Source: Solitalea canadensis DSM 3403
Lineage (GTDB): Bacteria > Bacteroidota > Bacteroidia > Sphingobacteriales > Sphingobacteriaceae
Assembly: GCF_000242635.2 (NCBI RefSeq)
Contig: NC_017770.1
Coordinates: 3,670,669-3,734,668, forward strand
DNA: 64,000 nt
Reading direction: 5' to 3'
Shown: piece by piece, positions 1 to 64,000 of the stretch
Position numbering within the stretch: position 1 is the stretch's first letter
Layout of the letters: the number at the start of each line of letters is the position of its first letter
Notes under the pieces: model-generated
Databases searched by the model: none
Seen by the model: the letters and a program-made list of their open reading frames with translations, nothing else
Told to the model about the DNA's origin: nothing
Translations under genes and position numbers: made by a program

Positions 1-90
1 AGCTATCAATACTAGGAAAACAAGTGGATGCAGTATCAACAACTCCAAAATCATTTTTCAATTTAAGTTTTTACTATCAATTCTGACCAG

Positions 91-768
91 ATGAATGTAT
101 TGATCATTGAAGATGAGCATAGTTTAGCTTCGGAAATGGAAGATTTTCTAAAGAAAGCTTTTTACATCTGCGACAAAGCATATACCGCCAAAGAAGGTCT
201 GGAAAAAATTGCTGTCAATCTTTATGATTTTATACTACTAGACCTTGGGTTACCAGATAAAGACGGATTAACATTACTGCAAGAGGCAAAAAAACACAAT
301 CCGGAAGCAGCCTATATTATTCTGACTGCTCGCGGTAATTTGGAAGATCGTATTAAAGGACTTGATTTGGGAGCAGATGATTATCTGCCTAAACCTTTTT
401 CTTTGCTGGAATTACAATCAAGAATGCATGCTATCTCCCGCAGGAAGTCAGGACTTAGTGATTCCTTAGTTTCGCTGGGCGATTTTAAAATAGATCTCAA
501 GAAAAGACTGGTACTACATAATCAATCGGAAATTGAGCTTTCACGTAAGGAGTTTGACTTACTTAGCTATTTACTATTACACAAAAACCGTCCGTTAACA
601 AGGATGCAGCTAAGTGAACATATATGGGGTGTTTTTGCAGATGATGATTATGATTCAAATTACATCGATGCAACCATCAAAAACATCAGAAAAAAACTTG
701 GGTCTTTTGCGGCAACAGAATGGTTGGAAACGATCCGTGGAGTAGGTTATAAAATAAAATCGCGATAG
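91..768 (+). CDS. OmpR/PhoB-family response regulator
   Basis: Cytoplasmic two-component response regulator of 225 aa. The receiver domain (about residues 1-115) shows the acidic pocket E7-D8-E9, phospho-acceptor D51 in the LLDLGLPDKDG block, T79 and K101 in PKPF. The C-terminal half (about 128-222) is an OmpR-type winged helix with the recognisable ends SRKEFDLLSYLL and IRGVGYKI. The length is normal for the family. It lies 22 nt upstream of the histidine kinase and is surely co-transcribed with it. Its targets are unknown. The nearby efflux operon is a candidate only by proximity, because it is transcribed convergently and separated by another gene. Confidence 0.95.
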   Translation: MNVLIIEDEHSLASEMEDFLKKAFYICDKAYTAKEGLEKIAVNLYDFILLDLGLPDKDGLTLLQEAKKHNPEAAYIILTARGNLEDRIKGLDLGADDYLPKPFSLLELQSRMHAISRRKSGLSDSLVSLGDFKIDLKKRLVLHNQSEIELSRKEFDLLSYLLLHKNRPLTRMQLSEHIWGVFADDDYDSNYIDATIKNIRKKLGSFAATEWLETIRGVGYKIKSR

Positions 769-790
769 TATCTTTTAACTTAATATTAAA

Positions 791-2110
791 GTGAAACTAC
801 TAACAAAGCTTACCCTTTTTATTACGTTATCAAAACTGGCAGTTGTGGTGCTCTTTGTCACCCTGCTCCCTTCTTTAATAGAGAGAATAGCTTTTCAATA
901 CACCACCTATTACTTACGCGAACAACAAAAGAAAGTATTAAAGGTAATTGCACATAATGGTGTCGACTTTTATTTACAGGGCGATAGCAGTTATGGTAGT
1001 TACACTATGCTCAAAGAAGAATATATTTCACTTGAGCCTGCCGATCGTAATAGTAAGCTGGACACTATACAGACAGCGAAACGTGTGGTTGAGCAAGATA
1101 CACTGACTTATCGTGTGCTTAGCTATACTTTCAACCATGGCAATCGAAACTATAACCTCGAAATTGGGAAAACTACTGCTACTATCAATCAATACAATAG
1201 CGCTTTGCAGAAAGTGGCTCTGTATGTGTTAATTGGTCTAGTAGTGATAACCTTGTTAATTGACCTGGTATTTACCCGTTACCTGTTAAAGCCTTTAGGG
1301 CAGATTATCAATACCAAACTCTTAAATAGAAAATTCCCATTCAATGAGGAGATTCCTCCAATAAAGACCTCCACTTATGATTTCAAGTATCTTGATACTG
1401 CTTTTATCCAATTGATGGATCAGATTCATGAAATCTTTGAAAAAGAACGGGAATTTACTGCAAATGCTTCTCATGAGTTAATGACTCCTATCAGTATTCT
1501 ACAAACCAAAATTGAAAATCTGATGATGGAAGAATCAATTGATGAGCATTTGCAAGGCAAACTAATGGAAATGATGAAAACCTTGAATAGGTTAAAGAAA
1601 ATTGTCAGGTCGCTGCTTCTTATTTCACGAATTGAGAATGAACAGTTTGCCAAAGTTGATACAACCAGTCCTAAAACATTAATTAATGAGGTAATACAGG
1701 ACTTACATCACCGAATGGCTGAAAAACAACTCATGCTATCTGTCAATGTATCTTCGTCAGTTACCTTGAAGAAGCTGAACTATGATCTGCTTTTTCAACT
1801 GTTTTACAATTTAATAAATAACGCGATCAGGTATAATAAACAAAAAGGCATTATCCAGATAAACGATGAAAAGATAGACGGAAGCTACTTAATAAAAATT
1901 TCTGATACGGGCATCGGCATTCCTGCTGAAGAAATTGCTTCCATCTTTAACCGTTTTAAAAAAGCCAGTCAAACCAGTGTTGGGTTGGGTCTTGGTTTGT
2001 CTATCGTCAAAAGTATTGTAAACTATCACCAGGTGGAACTTAATGTAAACTCGGTTATCAACGAGGGAACAACCTTCACCATTGTATTTCCTAAGGAGAT
2101 GATTGGATAA
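791..2110 (+). CDS. Sensor histidine kinase (HisKA/HATPase)
   Basis: Inner-membrane sensor kinase of 439 aa and partner of the response regulator just upstream. Two hydrophobic segments (about 8-30 and 141-163) bracket a periplasmic sensor region of roughly 110 residues without a fold I recognise. The dimerisation/phosphorylation helix carries H228 in FTANASHELMTP. The ATPase domain shows an N-box (NLINNAIRYN), a G1 box (DTGIGIP) and a G2 box (GLGLGLSIVKS). Translation starts at GTG (791). No HAMP domain is obvious after the second membrane helix. The stimulus cannot be read from the sequence. Confidence 0.94.
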   Translation: MKLLTKLTLFITLSKLAVVVLFVTLLPSLIERIAFQYTTYYLREQQKKVLKVIAHNGVDFYLQGDSSYGSYTMLKEEYISLEPADRNSKLDTIQTAKRVVEQDTLTYRVLSYTFNHGNRNYNLEIGKTTATINQYNSALQKVALYVLIGLVVITLLIDLVFTRYLLKPLGQIINTKLLNRKFPFNEEIPPIKTSTYDFKYLDTAFIQLMDQIHEIFEKEREFTANASHELMTPISILQTKIENLMMEESIDEHLQGKLMEMMKTLNRLKKIVRSLLLISRIENEQFAKVDTTSPKTLINEVIQDLHHRMAEKQLMLSVNVSSSVTLKKLNYDLLFQLFYNLINNAIRYNKQKGIIQINDEKIDGSYLIKISDTGIGIPAEEIASIFNRFKKASQTSVGLGLGLSIVKSIVNYHQVELNVNSVINEGTTFTIVFPKEMIG

Positions 2111-2114
2111 TTGG

Positions 2115-2174
2115 AACCATATAAGACATTTAAGACCATTTAAGCAGTTTCACTTACCTATGTCTTATATGGTT
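2115..2174. repeat. 15-bp perfect inverted repeat, possible terminator
   Basis: AACCATATAAGACAT at 2115-2129 is repeated in inverse at 2160-2174 around a 30-nt loop made of similar words (ATTTAAGACCATTTAAG). It lies just after the histidine kinase stop codon and could act as a transcript end or be a dispersed intergenic repeat. No clean T-run follows on the plus strand. Confidence 0.5.
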
Positions 2175-2178
2175 TATA

Positions 2179-2214
2179 CTTTAAGAACCTTTAATGCTTT
2201 AAGAACCTTTAATG
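2179..2214. repeat. Two tandem copies of an 18-bp unit
   Basis: CTTTAAGAACCTTTAATG occurs at 2179-2196 and again, identically, at 2197-2214. The second copy encodes the last codons and the stop of the leftward gene that ends at 2199, so the 3' end of that gene looks duplicated immediately downstream of itself. Confidence 0.8.
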
Positions 2215-2504
2215 CTTTGCAAATTCATTAGTCCTTTTTGCAAATCTTCAGCGTTCATTACCGGACTGAGGTCTACTTTAGCATTTAATTGCATGAAAAA
2301 GGGTTCTGCAATAGCCGGAATTTCGGAAACATCTTTCAAATCAAAAACGAAAAAACAAGATCGACTACCGTCAACAGTGTAAAAATAACTCGCTTCAGGC
2401 TTAAGTTTTTCTATGGTAGATTGCATGATTTTGGGTAAAGAACCTTCCATTAAAGCTTTGTTTGCTGCTGCAACATCCAAAGTTACTTTCAGTAGTGTTC
2501 GCAT
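2199..2504 (-). CDS. Small conserved-type protein, function unknown (ferredoxin-like fold suspected)
   Basis: A protein of about 101 aa with no signal peptide or membrane segment. It begins MRTLLKVTLDVAAANKAL and has a central YFYTVDGSRSCFFVFDL strand-rich part followed by an acidic AEPFF segment. The pattern resembles small alpha/beta dimeric-barrel proteins (DUF3303-like or muconolactone-isomerase-like), but I cannot name a family with certainty. An in-frame TTG at 2513 would add three residues. I prefer the ATG at 2504 because the first beta strand follows it directly. It converges with the histidine kinase gene and reads toward it. No metal or catalytic motif is visible. Confidence 0.6.
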   Translation of the reverse strand: MRTLLKVTLDVAAANKALMEGSLPKIMQSTIEKLKPEASYFYTVDGSRSCFFVFDLKDVSEIPAIAEPFFMQLNAKVDLSPVMNAEDLQKGLMNLQSIKGS

Positions 2505-2604
2505 GGCTTTCAATATTTAGATAGATTAAAGTTCAAGCTTTTTTTCTTCAATTGGAAATTAAAGAATGCCCCCTCATAAACTTATTTTTCAATGAAGCGA
2601 ATCA

Positions 2605-2632
2605 TAAAAAAGCCCGGCAATTATTGCCAGGC
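2605..2632 (-). terminator. Rho-independent terminator of the efflux operon
   Basis: On the minus strand GCCTGGCAA-TAA-TTGCCGGGC is followed by TTTTTTATGA. It lies 41 nt after the stop of the outer-membrane efflux gene and so ends the leftward operon from 8438. Confidence 0.85.
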
Positions 2633-2672
2633 CACACTAAAATTAAGGCTATGATAATTTGTGTTTGTTCAA

Positions 2673-4106
2673 TTAATTCCACCCTCCTCCTAAAGCCTGA
2701 TAGATATTTACTACCGCATTCAATTGCTGTTTTTTTGTTTCCACCAATTCCAATTTGGCATCCAAAGCATCACGTTGAGTCATTAGTACTTCCAGGTAAT
2801 CAGCTCGTGCCGAGCGGAATAGATCATTAGAAATATCAATTGAATGGGTAAGCTCATCCACCTGTTTTGACTTTAATTCATAGCTTTTTTGTGAATTACT
2901 AATAGTAGACATCTGATTAGCCACTTCCACATAAGCATTTAAAATGGTGCGTTCGTAATTATAAATGGCTTGTATTTGTTTTGCATTAGCACTTGCTAGT
3001 TCTGCTTTTAAGCCATTCCTATTAATCAGCGGTGCCGCCAATTCACCCGCCAGAGAGTAAAGCATCGATTCGGGGAATTTAACCAAATAGCTCGGATCAA
3101 AAGCCTGTAATCCGATTGAGCCGGATATACCTAATGAAGGATAAAACTCTGCTCTTGCAGCCTTCACATCCAATTTTGCTGCTGCTAGTTCTAATTCTGC
3201 CTGCTTAACATCTGGTCGGTTAGCTAACAATTGGGATGGAATACCGACATGTATATCCGCGGGAATTAAATCTGTAAAATTGGTTGAGCTTCTCGCAATA
3301 GGCTGAGGATACCGGCCCAATAAGAAATTAATTCTATTTTCCGCTTCTGTGATCTTCTGTTGAATTTCGTATTGCAAACTTTGAGAGTTCAATACTTCGG
3401 CCGAAAATTTCCGTACAGCTAACTCTGTAACTCTGCTCGCTTCTTTTTGGATTTTTATAATCTCCAACGCATTGTTTTGCAGTTCAATGTTCTTTTTAAC
3501 GATGGTCAACTGCGTATCTAATGCTACTAATTCATAATAAGAGTTGGCTATTTCGGCCACAAGATTAGTTACAACGAAGTTCTTACCTTGTACACTTGCT
3601 AAATAACGGCTTACCGCTGCTTTCTTTTCATTGCGTAATTTATGCCAAATATCTACTTCCCAATTACCGTATACACCTAATAGATAATCAGGTAGCGGAT
3701 CTGGCATTTCTTTACCAGCCGTAATTTCTGTAGAAGCATCACCAGCTCCCTGACTGGTATATCTCCCTATTTTTTCTATCCCAACTCCAGCCCTAACTTC
3801 AACAGATGGCAACAATTGACCTTGTTTAAGCTTGATCTCGCTTTTAGCGATTTCCAATTCCTGTAAAGTAATTTGCAATTCCTGATTGCGATTCAGTGCT
3901 GTATCAATCAAACTATTCAAGTTCGGGTCTGTAAAGAATGACCTCCATTGAATCTTACCCGAATTTAGCGAATCGGTTGCGCTTACATAACTTAACGGAA
4001 CCTCTTTATTTTCTACTTTTTGAGTTGCCGCAGGAACTTTACAGCTTGCCATCGCAAAGCAAATTCCAGCCAGTCCTATACCCAGATATATTTTCTGTTT
4101 AAACAT
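2673..4106 (-). CDS. RND outer-membrane channel lipoprotein (TolC/NodT family)
   Basis: Outer-membrane efflux component of 477 aa that would form the trimeric exit duct of the tripartite pump encoded upstream. The signal peptide ends in a lipobox (FAMASC, Cys at about 22), as in NodT/OprM-type lipoproteins. The body has the duplicated OEP pattern: long coiled-coil helices alternate with beta segments, with typical blocks NSYYELVALDTQL, NRPDVKQAELELAAAK, AEFYPSLGISGSIG and YLEVLMTQRDALDAKLELV. It is the third gene of the operon, 14 nt after the RND permease stop. Confidence 0.94.
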   Translation of the reverse strand: MFKQKIYLGIGLAGICFAMASCKVPAATQKVENKEVPLSYVSATDSLNSGKIQWRSFFTDPNLNSLIDTALNRNQELQITLQELEIAKSEIKLKQGQLLPSVEVRAGVGIEKIGRYTSQGAGDASTEITAGKEMPDPLPDYLLGVYGNWEVDIWHKLRNEKKAAVSRYLASVQGKNFVVTNLVAEIANSYYELVALDTQLTIVKKNIELQNNALEIIKIQKEASRVTELAVRKFSAEVLNSQSLQYEIQQKITEAENRINFLLGRYPQPIARSSTNFTDLIPADIHVGIPSQLLANRPDVKQAELELAAAKLDVKAARAEFYPSLGISGSIGLQAFDPSYLVKFPESMLYSLAGELAAPLINRNGLKAELASANAKQIQAIYNYERTILNAYVEVANQMSTISNSQKSYELKSKQVDELTHSIDISNDLFRSARADYLEVLMTQRDALDAKLELVETKKQQLNAVVNIYQALGGGWN

Positions 4107-4120
4107 TACCTTTAAAATCT

Positions 4121-7100
4121 TCAGTTCAACACTTCTTCAATTTCTGCCATGTGACCCTCGACTAATTTGTTCTCAAGCTCTTCAGTCAGCGGTTGTTCAT
4201 CCTCAATCCGGATCAACTTATGTTTTTCAGCTATTTTACCGAAGATGTAATACAATCCAGGTATTACGATTACTCCGAACACGGTACCAAACAACATGCC
4301 TCCTGCAGCTGCAGAACCAATAGTTCTGTTTCCAATTGCACCCGGACCAGTTGCCATAACCAATGGAATCAATCCGGCAATGAATGCAAATGAGGTCATT
4401 AAGATTGGCCGGAACCTTACCTTCGCTCCTTCCATTGCGGCCCTGAATACGGATGCACCCTCGCTATGTCGTTGAACAGCAAATTCTACAATCAACACTG
4501 CGTTTTTACCTAACAATCCGATAAGCATTACCATGGCTACCTGTGCATAAATGTTATTTTCCAGTCCGAATATTTTTAAGAACAAGAATGCTCCAAAAAT
4601 TCCGGCAGGCAATGAAAGAATAACCGAAAGTGGTAAAATGAAACTTTCATACTGCGCAGCAAGGATCAGGTAAACAAAGCCAAGGCAAATAAGGAAAATG
4701 TAAACAGCTTCGTTTCCTCTTGAAACCTCATCTTTAGAGATACCAGCCCAATCAATACCGAAACCTCTGGGCAATGTTTTAGCAGCCACCTCAGTAATTG
4801 CCTTAATGGCCTCACCACTACTATATCCCGGAGCTGAAGAACCACTGATCTCTGATGAGTTATACATGTTATGACGAGTGATTTCAGACAGACCATAAAC
4901 TTTCTCCATTTTCATGAAGGCCGAGAACGGTACCATTTCACCTTTATCATTTTTAACATACAGCTTTAACACATCTTCAGGCAAAGCGCGATATTGAGGT
5001 AAGGCCTGCACCATCACTTTATACTGCCGATCGAATTTGATGAAACTGGTTTCATAGTTACTACCAATTAAGGTAGAAAGCGTATTCATTGCATTATCAA
5101 TAGTCACACCTTTTTGCTGTGCAATGTCATTATCGATTCGCAACATGTATTGAGGGAAACTCGCACTGTAAAAGGTGAATACAGAGGCTAACTCTGGTCG
5201 CTTGCTAAGTTCTTTCACAAAATCACGACTCACCGTTTCCATCTTTTTGTAATCACCACTACCGGCTTTATCCAATAAACGTAACTCAAAACCACCTGCA
5301 GCTCCATAACCAGGCACTGCCGGCGGTTGGAAAAACTCAATACTGGCCCCGGTAATGTCTTTTGATTTCTCTTCCAACTCATTGATTATATCCTGAGCTG
5401 ATTCCTTACGATCTTTCCAATCTTTAAGGTTGATCAAACAAGTACCAGAGTTAGCACCGGTACCCTCGGTTAAAATCTCATAACCCGCTAATGAAGAAAC
5501 CGACTTAATTCCATCAATTCTCTCCGCAATCGACTGTAGTTTTTCTGCAACCTGATTGGTTCTTTCCAAAGATGATCCTGGAGGAGTTTGAATAATGGCA
5601 TACACCATTCCCTGATCTTCATTTGGAATAAAACCGCTCGGTACACTATTATTTAAAATCCCTACTCCAATACAAAATGCCGCCAACACACCAAAGGTTA
5701 CTATTCGTCTGCTCACCACCTTATTAAGCACCAGTTCGTACTTAATGGATAGCTTTTCAAACAATCGGTTGAATCCATGTAAGAAACGATCTACAAGAGT
5801 TTTCTTTTTAGCTTTCCCATGGTTATTCTTTAACATCATGGCACACAATGCAGGTGTTAAAGTAAGCGCCACCAATCCCGAAAGAATAATGGCTGTTGCC
5901 ATAGTGATTGAGAACTGACGATAGAAAATACCTACCGGGCCCGACATAAAGGCTACTGGAATAAACACTGCCGCCATCAGGAAGGTAATTGCGATAATAG
6001 CCCCACTGATTTCCCGCATGGCGCGTTGTGTAGCTTTTAATGGGGAGAGATGATATTTCTCCATGTTAGCGTGAACTGCTTCGATTACCACAATCGCATC
6101 ATCCACAACTACACCAATGGCCAATACCAATGCAAAAAGCGTGATCAGGTTTAAAGTAATACCAAAAAACTGCATGAACACGAACGTACCCACTAATGAT
6201 ACCGGAACCGCAATTGCCGGAATAATGGTGGAACGCCAGTCGCCTAAAAAGATGAATACTACTATACCTACCAAAATAAAGGCTTCGACCAGGGTATGAA
6301 TTACTTTTTCAATAGAAGCATCTAAGAATTTAGACACATCATAACTGATTTCATAGTCCAGCCCCTTAGGAAAATCTTTTGATTTTAGTTCCTGCATTTT
6401 GGCCTTTACATCAGCAATAACCTGACTTGCATTACTTCCGTATGCCTGTTTTAATACAATGGCAGCAGATCCTCTTCCGTTAAGATTGGAGTACAAATCA
6501 TACATTGAGCTACCAAATTCAATATCGGCAACATCTTTTAATCGAAGTAACTCGCCATCAGGACTAGAACGTAACACTATATTTCCATATCCATCTTTGG
6601 TGCTATACCTACCTGGATATTTTAAAACATATTCGAAAGCCTGTGAACGTTTGCCTGAACTTTCCCCTGTTTTACCCGGAGATGCTTCAATACTCTGTTC
6701 ATCCAATGCTTTCATAACTTCATCAGCAGAAATTTTATACGCCAGCATGCGATCAGGTTTTAGCCAAATCCTCATTGCATACTCGCGGTTACCTAAAATA
6801 TCGGCAAAGCCTACTCCATCAACCCTTTTTAACTCCGATAAAATGTTTATATCAGCAAAGTTGTAAAGGAAGTTTTCATTCATTTTAGGATCCTTGCTAT
6901 AAAGGTTGATATACATCAACATATTCGACTCTTCACGACTAATCTTTACCCCTTCTCGAATTACTAACGGCGGCAATTTATTAGTTACCGCAGCTACACG
7001 GTTCTGCACATTCAGCGAAGCCTGATTAGGATCGGTTCCTAAGTTAAAAACCACTTGAATGGTTGCTTCTCCATCATTACCTGCATCAGAAGCGATGTAT

Positions 7101-7327
7101 TTCATTCCTGGTACACCATTCAATGCTCTTTCCAACGGAATCACAACTGATTTTATTAAAAGCTCATTGTTTGCTCCCGGGTACTCAGCAGTGATATTCA
7201 CTTTTGGAGGAGAAATGGATGGAAACTGTGTTACCGGCAAATGAGCCATTGACAACACACCCAAAAACACGATGATGAGCGATATTACAATAGAAAGGAC
7301 GGGCCTTTGTATGAACTTGTTAAACAT
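4121..7327 (-). CDS. RND multidrug efflux permease (AcrB/HAE-1 type)
   Basis: Inner-membrane proton-driven drug exporter of 1068 aa, close to the usual 1,040-1,070. It has the expected twelve-helix plan with two large periplasmic loops (about 30-335 and 560-880). The proton-relay pair D409-D410 sits in TM4 (GVVVDDAIVVIE). The N-terminus MFNKFIQRPVLSIVISL and the TM11-12 block RFRPILMTSFAFIAG are classic for HAE-1 pumps such as AcrB. It lies between the adaptor and the outer-membrane channel in one leftward operon (spacings 22 and 14 nt). Amphiphilic drugs, bile-like compounds or dyes are likely substrates by family, but the range cannot be read here. Confidence 0.96.
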   Translation of the reverse strand: MFNKFIQRPVLSIVISLIIVFLGVLSMAHLPVTQFPSISPPKVNITAEYPGANNELLIKSVVIPLERALNGVPGMKYIASDAGNDGEATIQVVFNLGTDPNQASLNVQNRVAAVTNKLPPLVIREGVKISREESNMLMYINLYSKDPKMNENFLYNFADINILSELKRVDGVGFADILGNREYAMRIWLKPDRMLAYKISADEVMKALDEQSIEASPGKTGESSGKRSQAFEYVLKYPGRYSTKDGYGNIVLRSSPDGELLRLKDVADIEFGSSMYDLYSNLNGRGSAAIVLKQAYGSNASQVIADVKAKMQELKSKDFPKGLDYEISYDVSKFLDASIEKVIHTLVEAFILVGIVVFIFLGDWRSTIIPAIAVPVSLVGTFVFMQFFGITLNLITLFALVLAIGVVVDDAIVVIEAVHANMEKYHLSPLKATQRAMREISGAIIAITFLMAAVFIPVAFMSGPVGIFYRQFSITMATAIILSGLVALTLTPALCAMMLKNNHGKAKKKTLVDRFLHGFNRLFEKLSIKYELVLNKVVSRRIVTFGVLAAFCIGVGILNNSVPSGFIPNEDQGMVYAIIQTPPGSSLERTNQVAEKLQSIAERIDGIKSVSSLAGYEILTEGTGANSGTCLINLKDWKDRKESAQDIINELEEKSKDITGASIEFFQPPAVPGYGAAGGFELRLLDKAGSGDYKKMETVSRDFVKELSKRPELASVFTFYSASFPQYMLRIDNDIAQQKGVTIDNAMNTLSTLIGSNYETSFIKFDRQYKVMVQALPQYRALPEDVLKLYVKNDKGEMVPFSAFMKMEKVYGLSEITRHNMYNSSEISGSSAPGYSSGEAIKAITEVAAKTLPRGFGIDWAGISKDEVSRGNEAVYIFLICLGFVYLILAAQYESFILPLSVILSLPAGIFGAFLFLKIFGLENNIYAQVAMVMLIGLLGKNAVLIVEFAVQRHSEGASVFRAAMEGAKVRFRPILMTSFAFIAGLIPLVMATGPGAIGNRTIGSAAAGGMLFGTVFGVIVIPGLYYIFGKIAEKHKLIRIEDEQPLTEELENKLVEGHMAEIEEVLN

Positions 7328-7349
7328 AAAATTAGGTTTGGCGTGTAAA

Positions 7350-8438
7350 TTATTCCGCTTTTAATTTTAACTGGCCGATCACGTTTTTAGGATCTTCAAA
7401 GTTGCAAGCGATCTTATCATCGTCTTTCACTTTCTGCACTCCTTCAATCAAGATTTTATCATCAGTTTTAAGGCCATTACTTACAATGTAGATATCAGGA
7501 AGCTCTGTCGCTACGGTAATTTCTCTTGATTTTACCACATTGTTTTTATCTACGATAAATACATATTTTTTATCCTGTAACTCGTAAGTAGCTTTTTGAG
7601 GTATTACCAGTGCATTTTTAATAGGGACTACCATTTGTACTTTCCCGGTTTCACCATTTTTTAACAATAAGCCTGGATTAGGGAATTTTGCTCGGAAAGC
7701 AATATTTCCGGTTTCATTATCGAACTCACTTTCAACAGTTTCTACCTCACCTTTTGCTTTTAACATTTCGTTATTGGCCAGGATCAGACTAACCTTTTGC
7801 TTTTGGCCTTTATTAGCGGTGCTTTGATAGTTCAAATATTCCGGCTCCGATACGTTGAAATAGGTATAAACCTGGCTATTGTCCGAAAGACTAGTTAACA
7901 ATTCGCCTTCATCTACTAAACTTCCCAGTTTTAAAGGGATGCGATCGATCGTTCCATCAAATGGCGCCCTGATTTCTGTAAATGAAAGATGCAGACTTGC
8001 CAATGATGCTTCAGCTTTAGCCTGGTCAAGCTTAGCTTTCGCCATCGTCAATTCGTTTTTAGAAACGATATTTTTGTCAGCTAACGTTTTCGTATTTTCA
8101 TACTCAATTTCCGTTGCTTTAGCTTCTGCCTGAGCCTTTTGTAATTCTGCCTCATAAACCTTCGGCATAATTCTGAATAATAACTGACCTGCTTTTACTG
8201 ATTGCCCTTCGTCTACATAGATGTTTTGCAGGTATCCTTTTTCCTGAGCTCTGATTTCAATATTACGAACTGAGCGTATCTGAGAAACATACTCCTTTGT
8301 AAAAGAGGTGTCAATAGCTAACGGACTTGTAACCGCGTAATTACTTACCTCTTTCTTTTCTTCTTTATCGGTTTGTTGGCAACTAGTATTGTATAGCAGG
8401 GCACAAAAACCCGCAAGCACTACAATCTTCTTCATCAT
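7350..8438 (-). CDS. RND periplasmic adaptor lipoprotein (AcrA family)
   Basis: Membrane-fusion protein of 362 aa linking the pump to the channel. Its lipoprotein signal ends in NTSC (Cys at about 20). The barrel-sandwich half motifs VDEGQSVKAGQLLFRI and IRAPFDGTIDRIPLKLGSLV flank a coiled-coil hairpin rich in Ala, Glu and Lys (about 110-150). A beta-barrel and a membrane-proximal domain follow. It is the first gene of the leftward efflux operon. ATG codons at 8438 and 8435 are both possible starts and differ by one Met. Confidence 0.93.
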   Translation of the reverse strand: MMKKIVVLAGFCALLYNTSCQQTDKEEKKEVSNYAVTSPLAIDTSFTKEYVSQIRSVRNIEIRAQEKGYLQNIYVDEGQSVKAGQLLFRIMPKVYEAELQKAQAEAKATEIEYENTKTLADKNIVSKNELTMAKAKLDQAKAEASLASLHLSFTEIRAPFDGTIDRIPLKLGSLVDEGELLTSLSDNSQVYTYFNVSEPEYLNYQSTANKGQKQKVSLILANNEMLKAKGEVETVESEFDNETGNIAFRAKFPNPGLLLKNGETGKVQMVVPIKNALVIPQKATYELQDKKYVFIVDKNNVVKSREITVATELPDIYIVSNGLKTDDKILIEGVQKVKDDDKIACNFEDPKNVIGQLKLKAE

Positions 8439-8778
8439 AATGAGCTCTATTTGGTTATTAAGTATCTTTTAGATTATGCAGGAAAATTGAACAGTGCGAG
8501 AGCTATCTTTTTTGAATACCAGAAATGATTCGATTGAATCTGCAATCAAAAATGAAGCATAATGAAATGAAAACTGCTCCTTCCATGATACAAAACAAAG
8601 GCAGTTTTATGAATTTTTTATGAAGTTACCAGGGATAGTAAGAGAGATAACGCTAAGATGATAATTGCTTAACGAAATTGGAAGGTTTGTCTCCATTCAT
8701 TAAAATGATTTAAATGAAACTAAAAACGGCCCTTCTCTTTAAGGAGAAAGGCCGCTTCAAAATTATCATTTTAAAAGA
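8439..8778. other. Intergenic region upstream of the efflux operon
   Basis: These 340 bases must contain the promoter of the leftward efflux operon and the end of the sucAB transcript. Apart from the sucB terminator hairpin at 8721-8755 I see no coding potential, no clear TAnnTTTG box and no convincing operator. Confidence 0.5.
8721..8755 (-). terminator. Terminator of sucA-sucB
   Basis: On the minus strand a GC-rich stem CGGCCTTTCTC / GAGAAGGGCCG (one mismatch) with a short TTAAA-type loop is followed by TTTTTAG, 24 nt after the sucB stop codon. Confidence 0.85.
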
Positions 8779-9999
8779 CTAAACACCTAATAATAAGCGA
8801 GTAGGATCTTCTAATAATTGTTTAACACGTACTAAGAAACCAACAGACTCGCGACCATCAATAATACGGTGGTCATAAGAAAGGGCAACATACATCATCG
8901 GACGAATTACCACCTGACCATTTACAGCAACAGGACGCTCAACAATATTGTGCATACCTAAAATAGCTGATTGAGGAGCATTGATAATCGGCGTCGACAT
9001 CATTGAACCAAATACACCACCATTCGTAATAGTGAATGTTCCACCTGTCATTTCTTCAATTGAAAGTTTGTTCTCTCGAGCTTTTAACGCTAGGTTAAGA
9101 ACTTCTTGTTCTATTTGAGCTAATGTCATAGAATCAGCGTTACGGATCACCGGAACAACTAAACCTTTAGGAGCAGAAACAGCGATAGAACAGTCTACAA
9201 ATTGATTGTATACAATTTCCTCACCATCAATACGTGCATTAACAGCAGGGAATTCTTTCAAAGCCTCACAAACTGCTTTGGTAAAGAATGACATGAAACC
9301 TAAACCAACACCGTGTTTTTCCTTGAATTTATCTTTGTATTTAGAACGGATCTCCATGATTGGCGACATATCTACCTCATTGAAAGTAGTTAACATTGCC
9401 GTTTCATTTTTAACAGCTACTAAACGTTTAGCAACAGTTTTGCGAAGATTCGACATTTTTTCGCGTTTCTCAGCACGAGGACCAGCAGGTGCAGCGGCCG
9501 CAACAGGAGCTGCAGTTTTCGCAGGTGCAGCAGCAGCTTTAGCTTGCGCTTTTTCAGCATCCTCTTTGGTAACACGACCATCTTTACCTGTACCGTTCAC
9601 ATCTTTTGGATCGATACCTTTTTCTGCTAAAATTTTACCGGCAGCAGGAGATGGATGACCCGCAGCATAAGAATCACCTGACGATGCAGGAGCGGCAACA
9701 GCCGCAGGAGCTGAAGCAGCTACAGTTTTTTCTTCTTTAGCAGGCGCGGCAGCTGGAGCTCCGGCACCTTCTTCAATAGCACAAATTACAGCGCCAACAG
9801 GAATAGTATCACCTTCAGCAGCCATTGTTTTTAACACACCTGATTTCTCAGCAGTTAATTCAAAAGTTGCTTTATCCGATTCTAATTCGGCAATTACCTC
9901 GTCCATTTCAACAAACTCACCATCATTTTTAATCCAGCGAGATAAGGTTACTTCGGTTATCGATTCGCCCACAGCGGGCACTTTCATTTCTAAAGCCAT
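8779..9999 (-). CDS. sucB: Dihydrolipoyllysine succinyltransferase, E2 of 2-oxoglutarate dehydrogenase
   Basis: E2 core of the 2-oxoglutarate dehydrogenase complex (TCA cycle). It transfers the succinyl group from lipoyl-lysine to CoA. The order is a lipoyl domain (1-75, lipoylated K43 in [11 protein letters not shown]), an Ala/Pro/Lys-rich swinging linker, a peripheral subunit-binding domain (about 112-147, [15 protein letters not shown]), a second Ala-rich linker and the catalytic domain ending in [11 protein letters not shown] with H377 and D381. The length of 406 aa is normal. It follows sucA in the same direction, with a 137-nt gap filled by repeat-like DNA. The matching E3 gene is not in the window. 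Confidence 0.96.
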
Positions 10000-10018
10000 T
10001 GTTTTTTTATTACGGATT

Positions 10019-10136
10019 GCGAGTTATTATTTTTATTTCGGGTTGCGGGTTACGGGTTTCGAATTGCGTATAACAAGTACTGTTATATCTACGATTTGAG
10101 TTCGTAATTCGTAACCCGAAACTCGTAATTCACTAA
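10019..10136. repeat. Word-like imperfect palindromic repeat between sucA and sucB
   Basis: The gap is made of degenerate repeated words such as GGGTTGCGGGTTACGGGTTTCG on one side and, in inverse sense, TTCGTAACCCGAAACTCG on the other, around a short AT-rich centre. It can fold into an imperfect stem-loop in the sucA-sucB mRNA. The arm shown first is quoted only in part: its clearest core is GGGTTACGGGTTTCG. Confidence 0.6.
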
Positions 10137-12929
10137 TTAATCTACTTTTACTGCTTTCTCAGTTGTTTTCTTCACGTTCTCTTTTACCTCTGATTTCACT
10201 TTGCTGGCAAAAGCTTTTGCAATAATATTTAATTGCTGCGCTACGTGCAGTTTCGAATAACCGGTAGCTGGAGAACTTGCTTCTAAACGAGCAATTACAT
10301 CTAATGGTTCTCTGCGTAAGTGACGAACTAACCAAGGCCATGCTCCCATATTCTCAGGTTCTTCCTGTACCCAAATCCATTCTTCTGCATTGCTGTATTT
10401 CTCTTTAATCGCATTGTATTGCTCATAAGGGAATGGATAGATCTGTTCTAAACGAACAACAGCCACGTCCTTACGGCCATCTTTTTGTTGCTGATCAAGT
10501 AATTCATAATAAATCTTACCTGAACAGAACAATACGCGTTTAACGTCTTTTGCTTTTACGTAGTTATCGTCGATGATCTCTTTAAAGCCACCTTTAGTAA
10601 AGTCGGCCAATGGACTCACACATGCAGGGTGACGCAATAAGCTTTTAGGCGAGAATACTGTTAATGGTTTACGGAATTCATTCTTTAACTGACGGCGCAT
10701 AATGTGGAAGATCTGTGCCGGTGTAGTACAATTAGCTACATACATATTGTACTCTGCACAAAGCTCCATCATACGCTCGATACGAGCTGATGAGTGCTCA
10801 GGTCCTTGACCCTCAAAACCATGAGGTAATAACATTACCAATGCATTACTGCGTTGCCATTTGGTTTCTGCAGCAGCAATGTATTGATCGATAACGATCT
10901 GTGCACCGTTAACAAAATCACCAAACTGAGCTTCCCAAATTGTTAAAGCATTTGGAGAAGCCATCGCATAACCATATTCAAAACCTAAAACGCCATACTC
11001 TGAAAGGTGTGAGTTATAGATTTCAAATGGAGCTGCAGGTGAAGTAGCTACTTTTTCCTGAATTGGATTGTATTCCTCATCCGACTCTTCTACCTTAATG
11101 ATAGCATGACGGTGTGAGAATGTACCACGTTCAACATCCTCTCCTGAGAAACGTACTCGGTGGCCTTCATTAACCAAAGTAGCGTAAGCTAATAATTCAC
11201 CCATCGCCCAATCCAACGATTTAGTTTCGTTGATCATTTTCTTGCGATCGCCAAATAGCTTTTCAATCTTGTTAATGAATTTTTTATCTGAAGGAAGATC
11301 GGTGATCCTATTTCCTATATCAACTAATGTTTTCTCGCTTACCGCGGTATCAACTGATTTTACAAAGTCTTCAGGGGTAGCAAAACGCATACCTTTCCAT
11401 GGACCTTGCATGGTTGGTTTTGTAAACTTAGGCGCTTCTTGTTTTACTTCATCCAATCGTTCTTGCAACATTTTACGGAAGTTCTTATCCATTTCTTTTG
11501 CAAGATTGGCATCCACATCACCTTGTTTCAACAATTTTTCATTGTAGATCTCACGTGGATTTGGATGTTTCTCAATCGCTTTGTATAAAGTAGGCTGAGT
11601 GAAGCGAGGCTCATCTCCTTCATTGTGACCGTAACGACGGTAACAAAGAATGTCAATGAACACATCATTATGGAATTTCTGACGGTATTCCATTGCCAGG
11701 TTAATTGCATAAACAACCGCTTCCACATCATCTCCATTTACATGGAACACAGGAGAAAGGGTTACTTTAGCAATATCTGTACAATAAGTACTTGAACGAG
11801 CATCACGGTAGTTGGTAGTAAAACCAACCTGGTTATTGATTACCAGGTGAATAGTTCCTCCAGTTTTGTAAGCATCAAGCTTAGCCATCTGAAGTACTTC
11901 GTAAACAATACCCTGACCTGCTACAGAGGCATCACCATGAATTAATATTGGTGCAAGCTGCTTATAATCATTATCGTATTTCTGATCGATCTTAGCACGA
12001 GCAATACCTGTTACTACACCATCAACAGTTTCAAGGTGTGAAGGATTTGGACAAAGGCTCAAGTGAACATCTTTACCATCTACTGTTTGTACATCGGTAG
12101 AGAATCCCATGTGATATTTTACATCACCTCCAAATGGCGCACTTTCATCGTAGTTTTTACCTTCAAACTCTGTGAAAATATCTTTGTAGGTTTTGTTCAT
12201 GATATTGGCCAATACGTTCAAACGACCGCGATGAGCCATACCAATAACAAACTCTTTAATGCCTAATTCTGCACCTTTCTCAATAACTGAGTCTAAAGCA
12301 GGAATAACTGTTTCAGCTCCTTCTAAAGAGAAACGTTTTTGTCCTAAGAATTTTGTGTGAAGGAAGTTTTCAAAAACAACTGCCTGATTCAGTTTATGAA
12401 GAATACGTTTTTTCTCATCAGAAGTAAATTTTTGCTTATTTCTGCTGCTTTCCATACGCTCCTCAAACCACTTCATTTTTTCAGGGTTACGGATGTATTT
12501 GTATTCAGCTCCTACTGATTCACAATAGGTTTCTTCAAGCAGCTGACGAATGTTTCTCAAAGTTGTAGCGCCTAATCCAACTTCGATACCTGCATTGAAT
12601 ACAGTATCCATGTCAGCTTCGCTTAAGCCGAAAGTTTCCAGTTCTTTACCTGGGAAAAACTTCATGCGTTCGCGAACAGGATTAGTTTTAGTGAACAAGT
12701 GGCCGCGTTGTCTGTAGCCGTTTATCATGTTCAACACCTTCATTTCTTTTTCAAAATGCTCATTTGTTGCAGGCACATCGGCTCCTGCTTCTGAATTTTT
12801 GCCTAATTCAAAGCCTTCGAAAAATTTCTGCCAGCTGAAATCAACTGACGTCGGATCACTTTTATATTGTTGATAAAGAGATTCGATATACGAGGTGTGC
12901 GCGTTGGTAAGATACGTGAGATTATCCAT
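10137..12929 (-). CDS. sucA: 2-oxoglutarate dehydrogenase E1 component
   Basis: Thiamine-diphosphate-dependent decarboxylase of the TCA cycle, 930 aa, essentially the length of E. coli SucA. The N-terminus YIESLYQQYKSDPTSVDFSW is the E2-binding segment typical of the family. HRGRLNVLANIMNK and the ThDP/Mg motif starting GDASVAGQGIVYE and ending VINNQVGF are present. The C-terminal transketolase-like part has LLPHGFEGQGPEHSSAR. It is first in a leftward operon with sucB. A -7-like box lies 38-45 nt before the start codon. The Lys-rich tail (KSEVKENVKKTTEKAVKVD) is an unstructured extension. Confidence 0.97.
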   Translation of the reverse strand: MDNLTYLTNAHTSYIESLYQQYKSDPTSVDFSWQKFFEGFELGKNSEAGADVPATNEHFEKEMKVLNMINGYRQRGHLFTKTNPVRERMKFFPGKELETFGLSEADMDTVFNAGIEVGLGATTLRNIRQLLEETYCESVGAEYKYIRNPEKMKWFEERMESSRNKQKFTSDEKKRILHKLNQAVVFENFLHTKFLGQKRFSLEGAETVIPALDSVIEKGAELGIKEFVIGMAHRGRLNVLANIMNKTYKDIFTEFEGKNYDESAPFGGDVKYHMGFSTDVQTVDGKDVHLSLCPNPSHLETVDGVVTGIARAKIDQKYDNDYKQLAPILIHGDASVAGQGIVYEVLQMAKLDAYKTGGTIHLVINNQVGFTTNYRDARSSTYCTDIAKVTLSPVFHVNGDDVEAVVYAINLAMEYRQKFHNDVFIDILCYRRYGHNEGDEPRFTQPTLYKAIEKHPNPREIYNEKLLKQGDVDANLAKEMDKNFRKMLQERLDEVKQEAPKFTKPTMQGPWKGMRFATPEDFVKSVDTAVSEKTLVDIGNRITDLPSDKKFINKIEKLFGDRKKMINETKSLDWAMGELLAYATLVNEGHRVRFSGEDVERGTFSHRHAIIKVEESDEEYNPIQEKVATSPAAPFEIYNSHLSEYGVLGFEYGYAMASPNALTIWEAQFGDFVNGAQIVIDQYIAAAETKWQRSNALVMLLPHGFEGQGPEHSSARIERMMELCAEYNMYVANCTTPAQIFHIMRRQLKNEFRKPLTVFSPKSLLRHPACVSPLADFTKGGFKEIIDDNYVKAKDVKRVLFCSGKIYYELLDQQQKDGRKDVAVVRLEQIYPFPYEQYNAIKEKYSNAEEWIWVQEEPENMGAWPWLVRHLRREPLDVIARLEASSPATGYSKLHVAQQLNIIAKAFASKVKSEVKENVKKTTEKAVKVD

Positions 12930-12966
12930 TCTACTTACTTATTTTCCAATAAAATCTGTCGGGTAG

Positions 12967-12974
12967 CAAAAGTA
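12967..12974 (-). promoter_or_regulatory. Candidate -7 box of the sucA promoter
   Basis: The minus strand reads TACTTTTG, an exact match to the Bacteroidota -7 consensus TAnnTTTG, and implies a leader of roughly 30 nt before the sucA ATG. No TTG box is present at the usual distance upstream, so only half the promoter is supported. Confidence 0.45.
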
Positions 12975-13078
12975 GTTATCTTACCTGTTATATGGAAAGA
13001 AAAAAAGGAATTTTGCGTTTATAGAAAATGATTTACATCAGTTAATCATTCTGATGCAATTTTAACCTTTCTGACCAT

Positions 13079-13993
13079 TTAACAAGTAAAATACAGTCGT
13101 TGCACTTCGGCATTGTTATTAATAAAATCGATTAGTTCAGGTACATTTTTAATCACTGTTAAGCGATCTTGAGGAGTAATGGCAGAATTTAATGCCAAAT
13201 GCCCTGAAACAGCTAATGGCCATTTTGGTAAATTTTCAAGCAATTTAGTAACCATGATATTTACATCTCCAAATACAGTATCGGTAATAAGGAATGTAAT
13301 TGCATAATCAGGATCATAATAACTGGCTACCTGAAAAAGGTCTTCATACGGCAAGTTAGCTCCCAGGTACAACACATGATGACCACGAGACTTAATCAAA
13401 TAATTGGCAAAAAGCAGACTTAACTCGTGAGCCTCTCCTTCTGGTAAAAAGAGCATATATTTTTTAGCAAGCTCAGGGTTAGGAGTTTCAATCTTACTAA
13501 TTGCGGTGATAAGCTTTTGCTTGATAAGGTGAGTGATAAAATGCTCGTGCGCAGGATTAATAGTACCGGCCTGCCACATCATTCCTATCTTATGAAGAAA
13601 TGGATAAACAACTTCCAACATAGTACGCTCCATACCCATCGACTGAATACTTGTTTCCATTGTTTCTTCAAAAATGGCTTCATCAAGGGTAAGCATAGCA
13701 TTGCACATAGACCCAATGGTACATGAACAACCATTAATTTCGCAGTCGGCAAGCTTATTTATTTGATTGGAGATATCATTCTCACTCATTTTCGCCACTT
13801 CAGAAATTCTCATCCCTGAATCGAGCAACAATGAAATATTCAGAAACTTTTTCAGATCACAATCATCATAGTACCTGATATTGGTATCTGTTCTTTTGGG
13901 GATAATTAGGTTATATCGTTGTTCCCAAACCCGGATGGTATGTGCTTTAATACCTGTCAAACACTCTATATCACTTATCGAGAACTTTTTCAC
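13079..13993 (-). CDS. MerR-family regulator with cobalamin-binding domain (CarH/LitR-like)
   Basis: DNA-binding regulator of 304 aa. An N-terminal MerR winged helix (about 3-70, TGIKAHTIRVWEQRYNLI) is followed by a helical cap and a B12-binding Rossmann domain (about 175-300). Two signatures of CarH photoreceptors are visible: W140-x9-E150-H151 in the four-helix bundle, and E187-A-H189, where the His would be the lower cobalt ligand. From memory, Thermus CarH has a second His right after the Trp that captures cobalt after photolysis. Here that residue is Gln141, so light sensing by bis-His ligation is doubtful. The gene is single and divergent from the dehydrogenase at 14337. The light-damage repair gene at 21835 suggests a stress or light role by inference. 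Confidence 0.88.
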   Translation of the reverse strand: MKKFSISDIECLTGIKAHTIRVWEQRYNLIIPKRTDTNIRYYDDCDLKKFLNISLLLDSGMRISEVAKMSENDISNQINKLADCEINGCSCTIGSMCNAMLTLDEAIFEETMETSIQSMGMERTMLEVVYPFLHKIGMMWQAGTINPAHEHFITHLIKQKLITAISKIETPNPELAKKYMLFLPEGEAHELSLLFANYLIKSRGHHVLYLGANLPYEDLFQVASYYDPDYAITFLITDTVFGDVNIMVTKLLENLPKWPLAVSGHLALNSAITPQDRLTVIKNVPELIDFINNNAEVQRLYFTC

Positions 13994-14336
13994 TCTTTTA
14001 TTATTTCTGCAAGTTTAACAATTGTTAACGCATTGTTGTTTGTAAGTTAAACGTAGTACTACAAAGAAAATAAATTCACTTAAATTCTTCGCCAGTCCTT
14101 CAATATACTATGTATTGATTTAGCGTCTTCTTAATATTTTATTCTGTAGCTATAACGAGTAAAAACGATAATTGTTTAAACTTCAACGCAATTCATCTTT
14201 AAACTTAAACTAAACAATTTTTGTTACCATCAAGTTAATTATTTTTAGTTTAGGTTATACCTGTCTAACCAATGTTTTTTTGTTTGTTTTGTTTATAACC
14301 TAACCTTGTTGCTTAGCTCATTTTTGATTTCATCAT
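13994..14336. promoter_or_regulatory. Divergent intergenic region with candidate operators
   Basis: This stretch of 343 AT-rich bases serves both the cobalamin-MerR gene (leftward) and the dehydrogenase gene (rightward). It contains the perfect 10-bp inverted pair TTAGGTTATA (14250-14259) and TATAACCTAA (14294-14303), and the shorter pair GGTTA-N8-TAACC at 14253-14270. Such symmetry is what a dimeric or tetrameric MerR protein would bind. I see no coding potential and no clear TAnnTTTG box. Confidence 0.4.
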
Positions 14337-15299
14337 ATGAAAATTGCCATTCTAGACGACTACCAAAATGCTGTAAAAGATCTTAACTGTTTCCAGTGGT
14401 TAAAAGACTACGATGTTACCATTTTAACTGAAACGGAGAAGAACACCATTCTACTGGCCGAAAAGCTTAAAAACATTGAAATTCTGGTGTTGATAAGAGA
14501 ACGTACTCAAATCAATGAAGATTTGTTAAGTAAGCTGCCTGATTTAAAGCTCATTAGCCAAACGGGTAAAATCGCTAATCACTTGGACTTGCCCGCTTGC
14601 ACACAACACAAAGTTGCGATTGCGGAAGGCATTGGTTCTCCCATCGCACCGGCCGAGCTAACATGGTCGCTCATTATGAATACGGTTCGACAAGTTCCTG
14701 CTGCCATTGAAGATTTCAAAAATGGTAAATGGCAAACCAATATCGGATCAACAATTTACGGTAAGACAATTGGTATCTGGGGTTATGGAAAAATTGGAAA
14801 AATGGTTGCCGGTTATGCTAAAGCGTTCGGCGCTAAAGTATTGGTATGGGGAAGTGAAAACTCAAGGATAAATGCTGTAAATGACGGTTTTGAAAGTGCT
14901 AAAAGTAAAGAAGATTTTTTCAGATTGGCAGATGTGGTTTCGCTGCACTTGAGGCTTAACGATAAAACAGCTGGAATTGTCAAAGAAACTGATCTACTAT
15001 TAATGAAACCTACAGCAGCTTTAATAAATACCGCTCGTGCCGAATTAATTGAAGAAGGAACTTTACTTAAATGCTTAAAAACGGGTCGTCCAGGTTTTGC
15101 AGGGGTGGACGTTTATGAAAACGAGCCCATCTATGATAGTAACTATGAACTTTTGCAAATGAAAAACGTTGTTTGTACACCTCATTTAGGCTATGTAGAA
15201 AAAAGCGGATATGAACTGTACTTTGCCAAAGCCTTTGAGAATGCAATCAACTATATTAATGGCAATCCTACCAACATTGCCAATCCTGAAGTATTGTAA
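14337..15299 (+). CDS. D-2-hydroxyacid dehydrogenase family protein
   Basis: NAD(P)-dependent oxidoreductase of 320 aa of the phosphoglycerate/formate dehydrogenase superfamily, acting in the cytoplasm on an unidentified 2-hydroxy or 2-keto acid. The nucleotide-binding motif is G149-Y-G-K-I-G154. The expected catalytic triad can be assigned to R234 (NTARAELI), E263 (ENEP) and H283 (TPHLGY). There is no C-terminal ACT domain, so it is not a classical SerA. It stands alone, divergent from the cobalamin-MerR gene. The 195-nt gap after it contains a symmetric operator-like element. Confidence 0.9.
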   Translation: MKIAILDDYQNAVKDLNCFQWLKDYDVTILTETEKNTILLAEKLKNIEILVLIRERTQINEDLLSKLPDLKLISQTGKIANHLDLPACTQHKVAIAEGIGSPIAPAELTWSLIMNTVRQVPAAIEDFKNGKWQTNIGSTIYGKTIGIWGYGKIGKMVAGYAKAFGAKVLVWGSENSRINAVNDGFESAKSKEDFFRLADVVSLHLRLNDKTAGIVKETDLLLMKPTAALINTARAELIEEGTLLKCLKTGRPGFAGVDVYENEPIYDSNYELLQMKNVVCTPHLGYVEKSGYELYFAKAFENAINYINGNPTNIANPEVL

Positions 15300-15401
15300 T
15301 ATTGAACAGTTAATTAAACTCAGGTTGCCAGTTATAATATGTACTCCATCCGAGTAAAAGATTGCTAATGTTGCGATTATAAAAAAGCTTTTTGCGAGGC
15401 A

Positions 15402-15421
15402 ACTAACGTTAATTAGTTAGT
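15402..15421. promoter_or_regulatory. Candidate TetR-type operator
   Basis: ACTAAC-N8-GTTAGT forms a 20-bp inverted repeat 73 nt upstream of the start of the TetR-like gene. The size and position fit autoregulation by a TetR dimer, but there is only this one copy to judge from. Confidence 0.35.
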
Positions 15422-15494
15422 ATTCAAAACATAAACATAGCAAACGCGTTATGTAAATAAGTAGTCAAAAGCTTACATCTAAACTCATAAATTT

Positions 15495-16148
15495 ATGGAC
15501 GCTCGTGAGAAAATTAAAACCGCGTATATGGACTATGTTCTTACTAACAATGAACAGCCCAAGTCGGTATACGCTTTTACCAAGTCTTTAAAACTGAAAG
15601 AAGAAGACTTTTACAAACATTTTAATTCATTTGATGCTATTGAAGGTAGTTTCTGGAAAGATTTGTTTAACGAAATAGCCCTTAAAGTAAAGTCTCAAGA
15701 GGTTTATCCTGATTATTCTGCAAGAGAACGTATCCTCTCCTATTTCTTCACTTTAACAGAGGAAATGAAATCAACCCGAAGCTTTATTACGTATTCAATT
15801 AAACATGCCGGAAAAGGCTTTTCGACACCTAAGATCTTAGTAAAAGCAAAACTTTCTTTTGAAGAGTTTATCTCGGAAGTACTTCACGAAGGAATCGATA
15901 AAAGTGAGATTATCGACCGTAAATTCATTTCTGACAAATACAAAAATGCGCTATGGCTGCAATTGGCTTTCATTATCAATTTCTGGATCAATGATGACAG
16001 TGAAAACTTTGAAAAAACCGATGAAGCAATAGAAAAAGGAATCAACGTTACCCTCGACCTTATGAGCCGTGGCCCAATCGACAATTTGCTCGAATATGGA
16101 AAATTCCTCGTTCAACAAGGAAAAGGCAAAGTAAAATTCACGTTTTAA
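15495..16148 (+). CDS. TetR-family transcriptional regulator-like protein
   Basis: A protein of 217 aa. The first about 55 residues have the TetR helix-turn-helix spacing (AYMDYVLTNNEQPKSVYAF, then LKEEDFYKHFNSFDAIE). The helical remainder resembles the TetR C-terminal ligand/dimer domain seen in a Bacteroidota subgroup. The usual glycine of the turn and the common SxxTLYxYF motif are altered (KEEDFYKHF), so DNA binding should not be taken for granted. It is followed after 72 nt by the ABC1 kinase gene and then, 6 nt further on, by a short-chain-dehydrogenase-like gene, suggesting one transcription unit. Confidence 0.78.
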   Translation: MDAREKIKTAYMDYVLTNNEQPKSVYAFTKSLKLKEEDFYKHFNSFDAIEGSFWKDLFNEIALKVKSQEVYPDYSARERILSYFFTLTEEMKSTRSFITYSIKHAGKGFSTPKILVKAKLSFEEFISEVLHEGIDKSEIIDRKFISDKYKNALWLQLAFIINFWINDDSENFEKTDEAIEKGINVTLDLMSRGPIDNLLEYGKFLVQQGKGKVKFTF

Positions 16149-16174
16149 ATCGGTCAATCAGAACAATCTAAAAC

Positions 16175-16212
16175 GATCGGTGTAATTCCTCTATAATCGG
16201 TGTAATCCCTCT
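16175..16212 (+). repeat. Paired leader repeat (copy A) before the ABC1 kinase gene
   Basis: Two units, GATCGGTGTAATTCC (from 16175) and AATCGGTGTAATCCC (from 16195), stand in tandem with a 20-bp period. The second ends 11 nt before the ATG at 16221. The same unit occurs in the same orientation before three other genes in the window. Confidence 0.7.
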
Positions 16213-16220
16213 TAAAAATA

Positions 16221-17525
16221 ATGAAAGAGCAAAGCAGTATCCCCGTGTCAAAAGTAGAACGATCTGTTAAGTTCGTTACTACAGGTGCTAAAGTGGGAGT
16301 CAATTATATAAAGCATTACTCAAAGAAATTAGTCAATCCTGAACATACAAGAGATGAGCTAAATGAGAACAATGCTGCTGATATCTATAATGCGTTGAGT
16401 CAGTTGAAAGGCAGTGCCTTAAAAATTGCACAGATGTTAAGCATGGATAAAAATATTTTACCCAAAGCCTATTCAGATCAGTTTTCACAAGCTCAATATA
16501 GCGCCCCACCTCTTTCCGGACCGCTGATTATTCGGACATTCACTAAATTCTTTGGAAAAACACCTGATAAGATTTATGACTCCTTTAATCTTAAATCAAC
16601 ACATGCTGCCTCCATCGGACAGGTGCATAAAGCAAGCTTAAACGGAAAGAAACTTGCAGTAAAGATTCAATATCCGGGAGTTGGCGACAGCATCAGTTCT
16701 GACCTTAAAATGGTAAAACCTTTTGCATTCAGGTTACTGGGAATGAGCGAAGCCGAATTAGCTGTTTACATGAGGGAGGTTGAGGAGAAGCTCTTAGAAG
16801 AAACCGATTACGAATTGGAGGTTAATCGTTCACAATATTTTGCACGTGAATGCGCGCACCTGGATAACATTGTATTTCCGACTTATTATCCACAGTTCTC
16901 GAGCAAACGCATAATTACTATGGATTGGATAGAGGGTCTTCATTTACGCGAATACCTTAATACTAACCCCTCTCAGGCAGAACGTAACATGATTGGACAA
17001 GCACTGTGGGATTTTTATAATTTCCAGCAACACGAGCTGAGAGCAGTCCACGCAGATCCACATCCCGGGAACTTTCTTATTACACCAGAGAAAAAACTTG
17101 GCATTATTGATTTTGGTTGCATCAAAGAGCTACCTGATAATTTTTATTATCCTTTTTTTGCTTTCGTTGCCAACCCGTTTGAAGATCGAGAGTTAACGAT
17201 CGATTATTTTAAGCAGTTGGAAATGATTTTTGAAGATGACACCCCAGAAATGGTGGATTTTTATTATGAAAATTATCGGGAAATGATTGGCCTTTTTGCG
17301 AGACCTTACGTGCAAAAAGAGTTTGATTTTAGTAAACCGGGGTATTTTGAAGAGTTATTCATATTAGGTGAAAGAGCATCAAAAATGCCAGAATTTAAAC
17401 AAGCTCGCGGAGTAAAGCATTTTATTTATACCAACCGTACCAACTTTGGCCTTTACAATATTTTGCATGAACTGGGTGCAAAAGTAAAAACGGATACCTA
17501 TAAACCTCACGTGATAAAAGCTTAG
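16221..17525 (+). CDS. ABC1/AarF (UbiB-like) atypical kinase
   Basis: Protein-kinase-like ATPase of 434 aa related to UbiB/ADCK proteins, which support quinone biosynthesis and lipid homeostasis. The signatures are the Ala-rich nucleotide loop A129-A-S-I-G-Q134, K148 in AVKIQYPG, the catalytic loop HADPHPGN (D279) and the metal-binding IDFG (D297). The usual KxGQ motif reads KIAQ (68-71), with Ala for Gly. No clear C-terminal membrane helices of the E. coli UbiB type are visible. It sits after the TetR-like gene and 6 nt before an epimerase-like gene. No quinone genes are near, so the substrate is open. Confidence 0.88.
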   Translation: MKEQSSIPVSKVERSVKFVTTGAKVGVNYIKHYSKKLVNPEHTRDELNENNAADIYNALSQLKGSALKIAQMLSMDKNILPKAYSDQFSQAQYSAPPLSGPLIIRTFTKFFGKTPDKIYDSFNLKSTHAASIGQVHKASLNGKKLAVKIQYPGVGDSISSDLKMVKPFAFRLLGMSEAELAVYMREVEEKLLEETDYELEVNRSQYFARECAHLDNIVFPTYYPQFSSKRIITMDWIEGLHLREYLNTNPSQAERNMIGQALWDFYNFQQHELRAVHADPHPGNFLITPEKKLGIIDFGCIKELPDNFYYPFFAFVANPFEDRELTIDYFKQLEMIFEDDTPEMVDFYYENYREMIGLFARPYVQKEFDFSKPGYFEELFILGERASKMPEFKQARGVKHFIYTNRTNFGLYNILHELGAKVKTDTYKPHVIKA

Positions 17526-17531
17526 GATTAC

Positions 17532-18407
17532 ATGAAAGTACTTTTTTCAGGTGTTAACGGATATATAGGAACGCATTTATTGCCATTACTAATCGAAAAA
17601 GGACATGAAATATTCTGTTTCGTTCGGAACAAGAAACGTTTCCATGAAAAAAATAAGTTTAGCGATCAGCTACATATTATTGAAGGAGATCTTTTAAAAG
17701 CAGGTTCATTAGCAAATCTCCCGACCGATATTGACGCCGCTTATTACCTTGCCCATTCTACAGGTGCCATTCATGAAGATTTTCATCACATGGAAAATCT
17801 TTGTGCTCATAATTTTATTTCCATACTTAAAAATACGTCGTGTCAGCAACTGATATTTCTAAGTAGCCTTGTTAATAGTGATACCGGTCCAGCGTTAAAT
17901 CTTGAGAACAGACTAAAATCCAGTTCAATTCCTCACACCATTTTAAGAACAGGTCCTATTATAGGCACGGAAAGTACTTCAGTTGAAATTATCAGAACCT
18001 TGGCAAAAAAAGCCCCTGTTATCATTACTCCTCAGTGGTTCAATAATAATTGTCAGCCGATAGCGCTTCAAAACGTACTCCAATACTTAGAGGGCGTTTT
18101 AGGCAACAAAAAAACATTCAATCAACAATTTGATATTGGCGGACCAGATATCCTTTCGTATAAGCAAATTCTGTTAACTTATCTTCAATTGGCCAAACTC
18201 CATCGTCCGGTTATATGTGCTCCTGTTTCTGCCACCCAATTATCTGCATATTGGTTATTTGGTTTAACCGACATTTCGCTTTCCTCTGCTAAAAAGTTAA
18301 TCAGCAGTATGAAAAACGGACTTGTTTGTGCCGATAACAGGATACGTGAAATCGTAAAAGTACCCTTGCTTAGCTATGATGAAGCATTAAAACAAGCAAT
18401 AAACTAA
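17532..18407 (+). CDS. NAD(P)-binding epimerase/NmrA-like protein
   Basis: A 291-aa atypical short-chain dehydrogenase with Rossmann motif GVNGYIG (residues 7-13). A YYLAHS block lies near residue 75 and an LSS strand end near 110. The catalytic YxxxK is not evident, so it may be a regulatory or electron-transfer-type NmrA relative rather than a true epimerase. It begins 6 nt after the ABC1 kinase stop and is almost certainly co-transcribed with it. Pairing with the kinase and a TetR-like gene suggests a membrane or redox-homeostasis unit, by inference only. Confidence 0.78.
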   Translation: MKVLFSGVNGYIGTHLLPLLIEKGHEIFCFVRNKKRFHEKNKFSDQLHIIEGDLLKAGSLANLPTDIDAAYYLAHSTGAIHEDFHHMENLCAHNFISILKNTSCQQLIFLSSLVNSDTGPALNLENRLKSSSIPHTILRTGPIIGTESTSVEIIRTLAKKAPVIITPQWFNNNCQPIALQNVLQYLEGVLGNKKTFNQQFDIGGPDILSYKQILLTYLQLAKLHRPVICAPVSATQLSAYWLFGLTDISLSSAKKLISSMKNGLVCADNRIREIVKVPLLSYDEALKQAIN

Positions 18408-18510
18408 CAGCGCATCAAGCGTTAAAATCACGCTCAATTAATCTTGTTAAACATTTAATTATCTGTGTAATAACCGTTATATTTTTTATATTTAAGTAAA
18501 CTGTACAAGT

Positions 18511-18954
18511 ATGCTTAAGGTAAAAGACATTTTAGCCAAAAAGGGCAATACGGTTTACACCATTGATGCAGAAGAAACCGTATACGATGCTTTAGAGGAT
18601 CTAATAGAAAAGAACATTGGGGCATTAGTAGTAACAGATCATGGGCGTCATATTGGCATCTTCACCGAACGCGACTATGCGCGCAAAGTAATTTTGAAAG
18701 GACGAGCATCGAAAGAAACCCGTGTAAGAGAAATTATGAGCGACCACCTATTTACCACTACTCCAAATGATGAGGTGGAAGAATGCATGGAAGTTATGAC
18801 CTGCAATCGGCTTAGGCATTTACCAGTAGAAGATAATTTTGAACTAGTTGGGATGATATCGATCGGAGATGTTGTTAAACACCTCATCGAAGTACATGAG
18901 ATGATTATTGACGACTTAGGACATCAAATCAGGGATTGTAAAACTGATTTTTAG
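18511..18954 (+). CDS. Tandem CBS-domain protein
   Basis: A cytoplasmic protein of 147 aa made almost entirely of two CBS domains (about 8-62 and 74-135), with the typical ends GIFTERDYARKVIL and GMISIGDVVKHLI. Such pairs bind adenine nucleotides and act as energy or redox sensors or bind partner proteins. It is similar in layout to Hrp1/YrbF-type stand-alone CBS proteins. It has its own 103-nt leader and is followed by a 12-bp perfect hairpin and then the IS256 element. Confidence 0.9.
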   Translation: MLKVKDILAKKGNTVYTIDAEETVYDALEDLIEKNIGALVVTDHGRHIGIFTERDYARKVILKGRASKETRVREIMSDHLFTTTPNDEVEECMEVMTCNRLRHLPVEDNFELVGMISIGDVVKHLIEVHEMIIDDLGHQIRDCKTDF

Positions 18955-18967
18955 GTTTACATAGAAT

Positions 18968-19012
18968 ACACCCCTAACCCTTCTAACTGAAATCGGGAGA
19001 GGTTAGGGGTGT
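18968..19012. terminator. 12-bp perfect stem-loop after the CBS gene
   Basis: ACACCCCTAACC (18968-18979) pairs perfectly with GGTTAGGGGTGT (19001-19012) around a 21-nt loop. It starts 14 nt after the CBS stop codon. No T-run follows, so it may be an RNA-stabilising 3' end or a dispersed palindrome rather than a classical terminator. Confidence 0.5.
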
Positions 19013-19033
19013 AAATATGAGGTAATATCAACA

Positions 19034-19041
19034 CCCCATTA
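19034..19041. repeat. Left target-site duplication of the IS element
   Basis: CCCCATTA directly abuts the left terminal inverted repeat and is repeated at 20429-20436 directly after the right one. Eight base pairs is the size expected for IS256-family insertion. Confidence 0.92.
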
Positions 19042-19055
19042 GAGGGTGGAAAATA

Positions 19056-19099
19056 AACTGTGTCAAAGGTTAGAAAGAATTAAGACCTTTAACACAGTT
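19056..19099 (+). promoter_or_regulatory. Terminator-like hairpin inside the left IS end
   Basis: AACTGTGTCAAAGGT (19056-19070) pairs with ACCTTTAACACAGTT (19085-19099) with a single mismatch, and is followed by TTTT directly before the transposase ATG at 19104. Part of the left arm is the terminal repeat itself. The structure would stop or fold back transcripts entering from the CBS gene and so limit transposase expression. Confidence 0.65.
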
Positions 19100-19103
19100 T
19101 TTT

Positions 19104-20324
19104 ATGGAAACACCAGAATTTGATTTAGAGTTTATTAAGAAGAAAGCCTTGGAGCAGTTTCGCTCAGGTAAGTCTCTGTACGGCAAAGAAGGGGCATTCG
19201 CACCATTGCTGAAACATTTTTTAGAAGCCGCCTTGCAAGCAGAGTTAGAGGGCCATTTGGATGAGGAGGAACGCAACTCGGGCAATCGGAAGAATGGCAA
19301 AGGCCAAAAGCAACTCAAAACGTCCGATGGAACGCTGACCATCGAGACTCCCCGCGACCGAACCGGCACCTTTGAACCCGAACTGATCCGAAAACGGGAA
19401 ACCATCCTGGCCGAAAGCCTAGAGTCCAAGATACTGGGGATGTACGGCCTGGGGATGAGCTTCCGGGACATCTCCAAACACATCAAGGATATGTATGACA
19501 CGGACATCTCCCACGCCACCCTGAGCGCCATTACCGACAAGATCCTCCCGCAGATAAAAGAATGGCAAAGCCGTCCTTTGGAAGAACTGTACACTATCGT
19601 TTGGCTGGATGCCATGCATTATAAGGTGAAAGAAGATAACCGGGTGGTATCGCGGGCTGTTTACAACATTCTGGGCATCAATCGTTATGGTAAAAAAGAG
19701 CTATTGGGCATGTACGTCTCGCAAAGTGAAGGCGCCAATTTCTGGCTGGGCGTACTGACCGATTTAAAGAACCGTGGAGTCAGCGACATCCTGATCGCCT
19801 GCATTGATAACTTAAAAGGCTTTGCAGAAGCCATTAACGCTGTTTTTACCGAAACAGAAGTACAAACCTGCATCGTTCATCAAATCCGCAACAGTCTGAA
19901 ATACGTGGCCTCTAAAGATCAAAAAGAGTTCATGAAAGACCTGAAGCCTGTTTACCAGGCTGTAAACAAAGATCTGGCCGAATTACGGCTGGAGGAACTG
20001 GAGGAGAAATGGGGCAGGAAGTATCCGGTGGTCTTGCAGTCCTGGCGCCATAACTGGGAAAAGCTTAGTACGTATTTCAAATACGATGTGGCTATCCGAC
20101 GTTTGATCTATACGACCAATACCATTGAAGGCTTTCATCGGCAGGTACGCAAAGTGACCAAAACCAAAGGCGCCTTCACCTCGGACACGGCCCTGATCAA
20201 ATTGATTTATCTGGCCCATGGCAACATCAGCCAGAAATGGACCATGCCGCTGACCAACTGGGCCCAAACCGCCTCTCACCTGGCCATTTGGTTTGATGGA
20301 AGAATGAAGTTAGATTTGAACTAA
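19104..20324 (+). CDS. IS256-family (Mutator-like) transposase
   Basis: DDE transposase of 406 aa that cuts and pastes the surrounding element. The catalytic triad is readable as D169 (VWLDAMHYK), D235 (IACIDNLKGF) and E342 (TNTIEGFHRQVRK), with the C/H-rich insertion block TCIVHQIRNSLKYV between the second Asp and the Glu. The N-terminal region carries the ELEGHLDEEERN / NRKNGKGQKQLKT block typical of the family. The length is normal and no frameshift is seen, so it is likely functional. The start at 19104 follows a hairpin and T-run. Confidence 0.97.
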   Translation: METPEFDLEFIKKKALEQFRSGKSLYGKEGAFAPLLKHFLEAALQAELEGHLDEEERNSGNRKNGKGQKQLKTSDGTLTIETPRDRTGTFEPELIRKRETILAESLESKILGMYGLGMSFRDISKHIKDMYDTDISHATLSAITDKILPQIKEWQSRPLEELYTIVWLDAMHYKVKEDNRVVSRAVYNILGINRYGKKELLGMYVSQSEGANFWLGVLTDLKNRGVSDILIACIDNLKGFAEAINAVFTETEVQTCIVHQIRNSLKYVASKDQKEFMKDLKPVYQAVNKDLAELRLEELEEKWGRKYPVVLQSWRHNWEKLSTYFKYDVAIRRLIYTTNTIEGFHRQVRKVTKTKGAFTSDTALIKLIYLAHGNISQKWTMPLTNWAQTASHLAIWFDGRMKLDLN

Positions 20325-20428
20325 CAAACAAAGGTGTTGAAATATGGAAAACTCGAAAAGAGTTTACCACATTCCAACTCCTCAACAATAACAATAATAA
20401 TGGTTGACACAGTTTATTTTCCACCCTC

Positions 20429-20436
20429 CCCCATTA
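20429..20436. repeat. Right target-site duplication, overlapping a stop codon
   Basis: CCCCATTA repeats the left duplication at 19034-19041. Its last three bases are the TAA stop codon (minus strand) of the ferredoxin gene that ends at 20434, so duplication of the target preserved the stop of the neighbouring gene. Confidence 0.9.
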
Positions 20437-20781
20437 CTTTGCCTGCAACTGATCAAGCAGTTCCATATCCATTACCAAGCGTTCTACTACTCTATTGTTT
20501 AGGATATGCTCATTAACGATTTCTTCCACGTCCTCTAATTGTACCTTACCATAAAAGATACCTTCGGGATATACTACTACCGATGGTCCAAGCTCACAGG
20601 TTTCTAAGCATCCGGCCTTCTGCGCCCTCACTTCTGTTGATAATCCTTTATCTTTAATTACTTTTTTAAATGCGGCTACCAGTGCTAAACCGTTCTTCTC
20701 CCCACAGCATACCCGTGTACCTGGTGCGCGCTCATTGGTGCAAACAAAAATATGTTTGCTGTATCTTAACTTATGCTCCAT
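20434..20781 (-). CDS. Thioredoxin-like [2Fe-2S] ferredoxin
   Basis: A protein of 115 aa with a thioredoxin-like ferredoxin fold, related to the Aquifex/Azotobacter-type 2Fe-2S ferredoxins and the NuoE domain. Cysteines C14, C25/C26, C58 and C62 are arranged as FVCTNERAPGT-x2-CCG and KAGCLETCELGP, fitting one [2Fe-2S] cluster, plus the typical VVVYPEGIFYGKV strand. The physiological partner is unknown. It is divergent from the epimerase/photolyase pair. A TACTTTTG box lies 33 nt before its start. The IS256 element is inserted exactly at its stop codon. Confidence 0.9.
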   Translation of the reverse strand: MEHKLRYSKHIFVCTNERAPGTRVCCGEKNGLALVAAFKKVIKDKGLSTEVRAQKAGCLETCELGPSVVVYPEGIFYGKVQLEDVEEIVNEHILNNRVVERLVMDMELLDQLQAK

Positions 20782-20813
20782 ACAATTTGAAATCGCTTAA
20801 TAAAAAAAGCAAA

Positions 20814-20821
20814 CAAAAGTA
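20814..20821 (-). promoter_or_regulatory. Candidate -7 box of the ferredoxin gene
   Basis: The minus strand reads TACTTTTG, matching TAnnTTTG and identical to the box before sucA and the FKBP gene at 23819. It lies 33 nt upstream of the ferredoxin ATG. No TTG box is seen upstream. Confidence 0.4.
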
Positions 20822-20908
20822 ATTCTTAATAGTTTTAAAACCGTAAACAATCAGGGATATTACACTTTATCATTTTCATCTTGGCCCGATATTTTCTTTA
20901 TCTGAACT

Positions 20909-21817
20909 ATGGCAAAAAATATTCTCATAACCGGAGGTAGTGGTTTGGTTGGCAAACGTTTAACAACCATCTTGCAAGAGAAGGGCTATAACGTAGGCTG
21001 GCTTTCAAGATCCGACTCTGCTATGGAGGGAAACATAAAAGTTTTTAACTGGGATATCCCTAAAGAAATAATAGATGAAGCTGCCATTGAGTTTGCTGAT
21101 GTTATAATCAGTTTAGCTGGTGCCGGAATTGCAGATAAACATTGGTCGGATAAACGAAAAGAAGAAATTATTCATAGCAGAGTTGATGGGATAAACCTGC
21201 TCTATTCTAAAGTAAAAAATTCAGCTAAAAAATTGGATTGCTTTGTCTCCGCTTCAGCAGTTGGATATTATGGAGATCGAGACAACGAACTTCTAAACGA
21301 AAGTGCTCCCCCAACGAATGAATTCCTAAGTCTTTGTTGTCAGAAATGGGAACGTGCAGCAGATAAATTTAACCAATTAAGCATTCGAACTGTAAAAATA
21401 AGAACAGGAATGGTGCTTGATAAAAATGAAGGCGCTCTACCTCAGATTACTAAACCCATAAAATTAGGTTTAGGAGCAGCATTGGGAACAGGAAAACAAT
21501 GGATCAGCTGGATTCATATCGATGACCTTTGTCGCTTATACATTACAGCATTTGAGAACAATACAATGATTGGCGTCTATAATGCCTGTTCTCCTTTGTC
21601 TGTAACCAATACTGAATTTACTAAAACAGTTGCTGCAACACTGAAAAAAAAGTTATGGTTGCCAAATGTTCCTGCATTTGCCTTAAAGCTTGTATTGGGA
21701 GAAATGAGTAAAATAGTGCTGGACAGCACTAAATGTTCTGCCAACAAAACAATTCAAACAGGCTTTAAATTTGAATACGGTGAATTGTCAAATGCTTTAC
21801 AAGCAATTTACCGCTAA
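20909..21817 (+). CDS. TIGR01777-family epimerase-like protein
   Basis: Extended SDR-superfamily protein of 302 aa (YfcH/TIGR01777 type). It has N-terminal GGSGLVGKRL, the motif DVIISLAGAGIADKHWSDKRKEEI (quoted here as its core, SLAGAGIADKHW), SASAVGYYG and a C-terminal DUF1731-like segment ending near LQAIYR. Members are widespread and their reaction is unknown. In plants and cyanobacteria, relatives are linked to cell division or plastid function. It is 17 nt upstream of the photolyase gene, so the two are probably one operon. Confidence 0.9.
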   Translation: MAKNILITGGSGLVGKRLTTILQEKGYNVGWLSRSDSAMEGNIKVFNWDIPKEIIDEAAIEFADVIISLAGAGIADKHWSDKRKEEIIHSRVDGINLLYSKVKNSAKKLDCFVSASAVGYYGDRDNELLNESAPPTNEFLSLCCQKWERAADKFNQLSIRTVKIRTGMVLDKNEGALPQITKPIKLGLGAALGTGKQWISWIHIDDLCRLYITAFENNTMIGVYNACSPLSVTNTEFTKTVAATLKKKLWLPNVPAFALKLVLGEMSKIVLDSTKCSANKTIQTGFKFEYGELSNALQAIYR

Positions 21818-21834
21818 TTACAAATTCTCCATTT

Positions 21835-23139
21835 ATGTGTGATTCAATAACTGTTTGCTGGCTTCGTCGCGATTTACGTCTGGAGGATAATGCAGCCTTA
21901 TATCATGCCTTGAAACAAGCCTCACCTGTTCTGTTACTTTTTATTTTTGACACTACTATTCTTAATCAACTTGAGGACAAGAATGATGCACGGGTAACTT
22001 TTATACATGACCAATTATGTGCTCTTAACGATGAATTAGTAAAATTAGGAAGTAGTTTATTGGTAAAACATGGCACTCCGTCAGCCATATGGACCGAATT
22101 AATACAAGAATATCCGATCAAAACCGTTTACGCAAATCATGACTATGAGCCTTATGCCACTCAACGAGACCAATCAATAAAAGAGTTATTACAACAATCG
22201 GGGATAGAGTTTATTACATTTAAAGATCAGGCCATCTTCGAAAAGAAAGAGGTATTAAAAAATGATGGATCACCTTATACAGTGTTTACCCCCTACAAAA
22301 ACAGGTGGATGCAGCACCTTAAGGATTTCTATTTGAAACCATACCCATCCGAGAGATATCTGCAATTCTTATATAAAACAACTGCATTTAAGTTACCTAC
22401 TTTGAAAGCAATCGGTTTCAACAGAGCAACAATTGACTTTCCTAAAAAAGAATTTGAACGTATCCTCGAAAATTATACTCAACATAGAGATTTCCCGGCA
22501 ATCAATGGTACTTCAAGAATAAGTATACACCTCCGTTTTGGAACTGTTAGCATCCGAAGATTAGCCCGTAAGGCCTATGAAGCTAATTCTTTAGCCTGGT
22601 TAAACGAGCTCATTTGGCGAGATTTCTATTTTATGATATTGTGGCATTTTCCGTATGTGGTTAGTAAAGCTTTTAAGCCTGCCTATGATCATATTCAATG
22701 GCGAAATAATGAAGAAGAGTTTAGACGGTGGTGTGAAGGAAAAACCGGCTACCCAATTGTTGACGCAGGAATGCGCCAATTGAATACAACGGGTTTTATG
22801 CATAACCGAGTTCGAATGATAGTTGCCAGCTTCTTAACCAAGCATTTATTGATCGACTGGCGTTGGGGTGAAGCTTACTTTGCGAAGAAGCTATTAGATT
22901 TTGAGTTGTCTAGTAACAATGGAGGGTGGCAATGGGCTGCCAGTTCCGGATGCGACGCCGCACCGTATTTTAGGATATTTAACCCTGATGAACAAACCAA
23001 AAAATTTGATCCGCAATTGGAATACATAAAAAAATGGGTACCTGAATTTAGAGAGCTCAACTACCCATCTCCTATCATTGAACATAAGTTTGCCCGTGAA
23101 CGTTGTTTAAACGTTTATAAGCAAGCGCTGCGTAAATAA
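21835..23139 (+). CDS. phrB: Deoxyribodipyrimidine photolyase (class I CPD type)
   Basis: Light-driven DNA repair flavoenzyme of 434 aa that splits cyclobutane pyrimidine dimers. The N-terminal antenna domain starts with VCWLRRDLRLEDNAAL. The C-terminal FAD domain shows LIWRDFYFMILWHFP, DAGMRQLNTTGFMHNR, the LIDWRWGEAYFAKKLLD block and NNGGWQWAASSGCDAAPYFR, with the Trp residues used for electron transfer. The length and motif set fit class I CPD photolyases rather than cryptochrome-DASH. It is co-directional with the TIGR01777 gene (17 nt gap) and converges with the FKBP gene 3 nt away. Light-dependent control by the cobalamin-MerR at 13079 is possible but unproven. Confidence 0.95.
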   Translation: MCDSITVCWLRRDLRLEDNAALYHALKQASPVLLLFIFDTTILNQLEDKNDARVTFIHDQLCALNDELVKLGSSLLVKHGTPSAIWTELIQEYPIKTVYANHDYEPYATQRDQSIKELLQQSGIEFITFKDQAIFEKKEVLKNDGSPYTVFTPYKNRWMQHLKDFYLKPYPSERYLQFLYKTTAFKLPTLKAIGFNRATIDFPKKEFERILENYTQHRDFPAINGTSRISIHLRFGTVSIRRLARKAYEANSLAWLNELIWRDFYFMILWHFPYVVSKAFKPAYDHIQWRNNEEEFRRWCEGKTGYPIVDAGMRQLNTTGFMHNRVRMIVASFLTKHLLIDWRWGEAYFAKKLLDFELSSNNGGWQWAASSGCDAAPYFRIFNPDEQTKKFDPQLEYIKKWVPEFRELNYPSPIIEHKFARERCLNVYKQALRK

Positions 23140-23142
23140 CTC

Positions 23143-23661
23143 CTAAATCGCCTGCACTAATTCGAGTTCAAATATAAAGTTGGAGTTTGGCGGAGCTATC
23201 TGCTTTCCGGAGTTATCAACTATTGCCCGCGTGCCGAATACATAACCGGACGGTATATACAGAATAACTTTACCACCAGGCTGTATTAATGGAACGCCAA
23301 TTTGAAATCCTGCAATCAGATCGCCCAGTGTATAGGTAACAGGCGTATCCTTTGCACTTTCATCAATCACTGTACCGTCTAACAACAAGGCTCTAAATTT
23401 AACCTGGATTTTTGTAGTCGCATTATAAACGATTGAACCTACTCCTGGCTCAACAATTTTATAGTATACGCCTTCTTTGCTCCGTTGATAGGGTAGTTCG
23501 TTCTGTTTTAAGAAATTAGAAATGATCACAGTATCCTTCGCCAACTGTTCATTGAACTTACGTTCTTCCTCTCGTTGTTGTGCAAGAGGATCGTAGTTGT
23601 CTTTTTTGCAAGATGTAACCAGTACAAGAGCTAAAAATGAGAAGAGAAGTAGGTTTTTCAT
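23143..23661 (-). CDS. FKBP-type peptidyl-prolyl isomerase lipoprotein
   Basis: Exported lipoprotein of 172 aa (lipobox VTSC, Cys at about 18) with a C-terminal FKBP domain (about 75-170). Helix EERKFNEQLAKDTVIISNFL precedes VYYKIVEPGVGS, TPVTYTLGDLIAGFQIGVPLI (core TLGDLIAGFQIG) and a final FIFELELVQAI strand. The isomerase pocket is only partly canonical. It probably assists folding of envelope proteins. It is the second of two adjacent FKBP lipoprotein genes, separated by a strong terminator, so it has its own promoter. Confidence 0.9.
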   Translation of the reverse strand: MKNLLLFSFLALVLVTSCKKDNYDPLAQQREEERKFNEQLAKDTVIISNFLKQNELPYQRSKEGVYYKIVEPGVGSIVYNATTKIQVKFRALLLDGTVIDESAKDTPVTYTLGDLIAGFQIGVPLIQPGGKVILYIPSGYVFGTRAIVDNSGKQIAPPNSNFIFELELVQAI

Positions 23662-23776
23662 AATGGGATTATTAGGTTATTATAATTTACCGAATAAATT
23701 CCACTTATTTATATATGTAACACTTTATTTATCAACTTTTTTGGGGTTTACAGGAAACAAAACGAGCAATAAAAAA

Positions 23777-23801
23777 GCAAGGCCCGTTAAACGGGCCTTG
23801 C
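23777..23801 (-). terminator. Strong terminator between the two FKBP genes
   Basis: GCAAGGCCCGT-TTA-ACGGGCCTTGC (11-bp perfect stem) is followed on the minus strand by TTTTTTATTG. It ends the transcript of the FKBP gene at 23819-24319. Confidence 0.93.
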
Positions 23802-23818
23802 TACTTGTCTTTTGATTA

Positions 23819-24319
23819 TTAGTATTTTGCTATTTCAACTAATCTTACATCAAATACCAGTGGTGTATTTGGAGGAATGGAACCACTTCCACAGCTGCCA
23901 TAAGCAAGATGAGACGGAATCATTAAACGAATTCTGCCGCCTGCCTTTATTAACTGTAAACCTTCGGTCCATCCTTTAATAACCTGATTCAATCCTAAAG
24001 CGGTATGAACACCTGAAGAGTCAAATGCTTTTCCTGTTGTATCTGAAACCATAGATCCTCTATAGTCTACTCTAACAACGGAAGTTGGGCGAGGTGATTG
24101 ACCTTCACCTTCTTCATAAATAAAATAAGACAATCCTGATGATGTAGTTTTAACACCTGTCATACCTTTACGCGCAACAAATTCACGAATGGCTTTACGG
24201 TCAGCCGAATCTTGCGCTGCCGAATATTCATTCGAACATATGGGAGCATACGGATCTTTTCCACAAAAACTCAAAAACAAACCCGCAGCTACTAAAAAAA
24301 TGGGAAACAGTTTCTTCAT
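23819..24319 (-). CDS. FKBP-type peptidyl-prolyl isomerase lipoprotein
   Basis: Second envelope FKBP lipoprotein of 166 aa (lipobox LSFC, Cys at about 19). A short helical spacer containing REFVARKGM is followed by an FKBP domain with the canonical ending LMIPSHLAYGSCGSGSIPPNTPLVFDVRLVEI. The IPxxxAYG and IPPNxPLxFDVxL elements mark an active-type pocket, closer to consensus than its neighbour at 23143. It likely arose with that neighbour by tandem duplication. A TACTTTTG box lies 37 nt upstream of the start. Confidence 0.93.
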   Translation of the reverse strand: MKKLFPIFLVAAGLFLSFCGKDPYAPICSNEYSAAQDSADRKAIREFVARKGMTGVKTTSSGLSYFIYEEGEGQSPRPTSVVRVDYRGSMVSDTTGKAFDSSGVHTALGLNQVIKGWTEGLQLIKAGGRIRLMIPSHLAYGSCGSGSIPPNTPLVFDVRLVEIAKY

Positions 24320-24355
24320 ACTTAATCTTACTCTATTTAAATCGAATCTCTAAAA

Positions 24356-24363
24356 CAAAAGTA
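24356..24363 (-). promoter_or_regulatory. Candidate -7 box of the FKBP gene
   Basis: TACTTTTG on the minus strand, 37 nt before the ATG at 24319, matches TAnnTTTG. The matching upstream TTG is not at the usual distance. Confidence 0.4.
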
Positions 24364-24431
24364 TTTAAACGCAAATATGCTCTGAATCGGCTACTTATAA
24401 AAATCTTTTTTTTGTGGGATTACCAATAAAG

Positions 24432-24459
24432 AACGGCGAAATAATACTATTTCGCCGTT
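24432..24459 (-). terminator. Hairpin ending the fadNAE operon
   Basis: AACGGCGAAATA and its exact complement form a 12-bp perfect stem with a 4-nt loop, 29 nt after the fadE stop. On the minus strand it is followed by CTTTATTGG, a modest T-tract. Confidence 0.75.
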
Positions 24460-24488
24460 TCTGTATTCCAATCGCACTTTTTTGTAGA

Positions 24489-26282
24489 TTAAAAAGGATA
24501 TTTATTTTTTTCAATAACAACCTTTGCTACTCGTTGACGAGCATCTTTTACATTGAAAGGCTCCGTTTTAGTGAAACGTTTCAAGCCCATCATCATCATG
24601 CGTAACTCATCACCTTCTGCAAATGAATTCAACGCTTCTTTACCATGTAACCAAACCTGATCCATTGCTTCGTTCAAATAAATACGAACCATGTCGATCT
24701 GTGTAGCACACGCTTCTTCGCCACGAATACCGATTAATTTTTCGGTACGTAACAACGCTGATTCTGCCACGTAAGCTAATGAAGCCATATCGGCAATATT
24801 CATCAAGATCTCCTGCTCTTTACCTAATGTCATCATTAGTTTCTGAACAGCAGCACCTGCAGCCATTAATGTGGCTTTTTTAATGTTTTTGATCAGGCGT
24901 TTTTCATAAGCGAATAATCCCTCATCCTCCTGATTAAAGTCAGGTATCGACATTAATTCCTGCGCTACAGCCTGAGCAGGTCCCATTAAATTAAGTTCGC
25001 CCTTCATTGCGCGCTTCAACATCATATCAACGGTTAACAAACGGTTAATTTCGTTTGTTCCTTCGAAAATACGGTTGATACGTGAGTCGCGGTAAGCACG
25101 GTCCATAGGAGCCTCGGCAGAGAATCCCATACCACCGTAAATCTGCACCCCTTCGTCGGTTACATAATCCAAGGCTTCGGAACCATAAACTTTCAAAATT
25201 GCACACTCAACAGCAAATTGTTCAGTACTTTTCAATTTAGCTTTGCCTGGCTCCATTCCATCTGCTACTAATGCATCATAAGCATCGTCGATGTTCTGAC
25301 CGGCACGATACATTGCGGACTCAACCGCATAGATTTTAGTGGCCATTTCCGCTATTTTATAACGGATGGCGCCAAACTTAGAAATAGGCAACTTAAACTG
25401 AATGCGCTCATTTGAATAATTAACCGCTTTATCAACCACTGCCTTAGATGCACCAATTGCAGCGCCGGCTAATTTAATACGGCCAATATTAAGGATGTTT
25501 ACGGCGATCTTAAAGCCATTACCTCTTTCAGAAAGCAAATTCTCAACAGGCACATGACAGTCATTGAAGAAGATCTGACGGGTTGATGAACCTTTGATAC
25601 CCATTTTGTGCTCTTCAGGGTTCATGGTAATGCCACCAAAGCCACGTTCTACGATGAATGCGGATAAGTTTTCGTCATCATCGATTTTTGCAAATACGAT
25701 GAAAATATCAGCAAAACCACCATTGGTGATCCACATTTTCTGACCATTGATCACATAATGTTTACCATCCGGACTTAAAACCGCTTTGGTTTTACCTGAG
25801 TTAGCATCCGAGCCTGAATTTGGTTCTGTTAAACAGTAAGCAGCCTTCCACTCACCTGTTGCTAACTTCGGAACATATTTAGCTTTCTGCTCAGCATTAC
25901 CGTAATATAAAATTGGCAGTGTACCAATGCCAGTATGAGCAGACATAGCAACTGCAAAAGAATGACCTGCACCAATCACTTCAGCAACTAACATTGAAGT
26001 GTTAAAGCTTTTGCCAAAACCTCCGTATTCCTCAGGTACAGAAACCCCTAAAATACCCAACTCACCTGCCTTATCCATTAAGCTCTCCATTAATCCCTCT
26101 TCATGGTTGTCAAGGGCATCTAATTTTGGATAAACCTCTGCTTCCAGGAAATCAGCACACGTTTTAGCAATCATTAATTGTTCCTCATCCCATTGCTCCG
26201 GAATGAATATATCAGCAGCTTCCGTTTCTTTGATTAAGAATTCGCCACCTTTAATTTTGTTTAGATTTGAGATTTGAGACAT
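24489..26282 (-). CDS. fadE: Acyl-CoA dehydrogenase (long form, FadE of the fadNAE type)
   Basis: FAD enzyme of 597 aa catalysing the first oxidation of fatty acyl-CoA. The normal ACAD fold (about 30-420) shows AYCLTEPNSGSDANSG, KMWITNGGFADIF, GIKGSSTRQIFF and the block IYGGMGFSAEAPMDRAYRD followed by IFEGTNEINR, whose Glu is the expected catalytic base. About 170 extra helical C-terminal residues mark the long subgroup, like B. subtilis FadE (about 594 aa, from memory). It is last in the operon after fadN and fadA. Its first codons lie inside a word-like repeat (ATGTCTCAAATCTCAAATC), so the exact N-terminus is slightly uncertain. Confidence 0.93.
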   Translation of the reverse strand: MSQISNLNKIKGGEFLIKETEAADIFIPEQWDEEQLMIAKTCADFLEAEVYPKLDALDNHEEGLMESLMDKAGELGILGVSVPEEYGGFGKSFNTSMLVAEVIGAGHSFAVAMSAHTGIGTLPILYYGNAEQKAKYVPKLATGEWKAAYCLTEPNSGSDANSGKTKAVLSPDGKHYVINGQKMWITNGGFADIFIVFAKIDDDENLSAFIVERGFGGITMNPEEHKMGIKGSSTRQIFFNDCHVPVENLLSERGNGFKIAVNILNIGRIKLAGAAIGASKAVVDKAVNYSNERIQFKLPISKFGAIRYKIAEMATKIYAVESAMYRAGQNIDDAYDALVADGMEPGKAKLKSTEQFAVECAILKVYGSEALDYVTDEGVQIYGGMGFSAEAPMDRAYRDSRINRIFEGTNEINRLLTVDMMLKRAMKGELNLMGPAQAVAQELMSIPDFNQEDEGLFAYEKRLIKNIKKATLMAAGAAVQKLMMTLGKEQEILMNIADMASLAYVAESALLRTEKLIGIRGEEACATQIDMVRIYLNEAMDQVWLHGKEALNSFAEGDELRMMMMGLKRFTKTEPFNVKDARQRVAKVVIEKNKYPF

Positions 26283-26388
26283 AAGATCTTAGTTTTATTA
26301 TTGATTGATTTGAGACCTGAAATCTGAGATAAGAGCAATCTATTGATTAGTTGGTTCTCCTATCTCAAATCCCATATCTCACATCTCT
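26263..26388. repeat. Word-like inverted repeats between fadA and fadE
   Basis: The gap is built of variants of GATTTGAGA / GAAATCTGAGATAAGAG on one side and CTATCTCAAATC / ATATCTCACATCTC in inverse sense, able to form imperfect stem-loops in the operon mRNA. The repeat runs into the fadE coding sequence, where it encodes the residues SQISNL. Confidence 0.6.
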
Positions 26389-27564
26389 TTACATTAATTC
26401 AAAAATTCCTGCTGCACCTTGCCCTGTACCTACACACATGGTTACCATACCATATTTTTGCTTACGCTCGCGAAGTTCATTTAACACTTGAACGGTTAAT
26501 TTTGCGCCAGTACAGCCCAATGGGTGACCTAATGCAATCGCTCCTCCGTTAACATTCACGATATCAGGGTTTAATTCTAATTTACGGATAATCGCTAAAG
26601 ATTGTGATGCAAACGCTTCGTTCAACTCAATCAGCTCGATATCTTCTTTCTTCATTCCGGCTTTTTTCAAAGCAACTGGAATAGCTTCAATCGGACCAAT
26701 ACCCATGATACGAGGTGGAACACCTGCAACTCCATAACTAACCATACGAGCTATCGGTTCTACATTTAATTCCTTCAGCATTTTCTCTGAAACAACTAAT
26801 ACAAATGCAGCTCCATCTGAAGTTTGTGAAGAGTTACCTGCTGTAACACAACCATCTGCAGCGAATACCGGCTTTAGCTTAGCTAACTTATCTAGTGCAG
26901 TATCTGCACGCGGACCTTCATCGGTATCCACCACATACTCGCGGGTTTTCTTCTTCATGTTCGCATCCAGGTAGTTTTCCTTTACAGTAATAGGAACAAC
27001 ACCCGCTTTAAGTGAGCCACTCTGCAAAGCTTTAATCGCTTTTTGGTGTGAGTTAAAGGCAAAAGCATCCTGATCTTCACGCGATACATTATATTCTTTT
27101 GCCACTGCTTCGGCTGTTAAGCCCATACCCCAATAGTAATCAGGGTTATTTTTAGCCACATCAAAATTTGGAACGATCTTCCACCCGCCAAATGGCATGC
27201 CCGACATTACTTCAACCCCTCCGGCAACAATACAATCGGCCATTCCTGCTTTAATCTTAGCAGCTGCAATAGCAATGGTTTCTAAACCCGATGCACAATA
27301 ACGGTTAACAGTCATCCCCGGAACCTTATCTGTCTTTAATCCCATTAAAGAGATCATACGACCAATATTTAAGCCTTGCTCAGCTTCCGGAGTGGCGTTA
27401 CCTACAATAACGTCATCAATTTTTTCTTTATCTAAATTAGGAACAGACGCAACCAGATGATCTACCACTTCGGCAGCCAAATCATCAGCACGCATGAAAC
27501 GAAATACTCCACGAGGAGCTTTTCCAACGGCGGTGCGGTATCCTGCTATAATGTATGCTTCCAT
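26389..27564 (-). CDS. fadA: Acetyl-CoA C-acyltransferase (3-ketoacyl-CoA thiolase)
   Basis: Thiolase of 391 aa that cleaves 3-ketoacyl-CoA in the last step of beta-oxidation. Nucleophile C90 (RYCASGLE), H347 (ALGHPLG) and C377 (MCVGTGQG) are all present. The start is placed at the ATG at 27564 (MEAYIIAGYRTAVGKA), because the 32 codons upstream read through a dispersed repeat and have no thiolase similarity. The resulting 391 aa equals the length I recall for B. subtilis FadA. It is second in the fadN-fadA-fadE order, separated from fadN by a GIY-YIG gene framed by inverted repeats. Confidence 0.95.
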   Translation of the reverse strand: MEAYIIAGYRTAVGKAPRGVFRFMRADDLAAEVVDHLVASVPNLDKEKIDDVIVGNATPEAEQGLNIGRMISLMGLKTDKVPGMTVNRYCASGLETIAIAAAKIKAGMADCIVAGGVEVMSGMPFGGWKIVPNFDVAKNNPDYYWGMGLTAEAVAKEYNVSREDQDAFAFNSHQKAIKALQSGSLKAGVVPITVKENYLDANMKKKTREYVVDTDEGPRADTALDKLAKLKPVFAADGCVTAGNSSQTSDGAAFVLVVSEKMLKELNVEPIARMVSYGVAGVPPRIMGIGPIEAIPVALKKAGMKKEDIELIELNEAFASQSLAIIRKLELNPDIVNVNGGAIALGHPLGCTGAKLTVQVLNELRERKQKYGMVTMCVGTGQGAAGIFELM

Positions 27565-27602
27565 ATTTCTTTTAGATTTCTTTAAAGTAATTCCCCTTTT
27601 CT

Positions 27603-27626
27603 TGTCATCCTGAGGCACGAAGGATC
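27603..27626 (+). repeat. Left arm of the inverted repeat framing the GIY-YIG gene
   Basis: TGTCATCCTGAGGCACGAAG (first 20 of 24 bases) recurs in inverse at 28043-28066 with one mismatch. The wording TGTCATCCTGAG..GAAGGATC is of the dispersed palindromic type often seen between Bacteroidota genes (from memory). Confidence 0.85.
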
Positions 27627-27674
27627 TGTTAGTTTTTAGCACTATTTCGACATGCTTCACTCCGACAATCAGGG

Positions 27675-28010
27675 CTATTCTTTATACTCAATTAACATTT
27701 CTCTACTTGGTGGCCATGCCTCCATAACCAGTTCATTCCAGAAGTTCCAATCAGAATTTTCATTCTCTATCAAACTCTCTTTTTCAGCTCGAGTCCATCC
27801 TTTCAGTTCTTTCTCTCTATTTATTGCGTCTTCTATGTATTGAAAACGCTCGTAATAGATAAGAAAGTGAACGTTGTATTTCTTAGTAAAAGAATGCTTT
27901 CCGAAATAATGCTCAACCAGGCGTCTTTCTAAATTGTTAGTTACACCTACATATAAAACAGCCTTGTTCTTATTTGTAAGGATGTAAACAAAATATTGAT
28001 GGTCTCGCAT
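27675..28010 (-). CDS. Stand-alone GIY-YIG nuclease domain protein
   Basis: A small protein of 111 aa consisting of one GIY-YIG domain: F8-V9-Y10 in place of GIY, Y20-V21-G22 in place of YIG, R29/R30 and the metal ligand E66 in NREKELKGW. Stand-alone members of this UPF0213/UvrC-N-like class are common in Bacteroidota and their targets are unknown. It sits inside the fad operon between fadN and fadA, framed by 24-bp inverted repeats (27603-27626 and 28043-28066), which suggests insertion as a unit. No partner methylase or restriction gene is nearby. All catalytic positions look intact. Confidence 0.9.
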   Translation of the reverse strand: MRDHQYFVYILTNKNKAVLYVGVTNNLERRLVEHYFGKHSFTKKYNVHFLIYYERFQYIEDAINREKELKGWTRAEKESLIENENSDWNFWNELVMEAWPPSREMLIEYKE

Positions 28011-28042
28011 ATGCTATTCTTTCAAGTAATTCTTCGGAAAGA

Positions 28043-28066
28043 GATCCTTCGTTCCTCAGGATGACA
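28043..28066 (-). repeat. Right arm of the inverted repeat framing the GIY-YIG gene
   Basis: The complement reads TGTCATCCTGAGGAACGAAG plus GATC and matches the left arm at 23 of 24 positions. It ends 16 nt before the 3' end of fadN (28082), so the framed unit falls exactly in the fadN-fadA gap. Confidence 0.85.
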
Positions 28067-28081
28067 CGCTTATGAACTTTT

Positions 28082-30487
28082 TTAATTCCTCAACGGTTTA
28101 CCTTTCGTTAAAATACTTTGAATACGTTCCAGGGTTTTCTTTTCGCCGCAGAGAGAAAGGAATGCTTCACGCTCTAGGTCTAACAGGTATTTCTCCGTAA
28201 CGATAGTCGGAGCAGAAAGATCTCCGCCACACATTACCCAGCCTAATTTCTCTGAGATCTTTTTATCGTGCTCAGAAATGTAATTACCTGAATACATAGT
28301 ATTGGCACCTGCGTAAACCATACCTAAACCAGATTTTCCTAACACTTTGATATCCTTGCGCTGAACTGGCTGAACATAACCTGCCTCAGCTAATTCGATT
28401 GCTTTTGCTTTCGCATCGGCAATCAGGCGACTGCGATTCATGGAAATATCAAACTTGTCTTTTTGCAAATAACCAAGATCATAAGCCTCTAATCCTGAGG
28501 TTGAAACCTTTGCCATTCCTATAGTTAGAAAACGATCTTTCAGTTCGTTTTGTTCTATTTGTCCTTCACCAAAAGCGTCAGAAGCACGTAAAGTAAACTC
28601 TTTCGTTCCTCCTCCTCCTGGGATTAGTCCGACACCAAATTCCACCAATCCCATATAGGTTTCGGCATTTGCCTGAACAAAATCGGCATGCAGACACAGT
28701 TCACAACCGCCGCCTAAGGTTAAGTTATGAGGAGCGGCCACGACAGGAATCGATGAGTAACGAACACGCATCATGGTATTTTGGAACTGACGGATGGCAA
28801 AATCAACTTCATCCCAATCTTGCTCTACAGCCATCATGAAGATCATTCCTACGTTAGCTCCGGCCGAGAAGTTACCACCATCATTACCAACAACTAATCC
28901 ACGGAAATCTTTTTCGGCTAACTCAATTGCTTTGTTTAATCCCGAAAGCACTTCACCGCCGATGGTATTCATCTTTGTGTGGAACTCAACGTTCAAAATT
29001 CCGTCGCCTAAATCAGTAACAGTAGTTCCTGCGTTTTTCCATACTGTTTTGGTCGGGCGAATGGTATCTAACACAATGTATTCGGAAGTACCAGGAATTG
29101 CTTTAAATGATTTTGATGGAATATCATAGTACAATTTCTGTCCGTTATCAATTTTGTAGAATGAAGCATTTCCGGCTGCAAGCATTTCAGTTACCCAAGC
29201 TGCAGGTGCATGACCGTATTTTTTCATCATTTCAACACCTTCGGCAACGCCTAAAGCATCCCAAACCTCATACGGACCTAATTCCCAGCCGAAACCTGCA
29301 CGCATTGCATCGTCAATGCGATATAACTCATCAGAAATTTCAGGAATACGATCCGACACATATTCAAATAAACCGGCAAATGAATTACGGAAGAACTCAC
29401 CAGCTTTATCGGTTCCCTTTGAATAGGCTTTCATACGGGCACGTAAATCCTCAATTGGTTTCAACATCTCCAATGTTGCTGATTTAACCTTTTGTTGTGG
29501 CTCGTATGCTAATGTTTTAAGATTTAACGAAAGAATCTCTGATCTGCCATTTGCTCCTTTGATCTTCTTATAAAACCCTTGACCGGTTTTATCGCCTAAC
29601 CAATTGTTCTGTTCCATTTTTGCTACATAATCAGGCAATTTGAACAGCTCACGAGCTTTATCGTCCGGACAGTTATCATAAAGTCCTTTGGCCACTTTGA
29701 TCATAGTGTCCATACCAACAACATCTGTAGTACGGAATGTTGCCGATTTCGGGCGACCTAAAACAGGGCCTGTAAACTTATCAACTTCATCTACTGTCAG
29801 CTCCATTTTTTCTACCAAATGAAGCATGGCCATGATACCGTAAACACCTATACGGTTAGCGATAAACGCAGGAGTATCTTTACACAATACAGTGGTTTTT
29901 CCAAGGAACTTATCACCGTAATGCATTAAGAAATCAATTACTTCAGGGTTTGTATGTGGAGTTGGAATAATCTCCAATAAACGCAGGTAGCGTGGTGGAT
30001 TAAAGAAGTGCGTTCCGCAGAAGTTTGCTTTAAAATCATCACTCCTGCCTTCAGCCATCATATGAATTGGAATACCTGAAGTATTTGAAGTGATCAGCGT
30101 ACCCGGTTTACGGAACTTTTCAACTTGTTCAAACACCTTCTTTTTAATATCCAAGTTTTCAACAACTACTTCAATTACCCAATCACACTGAGCAATATCC
30201 TTCATGTTGTCGTCGAAGTTTCCTGTACTGATTTTATTAAGAACCTCTTTATTGTAAACAGGAGAAGGGTTGGTTTTTACCGCTGTTTCCAGGGAGCTGT
30301 TTACAATCCGGTTTCGAACAGCCGGACTTTCTAAGGTCAATCCTTTCGCTGCTTCCTGAGGCAAAGGTTCCTTAGGAACAATATCAAGCAAAAGTACCTC
30401 AAGCCCGATATTGGCGAAGTGGCAGGCGATACGGGAACCCATAATTCCCGAACCTAACACCGCTACTTTTTTAATTATTCTTTTCAT
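28082..30487 (-). CDS. fadN: 3-hydroxyacyl-CoA dehydrogenase / enoyl-CoA hydratase (FadN type)
   Basis: Bifunctional beta-oxidation enzyme of 801 aa performing hydration and NAD-dependent oxidation. The dehydrogenase half comes first: Rossmann GSGIMG at 12-17, NTSGIPI, and CGTHFFNPPRYLRLLEI followed by a second helical HAD-C domain. The crotonase half is C-terminal, with GGGCE (E596) and VEFGVGLIPGGGG (E616), the pair of catalytic glutamates 20 apart. This order is opposite to E. coli FadB/FadJ and matches B. subtilis FadN (about 789 aa, from memory). It is the first enzyme gene after the MarR gene in the leftward fad operon. Confidence 0.94.
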   Translation of the reverse strand: MKRIIKKVAVLGSGIMGSRIACHFANIGLEVLLLDIVPKEPLPQEAAKGLTLESPAVRNRIVNSSLETAVKTNPSPVYNKEVLNKISTGNFDDNMKDIAQCDWVIEVVVENLDIKKKVFEQVEKFRKPGTLITSNTSGIPIHMMAEGRSDDFKANFCGTHFFNPPRYLRLLEIIPTPHTNPEVIDFLMHYGDKFLGKTTVLCKDTPAFIANRIGVYGIMAMLHLVEKMELTVDEVDKFTGPVLGRPKSATFRTTDVVGMDTMIKVAKGLYDNCPDDKARELFKLPDYVAKMEQNNWLGDKTGQGFYKKIKGANGRSEILSLNLKTLAYEPQQKVKSATLEMLKPIEDLRARMKAYSKGTDKAGEFFRNSFAGLFEYVSDRIPEISDELYRIDDAMRAGFGWELGPYEVWDALGVAEGVEMMKKYGHAPAAWVTEMLAAGNASFYKIDNGQKLYYDIPSKSFKAIPGTSEYIVLDTIRPTKTVWKNAGTTVTDLGDGILNVEFHTKMNTIGGEVLSGLNKAIELAEKDFRGLVVGNDGGNFSAGANVGMIFMMAVEQDWDEVDFAIRQFQNTMMRVRYSSIPVVAAPHNLTLGGGCELCLHADFVQANAETYMGLVEFGVGLIPGGGGTKEFTLRASDAFGEGQIEQNELKDRFLTIGMAKVSTSGLEAYDLGYLQKDKFDISMNRSRLIADAKAKAIELAEAGYVQPVQRKDIKVLGKSGLGMVYAGANTMYSGNYISEHDKKISEKLGWVMCGGDLSAPTIVTEKYLLDLEREAFLSLCGEKKTLERIQSILTKGKPLRN

Positions 30488-30509
30488 ATCGATTTATTAT
30501 TTCTTGATT

Positions 30510-30543
30510 GATTTCACAGATTATTTTTTAGGATTACACAGAC
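30510..30543 (-). repeat. Paired leader repeat (copy D) before fadN
   Basis: On the minus strand GTCTGTGTAATCC (30543-30531) and AATCTGTGAAATC (30522-30510) stand in tandem at a 21-bp period, 22 nt before the fadN ATG. It belongs to the same family as copies A, B and C. Confidence 0.65.
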
Positions 30544-30569
30544 TAATCGTTGATTGATCGGATTATCTT

Positions 30570-31007
30570 CTAATCTTCTTCAGGTTGATAGTCTTGGGCT
30601 AACCTGTTTATTTTTTGTAAAGCCTCAATGCAAACCATTTTTTCCGATTCGGTGAGGTTTTCGGCCAGGTATTCGTTAAATTTTTTTACAACTCCGCTGG
30701 CGACCTTTCTCTTTTCAATACCTAACGGTGTTAAAAAAATCTTCACTAAGCGCTTATCATGGATATCAGTTTCGCGATAGATCATTCCCATTTCTTCCAT
30801 ACTGTTTAACAGACGAGACAAACTGGTTGCTTTTTGACCTAATAAACCAGCCAATTGAGAAACTGTTGTTCCCTCTTTAGCAACATTCATTAGCAAATAA
30901 CCAAAAGCATGGGTAATACCGTATTCAGCTGCTATCTGGTTGTACTTATTGGCTATGCTTTGCCAACTGATTTTCAGATAGTAATCAATTGTATCGAGCT
31001 CTTTCAA
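30570..31007 (-). CDS. MarR-family transcriptional regulator, first gene of the fad operon
   Basis: Winged-helix repressor-type protein of 145 aa. It has N-terminal dimerisation helices, helix-turn-helix TVSQLAGLLGQKATSLSRLL, a wing with DIHDKRLVKIFLTPLG, and a C-terminal helix. It precedes fadN by 82 nt in the same direction, the position of a local regulator of beta-oxidation. Two copies of TATGC-NN-GCATA lie 69-116 nt upstream, the nearer to the promoter overlapping the predicted transcription start. An acyl-CoA ligand is likely by analogy with other fatty-acid regulators, but not shown. Confidence 0.9.
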   Translation of the reverse strand: MKELDTIDYYLKISWQSIANKYNQIAAEYGITHAFGYLLMNVAKEGTTVSQLAGLLGQKATSLSRLLNSMEEMGMIYRETDIHDKRLVKIFLTPLGIEKRKVASGVVKKFNEYLAENLTESEKMVCIEALQKINRLAQDYQPEED

Positions 31008-31074
31008 TTATTAACGGTTTATTGATGATTAAAATATTTTATTTATATTGGTCGAAGCGGCCTAACTGGTTTCT

Positions 31075-31123
31075 TATGCACGCATAGCGAATTTATACAA
31101 AAGAAAATTACTATGCAAGCATA
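31075..31123. promoter_or_regulatory. Two palindromic operator candidates for the MarR regulator
   Basis: TATGCACGCATA at 31075-31086 and TATGCAAGCATA at 31112-31123 are 12-bp palindromes 37 bp apart, upstream of the MarR gene. A third copy lies at 37281-37292. The recurrence of the same symmetric word near functionally linked genes is the argument. Confidence 0.6.
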
Positions 31124-31128
31124 AAATA

Positions 31129-31136
31129 CAAAAATA
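31129..31136 (-). promoter_or_regulatory. Candidate -7 box of the marR-fadNAE operon
   Basis: The minus strand reads TATTTTTG, matching TAnnTTTG. The start of transcription would fall at about 31122, on top of the operator candidate at 31112-31123. No convincing TTG box is seen upstream. An 11-bp palindrome CCCTAATAGGG lies just behind it at 31150-31160. Confidence 0.4.
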
Positions 31137-31173
31137 TATTCTGACAAATCCCTAATAGGGAAACAGCCATAAA

Positions 31174-31207
31174 AAAACGCTCTGGTTTTATAGAACCGGA
31201 GCGTTTT
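31174..31207 (-). terminator. Terminator of the gamma-glutamyltransferase gene
   Basis: AAAACGCTCTGGTT and AACCGGAGCGTTTT form a 14-bp stem (one G-T wobble) with a 6-nt loop, with further T residues on the minus strand. It lies 35 nt after the ggt stop. Confidence 0.85.
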
Positions 31208-31241
31208 GCTTTAAAAAATTAATTCTGATAAAGACTCAGTG

Positions 31242-32987
31242 CTACCAACCAAGAGCAGCATCATCTCCTCTTTTATCTGCACCTGAAGTGTAATAACCCC
31301 AACGAGTTTTTAAAATTGCATCCGTCCGTCCGATTGCAGTTCTCACTTTAAAATTATATCCTTTGGTTTTCAATTTTTCAACCACCACACTGTCGATCGC
31401 CTTTTTTTCATATTGAATAGTATCAGGGAACCACTGAAAGTGCACTCGACCGGCATCCACAGCATCCTGCATACTCATATCATGATCTATTACATTTACA
31501 ATTGTTTGGAAAACTGTTGTGATAATAGTAGAACCTCCCGGAGTTCCTACAACCATAAATAATTTCCCCTTATACTCAACAATAGTGGGAGTCATTGAAC
31601 TGAGCATCCGCTTACCTGGCTGAATTGCATTTGCTTCTCCCCCTGTTACACCGTATAAATTAGGCACTCCAGGTTTTGCACTAAAATCATCCATTTCATC
31701 ATTTAATAAGAAGCCAGAACCCTGTACGAATACATGAGAACCATAGCTGTTATTAAGAGTAGTTGTAATGGACACAGCATTTCCTTCAATATCAACAATT
31801 GAAAAATGGGTGGTTTGCTCACTTTCTTTCGTATTAAATACAGGAGCTACCGGACCAAACTCTCCTGGTTTTATTTTACTGCTTGGAGTAGCCTTTTCAA
31901 ATGAGAAATCATTCATTCGTTTATTCAGGTAAACCGGATCCAATAACATTTTAACAGGCACAGGAAAATAATCTGGATCTCCCAAATAGGCAGAACGATC
32001 AGCATATACCCTACGTTCGGCCTCTGTCATTATTTGGACGCTTCTTTCGGTATTCCATCCGGCATTTTTTACATCGTAGGGCTCCACCATCTTTAACAGT
32101 TGCAATAAACACACACCTCCGCTCGATGGAGGAGGCATAGAGATTACTTTATATCCACGATATCCCCCTTCCAACGGTCTGCGCCAAACGGCTTTATAAT
32201 TTCTAAGGTCATCTTTATTAATCAAACCTTTACCATACTGCATCTCACCAACGATATTATCTGCAGTCGTTCCTTCGTAAAAACCAGCTCTACCTTTATC
32301 TCTGATCAGTTCAAGCGTTGTTGCTAAATCTTCCTGTTTTAGGATATCATCTGCTTTCCACTCTTCATTCTTAATCAGGTACGTATTTGAAGGGTGATTA
32401 TATTTAACAAAATCCGATTTATGCTTATTCATCTCACGAGCCTGCATAGCTGTGATTTTAAATCCATTTTTTGCTAACTCTATTGCCGGAGTAACTAAAT
32501 CGGCCCACTTTAACTTACCATATTTTTTATGTGCCTGTACCATTCCATCAACTGTACCCGGCACACCGGCTGACAAATGTCCATAAATGCTTAAATCCGA
32601 AATAACATTACCTTGCGCATCAAGGTACATATCTTTACTTGCGTTAGCCGGAGCTGTTTCGCGAAAATCAAGAGCATCAGTAGCTCCATCAGCAGCACGA
32701 TAAACCATAAATCCACCACCACCAATATTACCGGCATTTGGGTAAACAACAGCTAGCGCAAACTGTACCGCAACTGCCGCATCTACAGCATTGCCACCTT
32801 TCTTCAAAATTTCAAGACCAACTTTGGAAGCCACTGGATGCGCTGTTACCACCATACCATTATGGTATTCACCATCAACATTTTCGCCTAACTGACCTTT
32901 TACACAAGAAGACGTTTGAAGAACCGTAATGAATAAAAAGAAAGCGTATAAAATTTTATTAGATGTGTAAAAAATGTGCATAAGCAT
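31242..32987 (-). CDS. ggt: Gamma-glutamyltransferase (lipoprotein)
   Basis: N-terminal-nucleophile hydrolase of 581 aa that hydrolyses or transfers the gamma-glutamyl group of glutathione. The start is placed at ATG 32987: an upstream TTG would overlap a well-formed promoter at 33005-33034. From here a lipoprotein signal ends in QTSSC (C28). The self-cleavage/nucleophile Thr is T392 in ESEQTTHFSIVD, with GGNAVDAAVAVQFALAVVYP near the N-terminus, NSYGS and MTPTIV later. It is predicted to be anchored in the envelope, facing the periplasm or exterior. It is expressed alone, ended by a terminator. A role in glutathione or peptide salvage is likely. Confidence 0.93.
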   Translation of the reverse strand: MLMHIFYTSNKILYAFFLFITVLQTSSCVKGQLGENVDGEYHNGMVVTAHPVASKVGLEILKKGGNAVDAAVAVQFALAVVYPNAGNIGGGGFMVYRAADGATDALDFRETAPANASKDMYLDAQGNVISDLSIYGHLSAGVPGTVDGMVQAHKKYGKLKWADLVTPAIELAKNGFKITAMQAREMNKHKSDFVKYNHPSNTYLIKNEEWKADDILKQEDLATTLELIRDKGRAGFYEGTTADNIVGEMQYGKGLINKDDLRNYKAVWRRPLEGGYRGYKVISMPPPSSGGVCLLQLLKMVEPYDVKNAGWNTERSVQIMTEAERRVYADRSAYLGDPDYFPVPVKMLLDPVYLNKRMNDFSFEKATPSSKIKPGEFGPVAPVFNTKESEQTTHFSIVDIEGNAVSITTTLNNSYGSHVFVQGSGFLLNDEMDDFSAKPGVPNLYGVTGGEANAIQPGKRMLSSMTPTIVEYKGKLFMVVGTPGGSTIITTVFQTIVNVIDHDMSMQDAVDAGRVHFQWFPDTIQYEKKAIDSVVVEKLKTKGYNFKVRTAIGRTDAILKTRWGYYTSGADKRGDDAALGW

Positions 32988-33004
32988 ATTCGTTTGGATT
33001 CTTT

Positions 33005-33034
33005 CAAATATAACCGCTAACTGCAAAGTTCAAA
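33005..33034 (-). promoter_or_regulatory. Promoter of ggt
   Basis: The minus strand shows TTTG, an 18-nt spacer and TATATTTG, a full match to the Bacteroidota -33/-7 consensus (TTG-N18/19-TAnnTTTG). It ends 17 nt before the ATG at 32987, giving a short leader and deciding the start codon. Confidence 0.65.
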
Positions 33035-33076
33035 AACTTTATTCAATCTATTTTAAATTAATAAGGCATTTATCTT

Positions 33077-33114
33077 AAAAAAAATATACCCCCGTAATTT
33101 CTCACGGAGGTATA
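33077..33114 (-). terminator. Terminator of the first acyl-CoA synthetase gene
   Basis: On the minus strand TATACCTCCGT / ACGGGGGTATA (one wobble) with an 8-nt loop is followed by eight T residues, 30 nt after the stop codon at 33144. Confidence 0.9.
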
Positions 33115-33143
33115 AACAAACACAAAACAAACTATTAATAAAC

Positions 33144-34922
33144 TTATATAGCTACTTCTTCATCACGAGAGTAAATCTGTTCAACTAAACTTTTATTTTT
33201 CTCCAAGATCACTTTTCGTTTCAGGCTTAATTTTGGTGTCATTTCACCACCGTCAATCGACCATTCTTTTGGCAATACGATGAATTTTTTAATCCTTTCC
33301 CATTTGCCAAAATCTTCATTGTATTTATCTACTTCTTGCTGATACTTAGCAATCACCTCATGATGATTAACCATTTCCTCATTTGACGTATAATTAATAT
33401 GATGACGCTCGCACCACTCTTTCAACACTGTGAAAGCAGGAACGATAAAGGCCGAAGGGAAACGCTGATTTTCACCCATCACCATTATTTGTTCAATAAA
33501 AATGGATTCCTTGAACTTATTTTCAATTAACTGAGGAGCGATGTATTTACCTCCGGCAGTTTTAAACATTTCTTTTTTACGATCGGTAATTTTAAGGTAT
33601 TTTTCATCTACCAACACTCCGATATCACCAGTATGGAACCATCCATCTGTAATGGCCTCGGCCGTTAGTTCCGGACGTTTATAATAGCCTTTCATTACAT
33701 TCGGACCCTTACATAAGATCTCGCCATCTTCAGCAATTTTAACCTCTACCCCATCAATCACTTTACCAACAGTACCAAAGTGTTTACCTCCCGACTGCAG
33801 TGTATTAACAGCAATAACCGGCGAGGTTTCGGTTAACCCATATCCTTCTACAACAGGAATACCGGCTCCAAAAAAAACTCTTGCCAAACGCTCCTGAAGT
33901 GCCGCACCTCCCGAAACAATAACTTTTACATTGCCTCCTAATGCCGCCTGCCATTTAGAAAAGATGAGTTTACGAGCAAGTTTCAGCTGAGTATTATACC
34001 ACCAGCCATTTTTGTCGTCGTGCTCATAGTTCAACCCAAGGTCAAGGGCCCAGAAGAATAGTTTCTTTTTAATGCCTGTTAGCTCTTTACCTTTTGCAAC
34101 GATACGATCGTAAACTTTTTCGAGCAAACGAGGAACTGTTGAGAAACAATCCGGTTTTACCTCACCAAGGTTAACCACAATAGTATCCATGCTTTCAGCA
34201 TAATAAACCGAAACACCTATTGATAAATACATGTAAACGATCATTCGCTCAAATATGTGCGACAAAGGCAAGAAGCTTAATGCCTTGTGGGTTCCTTGCG
34301 GACAAATTTTATTACAGGAAACCACATTGCTAACCAGGTTGCTGTGCGTTAACATAACACCCTTAGGATTTCCGGTAGTGCCCGATGTATAAATTAAGGT
34401 TAAAAGATCATCCGGGGTAACTTTATCATTCCATTCTTTCAATGAAGATCGATCCCCTTTTCGCCCCATGTCTTTAACAGCTTCCCATGAGAGGGCTCCG
34501 TCAACATCATCATAGGTATAGATCGCTGTTAATGAAGGAACCTCATGCTGAATTCGTTGAACCTTTTCATATAATTCTTTGGTAGCAACAAATAATACCT
34601 TTACCTCTGCATCATTTAAAATGAATTTCAGATCGTTTTCTGCAAGTGTTGGATAAAGCGGAACATGCGTGGCATCAATTTGCAAAATCGCAAAATCTAC
34701 AAAATTCCATTCGGGACGATTAGCCGACATGTTACCCACACGATCGTGCTTGTCAATTCCTAATTGTAACAATCCGAGGCTCAACAGGTCTACATTCTCT
34801 CTGAATTCTTCAGCAGAATACTTAACCCAAACTCCGTTTTTTTTCCCGGCAACGACCTCTCTGCCCTTATATATTTCAGGCAAAGAATTGAGCAGGTCGA
34901 CAATGGTGTTCACTTGCTTCAT
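33144..34922 (-). CDS. Long-chain acyl-CoA synthetase (AMP-forming)
   Basis: Adenylate-forming ligase of 592 aa that activates fatty acids with ATP and CoA before beta-oxidation or lipid synthesis. The P-loop-like A3 motif LIYTSGTTGNPKGVML, GYGLTETSP (A5), DGWFHTGDIG (A7) and KITDRKKEMFKTAGGKYIAP (A8; ends with the FACS motif) are present. The length and the NGWWYNTQLKLARKLIFSKW insert are typical of the long-chain FACS/FadD15 branch. It has its own promoter (35064-35093) and terminator. Its paralogue at 35304 is closely similar throughout. Confidence 0.94.
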   Translation of the reverse strand: MKQVNTIVDLLNSLPEIYKGREVVAGKKNGVWVKYSAEEFRENVDLLSLGLLQLGIDKHDRVGNMSANRPEWNFVDFAILQIDATHVPLYPTLAENDLKFILNDAEVKVLFVATKELYEKVQRIQHEVPSLTAIYTYDDVDGALSWEAVKDMGRKGDRSSLKEWNDKVTPDDLLTLIYTSGTTGNPKGVMLTHSNLVSNVVSCNKICPQGTHKALSFLPLSHIFERMIVYMYLSIGVSVYYAESMDTIVVNLGEVKPDCFSTVPRLLEKVYDRIVAKGKELTGIKKKLFFWALDLGLNYEHDDKNGWWYNTQLKLARKLIFSKWQAALGGNVKVIVSGGAALQERLARVFFGAGIPVVEGYGLTETSPVIAVNTLQSGGKHFGTVGKVIDGVEVKIAEDGEILCKGPNVMKGYYKRPELTAEAITDGWFHTGDIGVLVDEKYLKITDRKKEMFKTAGGKYIAPQLIENKFKESIFIEQIMVMGENQRFPSAFIVPAFTVLKEWCERHHINYTSNEEMVNHHEVIAKYQQEVDKYNEDFGKWERIKKFIVLPKEWSIDGGEMTPKLSLKRKVILEKNKSLVEQIYSRDEEVAI

Positions 34923-35063
34923 AAGGTTGGTTAAAAAGGTTATTTATTGAAAATTGGTTGCTCTATATAGTTGATTCGTTTGCAACAGATGATTATTATT
35001 TTTTATAGACAAGCCAATTTTCCGGCCCTTTTAATAAACCCTATACCGAATCAGTATTTAGTA

Positions 35064-35093
35064 CAAATATATTTTTATCGTTTATATTTCCAA
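35064..35093 (-). promoter_or_regulatory. Promoter of the first acyl-CoA synthetase gene
   Basis: On the minus strand TTG (35093-35091), 19 nt, then TATATTTG (35071-35064). Both boxes match the phylum consensus. The predicted leader to the ATG at 34922 is about 135 nt, unusually long for this window. Confidence 0.6.
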
Positions 35094-35240
35094 TACACCA
35101 ATTAAAATTTTTCAAAATATTTATTACGCTAAATATTATTCTGAACTCCCCAAGCACTTAATTAAAAAGCACTGTCTTTACTTTTTAGGAAGATACTCAA
35201 AAAACGAGCCATTCGGAAATTTATGTGCAAGATTTTGAGG

Positions 35241-35286
35241 ACACAAAAAAGGGGAAGATTGCCTGCAATCTTCCCCTTTTTTGTGT
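35241..35286 (-). terminator. Terminator of the second acyl-CoA synthetase gene
   Basis: A 21-bp perfect stem (ACACAAAAAAGGGGAAGATT plus G, and its complement) with loop CCTG lies 17 nt after the stop at 35304. The A-tract and T-tract in the arms make it effective in both directions. Confidence 0.93.
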
Positions 35287-35303
35287 TTCTATTTTGATCC
35301 GTT

Positions 35304-37070
35304 TTATTGAACCTGGGCGTATATTTTTTCGATCAGGGATAAGTTATTATTAACAATAACTTTTCGCTTCAAACTTAATTTAGGGGTCATTTCTCCTCCC
35401 TCAATCGTCCACTCTTTAGGAAGTAATTCAAACTTTTTGACTTGCTCCCATTTTCCAAAGCCATCATTATATCTTTCGGCTTCACTCGTAAACTTAGCTA
35501 TCACCTGATCATTACGAATCATTTCTGCATTGGTGGTATACGGAATGCTGTGACGCGAGCACCATTCTCTTAAATTATCAAAATTGGGAACGATTAAGGC
35601 TGCCGGGAAACGTTGATTTTCTCCAATAACCAAAACCTGTTCGATCAATAATGATTCTTTAAATTTATTCTCAATTGCCTGAGGCGCAACATATTTACCT
35701 CCTGCTGTCTTAAACATTTCTTTCTTACGATCGGTAATGCGTAAAAAACCATCGCTATCCATTTCTGCGATATCTTCCGTATGAAACCAGCCGTCGGAGT
35801 CGATCAACTTTTCGGTAAGATCAGGACGTTTATAATATCCGGCAAAGATATTCGGTCCTTTACAAAGTAATTCTCCGTCTTCTGCTATTCTTACATCAAC
35901 ACCACCAATAGGTCGGCCAACGGTGTTAAATTTATAGCGTCTGGTATCAAAGTGATTTGCTGCAATAACCGGTGAAGTTTCTGTTAATCCATAACCCTCA
36001 AGAGTAGTTATCTGAGCCGACATAAATACTTTTGCCAAACGTGGTTGTAGGGCAGCTCCTCCGGATACGATTAATTTTACATTTCCACCTAAAGCTTCAC
36101 GCCATTTGCTAAAAATCAGCTTATTTGCCAATTTCAACTGCATCTCATACCACCAGCCGTTAGCTCCATTCAGTTCATATCTGAGTCCGAGATTTAACGC
36201 CCAATAAAATAACGCTTTCTTAATCCCGGTTAACTCTGAACCTTTGATCGTTATTTTATCATAGATTTTTTCAAGTAAGCGGGGAACCGTAGTAAAGAAA
36301 TGTGGTTTTACTTCAGCCAGGTTAGAAGAAATTGCATCAATACTTTCGGCATAATAGATACTGATTCCTATATCCAGGCATAGGTAATTGGCTACGCGTT
36401 CAAATACATGCGAAAGCGGTAAAAAGCTTAAAGCGCGTTCAACTTCCTGTGGAATGTATTCTCGCAAAGCCTTTAAATTGCTGACGATATTTTTATGTGT
36501 AAGCATTACACCCTTAGGTGTTCCCGTAGTTCCAGATGTATAGATGATGGTTAATATATCTGATTCACTAACCGTTGATTTGCGTTTATTAATCTCATCC
36601 CAGTTTATTTCATCCTGACCAACAAGAAGCTCTTTCCATGATTTTGCACCCGGAACGTCGTCATAAACGTAGATTTCTTTTAATAATGGTAATTCCGAAC
36701 GTAAGCTATTGATCTTATCATAAAGCTCTTTTCCTGAAACAAAAATCACTTTTACTTCGGCATCATTTAAGATGAACTTTATATCATGATCAGCTAATGT
36801 GGGATAAAGCGGAATATGAATGGCGTTTGTTTGTATAATCGAATAATCAACAAAGTTCCATTCTGGTCGATTAAAGGCCATATTGGCAATTTTATCATCC
36901 TTTTGAATCCCCAGATTGATTAGTCCAGAACTTAATCGGTTAACATTATCTGTAAATTCATCAGCTGAATACCCTCGCCACTTACCGTTTTCCTTTGCAG
37001 AAACTACGGGTTTATTTATAAATCGCTGCTTAATTGAGTCAAATAAATCAATTATAGTGTTTATATCCAT
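35304..37070 (-). CDS. Long-chain acyl-CoA synthetase (AMP-forming), paralogue
   Basis: Second ligase of 588 aa with the same domain plan: IIYTSGTTGTPKGVMLTHKN (A3), GYGLTETSPVIAAN (A5), DGWFHTEDIAEMD (A7, with Glu for Gly after HT) and ITDRKKEMFKTAGGKYVAPQ (A8). It aligns by eye with the gene at 33144 along its whole length, including the NGWWYEMQLKLANKLIFSKW insert, so it is a tandem duplicate. A degenerate half of the MarR-type palindrome (TATGCATGCTAA) lies 55 nt before the start and a full one 211 nt before it. The substrate difference between the two is unknown. Confidence 0.94.
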   Translation of the reverse strand: MDINTIIDLFDSIKQRFINKPVVSAKENGKWRGYSADEFTDNVNRLSSGLINLGIQKDDKIANMAFNRPEWNFVDYSIIQTNAIHIPLYPTLADHDIKFILNDAEVKVIFVSGKELYDKINSLRSELPLLKEIYVYDDVPGAKSWKELLVGQDEINWDEINKRKSTVSESDILTIIYTSGTTGTPKGVMLTHKNIVSNLKALREYIPQEVERALSFLPLSHVFERVANYLCLDIGISIYYAESIDAISSNLAEVKPHFFTTVPRLLEKIYDKITIKGSELTGIKKALFYWALNLGLRYELNGANGWWYEMQLKLANKLIFSKWREALGGNVKLIVSGGAALQPRLAKVFMSAQITTLEGYGLTETSPVIAANHFDTRRYKFNTVGRPIGGVDVRIAEDGELLCKGPNIFAGYYKRPDLTEKLIDSDGWFHTEDIAEMDSDGFLRITDRKKEMFKTAGGKYVAPQAIENKFKESLLIEQVLVIGENQRFPAALIVPNFDNLREWCSRHSIPYTTNAEMIRNDQVIAKFTSEAERYNDGFGKWEQVKKFELLPKEWTIEGGEMTPKLSLKRKVIVNNNLSLIEKIYAQVQ

Positions 37071-37375
37071 TGATTATTGTATTGGTCGTTACTTTAATAA
37101 AAAACGGGAAACGCTAACTGCAGATATGCATGCTAAACAAAAGATTTGATTTTGCTTTAAACTTGTATCGACACAGGTTAGCGTAGCAAGGATACGACTT
37201 TTCGGTTGATTATCCCTTTTTATTAGCCTTTAAAGCACCTAATAACAGATAAGTTACTATTATTCAAAGCACAAATTAATTATGCATGCATAATTTTTTG
37301 AGTTTATCTATCCTTTACTTATCTTGCATAATACAATCAATAAACCTTTCAGTAACACTGAACAACCAGGATAAA
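37071..37375. promoter_or_regulatory. Divergent region with MarR-type palindrome
   Basis: A stretch of 305 bases between the leftward acyl-CoA synthetase and the rightward flavoprotein gene. It contains the perfect 18-bp palindrome AATTATGCATGCATAATT at 37278-37295, whose core TATGC-AT-GCATA matches both sites upstream of the MarR gene, and a degenerate copy at 37125-37136. No TAnnTTTG box is exact here. Confidence 0.5.
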
Positions 37376-38425
37376 ATGAAAATAAGCAATAAAATGACCA
37401 AGGAACTTGGAATCGAGCATCCAATTATAATGGCACCTATGTTTTTGGTTTCCAATGAGGCCATGATGCGAGCTGCGATTGAAAGTGGAATAATGGGTGT
37501 TTTTCCAAGCTTAAATTTCCGAAATGATGGCGAACTGGAAAAAGTGCTAAAGAACTTGAATAAATACAAAAGTGAAAATAGTGGTTACACCGGAAACTAT
37601 GGGGTTAACCTTATTGTTCAACGCTCAAATCCTTTATTTGAAAAGCATTTGAAAATTTGTGGAGAACAGAAAGTACCATTTTACATCACGTCTTTGGGAA
37701 ACCCTAAACCTGTTATTGATATTGCTCATTCGTATGGAGCAAAGGTATATTGTGATGTTACCAATATTGAACATGCGGCTAAATGCGCCAGTTTAGGCTG
37801 TGACGGCTTTATCGCTGTTGGACAAGGAGCCGGTGGACACGCGGGACCAAGTCCTTTGCATCTGTTAGTCCCCTCTCTTCAACATCATTTCCCCGACATT
37901 CCCGTAATTGCAGCAGGAGGTATAGCAAATGGTGAAGGTATTCTTTCTGCATTATGTTTGGGGGCGCAGGGGGTATCAATTGGTACGCGTTTTATAAATT
38001 CAACAGAAAGCACAGTTAGTGATGCTTATAAACAAGGAATTATTGATGCCAAAATGGAGGATATTGTTCTAACAGAAAAACTCTCAGGAACTCCCTGTAA
38101 CATCATTAACACGCCTTACGCTAAAAAAATAGGTTATAAGCAAAACTGGCTTGAAAAACTACTTTCAACCAATAAAACCACCAAGAAATACTTTAAAATG
38201 TTAGTGCAGGTAAAGGGCATGAAAAAACTAGAAGCTGCAATTCATCCAAATAATTATAAAACGCTTTGGTGTGCAGGACAATCAGTTGAATTGATCAACG
38301 ATGTATTGCCATCAAAAGCTATTACCGAACGGTTGATAAATGAATTAACTGAAGCAAGAAAAAACCTATTGCTAACCCTATCCGGAGAAGAAAAAGCTCC
38401 CATCCTAGGCGAAATCAATCAATAA
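37376..38425 (+). CDS. Nitronate monooxygenase / enoyl-ACP reductase II-like flavoprotein
   Basis: FMN-dependent TIM-barrel protein of 349 aa. The signatures of the NMO/FabK superfamily are EHPIIMAPMFLVSN at the start, CDGFIAVGQGAGGHAGPS in the middle and AAGGIANGEGILSALCLGAQ with GVSIGTRF at the FMN phosphate site. The start is taken at ATG 37376 (MKISNKMTKELGI). The 30 upstream residues in frame do not resemble the family. It may oxidise nitronates or act on an enoyl thioester. Its place beside fatty-acid genes and 40 nt before a hotdog-fold gene favours a link to lipid metabolism. Confidence 0.88.
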   Translation: MKISNKMTKELGIEHPIIMAPMFLVSNEAMMRAAIESGIMGVFPSLNFRNDGELEKVLKNLNKYKSENSGYTGNYGVNLIVQRSNPLFEKHLKICGEQKVPFYITSLGNPKPVIDIAHSYGAKVYCDVTNIEHAAKCASLGCDGFIAVGQGAGGHAGPSPLHLLVPSLQHHFPDIPVIAAGGIANGEGILSALCLGAQGVSIGTRFINSTESTVSDAYKQGIIDAKMEDIVLTEKLSGTPCNIINTPYAKKIGYKQNWLEKLLSTNKTTKKYFKMLVQVKGMKKLEAAIHPNNYKTLWCAGQSVELINDVLPSKAITERLINELTEARKNLLLTLSGEEKAPILGEINQ

Positions 38426-38460
38426 TCGGTGTAATCCAAAATTAAAATCTGTGTAATCCC
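38424..38460 (+). repeat. Paired leader repeat (copy B) before the DUF4442 gene
   Basis: AATCGGTGTAATCC (38424-38437) and AATCTGTGTAATCCC (38446-38460), 22-bp period, end 5 nt before the ATG at 38466. The first unit overlaps the stop codon of the preceding gene. Confidence 0.75.
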
Positions 38461-38465
38461 AAACA

Positions 38466-38972
38466 ATGAAACAATTAAACAACCTTATCAATAAAGCTAA
38501 AGGCTCCCCTTTTAACCTTTGGATGCTCAATCAGGTATTATGGCGAGCAATTCCATTTAACAGTCCACATAGATTTAAAATAACAACTGTAACCGATGAA
38601 AATGTGGTAATAACGATGCCCTATATCCGTAGAAACCTGAATCATATTAAAGGGCTACATGCATGCGGACTGGCCACACTTTGTGAATATACTTGTGGCA
38701 TGCAGTTAATGAATGTATTGGGAGCTGCCAATTATCGCATTATCATGAAGGATTTACACATGGATTATCACTTTCAGGGCAAAACTGACGTAAGTGTTGA
38801 TTTTAGATTTACACCACAGGATGCTGCACAAATCAATACTGAATTAGAAAGCACTGATGCTGTTTTTAAAACATTTAAACTTCCTGTTTTTGATAGTCAA
38901 AAGAACCATATCTGTACAGCTACAGTAAACTGGCAGATTAAGAAATGGGATAAGGTAAAGACAAAGATTTAG
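38466..38972 (+). CDS. DUF4442 hotdog-fold thioesterase-like protein
   Basis: A cytoplasmic protein of 168 aa with the pattern of the DUF4442/PaaI-like hotdog family: GSPFNLWMLNQVLWRAIPFN, a central helix GLHACGLATLCEYTCGMQLM, then antiparallel strands ending TATVNWQIKKW. Such proteins are assumed to be acyl-CoA or acyl-ACP thioesterases or binders. No canonical catalytic Asp/Glu is certain. It follows the flavoprotein gene by 40 nt and is probably co-transcribed with it. A 13-bp perfect hairpin follows the stop. Confidence 0.85.
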   Translation: MKQLNNLINKAKGSPFNLWMLNQVLWRAIPFNSPHRFKITTVTDENVVITMPYIRRNLNHIKGLHACGLATLCEYTCGMQLMNVLGAANYRIIMKDLHMDYHFQGKTDVSVDFRFTPQDAAQINTELESTDAVFKTFKLPVFDSQKNHICTATVNWQIKKWDKVKTKI

Positions 38973-38991
38973 TTAATTCATTTAGTATTTC

Positions 38992-39027
38992 CTGTTATCA
39001 TAAATCTTGTTTGGTTTATGATAACAG
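38992..39027. terminator. Bidirectional hairpin between convergent genes
   Basis: CTGTTATCATAAA (38992-39004) and its exact complement at 39015-39027 form a 13-bp stem with a 10-nt loop. The right arm covers the last codons and the stop of the leftward phosphatase-like gene, so the structure doubles as coding sequence. Confidence 0.65.
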
Positions 39028-39366
39028 CCCTTTCATTAAGATATCATCCATTCGTTCTTTCAAAATTGCAATTAATTCAGGTTGCATATAATCGTACTCA
39101 TCTTTTATATACAAGCAAATAATCTTTTTTGAATTATATATTTCGCGATAGTTCTTTTGAATAAAATTCCTATGAGATTTTTCCATTACAACTATTGTAT
39201 CTGCCCATTTCAACATCTCATCATTTAATACATTGTTTGCATGTGCCGAAGTACCTGCAGACTTAACGTCAAACCTGTTGTCTTCTTCAAAAATTGTGTG
39301 TGCAGTTGCACTTCTCATCCTGTTAATAGTACAAACAAAAAGAAGTCTTATTTTGGATTCTTTCAT
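39016..39366 (-). CDS. Small protein-tyrosine-phosphatase-like protein
   Basis: A protein of about 116 aa of the predicted low-molecular-weight phosphatase class (COG4551-like). It has a P-loop C-x5-R-S reading LLFVCTINRMRSATAHTIF, a KSAGTSAHA strand, and the WADTIVVMEKSHRNFI block. The general-acid Asp of classical enzymes may be in IKDEYDYMQPEL. It is shorter than LMW-PTPs (about 150 aa). ATG 39366 is chosen because the first beta strand begins eight residues later. An upstream GTG/ATG at 39381/39378 would add up to five residues. It stands alone, divergent from the CapA-like gene. Confidence 0.8.
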   Translation of the reverse strand: MKESKIRLLFVCTINRMRSATAHTIFEEDNRFDVKSAGTSAHANNVLNDEMLKWADTIVVMEKSHRNFIQKNYREIYNSKKIICLYIKDEYDYMQPELIAILKERMDDILMKGLLS

Positions 39367-39457
39367 GAAAAACGACATCACTGATAATACAGAAATTAAG
39401 TAAATTTATAAAAAGTGATAAAAGGTTCATTTAACATAAACTTATTCTGTTTCGCTT

Positions 39458-40435
39458 ATGGAGAATTCTGCGTACTCAAACCACAAGCCTGTAACTATTG
39501 GATTTGCAGGTGATGTCATGATAGGAAGATCTGTGAATGATAAAATCTCGACAACAGGTTATTCTTATCCATGGGGCAATGTCTTGCCTCTATTTAAAAG
39601 TACAGATTTAAACCTTATTAACCTGGAAGCTCCCCTAACTCAACATAAAACTCAGCAGCAAAAAAAGATGATAAATCTAAAAGCTGACCCTAATAAGATT
39701 CAAACATTAATTGACGCAAGAATTGATGTGGTTAATTTAGCCAATGATCATATACTTGATTTTTGGGAGGAGGGCATGCTAGAGACAATAGACCTATTAA
39801 ATAAGTCGGGGATAAAGCATGTTGGAGCCGGAGTTACCATACAGCAAGCGGGGCTACCCGTGATTCTTTCACTGAATGATATTTCCATTGGCATTTTAGG
39901 CTTTACCGATAATGAACCTTACTGGATTGCTCAGGACAAGCCCGGAACGAATTACGTTGAAGTTGGAGATATTGAAACCATTATAAGAGCTGTTTCTGCA
40001 ATCAGAGACCGTGTTGATGTGATTATCTTAAGTATTCATTGGGGAGATAAAATGACACATAAACCAATACCTGATTTTGTTTCATTTGCTCATAGGATCA
40101 TAGACGCAGGTGTGGATATTATTCATGGACATGGAGCCCATGTTTTTCAGGGTGTTGAAATTTATAAGAACAAACTGATTATGTACGATACTGGTGACTT
40201 AATCGATGACTTCGAAGCGGTTCCAGAATACAGTAATGACCGTACTTTCTTTTTCTCCTGTGAGTTGAATAAGACAGGCATCAAAAAACTGAAGCTTACG
40301 CCATTAATCATCAAGGATTTTCAGGTTAATATTGCAGCTAATGGAGAATATGATTCTACCCTCCAACACATGCAGCAATTATCTGCAGATTTCGGAACAC
40401 GAATAAGTTCAAATGGGGAAATTGCGATTAATTAA
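39458..40435 (+). CDS. CapA-family metallophosphatase-like protein
   Basis: A 325-aa protein of the CapA/PgsA superfamily (poly-gamma-glutamate synthesis or metallophosphatase fold). The expected motifs are present: GFAGDVMIGRSVND at the start, LINLEAPLT, NLANDHILDF, VIILSIHWGDKMTHKP, DIIHGHGAHVFQGVE and MYDTGDLIDDF, supplying the Asp, Asn and His metal ligands. There is no signal peptide or anchor, unlike capsule-anchoring CapA, so it is probably a soluble phosphoesterase of unknown substrate. Neither polyglutamate nor capsule genes are adjacent. It is a single gene, ended by a 25-bp palindromic repeat shared with formate-THF ligase. Confidence 0.88.
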   Translation: MENSAYSNHKPVTIGFAGDVMIGRSVNDKISTTGYSYPWGNVLPLFKSTDLNLINLEAPLTQHKTQQQKKMINLKADPNKIQTLIDARIDVVNLANDHILDFWEEGMLETIDLLNKSGIKHVGAGVTIQQAGLPVILSLNDISIGILGFTDNEPYWIAQDKPGTNYVEVGDIETIIRAVSAIRDRVDVIILSIHWGDKMTHKPIPDFVSFAHRIIDAGVDIIHGHGAHVFQGVEIYKNKLIMYDTGDLIDDFEAVPEYSNDRTFFFSCELNKTGIKKLKLTPLIIKDFQVNIAANGEYDSTLQHMQQLSADFGTRISSNGEIAIN

Positions 40436-40439
40436 TATT

Positions 40440-40504
40440 CACGCCAAGCCGCAAAGACGCAAAGCTATCTCTAAAAAATCTTTGCGCCTTTGCGGCTTGG
40501 TGTG
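40440..40504. repeat. 25-bp palindromic repeat between convergent genes
   Basis: CACGCCAAGCCGCAAAGACG with CAAAG (40440-40464) faces its near-complement at 40480-40504 with two mismatches, across a 15-nt loop. It fills the gap between the CapA-like and fhs stop codons. The words GCCGCAAAGACGCAAAG are a dispersed repeat I recall from many Bacteroidota genomes. It probably works as a bidirectional transcript end. Confidence 0.8.
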
Positions 40505-40508
40505 CTAA

Positions 40509-42170
40509 TTAACTTAGCCCTTCAATAAACCCATTTTTTAAACCGATTTGCAGAGCTGCAGGTTCTTTTGGCAAACCAGGCATACGCATAATATCTCCGG
40601 CAATAGCCACAACAAAACCGGCTCCTGTGTTAACCACCAGATCTTGTACCTCAAAAACAAAGTTATCAGGTACCGGACCCATTTGTGGATCATCGGCAAA
40701 CGAATATTGTGTTTTCGCAATACAAACAGGCAAATTGTTCCATCCGTTATTGCGAATTGAAGTTAATTTTTTCTGAGCCTTTGCACTAAACTTTACACTG
40801 GCAGCCCGATATATTTTAGATGCTACTTTTGCTATTTTAATAGAAATATCGTCATGCAGATCGTAAGTAAAATTAATTGGCGTTGAATCATACTCATCGA
40901 TCACTTTAATCACCTCAGCAGCTAATTCAAGTGCTCCATCACCACCATAAGCAAAACAATTACTTACTGCAAAGGCTACATTGTTCTGTTTACACCATTC
41001 CTTTACATAATTTATTTCCTCTTCGGTATCAGTATTGTGCTGGTTCAGCGCTACAACAATGTTCTGTCCAAAATTCTGCATGTTTTCAACATGGCGTTTA
41101 AGATTTGGCATTCCACCTTTTAAAGCTTGCAAATTAGGTTGCTTCAATTCTTTTTCATTTTGACCACCATGTAGCTTCAATGAAAGTGTTGTTACTGCAA
41201 TCACGGTTGCTTTAGGCTTTAGTCCGGCAATTCGGCATTTAATATCCAGGAATTTTTCAGCCCCCAGATCAGCTCCGAAACCAGCTTCTGTTACCACATA
41301 ATCGGCATGACTCATAGCCATTTTTGTGGCCAGAACAGAGTTACATCCATGAGCAATGTTTGCAAATGGTCCACCGTGAATAAAAGCAGCGGTATTTTCG
41401 GTAGTCTGAACCAAGTTAGGAAGCAACGCATCTTTCAATAAAACAGTTATGGCGCTGCCAACTCCAAGATCTTTTACATAGAATGGCGTTTTATCTCTCC
41501 TGTAACCTAACAAAATAGAATTAACCCGGTTTTCCAGGTCTTCAAGACTTGATGCTAAACAGAGTAAAGCCATAATTTCAGAAGCCGTTGTAATGTCAAA
41601 ACCAGTTTCCTGAGGAATTCCATTGCTACCCAATCCAGATATGATTTGACGCAATGACCGGTCATTAATATCTAAAACGCGTTTCCAGACGATCTCTGCA
41701 AGTGCATTACCTGTATTACGGTTTTGGTACTGGTAATTATCCAACAGGGCCGCAATCATATTATTCGCCGAAGTGATCGCATGAAAATCTCCGGTAAAGT
41801 GCAGGTTAATATCTTCCATCGGTAATACCTGTGAAAAACCACCACCTGCAGCACCTCCTTTCATTCCGAAACAAGGACCTAAAGAGGGTTCTCGAAGTGC
41901 AACCACTGCATTTTTACCAAGCTTACTAAGACCTAATGATAAACCCACTGAAGTCACTGTTTTTCCTACCCCTGCTTTATTGGGAGTGATTGCAGTTACC
42001 AAAATTAGATTAGCTCGTTTAACTCGTTCTTCATCAATTTCACTTAAAGCAACCTTTGCCTTATATTTTCCATAAGGTATTATGTTATCCTCATCTATAT
42101 TAATTTGTTCGGCAATTGCATAAATACTCTTTAATGGGGTTGACCTTGATATCTGAATATCTGTTTCCAT
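40509..42170 (-). CDS. fhs: Formate--tetrahydrofolate ligase
   Basis: ATP-dependent one-carbon enzyme of 553 aa making 10-formyl-THF from formate, supplying purine and formyl-Met synthesis. Family blocks VALREPSLGPCFGMKGGAAG, MEDINLHFTGDFHAITSANN, TGFDITTASEIMALLCLA and the C-terminal GAGFVVAIAGDIMRMPGLP are intact. The nucleotide loop at 62-71 reads TPNKAGVGKT rather than the usual TPAGEGKT. I believe such variants exist in this phylum. It is a single gene with no folate genes adjacent. Confidence 0.96.
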   Translation of the reverse strand: METDIQISRSTPLKSIYAIAEQINIDEDNIIPYGKYKAKVALSEIDEERVKRANLILVTAITPNKAGVGKTVTSVGLSLGLSKLGKNAVVALREPSLGPCFGMKGGAAGGGFSQVLPMEDINLHFTGDFHAITSANNMIAALLDNYQYQNRNTGNALAEIVWKRVLDINDRSLRQIISGLGSNGIPQETGFDITTASEIMALLCLASSLEDLENRVNSILLGYRRDKTPFYVKDLGVGSAITVLLKDALLPNLVQTTENTAAFIHGGPFANIAHGCNSVLATKMAMSHADYVVTEAGFGADLGAEKFLDIKCRIAGLKPKATVIAVTTLSLKLHGGQNEKELKQPNLQALKGGMPNLKRHVENMQNFGQNIVVALNQHNTDTEEEINYVKEWCKQNNVAFAVSNCFAYGGDGALELAAEVIKVIDEYDSTPINFTYDLHDDISIKIAKVASKIYRAASVKFSAKAQKKLTSIRNNGWNNLPVCIAKTQYSFADDPQMGPVPDNFVFEVQDLVVNTGAGFVVAIAGDIMRMPGLPKEPAALQIGLKNGFIEGLS

Positions 42171-42274
42171 AAATTATTAATTCTAATATCCTCACGCTAA
42201 CTAAGGCCTATTTCTCAAAAAAAAGAATGATAAAAATTAGGTTATCGTCCAATTCAGTCACGGAATTGCAATAA

Positions 42275-42301
42275 AAAAGGAGCAATTAAGAAATTGCCCC
42301 T
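42275..42301 (-). terminator. Terminator of the M61 peptidase gene
   Basis: On the minus strand AAAGGGGCAATT, a short loop and AATTGCTCCTTTT form a stem with one mismatch, leading into T residues, about 29 nt after the stop at 42330. Confidence 0.75.
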
Positions 42302-42329
42302 TTAATTTATGTTTTAGCAGAATTTAAGA

Positions 42330-44132
42330 TTAACTGCCCGATTGATCGTTAAATTTCATCCAGTAGTTATAAGCTTTGGCTTGATCTGCAGTTACCGATT
42401 TGATCGCCTCAAAACGGTAACGAACATTGGTATTCGCTTTAAAAGTTACCGGAATTGCTTGCAATGCGCCTTCGCGGCTTACCAGCACAGTTACTTTATC
42501 ACCTACTTTCTTATAACCTACCCATTTAGCCAGGTCATCAACACGATAGTTATCAAAAGCAATGATCTCATCATTTACGTTAATTCCGGCCTCATAAGCG
42601 GCACTTCCTTTAACGACTGATGTCACCATGATTTTTCCGTTATCAACTTTTGTATTGGCTCCAAAAAACACCTCTTTACTACTACCATTTTGATCTACTA
42701 ACTTAAGACCAACAGCAGCGAAATAATCATTATAAGGAATCCCCTGTGTACCATTAACATATTTCGCCCAGAAATCATCCATATTTTTACCTGCTATTTT
42801 TTCTACCGCAGCTTTAAACTCACCATCTGTGAATCCACGATTTTTACCTAAATAGTATTCGTTGTATAAATATTTCATCAAGGCATCAAGATCTTTGGCA
42901 CCTTTGCTGTTTTTAAGAATTTCCATATCAAGCATCAATGCAAGCAATGATCCTTTGTCATAATAGGAAATTGAACTGTTTGCCGAGTTTTCACTTGGAC
43001 GATATAATTTGATCCATGCATCGTAACTAGCCTCAGCAACCGGTAATACATAATTTCCAGGCTGATTTGTTACTTTATTAATATCGGCAGAAATTACGTC
43101 CAGGTACGCTTCCGGAGTATAGAAACCTGCGCGGCGGGTTAATAAATTATCATAATACGCGGTAAAGCCTTCTGAGAACCAAAGCATTGTTGTATAGTTC
43201 TCATTATCATAATCAAACGGACCTAATGCTTCGGGACGAAGACGTTTAACATTCCACAAGTGAAAATACTCATGTGCAATAAGCGATAAGAACCCTTTAT
43301 AGGAAGTTTCGTTAGTAAAACTGAATTTAGAAGCCTGTACAGTTGTTGAATTCAAGTGCTCTAAGCCTCCGCCGCCAGATGGCATGCAATGAACTATGAA
43401 TGTATAATGCTGACAAGGGTGAGTATCAAAAACTTTAAACGCTTCTTCACAAATACGTTTCATATCTGTTTTCAAGCGCTCTTTATCATAGTTACCCCCA
43501 CCGTATAATGCAACTTCATGTGGCACACCTGCTGCTTCAAATGAGATAATTTCCTGATTACCGATCTCAATTGGTGAATCAGCAAGGATATCATAATTAG
43601 GCGAGCTTAAAGTCCATTTATCGCCATTAACTTTTTCTAAACCGGTAGAGATTTCTTTCCAGGTTTTGTATGGGGTAATTTTTATCGTTGAAGGAAGTTC
43701 TTTTTTCCCATCAACATACATAAAAATGCTGGTTCCGTTTAAATATCCATGAGCGGCATCAATAAAGCTAGTACGCACTGTTAATTCAAAAGCATACACT
43801 TTATAGCTAATGCTAATGTTGGCTGCTTTATTTGCACTTATTTTCCAGGTATTTTTACTGATCTTTTTAACAGCCAATGGTTGTCCGTTTGAAAATGCCT
43901 GAAATTGTTCAACATTCCGTGCAAACTCACGAACCAGGTAAGATCCAGGTGCCCAAACAGGCAATTTAACTACAAGATCTTTTCCATTCCAGTTATTTAC
44001 ATCCATTTTTACATCCACATAATGTTGTGGAGCATTGTCAAAAGAAAGCTGATAACTCAACTTTGGGTCTGCCGCCGAAGCTGTGCTCATAAAAAATACT
44101 GATAATAAAATTAGCGTACTTAATCTCTTCAT
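42330..44132 (-). CDS. M61-family metallopeptidase with PDZ domain
   Basis: Exported zinc peptidase of 600 aa (glycyl-aminopeptidase type). A cleavable signal peptide ends near STASA-A. An N-terminal beta domain precedes the catalytic domain with H287-E288-x2-H291 (IAHEYFHLWNVKRLRP) and third ligand E321 in WFSEGFTAYY. The conserved GGLEH block is at 255-259. A PDZ domain occupies about 490-560 (SAAYEAGINVNDEIIAFD). The length is standard. It acts in the periplasm on peptides. It is a single gene with its own terminator. Confidence 0.94.
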   Translation of the reverse strand: MKRLSTLILLSVFFMSTASAADPKLSYQLSFDNAPQHYVDVKMDVNNWNGKDLVVKLPVWAPGSYLVREFARNVEQFQAFSNGQPLAVKKISKNTWKISANKAANISISYKVYAFELTVRTSFIDAAHGYLNGTSIFMYVDGKKELPSTIKITPYKTWKEISTGLEKVNGDKWTLSSPNYDILADSPIEIGNQEIISFEAAGVPHEVALYGGGNYDKERLKTDMKRICEEAFKVFDTHPCQHYTFIVHCMPSGGGGLEHLNSTTVQASKFSFTNETSYKGFLSLIAHEYFHLWNVKRLRPEALGPFDYDNENYTTMLWFSEGFTAYYDNLLTRRAGFYTPEAYLDVISADINKVTNQPGNYVLPVAEASYDAWIKLYRPSENSANSSISYYDKGSLLALMLDMEILKNSKGAKDLDALMKYLYNEYYLGKNRGFTDGEFKAAVEKIAGKNMDDFWAKYVNGTQGIPYNDYFAAVGLKLVDQNGSSKEVFFGANTKVDNGKIMVTSVVKGSAAYEAGINVNDEIIAFDNYRVDDLAKWVGYKKVGDKVTVLVSREGALQAIPVTFKANTNVRYRFEAIKSVTADQAKAYNYWMKFNDQSGS

Positions 44133-44392
44133 TATTTAATCGGTTCTTTCGTAAGGGCGCAATAATACGAAAATGTTAAGGGTCTTCATACTCTCGATTT
44201 CGTAACAAAAAAGTGACTCTTCGATATTTAGGTAAAGTCAATTAATACTTTGTATTACAGGTTAAAAACTTTTTTAACTCTCTATAATCGGATACCTTCA
44301 AAACATACTTTTACTAAAATAATACTACTTAAGGTTAACAAAAATTTTTAATCGTAGTATAAATTATTATCAACAAACTTGCTACTATTTGC

Positions 44393-45019
44393 ATGGAGAA
44401 CCTAGACGCTATTATTGAAAATTACAAAAAACTCTCTACCGATAAATTAATTTCACTTGCAGAAAAGCCGTCTGCATTAAGAATTGAGATAATTCCTTAC
44501 CTGCAATCTGAACTATTAAACCGCGATAAGAAAGAAGAAGCTCTTTCTCTTAGTGAGTTCCTAGTTAATAAACCCCGATCATTTAAGGATATGTCTGAAA
44601 AGGAGCTGGAAGAAATGATCAGAGAAAGAATGAATTCAGGTGAATCGATTGAAAGTATAAAATTAGATCTTAAAGATAATGGGGTTGATTTATTTGAGGT
44701 TTTAGCTACTGAAACGAAGTGGAAGGACGAAACATTCGACTATATCGTACACCTAAAGGAAGAAGGTTGGGATGAAACTTCTATTAATGAGAAAATGGAA
44801 GCTACTTATGGTATAACTGAAAATGAAACCGAAATTTTAAAAAGTCAATTAAAATCTAAAGGCAAACAAAATTTAATAATCGGCTATTCCATTGTTGTTA
44901 TAATGATCCTTTTTGCAACCGCTTCTTTTGCTGTGGGTGGAGGCTTCGGAATTGGTTTAGTACTATTAACCGGAGTAGGTGTATGGCGGATTGCAGAGGG
45001 ATACCGGCAAAGAAAATAA
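44393..45019 (+). CDS. Uncharacterised membrane protein with N-terminal helical domain
   Basis: A 208-aa protein that I do not recognise. Residues 1-155 are soluble, acidic and helical, with two similar EEL-x-M-I-RERMNSGESIESIK / YIVHLKEEGWDETSINEKM (core) segments that look like short repeats of a helix-turn element. Residues about 158-175 and 178-196 are hydrophobic and Gly-rich, giving a C-terminal membrane hairpin followed by a basic tail GYRQRK. It stands alone between leftward genes. An unknown role at the inner membrane is all that can be said. Confidence 0.75.
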   Translation: MENLDAIIENYKKLSTDKLISLAEKPSALRIEIIPYLQSELLNRDKKEEALSLSEFLVNKPRSFKDMSEKELEEMIRERMNSGESIESIKLDLKDNGVDLFEVLATETKWKDETFDYIVHLKEEGWDETSINEKMEATYGITENETEILKSQLKSKGKQNLIIGYSIVVIMILFATASFAVGGGFGIGLVLLTGVGVWRIAEGYRQRK

Positions 45020-45024
45020 GGTAC

Positions 45025-45135
45025 TTAGTTTTTTGATCGTATTTTAATAGAACGAATCAACCAAAAAGTTGTCACAATTAGCCGTGAGCAAAAGACAAGT
45101 GACGGAATTATAATAAGTAAAATTAAGCGGTTCAT
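45025..45135 (-). CDS. Possible 36-residue membrane peptide
   Basis: A small ORF with an ATG start and TAA stop. The product MNRLILLIIIPSLVFCSRLI continues with 16 further residues that include TTFWLIR and a basic end. It has a strong hydrophobic N-terminal helix and a positively charged C-terminus, as in bacterial small membrane proteins. It converges with the membrane protein gene that ends 6 nt away and otherwise fills an empty 236-nt gap. There is no independent evidence of translation. Confidence 0.25.
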   Translation of the reverse strand: MNRLILLIIIPSLVFCSRLIVTTFWLIRSIKIRSKN

Positions 45136-45255
45136 AGCTATAGATTTCTTATCTATAAGTTACGATTTTTTGAGGATTTTTTCTGATGATAACTGAAGTT
45201 TTACGATATTATACTTACTCAAATCTCCCTTCCTTTTAGAAGGGAAATGGTGAAA

Positions 45256-46836
45256 CTACATAGTTTTTAACAGCAGTGTATCTTTTTCATTTCCTTGTTT
45301 CAAATGAACATAATAGACTCCATCAGAAAGGCCATTTCTATGCAAAGTAACTTCATGCTGACCTTCATTAATTGATTCTTCTAATAAAACCCTTACTGTT
45401 TTACCTGCTGTATCAATTAATGATAATCGGGCTTTACCATTTCCCGAGATAAACCGGATGGTGGTATAATCAGTAAATGGATTCGGGAATACTGTTATTA
45501 GTTTTAGTTTTCCCTTACTATTGTTATCTATTTGATCTTTTGTCCTAAAAATTGCCAGCTCTTTATTCAAGTCGGGCTTATTATCCATTACTCGCTGAAT
45601 TTCTGATTCAGTTACTCCAAACCATTGATTCAAGACAGTAGCATAAATATTCCTGAAATCATGATTAGGATCGGCAACAACGCTGTCTCCGACTTTTGTA
45701 TTTTGAGGAATCTGAGGATTGGAGCCTAATATTCCCGGAATTACACCTGATCCAAAAACGATCATTGGTGCAGCAGCACCATGATCGGTACCATAACTTG
45801 CATTAGACCTAATTCTTCGCCCAAACTCAGAGAATGTGAACCCCGCCACCCGATGATCTTGTTTCATTAATTGAAGATCGTCCTGAAATGCAGCAATTGC
45901 TTCGGATAAATTCTTCATCAAGTTGGCATGCGTTCCGGTCAATGTACCGAACGCATCTTTATTGGTCTGATCGGCATGGGTATCAAAACCACCCATACTT
46001 ACAATAAAAATCCTTGTTTTCAATCCACCTGCCAATAATCTGGCCACTACTTTTAGTTGAGCCGCCAAATAATTCTTTGCGGATGAAGGAGGATATTTTG
46101 AAGAAAGATTAGCTCCTTTTTGGATTGCTTGCCTAAGTACATCCGAATAATCACCCGAAACCACCGACATATTCCGGATATATTTCAACTCTAATTCCGC
46201 TGCTGTTTTAGGAATTGAAGTATCAGCCTGCCCCTGTGCCAGGTACTCAAATACTTCAGGACTGCTTACAGAAATCCCCATCGGGTTACTCAACTCACCC
46301 ATTAATCCCAGCGAAAGAATTGCTCCTATTTGTAAAGCCGGTGGATGATCATATTTAGTTTCCGGATAACCGGGATAAATACCTTGAAGATATCTCCCAA
46401 TCCATCCCGACTCTATTACACGGGTTACATTATTCGGTGCAGTCCACCAAATGTCTGTTGAACGAAAATGAGATTGGTTGGCAGGATAGTACCCGGCATT
46501 TTGAATCACACGCACCTTTCCATCCTGATATTGACCATGTAATGCGCCCATAGATGGATGCAACCCCGTACTATTGGTCATTCGGAGAATCTTTGTTTCA
46601 GGCAATAAGATATTGGCCCGTGCAGCTGCCAGATTCGAATATTGATCAAGAGGTACAACCATATTTAATCCGTCGTTTCCTCCGTTCAATTGCACTACCA
46701 CCAATACTCTATCATTATCAGCCTGGGCTAGAAGATCTAATAATTGAGTATTTGCAAATGCTTTCATCTGAAAGCCTCCGGCTAAGACGGGAACGGCCGC
46801 AGCTGAGCTATATCGTAAAAAGTCTCTTCTTCTCAT
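45256..46836 (-). CDS. DUF1501 protein with Tat-like signal and T9SS sorting tail
   Basis: A secreted protein of 526 aa. The N-terminus MRRRDFLRYSSAAAVPVLAG is a twin-arginine-type signal. The body is DUF1501 (alkaline-phosphatase-like fold), with VVVQLNGGNDGLNMVVPL, NQSHFRSTDIWW, FDTHADQ and FSEFGRRIRSN followed by GTDHGAAAPMIVFG. The last about 75 residues are a Por/T9SS type A sorting domain (VFPNPFTDYTTIRF ... GLSDGVYYVHLK). It is downstream of, and only 36 nt from, the DUF1800 gene, its usual partner. The substrate is unknown. Confidence 0.92.
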   Translation of the reverse strand: MRRRDFLRYSSAAAVPVLAGGFQMKAFANTQLLDLLAQADNDRVLVVVQLNGGNDGLNMVVPLDQYSNLAAARANILLPETKILRMTNSTGLHPSMGALHGQYQDGKVRVIQNAGYYPANQSHFRSTDIWWTAPNNVTRVIESGWIGRYLQGIYPGYPETKYDHPPALQIGAILSLGLMGELSNPMGISVSSPEVFEYLAQGQADTSIPKTAAELELKYIRNMSVVSGDYSDVLRQAIQKGANLSSKYPPSSAKNYLAAQLKVVARLLAGGLKTRIFIVSMGGFDTHADQTNKDAFGTLTGTHANLMKNLSEAIAAFQDDLQLMKQDHRVAGFTFSEFGRRIRSNASYGTDHGAAAPMIVFGSGVIPGILGSNPQIPQNTKVGDSVVADPNHDFRNIYATVLNQWFGVTESEIQRVMDNKPDLNKELAIFRTKDQIDNNSKGKLKLITVFPNPFTDYTTIRFISGNGKARLSLIDTAGKTVRVLLEESINEGQHEVTLHRNGLSDGVYYVHLKQGNEKDTLLLKTM

Positions 46837-46841
46837 AACTT

Positions 46842-46869
46842 GGATTTCACTGATTTTTAGGGATTACAC
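46842..46869 (-). repeat. Paired leader repeat (copy C) before the DUF1501 gene
   Basis: On the minus strand GTGTAATCCC (46869-46860) and ATCAGTGAAATCC (46854-46842) occupy nearly the whole 36-nt spacer between the DUF1800 stop and the DUF1501 start, in the same orientation as copies A, B and D. Confidence 0.65.
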
Positions 46870-46872
46870 TTT

Positions 46873-48588
46873 CTAAGACAAGTGATATTCTGGCATGGCC
46901 AGCAAGTAGGTGAAAAATGAATTCAGCATTTGGGTTACTTCCATTGTAGAGCCATTAGCCGTGTACTTGGACCAGTTTGTTGTCCAATAGTTTGGATCTG
47001 TTGACAAGCCCATTAACAAGGCGTCGAATAATAATATATCTTTTTGTGCTTGGGTAAGCGGCAAAACAGCAGGTAACAGAAAACCTGTTATTTTATCAAT
47101 CATTACCCTAGCATCAATGATTTCTGCCTGAGACAAGTTCTTTTTGAGAAAATCCAACGGATGTATACTCAACATTAATCCGTTTGCATCTACGCCGGTA
47201 ACGATATGGTCTGTAAATCCTTTACGTTGATACATCGTATCCGAATTGATCCAATACTCATGGTAGGAAGGCTCTTGGCCGTAACCCGCCCAACCGGAAA
47301 CACCGGGAGGATCTAACAGATTTAATTGCATCTCCATTGCCTCCTCGTATAATTTAAACCACGCATTGTATTTTGCCTGAGGAGTGTCGACGGAACCATT
47401 CGTATCAACATCAAACTCTTTGCAAACTCCTGCTACATAATCAATCGGATTTTTAATTACACAGCCCCTGTTCAGCACATCATAAAAATGCTGACTTAAA
47501 AACAACTGCTGCAACACAGGTTTAAATTCAAAGTTGCTGTTAAATAACGTTTGGGCAAGCGGAGCAATAATGTTGTCTTCGGTAAACTGGTCTATCTGAT
47601 AGTAAACAAAATACCGGTATAATCGTCGGCAGATAAACTTAGCGGCGGCCAACGGATCCTCTGATTGAGTAAGAATCATATCAACCAGCGTTTTATATTC
47701 AGTTTCTCCTGCTGGCTGGATAATGTAGTTTTTAAAACGTGCTGAAAACTGTTTTGCTTTCTGATCGTGGAATTGTGGTGTAAAATAAGATGAAATGGTA
47801 TTGTCTGCTTGCACCTGATGCCGCCAACCCGTTAGCACACGTGTTGCGGCCTTTACATCATCTTCATTATAAAAAGTATAATCACCTATCGGATCAGCCG
47901 TTTGCGGGCCTTTTCCAATACTAAATAACTCTAGCAACTCTCTGCCATAATTCTCGTTGGGATTAAATGCGGTATTACTATCTCCATTCAGGTAACGCAG
48001 CATTGCAGGATTTACGGTAATTTCTTCCAACAACGTACGATAACTACCAATCGCATTCTTTCTTAATAAAGCATTATATTGATAACAATAGTGGGCTTCA
48101 TCAACTATTTGCGACTCGGTTACAAAATGGTTGTGCCAAAACAAGGTCATTTTTTCTCTGACATTAAACCCTTCCGGTTTTGAATAGTCTTGTTCTAACA
48201 TGAGTCCAAACCACCATGCCCTTAAACTATTTAATCGCTGACCATTTGATTCTCCGTTTGCATTGGCTTTTATAGTCCAGGAGTCGGTAGGATTTGAGAA
48301 GTTATCTTCAGTAGCATTTTGTGGAGGATTTGGAGCCGACAAACTGATTAGCAATTTGTTAACCGCACCTTGTAAACCCAAACCTTGCACATAGTTTACA
48401 AGCTTTTTGGAGGCACCAAACGTTGCCCTTCGAACTAAATGCTTGGCTTCCTCTTCTCCCCATACCGTTTGAGGAGCTAAAGTTGAAGTTGGTCGTTGTA
48501 TATCAGAAACAGGAGGAGCAGCAACTCTGGCAGATGAAGGAACAAAAAAATAAGAATCGAACGCTGAAAGAAATGACCGTCGGTTCAT
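46873..48588 (-). CDS. DUF1800 family protein
   Basis: A 571-aa protein. The start is set at ATG 48588 (MNRRSFLSAFDSYFFV), since 62 further in-frame codons upstream are AT-rich and unlike the family. DUF1800 hallmarks are HLVRRATFGASKKLV, REKMTLFWHNHFVTE, NENYGRELLELFSIG, DVKAATRVLTGWR, FICRRLYRYFVYY and DPPGVSGWAGYG. The RRSFL start may be a weak Tat-type signal, but the following segment is not very hydrophobic. It is first in a two-gene operon with DUF1501. The pair is widespread, presumably in envelope or extracellular metabolism, with no known reaction. Confidence 0.9.
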   Translation of the reverse strand: MNRRSFLSAFDSYFFVPSSARVAAPPVSDIQRPTSTLAPQTVWGEEEAKHLVRRATFGASKKLVNYVQGLGLQGAVNKLLISLSAPNPPQNATEDNFSNPTDSWTIKANANGESNGQRLNSLRAWWFGLMLEQDYSKPEGFNVREKMTLFWHNHFVTESQIVDEAHYCYQYNALLRKNAIGSYRTLLEEITVNPAMLRYLNGDSNTAFNPNENYGRELLELFSIGKGPQTADPIGDYTFYNEDDVKAATRVLTGWRHQVQADNTISSYFTPQFHDQKAKQFSARFKNYIIQPAGETEYKTLVDMILTQSEDPLAAAKFICRRLYRYFVYYQIDQFTEDNIIAPLAQTLFNSNFEFKPVLQQLFLSQHFYDVLNRGCVIKNPIDYVAGVCKEFDVDTNGSVDTPQAKYNAWFKLYEEAMEMQLNLLDPPGVSGWAGYGQEPSYHEYWINSDTMYQRKGFTDHIVTGVDANGLMLSIHPLDFLKKNLSQAEIIDARVMIDKITGFLLPAVLPLTQAQKDILLFDALLMGLSTDPNYWTTNWSKYTANGSTMEVTQMLNSFFTYLLAMPEYHLS

Positions 48589-48828
48589 AGTTGATTTTGG
48601 TTTGTTATGGTTGTACGAGTAACAAGGTTGTTGGGTTTCAAATGAATGTTTTTTGATAAATTTATACAGGCTTAAAAAACCTAAAAGATCAGAAAACGGA
48701 ATAAACTCTTTGATTAATTGAAAAGAAGCATAGTAAAAACGTTGATACAGTAAAAAGTTTTCAAGTAAAAACAACTTACTTGCGAAAAAATTGTTATCAC
48801 ATATAATTTAATTAACCCTTATCTGTCA

Positions 48829-49896
48829 ATGAAAGTAAAGTACATTATTTACGCTTTAATAGTTGTGGTTTTAGGCTACCTGATCTATAACAGAGTTACA
48901 GCTCCTTCACCTGGCAAGGAAAAAGGTGCTGCCGGAAAAGGTGGAGGCAAACCAAACGGTCCTATGGCGGTAAATGGTGTGATTGCAAAATCCGAAAACT
49001 TTACCGACAAGCTAAATATTACCGGAAATATCGTTTCTAATGAAGAAGTCTCTATAAGAAGCGAAGCTTCAGGACTGATAACCAACATCTATTTTAAAGA
49101 AGGAAGCAATGTTGCAAAAGGTGCTTTACTTATCAAAATAAACGACAAAGATTTACAGGCGCAGCTCACCAAAGCGATTACCATGCAAAAGCTGGCCGAA
49201 GAAAAAGAATATCGAGCCCGCATCCTTTTAGAAAAAGAGGCTGTTAGCAAAGAAGATTATGACGCTACTCTTGCCGACGTCAATGCCTTAAAAGCTGAGA
49301 CTCAACTCATCAGAACTCAAATTATTAAAACCGAGATAAGAGCCCCATTCAGCGGTACTATTGGATTGCGCTCTGTTTCAGTTGGAGATTATCTTACTCC
49401 ACAAACAGATATTACCACATTGGTAAATGTAAATCCTGCAAAAATCACGTTCACTGTTCCTGAGAAATATATTCAGTTAATTAAGAGAAATTCAGCTGTT
49501 GATTTTACTGTTGAAGGAAATAAACGGGTGTACACGGCAACTGTTTATGCTATTGAGCCTAAAATTGATGAAGCAACGCGTACAGTACTGCTCAAAGCTA
49601 CTGCACCTAATAATGATGGAAGCTTATTACCTGGCTCATTCGCTAAAGTTGAATTAGCCTTAAAAGAGGTAAAAGATGCTTTGTTTGTTCCAACACAAGC
49701 GGTAGTACCTTTGTTAAAAGGTAAGAAGGTGTTTTTATGCAAAAATGGAATTGCAAGAGATGCAATTATTGAAACTGGTGCTCGTACAAGTGATCGTGTG
49801 CAGGTTCTTTCCGGCATTAGTCCGGGCGATACCATTATCACAACTGGTATCATGTCATTAAAGCCTGAAACACCAGTAAAAGTTAGTATTAATTAA
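48829..49896 (+). CDS. RND periplasmic adaptor, membrane-anchored
   Basis: Membrane-fusion protein of 355 aa. Instead of a lipobox it keeps an uncleaved N-terminal helix (IIYALIVVVLGYLIYN) and a Gly/Lys-rich linker. Barrel-sandwich motifs ISEA-like YFKEGSNVAKGALLIKI and IRAPFSGTIGLRSVSVGDY flank a short coiled-coil (about 105-155). The beta-barrel block ITFTVPEKYI and the membrane-proximal domain LFVPTQAVVP follow. It is the first gene of the rightward RND operon and is different in lineage from the adaptor at 7350. Confidence 0.93.
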   Translation: MKVKYIIYALIVVVLGYLIYNRVTAPSPGKEKGAAGKGGGKPNGPMAVNGVIAKSENFTDKLNITGNIVSNEEVSIRSEASGLITNIYFKEGSNVAKGALLIKINDKDLQAQLTKAITMQKLAEEKEYRARILLEKEAVSKEDYDATLADVNALKAETQLIRTQIIKTEIRAPFSGTIGLRSVSVGDYLTPQTDITTLVNVNPAKITFTVPEKYIQLIKRNSAVDFTVEGNKRVYTATVYAIEPKIDEATRTVLLKATAPNNDGSLLPGSFAKVELALKEVKDALFVPTQAVVPLLKGKKVFLCKNGIARDAIIETGARTSDRVQVLSGISPGDTIITTGIMSLKPETPVKVSIN

Positions 49897-50000
49897 GTTT
49901 TTAGGTCGAATAAAGGTGTGAGTAAAGTGTTGACACAGATTAGTAACACTTCCGGCAAAACTAACTAACGATCAATTGAGGCCTTTTAGAACTATAAAAA

Positions 50001-53000
50001 ATGAGTAGTTTATCAACCACCAGCATTAAGCGTCCGGTATTAGCGATTGTGATGAATATCATCATTATACTGTTCGGATATATTGGTTTTAAATATTTGG
50101 GGGTTCGCGAATACCCTTCTATCGACCCTCCTATTGTTAACGTGCGTACCAATTATCCCGGTGCAAACGCTGATGTTATTGAATCTCAGATTACCGAGCC
50201 GCTTGAAAAAGCAATCAATAGTATTGATGGAATTCGAACCATATCTTCATCAAGTAACCAAGGGTCAAGTAATATTACCGTAGAGTTTAACCTGAGTAAA
50301 GATTTAGATGATGCTGCAAATGATGTGCGCGACAAGGTTTCTCAGGCAGCCAGGAGCTTACCTAAAGATATTGATGGATTACCTGTTGTAAGTAAAGCAG
50401 ATGCCAACTCTGATGCGATCATCTCGATGACACTGCAGAGTAATACACGAAACCAATTAGAGGTAAGTGATTATGCTGAAAACGTATTGGCTGAACGCCT
50501 GCAAACTATACCGGGTGTAAGTTCTATCCAGATTTGGGGGCAAAAGCGCTATGCAATGCGTTTATGGATAGACCCTATTCGTTTATCTTCTTACGGACTT
50601 ACCACACTTGACGTAAAAAATGCACTGGACAGGGAAAACGTTCAGTTACCTACTGGAAAAATAACCGGCGACAATACTGAACTGACAGTAAATGCAGCCG
50701 GCAATATGTCAACAGAAGAAGAGTTTAACAATCTTATCATTAAAAATGATGGTGCTAACATCATTCGCTTAAGCGATGTTGGGCACGCCATTTTAGGTCC
50801 TGAAAATGAAGAAACCATTCTTCGCGAATCAGGTGTTCCGATGATCGGTTTGGCATTAGTTCCGCAGCCAGGAGCTAATTATATCGATATATCCAATGAG
50901 TTCTACAAACGATACGAACAAATCAAAAAGGATCTTCCTAAAGATTATAAAACCGATATAGCGGTTGATAATACCTTATTCATCAAAAAATCCATTAATG
51001 AGGTAGCCGAAACGCTTATCATCGCATTGATTCTGGTTGTATTAATCATTTATATATTCTTCCGTAACTGGGGAATTGCATTTCGTCCACTGATCGATAT
51101 TCCGGTGTCCTTAATTGGCACCTTCTTTATCATGTACCTGATGGGCTTCTCCATCAACGTATTAACTTTGCTGGCCATTGTACTGGCAACGGGTTTGGTG
51201 GTTGACGATGGTATTGTAGTAACGGAGAATATTTATAAAAAAGTAGAAGAAGGCTTTTCTCCTTTTGAAGCGGCCATTAAAGGCTCAAATGAGATTTTCT
51301 TCGCTATTATCTCCACGTCCATTACACTTGCGGCGGTATTCTTACCGATTATTTTCCTGGAAGGTTTTGTAGGCCGTTTATTCCGAGAGTTTGGTATAGT
51401 AATATCGGCGGCGGTATTGATCTCCGCATTTGTGTCGTTAACATTAACGCCAATGCTAAATGCGAAGCTAATTCGTAAGAATAGTAAGCAAAGCCGTTTT
51501 TATGAGTTGACGGAGCCTATGTTTGTGAACATGGTAGAAAGCTACCGTGCTTCTTTAAACAAATTCCTGACGAATAGATGGTTTGCCTTCCCACTGATTG
51601 CGCTTTGTATCGGCATGATCGTACTTTTCGGAAAGAGTCTTCAATCAGAGCTAGCTCCTTTAGACGACCGTAGCTTTATTAGTTTAAATGTGACGGCTCC
51701 TGAAGGTGCTTCTTATGACTACACTGATAGTTTTGTTAAGAAAATAACGCAAACAGTTATTGATTCCATTCCGGAAAAACAAGTATTGCTAACGGTAACA
51801 GCTCCGGGATTTGGTAATTCTGCTACCAACACGGCTTTTGCCCGCTTACGTTTAACCGACCCTGCGAACAGAGAACGCAGTCAACAACAAATTGCCGATT
51901 ATCTGACCAAAATAACAGGTAGAATGTCGGAGGCCAGAACTTTCGTAATCCAGCAACAAACCATTTCTGCAGGAGGTGGCCGTGGCTTACCGGTTCAGTA
52001 TGTGTTACAAGCACCTAACTTCGACAAACTAAAAGAAATATTGCCTAAGTTTATGGATGCGGTTCAGCAAAGTCCGACATTCACCATGACGGATGTGAAC
52101 CTGAAATTCAATAAACCAGAACTTAACATCACCATTGATCGTGATAAAGCTAAGGCTTTAGGTGTTTCCTTTGTAGATGTGGCACAAACTTTACAGTTAG
52201 GTTTAAGCGGACAACGTTTTGGTTATTACATTATGAATGGTAAACAATATCAGGTAATTGGCCAGTTTGACCGTTCAGACCGCGAAGATCCATCCAATCT
52301 GACTTCCATCTTTGTGCGTAACAATCAGAATCAATTGATTCAGATGGACAATCTTGTAAAAATTCAGGAAAACAGTTCTCCGCCTCAATTGTATCACTTT
52401 AATCGTTTTATGTCGGCTACTGTTTCGGCGGGTTTAGCTCCGGGTAAAACCATTGGTGATGGAATTGCAGAAATGGATCGTATTGCCAAAAAGGTATTGG
52501 ATGATTCATTCCAAACCTCTTTAACAGGTGCCTCACGTGACTTTGCAGAAAGTTCGTCAAATATTCTTTTTGCTTTCGTTTTAGCATTAGTATTGATCTA
52601 TCTGATCCTGGCTGCCCAGTTTGAAAGCTTTATCGATCCGTTTATCATCATGATCACGGTTCCATTAGCAATTGCAGGTGCAGTGTTTTCATTATGGTTA
52701 TTTAACCAAACGATCAATATTTTCAGCCAGATCGGTATTATTATGCTGGTAGGTTTGGTAACTAAAAACGGTATCCTTATCGTTGAGTTTGCAAACCAAC
52801 TGAAAGAACAAGGAGTTCCGTTGCAAAAAGCAATTCGTGACGCATCAGCGGCTCGTCTTCGCCCAATCTTAATGACCAGTTTAGCAACTGCTTTAGGTGC
52901 ATTACCAATTGCGATGGCCTTAGGAGACGCTGCAAAAAGCCGGATGAGCATGGGTATTGTTGTTATCGGAGGTATTTTATTCTCGCTTGCGTTAACACTG

Positions 53001-53114
53001 TTTGTTATCCCTGCCGTTTATTCTTACTTATCACGCGAACATAAGCCGCATCCTGATGAAGTAAAACCAACAAGTGAAGAATCTGAGCCGAAATTTATTC
53101 CGGCAGAAGCATAA
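50001..53114 (+). CDS. RND efflux permease (MexB/MdtB-like)
   Basis: Inner-membrane RND pump of 1037 aa. The start STTSIKRPVLAIVMNIIIIL is followed by the porter loops. The proton-relay pair is D402-D403 in TM4 (GLVVDDGIVVTENIY), and the TM10-12 blocks FVLALVLIYLILAAQFESF and RLRPILMTSLATALGALPIA are intact. No heavy-metal signature is seen, so a small-molecule substrate is expected. It lies 104 nt after the adaptor and 89 nt before the outer-membrane gene, with a strong hairpin in the second gap. That implies lower or separate expression of the channel gene. Confidence 0.95.
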   Translation: MSSLSTTSIKRPVLAIVMNIIIILFGYIGFKYLGVREYPSIDPPIVNVRTNYPGANADVIESQITEPLEKAINSIDGIRTISSSSNQGSSNITVEFNLSKDLDDAANDVRDKVSQAARSLPKDIDGLPVVSKADANSDAIISMTLQSNTRNQLEVSDYAENVLAERLQTIPGVSSIQIWGQKRYAMRLWIDPIRLSSYGLTTLDVKNALDRENVQLPTGKITGDNTELTVNAAGNMSTEEEFNNLIIKNDGANIIRLSDVGHAILGPENEETILRESGVPMIGLALVPQPGANYIDISNEFYKRYEQIKKDLPKDYKTDIAVDNTLFIKKSINEVAETLIIALILVVLIIYIFFRNWGIAFRPLIDIPVSLIGTFFIMYLMGFSINVLTLLAIVLATGLVVDDGIVVTENIYKKVEEGFSPFEAAIKGSNEIFFAIISTSITLAAVFLPIIFLEGFVGRLFREFGIVISAAVLISAFVSLTLTPMLNAKLIRKNSKQSRFYELTEPMFVNMVESYRASLNKFLTNRWFAFPLIALCIGMIVLFGKSLQSELAPLDDRSFISLNVTAPEGASYDYTDSFVKKITQTVIDSIPEKQVLLTVTAPGFGNSATNTAFARLRLTDPANRERSQQQIADYLTKITGRMSEARTFVIQQQTISAGGGRGLPVQYVLQAPNFDKLKEILPKFMDAVQQSPTFTMTDVNLKFNKPELNITIDRDKAKALGVSFVDVAQTLQLGLSGQRFGYYIMNGKQYQVIGQFDRSDREDPSNLTSIFVRNNQNQLIQMDNLVKIQENSSPPQLYHFNRFMSATVSAGLAPGKTIGDGIAEMDRIAKKVLDDSFQTSLTGASRDFAESSSNILFAFVLALVLIYLILAAQFESFIDPFIIMITVPLAIAGAVFSLWLFNQTINIFSQIGIIMLVGLVTKNGILIVEFANQLKEQGVPLQKAIRDASAARLRPILMTSLATALGALPIAMALGDAAKSRMSMGIVVIGGILFSLALTLFVIPAVYSYLSREHKPHPDEVKPTSEESEPKFIPAEA

Positions 53115-53158
53115 AAAAACAAGGTATTCAACCAAAAATGATTGAATACCTTGTTTTT
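53115..53158 (+). terminator. Terminator after the second RND permease
   Basis: AAAAACAAGGTATTCAA and its perfect 17-bp complement TTGAATACCTTGTTTTT enclose a 10-nt loop. It sits between the permease and its outer-membrane partner, so it either ends the transcript or attenuates the downstream genes. Confidence 0.88.
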
Positions 53159-53203
53159 AACAACGAACCGTAACCATATATAACACTATAGATAAAATTC
53201 TGA

Positions 53204-54505
53204 ATGAAAAAAGTAACTGTCGCTTTTATACTAACTGTTGTATGTACAATTAGTGCTAAAGCACAAGATATTTTAGCTATAAACCAGGCTATTGAAATTG
53301 GTCTTGAAAATAACTATTCAATTAAAATTGCCCGAAATGATGCTACCATCAGCACCAATAATGCGCGGGATCTATACACTACATTACTACCTGTTGCAAC
53401 CGCTGGCGGAGGCTTAAACGGAAGCAGAGTTAATTCAACTCAAGAATTCAATACAGGAGCTACGCAAGAACGAAACTGGGCCGAGTCACACAGCATTAAT
53501 GGAAATGTTGCGTTGAACTGGACCGTTTTTGATGGGTTGAGAATGTTTGCAACCTATGATAAAGTAAAAGAGTTGCAAAAACTTGGTGATGTAAACGCAC
53601 AGATAACTGTTCTTCAAACTGTGTATGATATTGTTTCTACTTATTATACTATAGTTAGTCAGCAGAACCAAACAAAGAGCTTGCTTGAAGCACTTGAGTT
53701 ATCTCGCAAACGTGTGAAGGATGAAAAAAATAAATATTCAGTAGGAAAGGCTTCAAAGTTGGACGTATTAAATTCTACTGTAGACCTAAATGCGGATACA
53801 ACCAATTTAATGCGCCAATTGCAAGATTTACAATCAACCAAAATACGCTTAAATCAATTAATGGCTCGTGATGTAGCTACCAATTTCTCTGTTACAGACA
53901 CTATTATCATTGATTATGCCCTAAAATATGACGAAGTGCGTCAGCGTATTTTAACAAACAACCCCCAGTTAAAAGCAGCCCAATTAAACAAAAATATTGC
54001 TTCATTAAGTTATAAAGAGGTTCGTGGCGACAGATTTCCGGTTGTTAAACTAAACACTAACTACAATTACACCAAGTCTGAATCAAGCTATGGACAGGTG
54101 TTGTCAAATTTAAATTCTGGGGTAAACTATGGGGCAACGGCGACCATTAATCTTTTTAATGGATTAATACAAAACAAACGTGAGCAAAATGCGAAAACGG
54201 AGATTAATACAGCAGGCATTTTATACGATCAATTAAAGCAAGATCTGGATGCTCAATTAAGTACAGCTTATATTAATTATCAAAACAGCATTTCTTTGGT
54301 AAAAGTTGAAGCAGCTAATCGAGAAGTTGCTCGCCAAAATCAGGATATCACTTTTGAAAAATATCGTTTGGGTAGTGTAACAGCTCTTGAATTACGACAG
54401 GCACAACAAAATTATATTATCGCCGACTTCAGATATATTAATGCCCAATACGATGCAAAAACCGCTGAAATTGGCCTAAAATTGCTTGCAGGAAATTTAC
54501 AGTAG
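53204..54505 (+). CDS. TolC-family outer-membrane efflux protein
   Basis: A 433-aa channel subunit with a cleavable signal (ISAKA-Q) rather than a lipobox. The duplicated OEP fold includes NNYSIKIARNDATIS, KYSVGKASKLDVLNS, a GDRFPVVKLNTNYNYT strand and YRLGSVTALELRQAQQNYI. It belongs to the RND cluster with the adaptor and permease upstream, despite a terminator-like hairpin between them. It is only distantly similar to the lipoprotein channel at 2673. Confidence 0.92.
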   Translation: MKKVTVAFILTVVCTISAKAQDILAINQAIEIGLENNYSIKIARNDATISTNNARDLYTTLLPVATAGGGLNGSRVNSTQEFNTGATQERNWAESHSINGNVALNWTVFDGLRMFATYDKVKELQKLGDVNAQITVLQTVYDIVSTYYTIVSQQNQTKSLLEALELSRKRVKDEKNKYSVGKASKLDVLNSTVDLNADTTNLMRQLQDLQSTKIRLNQLMARDVATNFSVTDTIIIDYALKYDEVRQRILTNNPQLKAAQLNKNIASLSYKEVRGDRFPVVKLNTNYNYTKSESSYGQVLSNLNSGVNYGATATINLFNGLIQNKREQNAKTEINTAGILYDQLKQDLDAQLSTAYINYQNSISLVKVEAANREVARQNQDITFEKYRLGSVTALELRQAQQNYIIADFRYINAQYDAKTAEIGLKLLAGNLQ

Positions 54506-54600
54506 AAATACTTTGGTTTTTTTTGTTTTTTTTTCCTAATATCGAACTTCGTGGAGATAATCTACGTATAACCAGTACCAAGACTTTGAATTTTGAGTGG

Positions 54601-55020
54601 ATGGAGAACTTTATCTACAACTCAGCTCTCATTATAGACGATAGTACTATCGACAATCTAATACACAAGAAAATTCTTGTGAACTATCACTTTGTTAAAA
54701 ATGTACATTGTGTGGTTTCCGTAAAAGACGGCTTAGATTATCTTCAGACCCAGTTCGATAAGAAAGCTGATTTACCCGAATTAATTTTTTTAGATATCAG
54801 AATGCCTGATATGAATGGCTTTGATTTCTTAAAAATGTTTGAACAGTTAGAGCCTGCAATTCTTGAGAAGTGCAAAATCTATATGCTTTCTTCGTCATTA
54901 GACCCTGTTGATCATGAACGGATTGCCAACTACAAATTTGTTAAGAAATTTTTAGGCAAACCACTTACACGTCAAATTTTGGAAGAAGAGTTTTCGGCTC
55001 AATCTGAAGTTGATCAGTAA
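54601..55020 (+). CDS. Single-domain response regulator (CheY-like)
   Basis: A receiver-only protein of 139 aa with D13-D14 (IIDDSTID), phospho-acceptor D65 (LIFLDIRMPDMNGFDF), a Ser in MLSSS at the Thr position and FLGKPL supplying the conserved Lys. The start is taken at ATG 54601. An upstream in-frame ATG at 54523 would add 26 residues beginning with a Phe-rich stretch translated from a T-run, which is implausible. It follows the efflux channel by 95 nt. No kinase is next to it. Its last 7 nt overlap the end of the convergent gene at 55014. Confidence 0.88.
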   Translation: MENFIYNSALIIDDSTIDNLIHKKILVNYHFVKNVHCVVSVKDGLDYLQTQFDKKADLPELIFLDIRMPDMNGFDFLKMFEQLEPAILEKCKIYMLSSSLDPVDHERIANYKFVKKFLGKPLTRQILEEEFSAQSEVDQ

Positions 55021-55487
55021 GCCGCTGCATAGTCCACAACAAGATCTAATTTTGTCATTTTACCCTTCTCAACTGCAACCGGATTAATGTTATTATCTCC
55101 GTCGGAGATGTTAGCAAATAACCCTTTGTCTTCTTTTACCAACACAGAATATTTCCCCGGAGGTAACGTAACTGAAAATGTCCCTTTTTTATCCGATTTA
55201 ACCCTCTTTATCTCCCTGGTTTTTAACGACCTAAAAAACGGACCATCTGATTCGGCATCGCTCATTTTAGTCAATTCATAGATCACAATCTCACGCACAA
55301 CTGGCTTTCCTGAATTGCCGCCTACCCCTACCCCAATATCTGGAGATGGCATTAAATTGCCGGATTTAAAGACTATAGTTCCACAAATGCCTGTGCACTC
55401 TTTACTGGTTTGAGCAAATGCCATATTTAGATTATTTGGCAAGATAATGGTTAACAAAAAACTGTATATCAACAAGATACTTTTCAT
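55014..55487 (-). CDS. Exported carboxypeptidase-regulatory-like domain protein
   Basis: A 157-aa secreted or periplasmic protein with a signal peptide (about 1-25, ending AFA-Q). A short Cys-containing segment (ECTGICGTIVFKSGNLMPSP) leads into a beta-sandwich with KGTFSVTLPPGKYSVLVKED, the hallmark of carboxypeptidase regulatory/transthyretin-like domains. There is no enzymatic motif. Similar small proteins occur near many Bacteroidota envelope genes and their role is unknown. It converges on the response regulator gene with a 7-nt overlap of stop regions. Confidence 0.82.
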   Translation of the reverse strand: MKSILLIYSFLLTIILPNNLNMAFAQTSKECTGICGTIVFKSGNLMPSPDIGVGVGGNSGKPVVREIVIYELTKMSDAESDGPFFRSLKTREIKRVKSDKKGTFSVTLPPGKYSVLVKEDKGLFANISDGDNNINPVAVEKGKMTKLDLVVDYAAAY

Positions 55488-55650
55488 TTGTAATTTATTT
55501 AAGCGATATTAATTAGCTACAATTAGGCATACATTTATTAAGCCATAATTTAATAATGATTTGTGAGGATATATAACTAATTGAATAACAAAAAAGAATA
55601 ACTTTAGAGGCTAAAGTATCCAAGAACACACACTTTATCGGAATTAGTAC

Positions 55651-58600
55651 ATGAATAGACGCATTACATTTTTATTGGTAGTTCTTTCGTTTTTTTCTAT
55701 ACAGACTGCGTTTAGTCAAACTTACAATGAAACCATAAAAACTCAGAAAAAAGCATTAAAGCTTATCGCAAGTGAGCTAAAGAACGATCATGATAAAAAG
55801 TATAAAAAAGCAACCCTTTTAGCCAAAGAAAAAGGATGGGAGCTTTTTAGAGTAGATAAAAAGGGAACCATTATCGCTTTACAGGGAATCGATGAGAGAG
55901 GGTTACCCATGTATCTTATCACCACCAATAATATTCGTTCTGCAGCCACCATTAGCACCGATAAGCTTTGGCCCGGCGGATCGACAGGACTTAGTCTGAG
56001 CGGCTCAAAAAGTGCCTTAAAAGACAAATTAGCCTTATGGGATGGTGCAATTGCTCGCTTAACCCATCGTGAGTTTCAAAGTAGAGTAAAAGTTGGAGAC
56101 AATGGCTCAGGAACTCAAGATCATTCCACGCATGTTGCAGGAACAATGATTGCCGCAGGGATAAATTCTGTAGCAAAAGGCATGGCTTTTAAAGCTCCTT
56201 CTTTAATAAGTTTCGACTTTGATAATGATGATGCTGAAATGGCTGAAGCCGCTACCAAATACAACCTTCTTGTTTCTAATCATTCCTATGGCAATATTGC
56301 CGGATGGCGTTACAATGACAGTCGGGCCGGAACTGCAACAGACCCCAACTGGGAATGGTGGGGTGAAGAAGGAAAATTTGAAGATTACAAATTCGGTATT
56401 TATAATTCTTCAGTAGCAGCCTGGGATCAGATCGCATTTAATGCCCCTTACTACCTGATCGTTAAATCGGCAGGAAACAATCAGGATCAAAATGGCCCTG
56501 CAATTGGGTCTCCTTATTACCAGCGCAACTCAGCAGGTGTATTCACTTTGCATCCCCAACGAGTAGCAAATGCTATTTCTAGCAATAATTCTTATGATAA
56601 TCTTTCAACAAACTGTAATGCCAAAAATAGTATGGTTGTTGGAGCTGTAAGCGCATTAGCAAACGGATATACGAGAGCTTCAGATGTGATATTAGGTTCA
56701 TTTAGCAGCTGGGGGCCTACCGATGATGGACGGATAAAACCTGATGTTGTTGCCAATGGAGTTAATGTTCTGTCAACATTTTCGGGAAGCGATGATGCCT
56801 ATGGAACTTTAAGCGGTACCTCTATGGCCGCTCCATCAGTTTCTGGATCGGCCCTATTATTACAGGAACATTACTCAAACCGCAATAATGGAAATTATAT
56901 GCGTTCAGCTACGCTGAAAGGGTTAATCATACATACAGCTGATGAAGCGGGCATTGCTCCGGGCCCAGATTATAAATTTGGATGGGGGTTAATGAATACT
57001 GCGACAGCTGCGAAGGTTATTTCCGAAAATGGCACTTACAGTCAGATTTCAGAACGCACCTTAAATCAGAATGAAACATACGAATTTAAAGTTACTGCTT
57101 CAGGAAGAGAACCATTATCCATTACTATTAGCTGGACAGACCCGGCCGCCACTGCCACCCCAGACGGAACTGTTGATAGCCCGAATCTTAAACTGATCAA
57201 TGATTTGGATATACGCATCACGAAGAATAATGAAACCTTTTCTCCATGGGTTTTAAATCCGGCTATACCTGGAGACGCAGCAACACGAGGAGACAACTTT
57301 CGTGATAATGTAGAGAAGATAATTCTTGATAATACGGAGCCTGGTGAAATTTATACGGTTAAGGTAACTCATAAAGGAGTACTAAAAAATGGATCTCAAC
57401 CCTACTCTATTATTGCAACTGGAATTGGCGGCAGTAACTATTGTGCATCCAGTGCAACCACAACTTCCGGTTTAAAAATAAGCGAAGTCAAAATTGGCAC
57501 TCTTGTAAGTTCAAGTACTGACTGCGCTGGTTACAGTAATTTTCTAAAAAATGCTATTGCAGCAGAGCCCAACAAAGCCTTGCCTTTAAGTATTACTTTG
57601 GGAAATTGTACTACTTCTGCAAACGGCTACATTAAAGTATATATTGATTGGAATGGAAACGGAAGCTTTACTGATGCTAACGAAACAATTAGTGTTAGCC
57701 CTTTATTAAACGCATCCTCTGTATATAATACACAAATTCAAATTCCTTCTACAGTAAATAAAGACGACATACTGCGTATGCGGATTATCGTTCAGGAAAC
57801 CAACCAAAGTGATTTGATTACGCCTTGTGGGACTTATAACAATGGCGAAACAGAGGATTATTCATTAAAAATCAACGCCCCATCTAATGATGTAGGTGTT
57901 ACAGGCTTAACTTCGCCGGAAAACACTTCTTGTGGCAACAGCACTCAAAAAGTAGCTATTAAAGTTAAAAACTACGGAACAGTTGCACAAAATAGCATTC
58001 CGGTTAAAGTTGATATTATTTCCGGTGGGACTATCATAAAGACGTTAAATGGAACGTTGACTCAAACCCTACAGACTGGACAAGAAGGTATTTTTACATT
58101 TGTCGATTCTTTCTCAACCACTCCTGGAGCTAGTTATACATTCAATTGCAGTACAAATCTTGCTGCCGATCAAATCAGCAGTAATAATAACTTCAGTACA
58201 AGTGTATCAATAGCAACAAACCCTGACGCTCCACAGATAAGTGCCACCTATTGCGATGAAGATCAAATACTCTTAAAATCTAATACCACAGATGGGACTG
58301 TTTTTTGGTTTGACTCGGAAAATGCGACCATACCAATTGCTGTTGGAAACAATACGTCCGCATTTACACCGATTACCAAGGTATATGGAGCTTTAAACGA
58401 TTTTAAAGGAAAGCTGGGACCATCGTCAAAAACAGAATTTGAAAGTGGAGCAAATGCTTATAATCAGTTCACCCCATCTGTAAGCCTTACTACCTATGCT
58501 CCTATTGTATTAGACAGAGCACGATTATATATAGGCAATTCGGGAACGGTAACATTTAGCGTTACTAATGAGGAAACTGGAGAAGAAGTATCGTCGGTAA

Positions 58601-59394
58601 CAATAAATGCTAGTGCTACACGATTTCCGGAGGCAGCAGGGTCGCAGGATAACGATCCTAATGACACTGGCAAAGTATATGACCTTGGTTTAAAAATCCC
58701 GTCTCCAGGAAATTACCTGATTAACATATCCTACGGAGATGGTGCTACTATTTTCAGAAATAAATCCGCAAATACGCTTAACTATCCATTTGTTATTCCG
58801 AATGTGATATCAATAACAGGAAATACTGCAAGTATAAGTAACAACACAGGACCGCTAAATTACTGGTATTATTTTTACGATCTTGAAGTATCAGCATTAG
58901 GTTGTAAGAGCCCAAGAACATCGGTAGACGTACAAAAAACTACTATTACCCTAAACAACAATATATTGTATTCGAGTTCGGTGAGCTCAAACCAGTGGTA
59001 TTTGAATGATATAGCGATCCCTGGAGCAACAGAGCCCACCTATAAACCACTACATTCCGGAGTTTATACAGTAAAATTAACCGACGCTTGTGCAGCAACT
59101 TCTAATGAAATTGACTACAAACTTCCTGTAATTCCTGAAAATATTGGATTGAAGCTTTACCCTGTTCCGTCAACAGATAAAATCTCAGTTGAATTTAATG
59201 TCTGGGAACCTAAAAAGGTTAAACTTTCAGTTATAAATTCTTTGGGCCAATATTTTGTAGATGAAACAGTTGAAAATTTTAGTGGAATTCTTACAAGAGA
59301 TTATTTACTATATGGCTACAGTTCGGGCATGTATTTTTTACGTGTTATAATTGGAAAAGAAGTGTATACAGGCCAGTTTAGCGTAATCAAGTAG
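55651..59394 (+). CDS. Secreted subtilisin-like protease with GEVED and T9SS domains
   Basis: A 1247-aa exported serine protease. A signal peptide (ending FS-Q) and an N-terminal propeptide-like region precede an S8 domain with D131 (LWDGAI), H158 (DHSTHVAGT), oxyanion N276 (SAGNN) and Ser391 (GTSMAAP). A P-domain-like beta-sandwich (about 475-590) is followed by a GEVED-type module (YIDWNGNGSFTD ... GETEDYSL), a CARDB-like segment, further beta modules and a C-terminal Por/T9SS sorting domain (KLYPVPSTDKISVEF ... SGMYFLRV). It is secreted through the type IX system, as inferred from the tail. The DxG motif and first His region are slightly divergent from subtilisin, but the triad is complete. 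Confidence 0.93.
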   Translation: MNRRITFLLVVLSFFSIQTAFSQTYNETIKTQKKALKLIASELKNDHDKKYKKATLLAKEKGWELFRVDKKGTIIALQGIDERGLPMYLITTNNIRSAATISTDKLWPGGSTGLSLSGSKSALKDKLALWDGAIARLTHREFQSRVKVGDNGSGTQDHSTHVAGTMIAAGINSVAKGMAFKAPSLISFDFDNDDAEMAEAATKYNLLVSNHSYGNIAGWRYNDSRAGTATDPNWEWWGEEGKFEDYKFGIYNSSVAAWDQIAFNAPYYLIVKSAGNNQDQNGPAIGSPYYQRNSAGVFTLHPQRVANAISSNNSYDNLSTNCNAKNSMVVGAVSALANGYTRASDVILGSFSSWGPTDDGRIKPDVVANGVNVLSTFSGSDDAYGTLSGTSMAAPSVSGSALLLQEHYSNRNNGNYMRSATLKGLIIHTADEAGIAPGPDYKFGWGLMNTATAAKVISENGTYSQISERTLNQNETYEFKVTASGREPLSITISWTDPAATATPDGTVDSPNLKLINDLDIRITKNNETFSPWVLNPAIPGDAATRGDNFRDNVEKIILDNTEPGEIYTVKVTHKGVLKNGSQPYSIIATGIGGSNYCASSATTTSGLKISEVKIGTLVSSSTDCAGYSNFLKNAIAAEPNKALPLSITLGNCTTSANGYIKVYIDWNGNGSFTDANETISVSPLLNASSVYNTQIQIPSTVNKDDILRMRIIVQETNQSDLITPCGTYNNGETEDYSLKINAPSNDVGVTGLTSPENTSCGNSTQKVAIKVKNYGTVAQNSIPVKVDIISGGTIIKTLNGTLTQTLQTGQEGIFTFVDSFSTTPGASYTFNCSTNLAADQISSNNNFSTSVSIATNPDAPQISATYCDEDQILLKSNTTDGTVFWFDSENATIPIAVGNNTSAFTPITKVYGALNDFKGKLGPSSKTEFESGANAYNQFTPSVSLTTYAPIVLDRARLYIGNSGTVTFSVTNEETGEEVSSVTINASATRFPEAAGSQDNDPNDTGKVYDLGLKIPSPGNYLINISYGDGATIFRNKSANTLNYPFVIPNVISITGNTASISNNTGPLNYWYYFYDLEVSALGCKSPRTSVDVQKTTITLNNNILYSSSVSSNQWYLNDIAIPGATEPTYKPLHSGVYTVKLTDACAATSNEIDYKLPVIPENIGLKLYPVPSTDKISVEFNVWEPKKVKLSVINSLGQYFVDETVENFSGILTRDYLLYGYSSGMYFLRVIIGKEVYTGQFSVIK

Positions 59395-59683
59395 TAGATA
59401 GGATTTTAGGAAACGAATCTAAAATGTATTTAGTATACTAACTTTTAAAAAAATAAATTAAATAAATTTTCAAATTCATTATAATTAAACTATTTAACTC
59501 TTTTAGCAATTGGAAACAAAAGATCGTTGGTTGAACAACAATTTATAATTAAACTCATTGCCTTTTAGTTAATATTAATGCGCATAAGTTATTAAGTATC
59601 AGTTAATTAACCAATAATTAATGTAACTTTTGAATTGGTTTATCGTACACCATTGGGAATTTAATTATTAACCCAATAAAACA

Positions 59684-60808
59684 ATGATCAGACCAGTTCA
59701 ATTAAAAAAACAGACTTACATGTTGTCAGTTATTGCTGCTGCCTTATTAACCTTCAATACTTCCTGCCAAAAGGAATTAATTGAGCCTGTAAAAGAACCA
59801 CAGGAAGAGGCAAGTGCACCTGCTGCCAACGAAGCTACCACTGACCCTGCTATTAAATACAATTATTTGGTAACAAATGCTAAAGAACTAATAGCTGCTA
59901 CCAAAAATGCGACAGCAGGACAAGTAATTTATGTTGCAGATAATGCAAAAATTGACATGTCCAACCTTGGTACACTTACCATCAGAGGCAAAGTAACCCT
60001 TACCAGTAACAGAGGTTTAACCAAGAATGGTAGAGTTTCTCAAGGAGGATTGATTTTCACTAAACAAGAAGATCACTACCCATTAATTAGAGTTGCAGGG
60101 GATTATGCAAAAATTAGCCGCATAAGAATTATTGGACCTGATACTTTAACCAGAGCTGCTGAAGTTGCAAGATTAACAGCTTTAGATAAACAGTATGGTA
60201 CAGGCAACAAATACTATTACACACTTAAGCTTTCAAGAGGTGTTGAGGTAAAAGGAAATTACTTCGAAGTTGATAATTCAGAATTAGCAGGCTGGTCACA
60301 TGCTGCACTTTTATTCCCTCCGGGATCTCAAAATGGCTATGTTCACCACAACTATATTCACCACAATCAGAGAGCTAGATTAGGCTATGGTATCTCATTA
60401 ACAGGTGTTTATGCAAGAGTAATGTACAATACGTTTAATTATAACAGACATGCTATTACTGGCTACGGAACTCCAGGTACTGGTTATGAGGCTGCATTTA
60501 ATACCATATTGGATGTAAATACAAGTCATGCTTTTGATATGCATGGTGGTGTAAACAGAAATGACGGAACCAATATCGCTGGTACAGTAATCAACATCCA
60601 TGATAACACTTTCTATAATACCAAAACCAAAGCGTTTAAAATTATGGGATATGTTCAAAAAACATTGATTATTAAGAACAATAAATTCGTTCAAAGTCAA
60701 GGTATCAATTCAATTGATCTGTATCCTGGTTCTAAAATTTATTCTATAAGTGGTAACCAGTTTAGCATTCCTTACAAAAAAGTAACTGTAAGCTTGAAAA
60801 CTTTCTAA
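59684..60808 (+). CDS. Right-handed parallel beta-helix lipoprotein
   Basis: A 374-aa surface-type lipoprotein with lipobox NTSC (Cys at about 28) and an acidic Glu/Pro/Ala linker. A beta-helix follows, built of repeated strands with YVHHNYIHHNQRARLGYG, NRHAITGYGTPGTGYEAAFN and SHAFDMHGGVNRNDGTNIAG. The fold is that of pectate-lyase-like/NosD proteins. Conserved His, Asp, Arg and Asn rows could form a polysaccharide-binding or lyase groove, but no known catalytic signature is present. The next gene is a close paralogue. A clear terminator follows at 60858. Confidence 0.85.
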   Translation: MIRPVQLKKQTYMLSVIAAALLTFNTSCQKELIEPVKEPQEEASAPAANEATTDPAIKYNYLVTNAKELIAATKNATAGQVIYVADNAKIDMSNLGTLTIRGKVTLTSNRGLTKNGRVSQGGLIFTKQEDHYPLIRVAGDYAKISRIRIIGPDTLTRAAEVARLTALDKQYGTGNKYYYTLKLSRGVEVKGNYFEVDNSELAGWSHAALLFPPGSQNGYVHHNYIHHNQRARLGYGISLTGVYARVMYNTFNYNRHAITGYGTPGTGYEAAFNTILDVNTSHAFDMHGGVNRNDGTNIAGTVINIHDNTFYNTKTKAFKIMGYVQKTLIIKNNKFVQSQGINSIDLYPGSKIYSISGNQFSIPYKKVTVSLKTF

Positions 60809-61362
60809 TTCAAATTTGAGTGTCATACTCTTATTAAGAATTGAAGGGTACAACATTAATCCCGGCTCGTAAAGAGCTGGGATTTTTTTATTATAGAATA
60901 TTGAGGATTTGAAATTGGGATATTATTGCTCGACCAGCATCTTCTACATGTACCCTTGCTAATTCACCTTTTTACAGCAACGGGACTAACTCCCCTTCTT
61001 TAAGCTTTCAGAAAGCGTTTCAGGCCTTATGTAGATGAATCATTTTTTTGCAGTCTCTTACTATTAACTATTTGTTTATCAATTCGTAGATTAAGCTTAC
61101 CCATGGAACAGACTGAAAGAATTTTATATGCCTTTAATTTACCTTTTTTAATTTACAATTAACTGATTTTCAAATAGATAAAATCCACAAATGGGGATAA
61201 TTTTGCCTCAATGCAGAAAAGATTCCTCTCACAGTTAATAATTGTTTAATTAAATAATCCTCATACAAGCTGTATTTAAACTTTTGTTCTTTTTGGCATG
61301 ATATTGACCTATAATGCAGCGTAAGTTAACAAATTAGTAAAATTTTAAAACCAGAGATTTCT
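60809..61362. other. Long intergenic region between the beta-helix genes
   Basis: A stretch of 554 bases. It starts with the terminator of the first beta-helix gene (60858-60889). The remainder is AT-rich with no ORF above a few dozen codons, no clear repeat and only a near-match to a promoter (TAAACTTTTG around 61277). It presumably holds the promoter of the second gene. Confidence 0.5.
60858..60889 (+). terminator. Terminator of the first beta-helix gene
   Basis: AATCCCGGCTC and GAGCTGGGATT form an 11-bp stem (one wobble) with loop GTAAA, followed by TTTTT, 49 nt after the stop codon. Confidence 0.92.
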
Positions 61363-62469
61363 ATGCTTTCCTTTACTAGTGTTCGCCGAGCGGGCATCAG
61401 AATGGTAATGTTATGTTCACCATTTTTAATTTTTTCATGCAGCAAAGAAACCGATAACTTTGCGCAATCTGATTCAACGTTGGATCAGGTACAAAAAACA
61501 GAAGCATTAGCTGCAACGTCAATCAGCGCTACTGGAGTACAATACAATTACCTAGCCCGAAATGCAGCCGAATTGCAAAACGGTTTAAAATACGCAAAAC
61601 CAGGAGAAGTTATTTACATTCCTAGCAATGTAAACATTGACGTTACCAATGAGCGCATCCTTTATCTTAATACTGGTGTTACTATCACAAGTGACCGCGG
61701 ATTAAAAACATCAACCGGAGCTTTAAGCAACGGAGGTTCTATTTTCACTAAAAACAAAGGTCATCGTCCATTAATTAGTGTTAAAGGTAACGATGTAAAA
61801 GTGCTAAGAATCAGAATTCTTGGACCTGATACTTTAGAACAAAAAGAATTAGTGAAAAAACTAATGAGCGAAGGTCGTTTAGGCGAACTTGCAGCAAGTA
61901 GAGGTATCGATTGCGCTTATGCAAACTTAACAATTGATAATTCAGAGTTTTGTGGTTGGTCACATGCGGCTATTTACTTTACTCCAGGTGCAACAAAAGG
62001 AAGAGTTACCAATAACTATATTCACCACAACAGACGTTGGTTAACCGGATACGGTGTAAACTTCTACACTGGCCAGGGTCTAGTGGCTTATAATATTTTT
62101 GATAAAAACCGTCATGCGATTGCAGGTTGGGGTACACCGGGTACAAGCTATGAAGCAGCTTACAATACGGTAATCAGTTCAACAAGTCATGCTTTCGATA
62201 TGCATGGTGGTGCTAACAGAGGAGACGGTACTAACATTGCAGGAACCCGTATCTATATTCATCATAATACATTTTATAACACTGGTCAGAGAGCCATCTT
62301 TATTAATGGTGTAGCACAAGAATTAATGTCATTCCAGTACAACAAATGTGTTCAGGCTAATGATCCAAAAACAGGAGTATATTATTACCCTGCTCCAAAT
62401 GCATACAATAGATACAACACTTTTAGTATTATTAAAAAGCCTGTATCTATTGCTCTTAAATCATACTAA
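61363..62469 (+). CDS. Right-handed parallel beta-helix lipoprotein, paralogue
   Basis: A 368-aa lipoprotein with lipobox IFSC (Cys at about 26). The same segments as in the neighbour at 59684 appear in the same order: YNYLARNAAEL, TITSDRGLKTSTG, RIRILGPDTLEQ, SEFCGWSHAAIYF, NYIHHNRRWLTGYG, NRHAIAGWGTPGTSYEAAYN and SHAFDMHGGANRGDG. The two differ mainly in the N-terminal linker and the last turns. Own promoter and own terminator indicate independent expression. Function unknown; polysaccharide binding or cleavage is a fair guess from the fold. Confidence 0.85.
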   Translation: MLSFTSVRRAGIRMVMLCSPFLIFSCSKETDNFAQSDSTLDQVQKTEALAATSISATGVQYNYLARNAAELQNGLKYAKPGEVIYIPSNVNIDVTNERILYLNTGVTITSDRGLKTSTGALSNGGSIFTKNKGHRPLISVKGNDVKVLRIRILGPDTLEQKELVKKLMSEGRLGELAASRGIDCAYANLTIDNSEFCGWSHAAIYFTPGATKGRVTNNYIHHNRRWLTGYGVNFYTGQGLVAYNIFDKNRHAIAGWGTPGTSYEAAYNTVISSTSHAFDMHGGANRGDGTNIAGTRIYIHHNTFYNTGQRAIFINGVAQELMSFQYNKCVQANDPKTGVYYYPAPNAYNRYNTFSIIKKPVSIALKSY

Positions 62470-62505
62470 GTTAGCTTTTACAACAATAAAGCTTTCCTAA
62501 AACCT

Positions 62506-62539
62506 GAGGCTGTCTTTAATATAGACAGCCTCTTTTTTT
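62506..62539 (+). terminator. Terminator of the second beta-helix gene
   Basis: GAGGCTGTCT and AGACAGCCTC form a 10-bp perfect stem with a 7-nt loop, followed by TTTTTTT, 36 nt after the stop codon. Confidence 0.93.
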
Positions 62540-62628
62540 ATTATAAGATTTTTAGAAAACTAGTTAAACACTTAAATTATCCAATACTTCTATTAGTAAT
62601 TTAGCACCAATACAGTAATGGTTTAAGA

Positions 62629-63966
62629 TTAAGTAAGCTGGTGAATACTTGTATTGGAAACCACGCTTCTTCTACCTACACTAAAATAATTAAAACCGAG
62701 TTCACTCATTTTAATCAGATCGTACTGATTTCGTCCATCAAAAATAACCTTCGATTTCAATTTTCCTGCGATCGTATCAAAGTTTGGATTTCTGAAACAC
62801 GACCACTCTGTTACTAGAATTAAAGCATCTGCATCTGTTAATGCTTCATACTGGTCATCTGCAATTGAAACACGATCACCAAACATCGATTTTATGAAAG
62901 GCCCGGCAACAGGATCATAACCAACAACACGAGCTCCCGCTGCTGATAATTCATCAATAATGTAGATGGATGGAGCCTCCCGAATATCATCTGTTTCCGG
63001 CTTAAAAGATAACCCCCAAAGTGTTATTGTTTTACCTGCCAAATCACCTCTGAAAAACGACTTTATTCGGTTAACAAACTTTTTGCGTTGAGCCTGATTG
63101 ATCTTAATAATTGACTCAACCATCTCGTGCTCACAATCATTATCGCTGGCAATCTTATTTAAGGCAAGCACATCCTTAGGGAAACAACTTCCACCATAGC
63201 CAATACCCGCATATAAGAATTGTTTTCCGATACGGTCGTCTGTTCCGATGCCTTTTCTTACATCTTCGATATTAGCGCCAAGTTTCTCACAAATGCCTGA
63301 AATTTCATTCATAAAGGAAATTTTGGCCGCTAAAAATGCATTTGCTGCATACTTGGTGATTTCCGCTGAACGTTCGTCCATAACAATCATCTTATCACTT
63401 TGCCGCATGTAGGGTTCATACAATTCCCTGAAAACTTTTTTAGCGTATTCAGATCGAGTACCCACTACTATACGATTAGGCTTCATAAAATCATTTATGG
63501 CTACCCCTTCTCGTAAAAACTCAGGATTTGAAACTACATCGAATTCTGTATCAGTATATTTTCTGATCGTTTTTCTTACCAATTCAGTTGTTCCAACAGG
63601 CACTGTACTTTTATTTACGATGATCTTGTAGTCATTCATGCAAACTCCAATCCCTTCACTCACTTTTATAACATAGGAAAGATCTGCTGATCCATCTTCA
63701 GCAGGAGGTGTTGGTAAAGCAAGGAAAATAATCAACGATTCATTAACACCATGAGCTAAATCAGATGTAAAGGTTAATCGACCTTGCTCTATGTTTCTTT
63801 TGAACATACTTTCAAGACCCGGCTCATAAAATGGTATGATTCCATTTTGCATGGATGCTACCTTCTCAACGTTATTGTCAACACAAATAACATCATTACC
63901 GGTTTCTGCTAAACAAGTTCCGGTTACAAGTCCGACATAACCTGTACCTATAATTGTAATTTTCAT
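62629..63966 (-). CDS. ugd: UDP-glucose 6-dehydrogenase
   Basis: NAD-dependent enzyme of 445 aa oxidising UDP-glucose to UDP-glucuronate for exopolysaccharide or capsule synthesis. The N-terminal Rossmann motif is G7-T-G-Y-V-G12 and the catalytic C261 sits in GYGGSCFPKD. Further blocks are NKSTVPVGT, SNPEFLREG, ITKYAANAFLAAKISFMNE and the C-terminal SFKPETDDIREAPS. The length is typical (about 440). It is at the window edge, read leftward, and may head a polysaccharide cluster beyond 64 kb or stand alone. Regulation cannot be judged. Confidence 0.96.
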   Translation of the reverse strand: MKITIIGTGYVGLVTGTCLAETGNDVICVDNNVEKVASMQNGIIPFYEPGLESMFKRNIEQGRLTFTSDLAHGVNESLIIFLALPTPPAEDGSADLSYVIKVSEGIGVCMNDYKIIVNKSTVPVGTTELVRKTIRKYTDTEFDVVSNPEFLREGVAINDFMKPNRIVVGTRSEYAKKVFRELYEPYMRQSDKMIVMDERSAEITKYAANAFLAAKISFMNEISGICEKLGANIEDVRKGIGTDDRIGKQFLYAGIGYGGSCFPKDVLALNKIASDNDCEHEMVESIIKINQAQRKKFVNRIKSFFRGDLAGKTITLWGLSFKPETDDIREAPSIYIIDELSAAGARVVGYDPVAGPFIKSMFGDRVSIADDQYEALTDADALILVTEWSCFRNPNFDTIAGKLKSKVIFDGRNQYDLIKMSELGFNYFSVGRRSVVSNTSIHQLT

Positions 63967-64000
63967 AGAGCGTAAACTTTAGATTTTCAAAGAGTAAACA

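Follow-up and report, generated by a model that had tools for sequence, protein, structure and literature searches.

A GIY-YIG Nuclease Gene Framed by REP-Like Inverted Repeats in the fadN-fadA Gap of Solitalea canadensis: A Probable Analog of the RAYT-REP Systems

Introduction

GIY-YIG enzymes are hydrolytic nucleases. A study of 2025 reportedly describes the Ssn proteins of Neisseria, a GIY-YIG family that cleaves single-stranded DNA site-specifically at a repeated sequence, and these proteins are said to have many homologues of differing specificity. The enzyme encoded in the DNA analyzed here, a 64,000-nucleotide stretch of the Solitalea canadensis genome (the window), resembles them in being a single-domain GIY-YIG protein of about 100 amino acids that adjoins many copies of a short repeated target. 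Cleavage of single-stranded DNA is reported for Ssn and may be predicted for the window enzyme. We take Ssn to be the probable family of this nuclease; if the Ssn proteins are as reported, the gene in the window would most likely be related to them.

The CGTC-tagged REP superfamily was described by Di Nocera et al. (2013, PMC3733652). According to the accessible part of that report, these repeats carry the tag CGTC, often TGTC, a stem of 8-9 bp that starts with AT, a loop of 4-5 nt, and a CCA tail, and they occur mostly as head-to-head dimers, in some families as heterodimers. The same part of the text assigns them no dedicated transposase and describes no transposase gene flanked by CGTC repeats; the term 'giy-yig' is absent from it, and no GIY-YIG partner is named there.

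Another close comparison is offered by the RAYT (TnpA-REP) systems (GTAG REPs, REPtrons, and REPINs), in which, according to the accessible part of PMC8266576, the enzyme gene is framed by its own hairpin repeats and the enzyme and repeats co-evolve. The locus described here is alike in both respects and differs in having a GIY-YIG enzyme instead of an HuH Y1 protein and in its tag, which is GTC and not GTAG. The presence of cognate flanking repeats together with the absence of a Y1/HuH enzyme supports the description of the locus as one that works like a RAYT-REP system and is no member of that class. In the accessible part of the openly licensed literature (CC0, CC BY, or CC BY-SA), nothing was found linking GIY-YIG proteins to REPs, and the words nuclease and transposase are absent from the accessible part of PMC12306157.

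The reading that we favor, and consider probable, is that the window contains a unit of a nuclease and its cognate REPs, which works like a RAYT-REP system with an unrelated enzyme and has been inserted into the fadN-fadA gap.

Results and Discussion

The Nuclease Gene and Its Repeats

The fadN-fadA gap in the window is 517 bp long and corresponds exactly to positions 27565-28081. Its upstream operon neighbor, fadN (28082..30487, minus strand), is an ORF whose order with fadA is seen in relatives. The downstream neighbor, fadA (26389..27564, minus strand), starts with the ATG at 27562-27564, the longer ORF from a GTG being mechanical. Between them lies an intact ORF of 111 amino acids with an ATG start (27675..28010, minus strand), which encodes a single-domain GIY-YIG nuclease (Pfam PF01541, E 7.5e-16, with a score of 58.6 bits that exceeds the curated cut-off of 22.6).

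The gene is bracketed by the arms of an inverted repeat, TGTCATCCTGAGGCACGAAGGATCT at 27603-27627 (plus strand) on its 3' side and TGTCATCCTGAGGAACGAAGGATCT at 28042-28066 (minus strand) on its 5' side. The first arm is composed of a TGTC tag, an ATCCT stem, a 9-nt loop, AGGAT, and CT, and the tags of both arms point outward. An initial annotation of this DNA had placed an intact single-domain nuclease between inverted arms in this gap, and so it is found; the arms, given there as 24 bp with 23 matching positions, are slightly longer and read as 25 bp with 24 matching. Allowing at most one mismatch, TGTCATCCTGAGS occurs only at the two arm sites in 64 kb, with a chance expectation of 0.05. A possible decayed second REP half adjoins the downstream arm (27650..27677, minus strand); the likeness is weak and was judged by eye against the inverted pairs found elsewhere in the genome. 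A lone window arm folds weakly (5 bp, z 0.18).

The window arms share their tag and stem start (TGTC-ATCCT) with the CGTC REPs and differ from them in a perfect stem of 5 bp, a loop of 9 nt, and a CTG or CTC tail in place of CCA. Judged by these letters, they would be a form related to the CGTC REP superfamily and not a strict member of it.

Approximately 7 kb from the nuclease-repeat unit, a 406-aa ORF (19104-20324, plus strand) looks by eye like a mutator-type transposase.

The Enzyme

In an alignment of 49 rows, the residues Y9, Y20, G22, V23, T24, R30, H34, and N85 of the window protein are invariant and E66 is nearly so (at least 90% of the rows); the Tyr, Gly, Arg, His, Glu, and Asn residues among them are presumably of the catalytic type. 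The AlphaFold2 model was obtained with very high confidence per residue (pLDDT in the low nineties) and high confidence in the overall fold by pTM. The closest solved structures have the same single-domain fold and belong to the UPF0213 GIY-YIG proteins (PDB 1zg2, 1ywl), with BH0048 ranked first and followed by the branched-DNA nuclease SLX1, none of the matches having E < 0.001. A group I intron homing endonuclease was considered and rejected, as TIGR01453 gives only 21.8 bits against a cut-off of 56.05. The Solitalea genome contains four PF01541 matches, two of them in short stand-alone frames. Repeats flank only the match in the window; the other three have none.

Association of Nuclease Relatives with Hairpin Repeats

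Relatives of the window nuclease were collected by protein similarity alone in three sets, 149 loci in total (80 + 29 + 40): the best 80 of 431 loci from GTDB genomes, the best 29 other loci from 151 genomes of the same family (140 of these genomes have a match), and 40 loci picked from the listed family matches in multi-copy genomes. The region within 350 bp of each gene was searched with the pattern GTC-ATnnn…n'n'n'AT-C, whose demand for a perfect 5-bp stem and a GTC tag leads to undercounting of repeats. A REP-like hairpin was found near 121 of the 149 genes (70/80, 25/29, and 26/40 by set), and on both sides of 87 of them, while 28 loci have no repeat by this pattern. After collapsing at 80% identity, 101 of 120 proteins, the window locus counted in, still have a repeat. 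Arm orientation is variable, since 42 of the 87 two-sided loci are tag-outward.

Controls with altered tags detected repeats at 1-6 of the 149 loci. No hairpin was found within 350 bp of any of 30 ParE loci, fetched from matches in 61 genomes of the family, or of any of 30 Y1_Tnp loci from eight genomes (30 of the 32 matches in nine genomes). In the 80-locus set the repeat density is 6.9 per kb within 100 bp of the gene and 0.14-0.29 per kb past 400 bp; in the family set it declines more slowly, to 1.46 per kb at 400-700 bp and then to 0.14-0.23 per kb. A motif-free comparison, made on GIY-YIG genes with full flanks and on other ORFs from the same loci, gave exact inverted repeats of at least 14 bp bracketing 32 of 102 GIY-YIG genes versus 2 of 548 other ORFs, and direct repeats of at least 20 bp at 40 of 102 versus 2 of 548. 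In eight genomes searched with one query (a sample overlapping the first set), repeats accompany 12 of 13 close relatives (E < 1e-16) and one of six distant ones. The link between GIY-YIG genes and repeats that the initial annotation had anticipated is close to certain, the repeats being strongly enriched at these genes.

Among the 80 GTDB loci, with phyla taken from record titles and many of the records being MAGs, repeats are present at 33 of 38 loci from Bacteroidota and 19 of 20 from Bacillota. Each of 13 further named phyla has at least one carrier (Acidobacteriota 1/2), the single loci from Chloroflexota and Buchananiibacteriota have none, and two of three loci without a phylum name have repeats. 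A Planktothrix plasmid adds Cyanobacteriota, bringing the association to 16 named phyla. Viral contigs contain 15 nuclease relatives, eight of them with repeats.

An alphaproteobacterial set was formed by the best 29 GIY-YIG loci, such loci having been found in 63 of 142 genomes of the class of a Roseibium genome. By a strict pattern, 17 of the 29 have CGTC-type repeats, versus 0-1 with altered tags; the remaining 12 have no repeat by this pattern, a few of them showing variant tags or stems. The canonical CGTC form is seen at some of these loci, for instance CGTCATCCCCGCGAAGGCGGGGATCCA, and the stem, loop, and CCA-tail features are strictly present at loci such as L321 and L331; L303 and L320 have GTC tags with other stems.

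Among 35 named records, eight were inspected and six of these have repeats. For instance, the GIY-YIG gene of Azospirillum lipoferum 4B lies between sufB and sufC with three canonical repeats, and records from Shinella, Spirosoma, Planktothrix, and Aeromonas have 2-6 repeats at the gene. In Sinorhizobium meliloti only a CCTC-tagged repeat form was found, and that of R. tumorigenes is also CCTC-tagged. The GIY-YIG record of Novosphingobium aromaticivorans has no repeat by these patterns; both this species and A. lipoferum 4B are treated in the accessible part of PMC3733652. In a Neisseria gonorrhoeae record the GIY-YIG gene lies inside an array of 16 CGTC/dRS3-like repeats, and its product shares 44% identity with the window protein across an alignment of 84 positions (E 3e-20).

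By their wording, the repeats of all these loci appear to fall within the CGTC-tagged REP superfamily or just next to it. The initial annotation had called the unit unrecognized, and this label is only partly right: the enzyme probably falls into the Ssn family, reportedly described in 2025, and the repeats lie in or beside a superfamily that has been described (PMC3733652).

Correspondence between Enzymes and Stems

Starting from 822 YGTCAT anchors at the 5' side, the next three bases find their complement followed by ATC downstream in 466 cases, compared with a mean of 63 and a maximum of 80 of 822 with shuffled stems. Two repeats within one locus have the same stem in 57% of pairs (439/774); the figure is 10% (66/656) when the two repeats come from separate GIY-YIG loci within a genome. 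In multi-copy genomes (n = 34), stem sharing is 0.60 with the nearest homologue in another genome versus 0.15 with same-genome paralogues. When all 122 repeat-bearing loci are considered, it is 0.52 with the nearest homologue versus 0.15 at random. These counts include orthologous loci in sister genomes, which inherit protein and repeat together. Stem labels placed on a FastTree protein tree (94 columns, 65 of 145 inner branches unresolved) require 50 changes, versus at least 70 in 200 shuffles. The stem is better predicted by the protein than by the genome. The likeness to the RAYT-REP link, which had been suggested for this locus from the outset, extends to this co-variation of enzyme and stem.

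Nuclease match counts and TGTCATNCTGAR copy numbers are correlated over the 151 genomes (rho 0.53, kinship ignored; 0.03 for the reversed-motif control). The median is 13 copies in the 72 genomes with a match of E <= 1e-12 and four in the other 79.

Repeats in the Solitalea Genome

The arm wording had been described as dispersed, and indeed TGTCATCCTGAG has 25 exact sites in the 5.2-Mb genome, versus one for the reversed control. Two of these are at the window gene, ten belong to a second family, and 13 are solitary. Ten of the 13 solitary copies form inverted pairs with tags 71-73 bp apart, head-to-head as in the CGTC REPs, and eight of these ten combine one ATCCT and one ATGCT repeat. Solitary inverted pairs across the genome are reportedly also the REPIN feature of the RAYT-REP systems. 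In a 0.8-Mb sample of the genome (40 stretches of 20 kb each) there are 33 pattern matches, no excess over the 12-43 given by altered tags; going by wording, nine of these matches are REPs, and each is of the ATCCT/ATGCT kind seen beside the window gene.

The two solitary pairs that were folded each give a single long hairpin (z -9.5 and -8.9). Such strong hairpins, together with the position of SLX1 as the next nearest fold after UPF0213, would suit an SLX1-like structure-specific resolvase that removes replication-stalling hairpins, the flanking repeats serving as regulators or terminators of its own gene. We consider this quite improbable, since an enzyme acting in trans needs no place beside its substrate, and self-regulation predicts neither the genome-wide dispersal of the repeats nor the two-sided arrays.

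The second, larger repeat family (L005-L012, L014, L015) also starts with the REP wording. Eight of these ten sites are in same-direction arrays, spaced 185-466 bp, and the sites are located near 13, 45, 742, 915, and 1469 kb of the genome.

Repeat Populations without a Cognate Nuclease

Six high-copy genomes were searched with a profile of the nuclease family, and in five of them, which have 24-274 repeat copies, no intact cognate nuclease was found. Three of these (G081, G093, and G100, with 24-53 copies) have only GIY-YIG genes that lack repeats, and in G088 (138 copies) the sole repeat-flanked GIY-YIG gene is of another stem class. In G016, which has 274 TGTCATNCTGAR copies, the search gave one partial weak nuclease match (E 3.6e-4) and no Y1_Tnp match; its repeats look like an orphan population. 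The sixth genome (G144, 285 copies) has an interrupted nuclease gene framed by six repeats, the displayed ones ATCCT, as well as an intact nuclease gene of another stem class.

Repeat populations for which no cognate nuclease was found, and the two Y1_Tnp matches in the Solitalea genome, could be taken to mean that another enzyme (RAYT/Y1 or IS) spreads the repeats and carries the GIY-YIG gene as a hitchhiker. Among transposases this was examined for Y1_Tnp: the 30 loci from eight genomes mentioned above all lack these repeats within 350 bp, and G016 has its 274 motif copies with zero Y1_Tnp matches. A Y1/RAYT partner is accordingly unlikely, and the hitchhiker explanation as a whole very improbable, also because no transposase gene flanked by CGTC repeats is described in the accessible part of PMC3733652.

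The fadN-fadA Gap in Related Genomes

Of 61 genomes of the family, 43 have a fadN match, and 30 of these loci, that of the window among them, were compared. None of the 29 other loci has a GIY-YIG gene in the fadN-fadA gap. The gene is thus not conserved at this place in the relatives examined; together with the enrichment of repeats at GIY-YIG genes, this is the opposite of both outcomes that would have spoken against the initial annotation. The gap is 2-135 bp long in 18 of the 29, so that adjacency of fadN and fadA, expected from the start, is the commoner state, and 321-692 bp with other content in the remaining 11. Two genomes of the genus (G029 and G004) have short gaps of 78 and 88 bp with neither the gene nor a REP; a third genome of the genus (G046) has a different insert in the gap. 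In one further locus (L228) the gap has a REP, and the nuclease gene is absent. In another genus, the next gap of the operon, fadA-fadE, is occupied by the gene of a 59%-identical nuclease (L117 in G001); repeats lie on both sides, their stems being ATCCT and ATTCT.

The fadN-fadA gap is a general insertion spot. In nine of the 29 relatives (L212, L215, L217, L218, L221, L224, L230, L237, and L239) it contains a PF05635-type gene, the assignment having been confirmed by Pfam for two of the nine; PF05635 is the four-helix-bundle, 23S rRNA-intervening-sequence protein, and the gene starts soon after the fadN stop. Several of these genes are framed by degenerate repeats, e.g., GAGTATTGGGTATTGAG and CTCAATACTCAATAC, and may represent another small gene with its own repeat family.

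The other small inserts in this gap, and the REP in L228 with no nuclease gene, are what one would expect if nuclease genes and repeats both simply collected in permissive intergenic gaps. Against such a coincidence stand the ParE (0/30) and other-ORF (2/548) controls and the enzyme-repeat co-variation, and its probability is next to negligible.

With respect to movement, the orthologous gap of G029 lacks one of the solitary repeat pairs of the Solitalea genome. At fadN-fadA and at one solitary pair, the intergenic DNA is too diverged, and neither an exact insertion junction nor a target duplication came to light; a second solitary pair has no usable orthologous flanks for a junction search; a comparison of Rhizobium plasmids gave no clean empty site. 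In Labilibaculum the nuclease gene stands beside the same upstream sequence in five related genomes, with variable repeats around it, and because of this constant place we consider the nuclease to be vertically inherited in some lineages. The proposal of a small mobile or repeat-propagating unit thus stands in part. It is supported by the RAYT-REP-like pairing and by the absence of the gene in relatives; no target-site junction, a gene fixed in place in Labilibaculum, and many repeats in genomes where no cognate enzyme was found count against it. The data fit a repeat-spreading enzyme that is often inherited vertically and are no proof of movement.

The fixed place in the five Labilibaculum genomes, and the gonococcal relative lying among its 16 CGTC repeats with 44% identity over 84 positions, would suit a host nuclease of the Ssn type, which cuts single-stranded DNA at the repeat and modulates DNA uptake or recombination, the repeats marking self and not being spread by the enzyme. 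Neisseria Ssn is reportedly a precedent for a nuclease with a repeated target acting in this way. This explanation is unlikely: taken alone, it does not account for paralogues of one genome whose different stems match those of foreign relatives, for the absence of the gene at this site in near relatives, or for the interruption of operons (fad here, suf in Azospirillum).

Proposed Action and Significance

We return to the favored reading of a nuclease-REP unit that works like a RAYT-REP system. In this lineage, the fadN-fadA gap would have received a self-contained unit made up of the GIY-YIG gene and two inverted copies of its own cognate hairpin. The nuclease would most likely recognize the repeat as a single-stranded or cruciform hairpin by its GTC tag, the stem starting with AT, and the closing AT-C, and would nick it. 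Through cutting and repair, new intergenic sites could then receive copies of the repeats and at times of the gene as well, so that solitary inverted pairs (~72 bp, REPIN-like) would be left across the genome. Since GIY-YIG enzymes are hydrolytic, such spread would proceed via host repair or recombination and not by direct strand transfer. Recognition, cutting, and copying of the repeats by the nuclease are what we infer from the data as a whole. Action of the enzyme on the repeats is likely; their spread by it is a hypothesis, at present the one that best explains the data.

In a wider and more tentative reading, the CGTC-type REP superfamily as a whole could owe its dispersal to small GIY-YIG nucleases dedicated to this task, with a specificity code relating enzyme to stem; we hold this to be possible, if somewhat short of probable. 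As a part of it, and put forward with the same reserve, these nucleases might form a second REP-propagating system, with an enzyme unrelated to the RAYTs, in 16 named phyla and with REPIN-like pairs. The REP-enzyme partnership would then be a solution reached more than once. A matching stem sequence is predicted for each enzyme, and many genes annotated merely as 'GIY-YIG nuclease family protein' would be repeat-linked units and not repair genes. Unless the Ssn study already reports as much, the present analysis adds that the putative targets can be equated with CGTC-type REPs in many phyla, that enzyme and stem co-vary within genomes, that Y1 partners are lacking, and that relatives do not have the unit at fadN-fadA. 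The enzyme that handles the CGTC REPs was left open in the accessible part of the 2013 description (PMC3733652), and the GIY-YIG nuclease is now a specific candidate.

Repeat Arrays and Gene Neighborhoods

Tandem REP-containing units occur beside the nuclease gene in L031 (approximately 3742-3945, 32-bp period) and L044 (approximately 2920-4650, 176-bp period). In two Rhizobium plasmids, a unit of about 260 bp near the GIY-YIG gene, with CCTC-tagged repeats, is tandem in one (L365) and single in the other (L366). Labilibaculum manganireducens (L056) has two GIY-YIG copies separated by approximately 1.9 kb, and many repeats lie both in the interval and around the pair. Finally, on the Planktothrix agardhii plasmid (L335) the GIY-YIG gene with its repeats has an MmeI-like restriction gene on one side and the DISARM gene drmA on the other.
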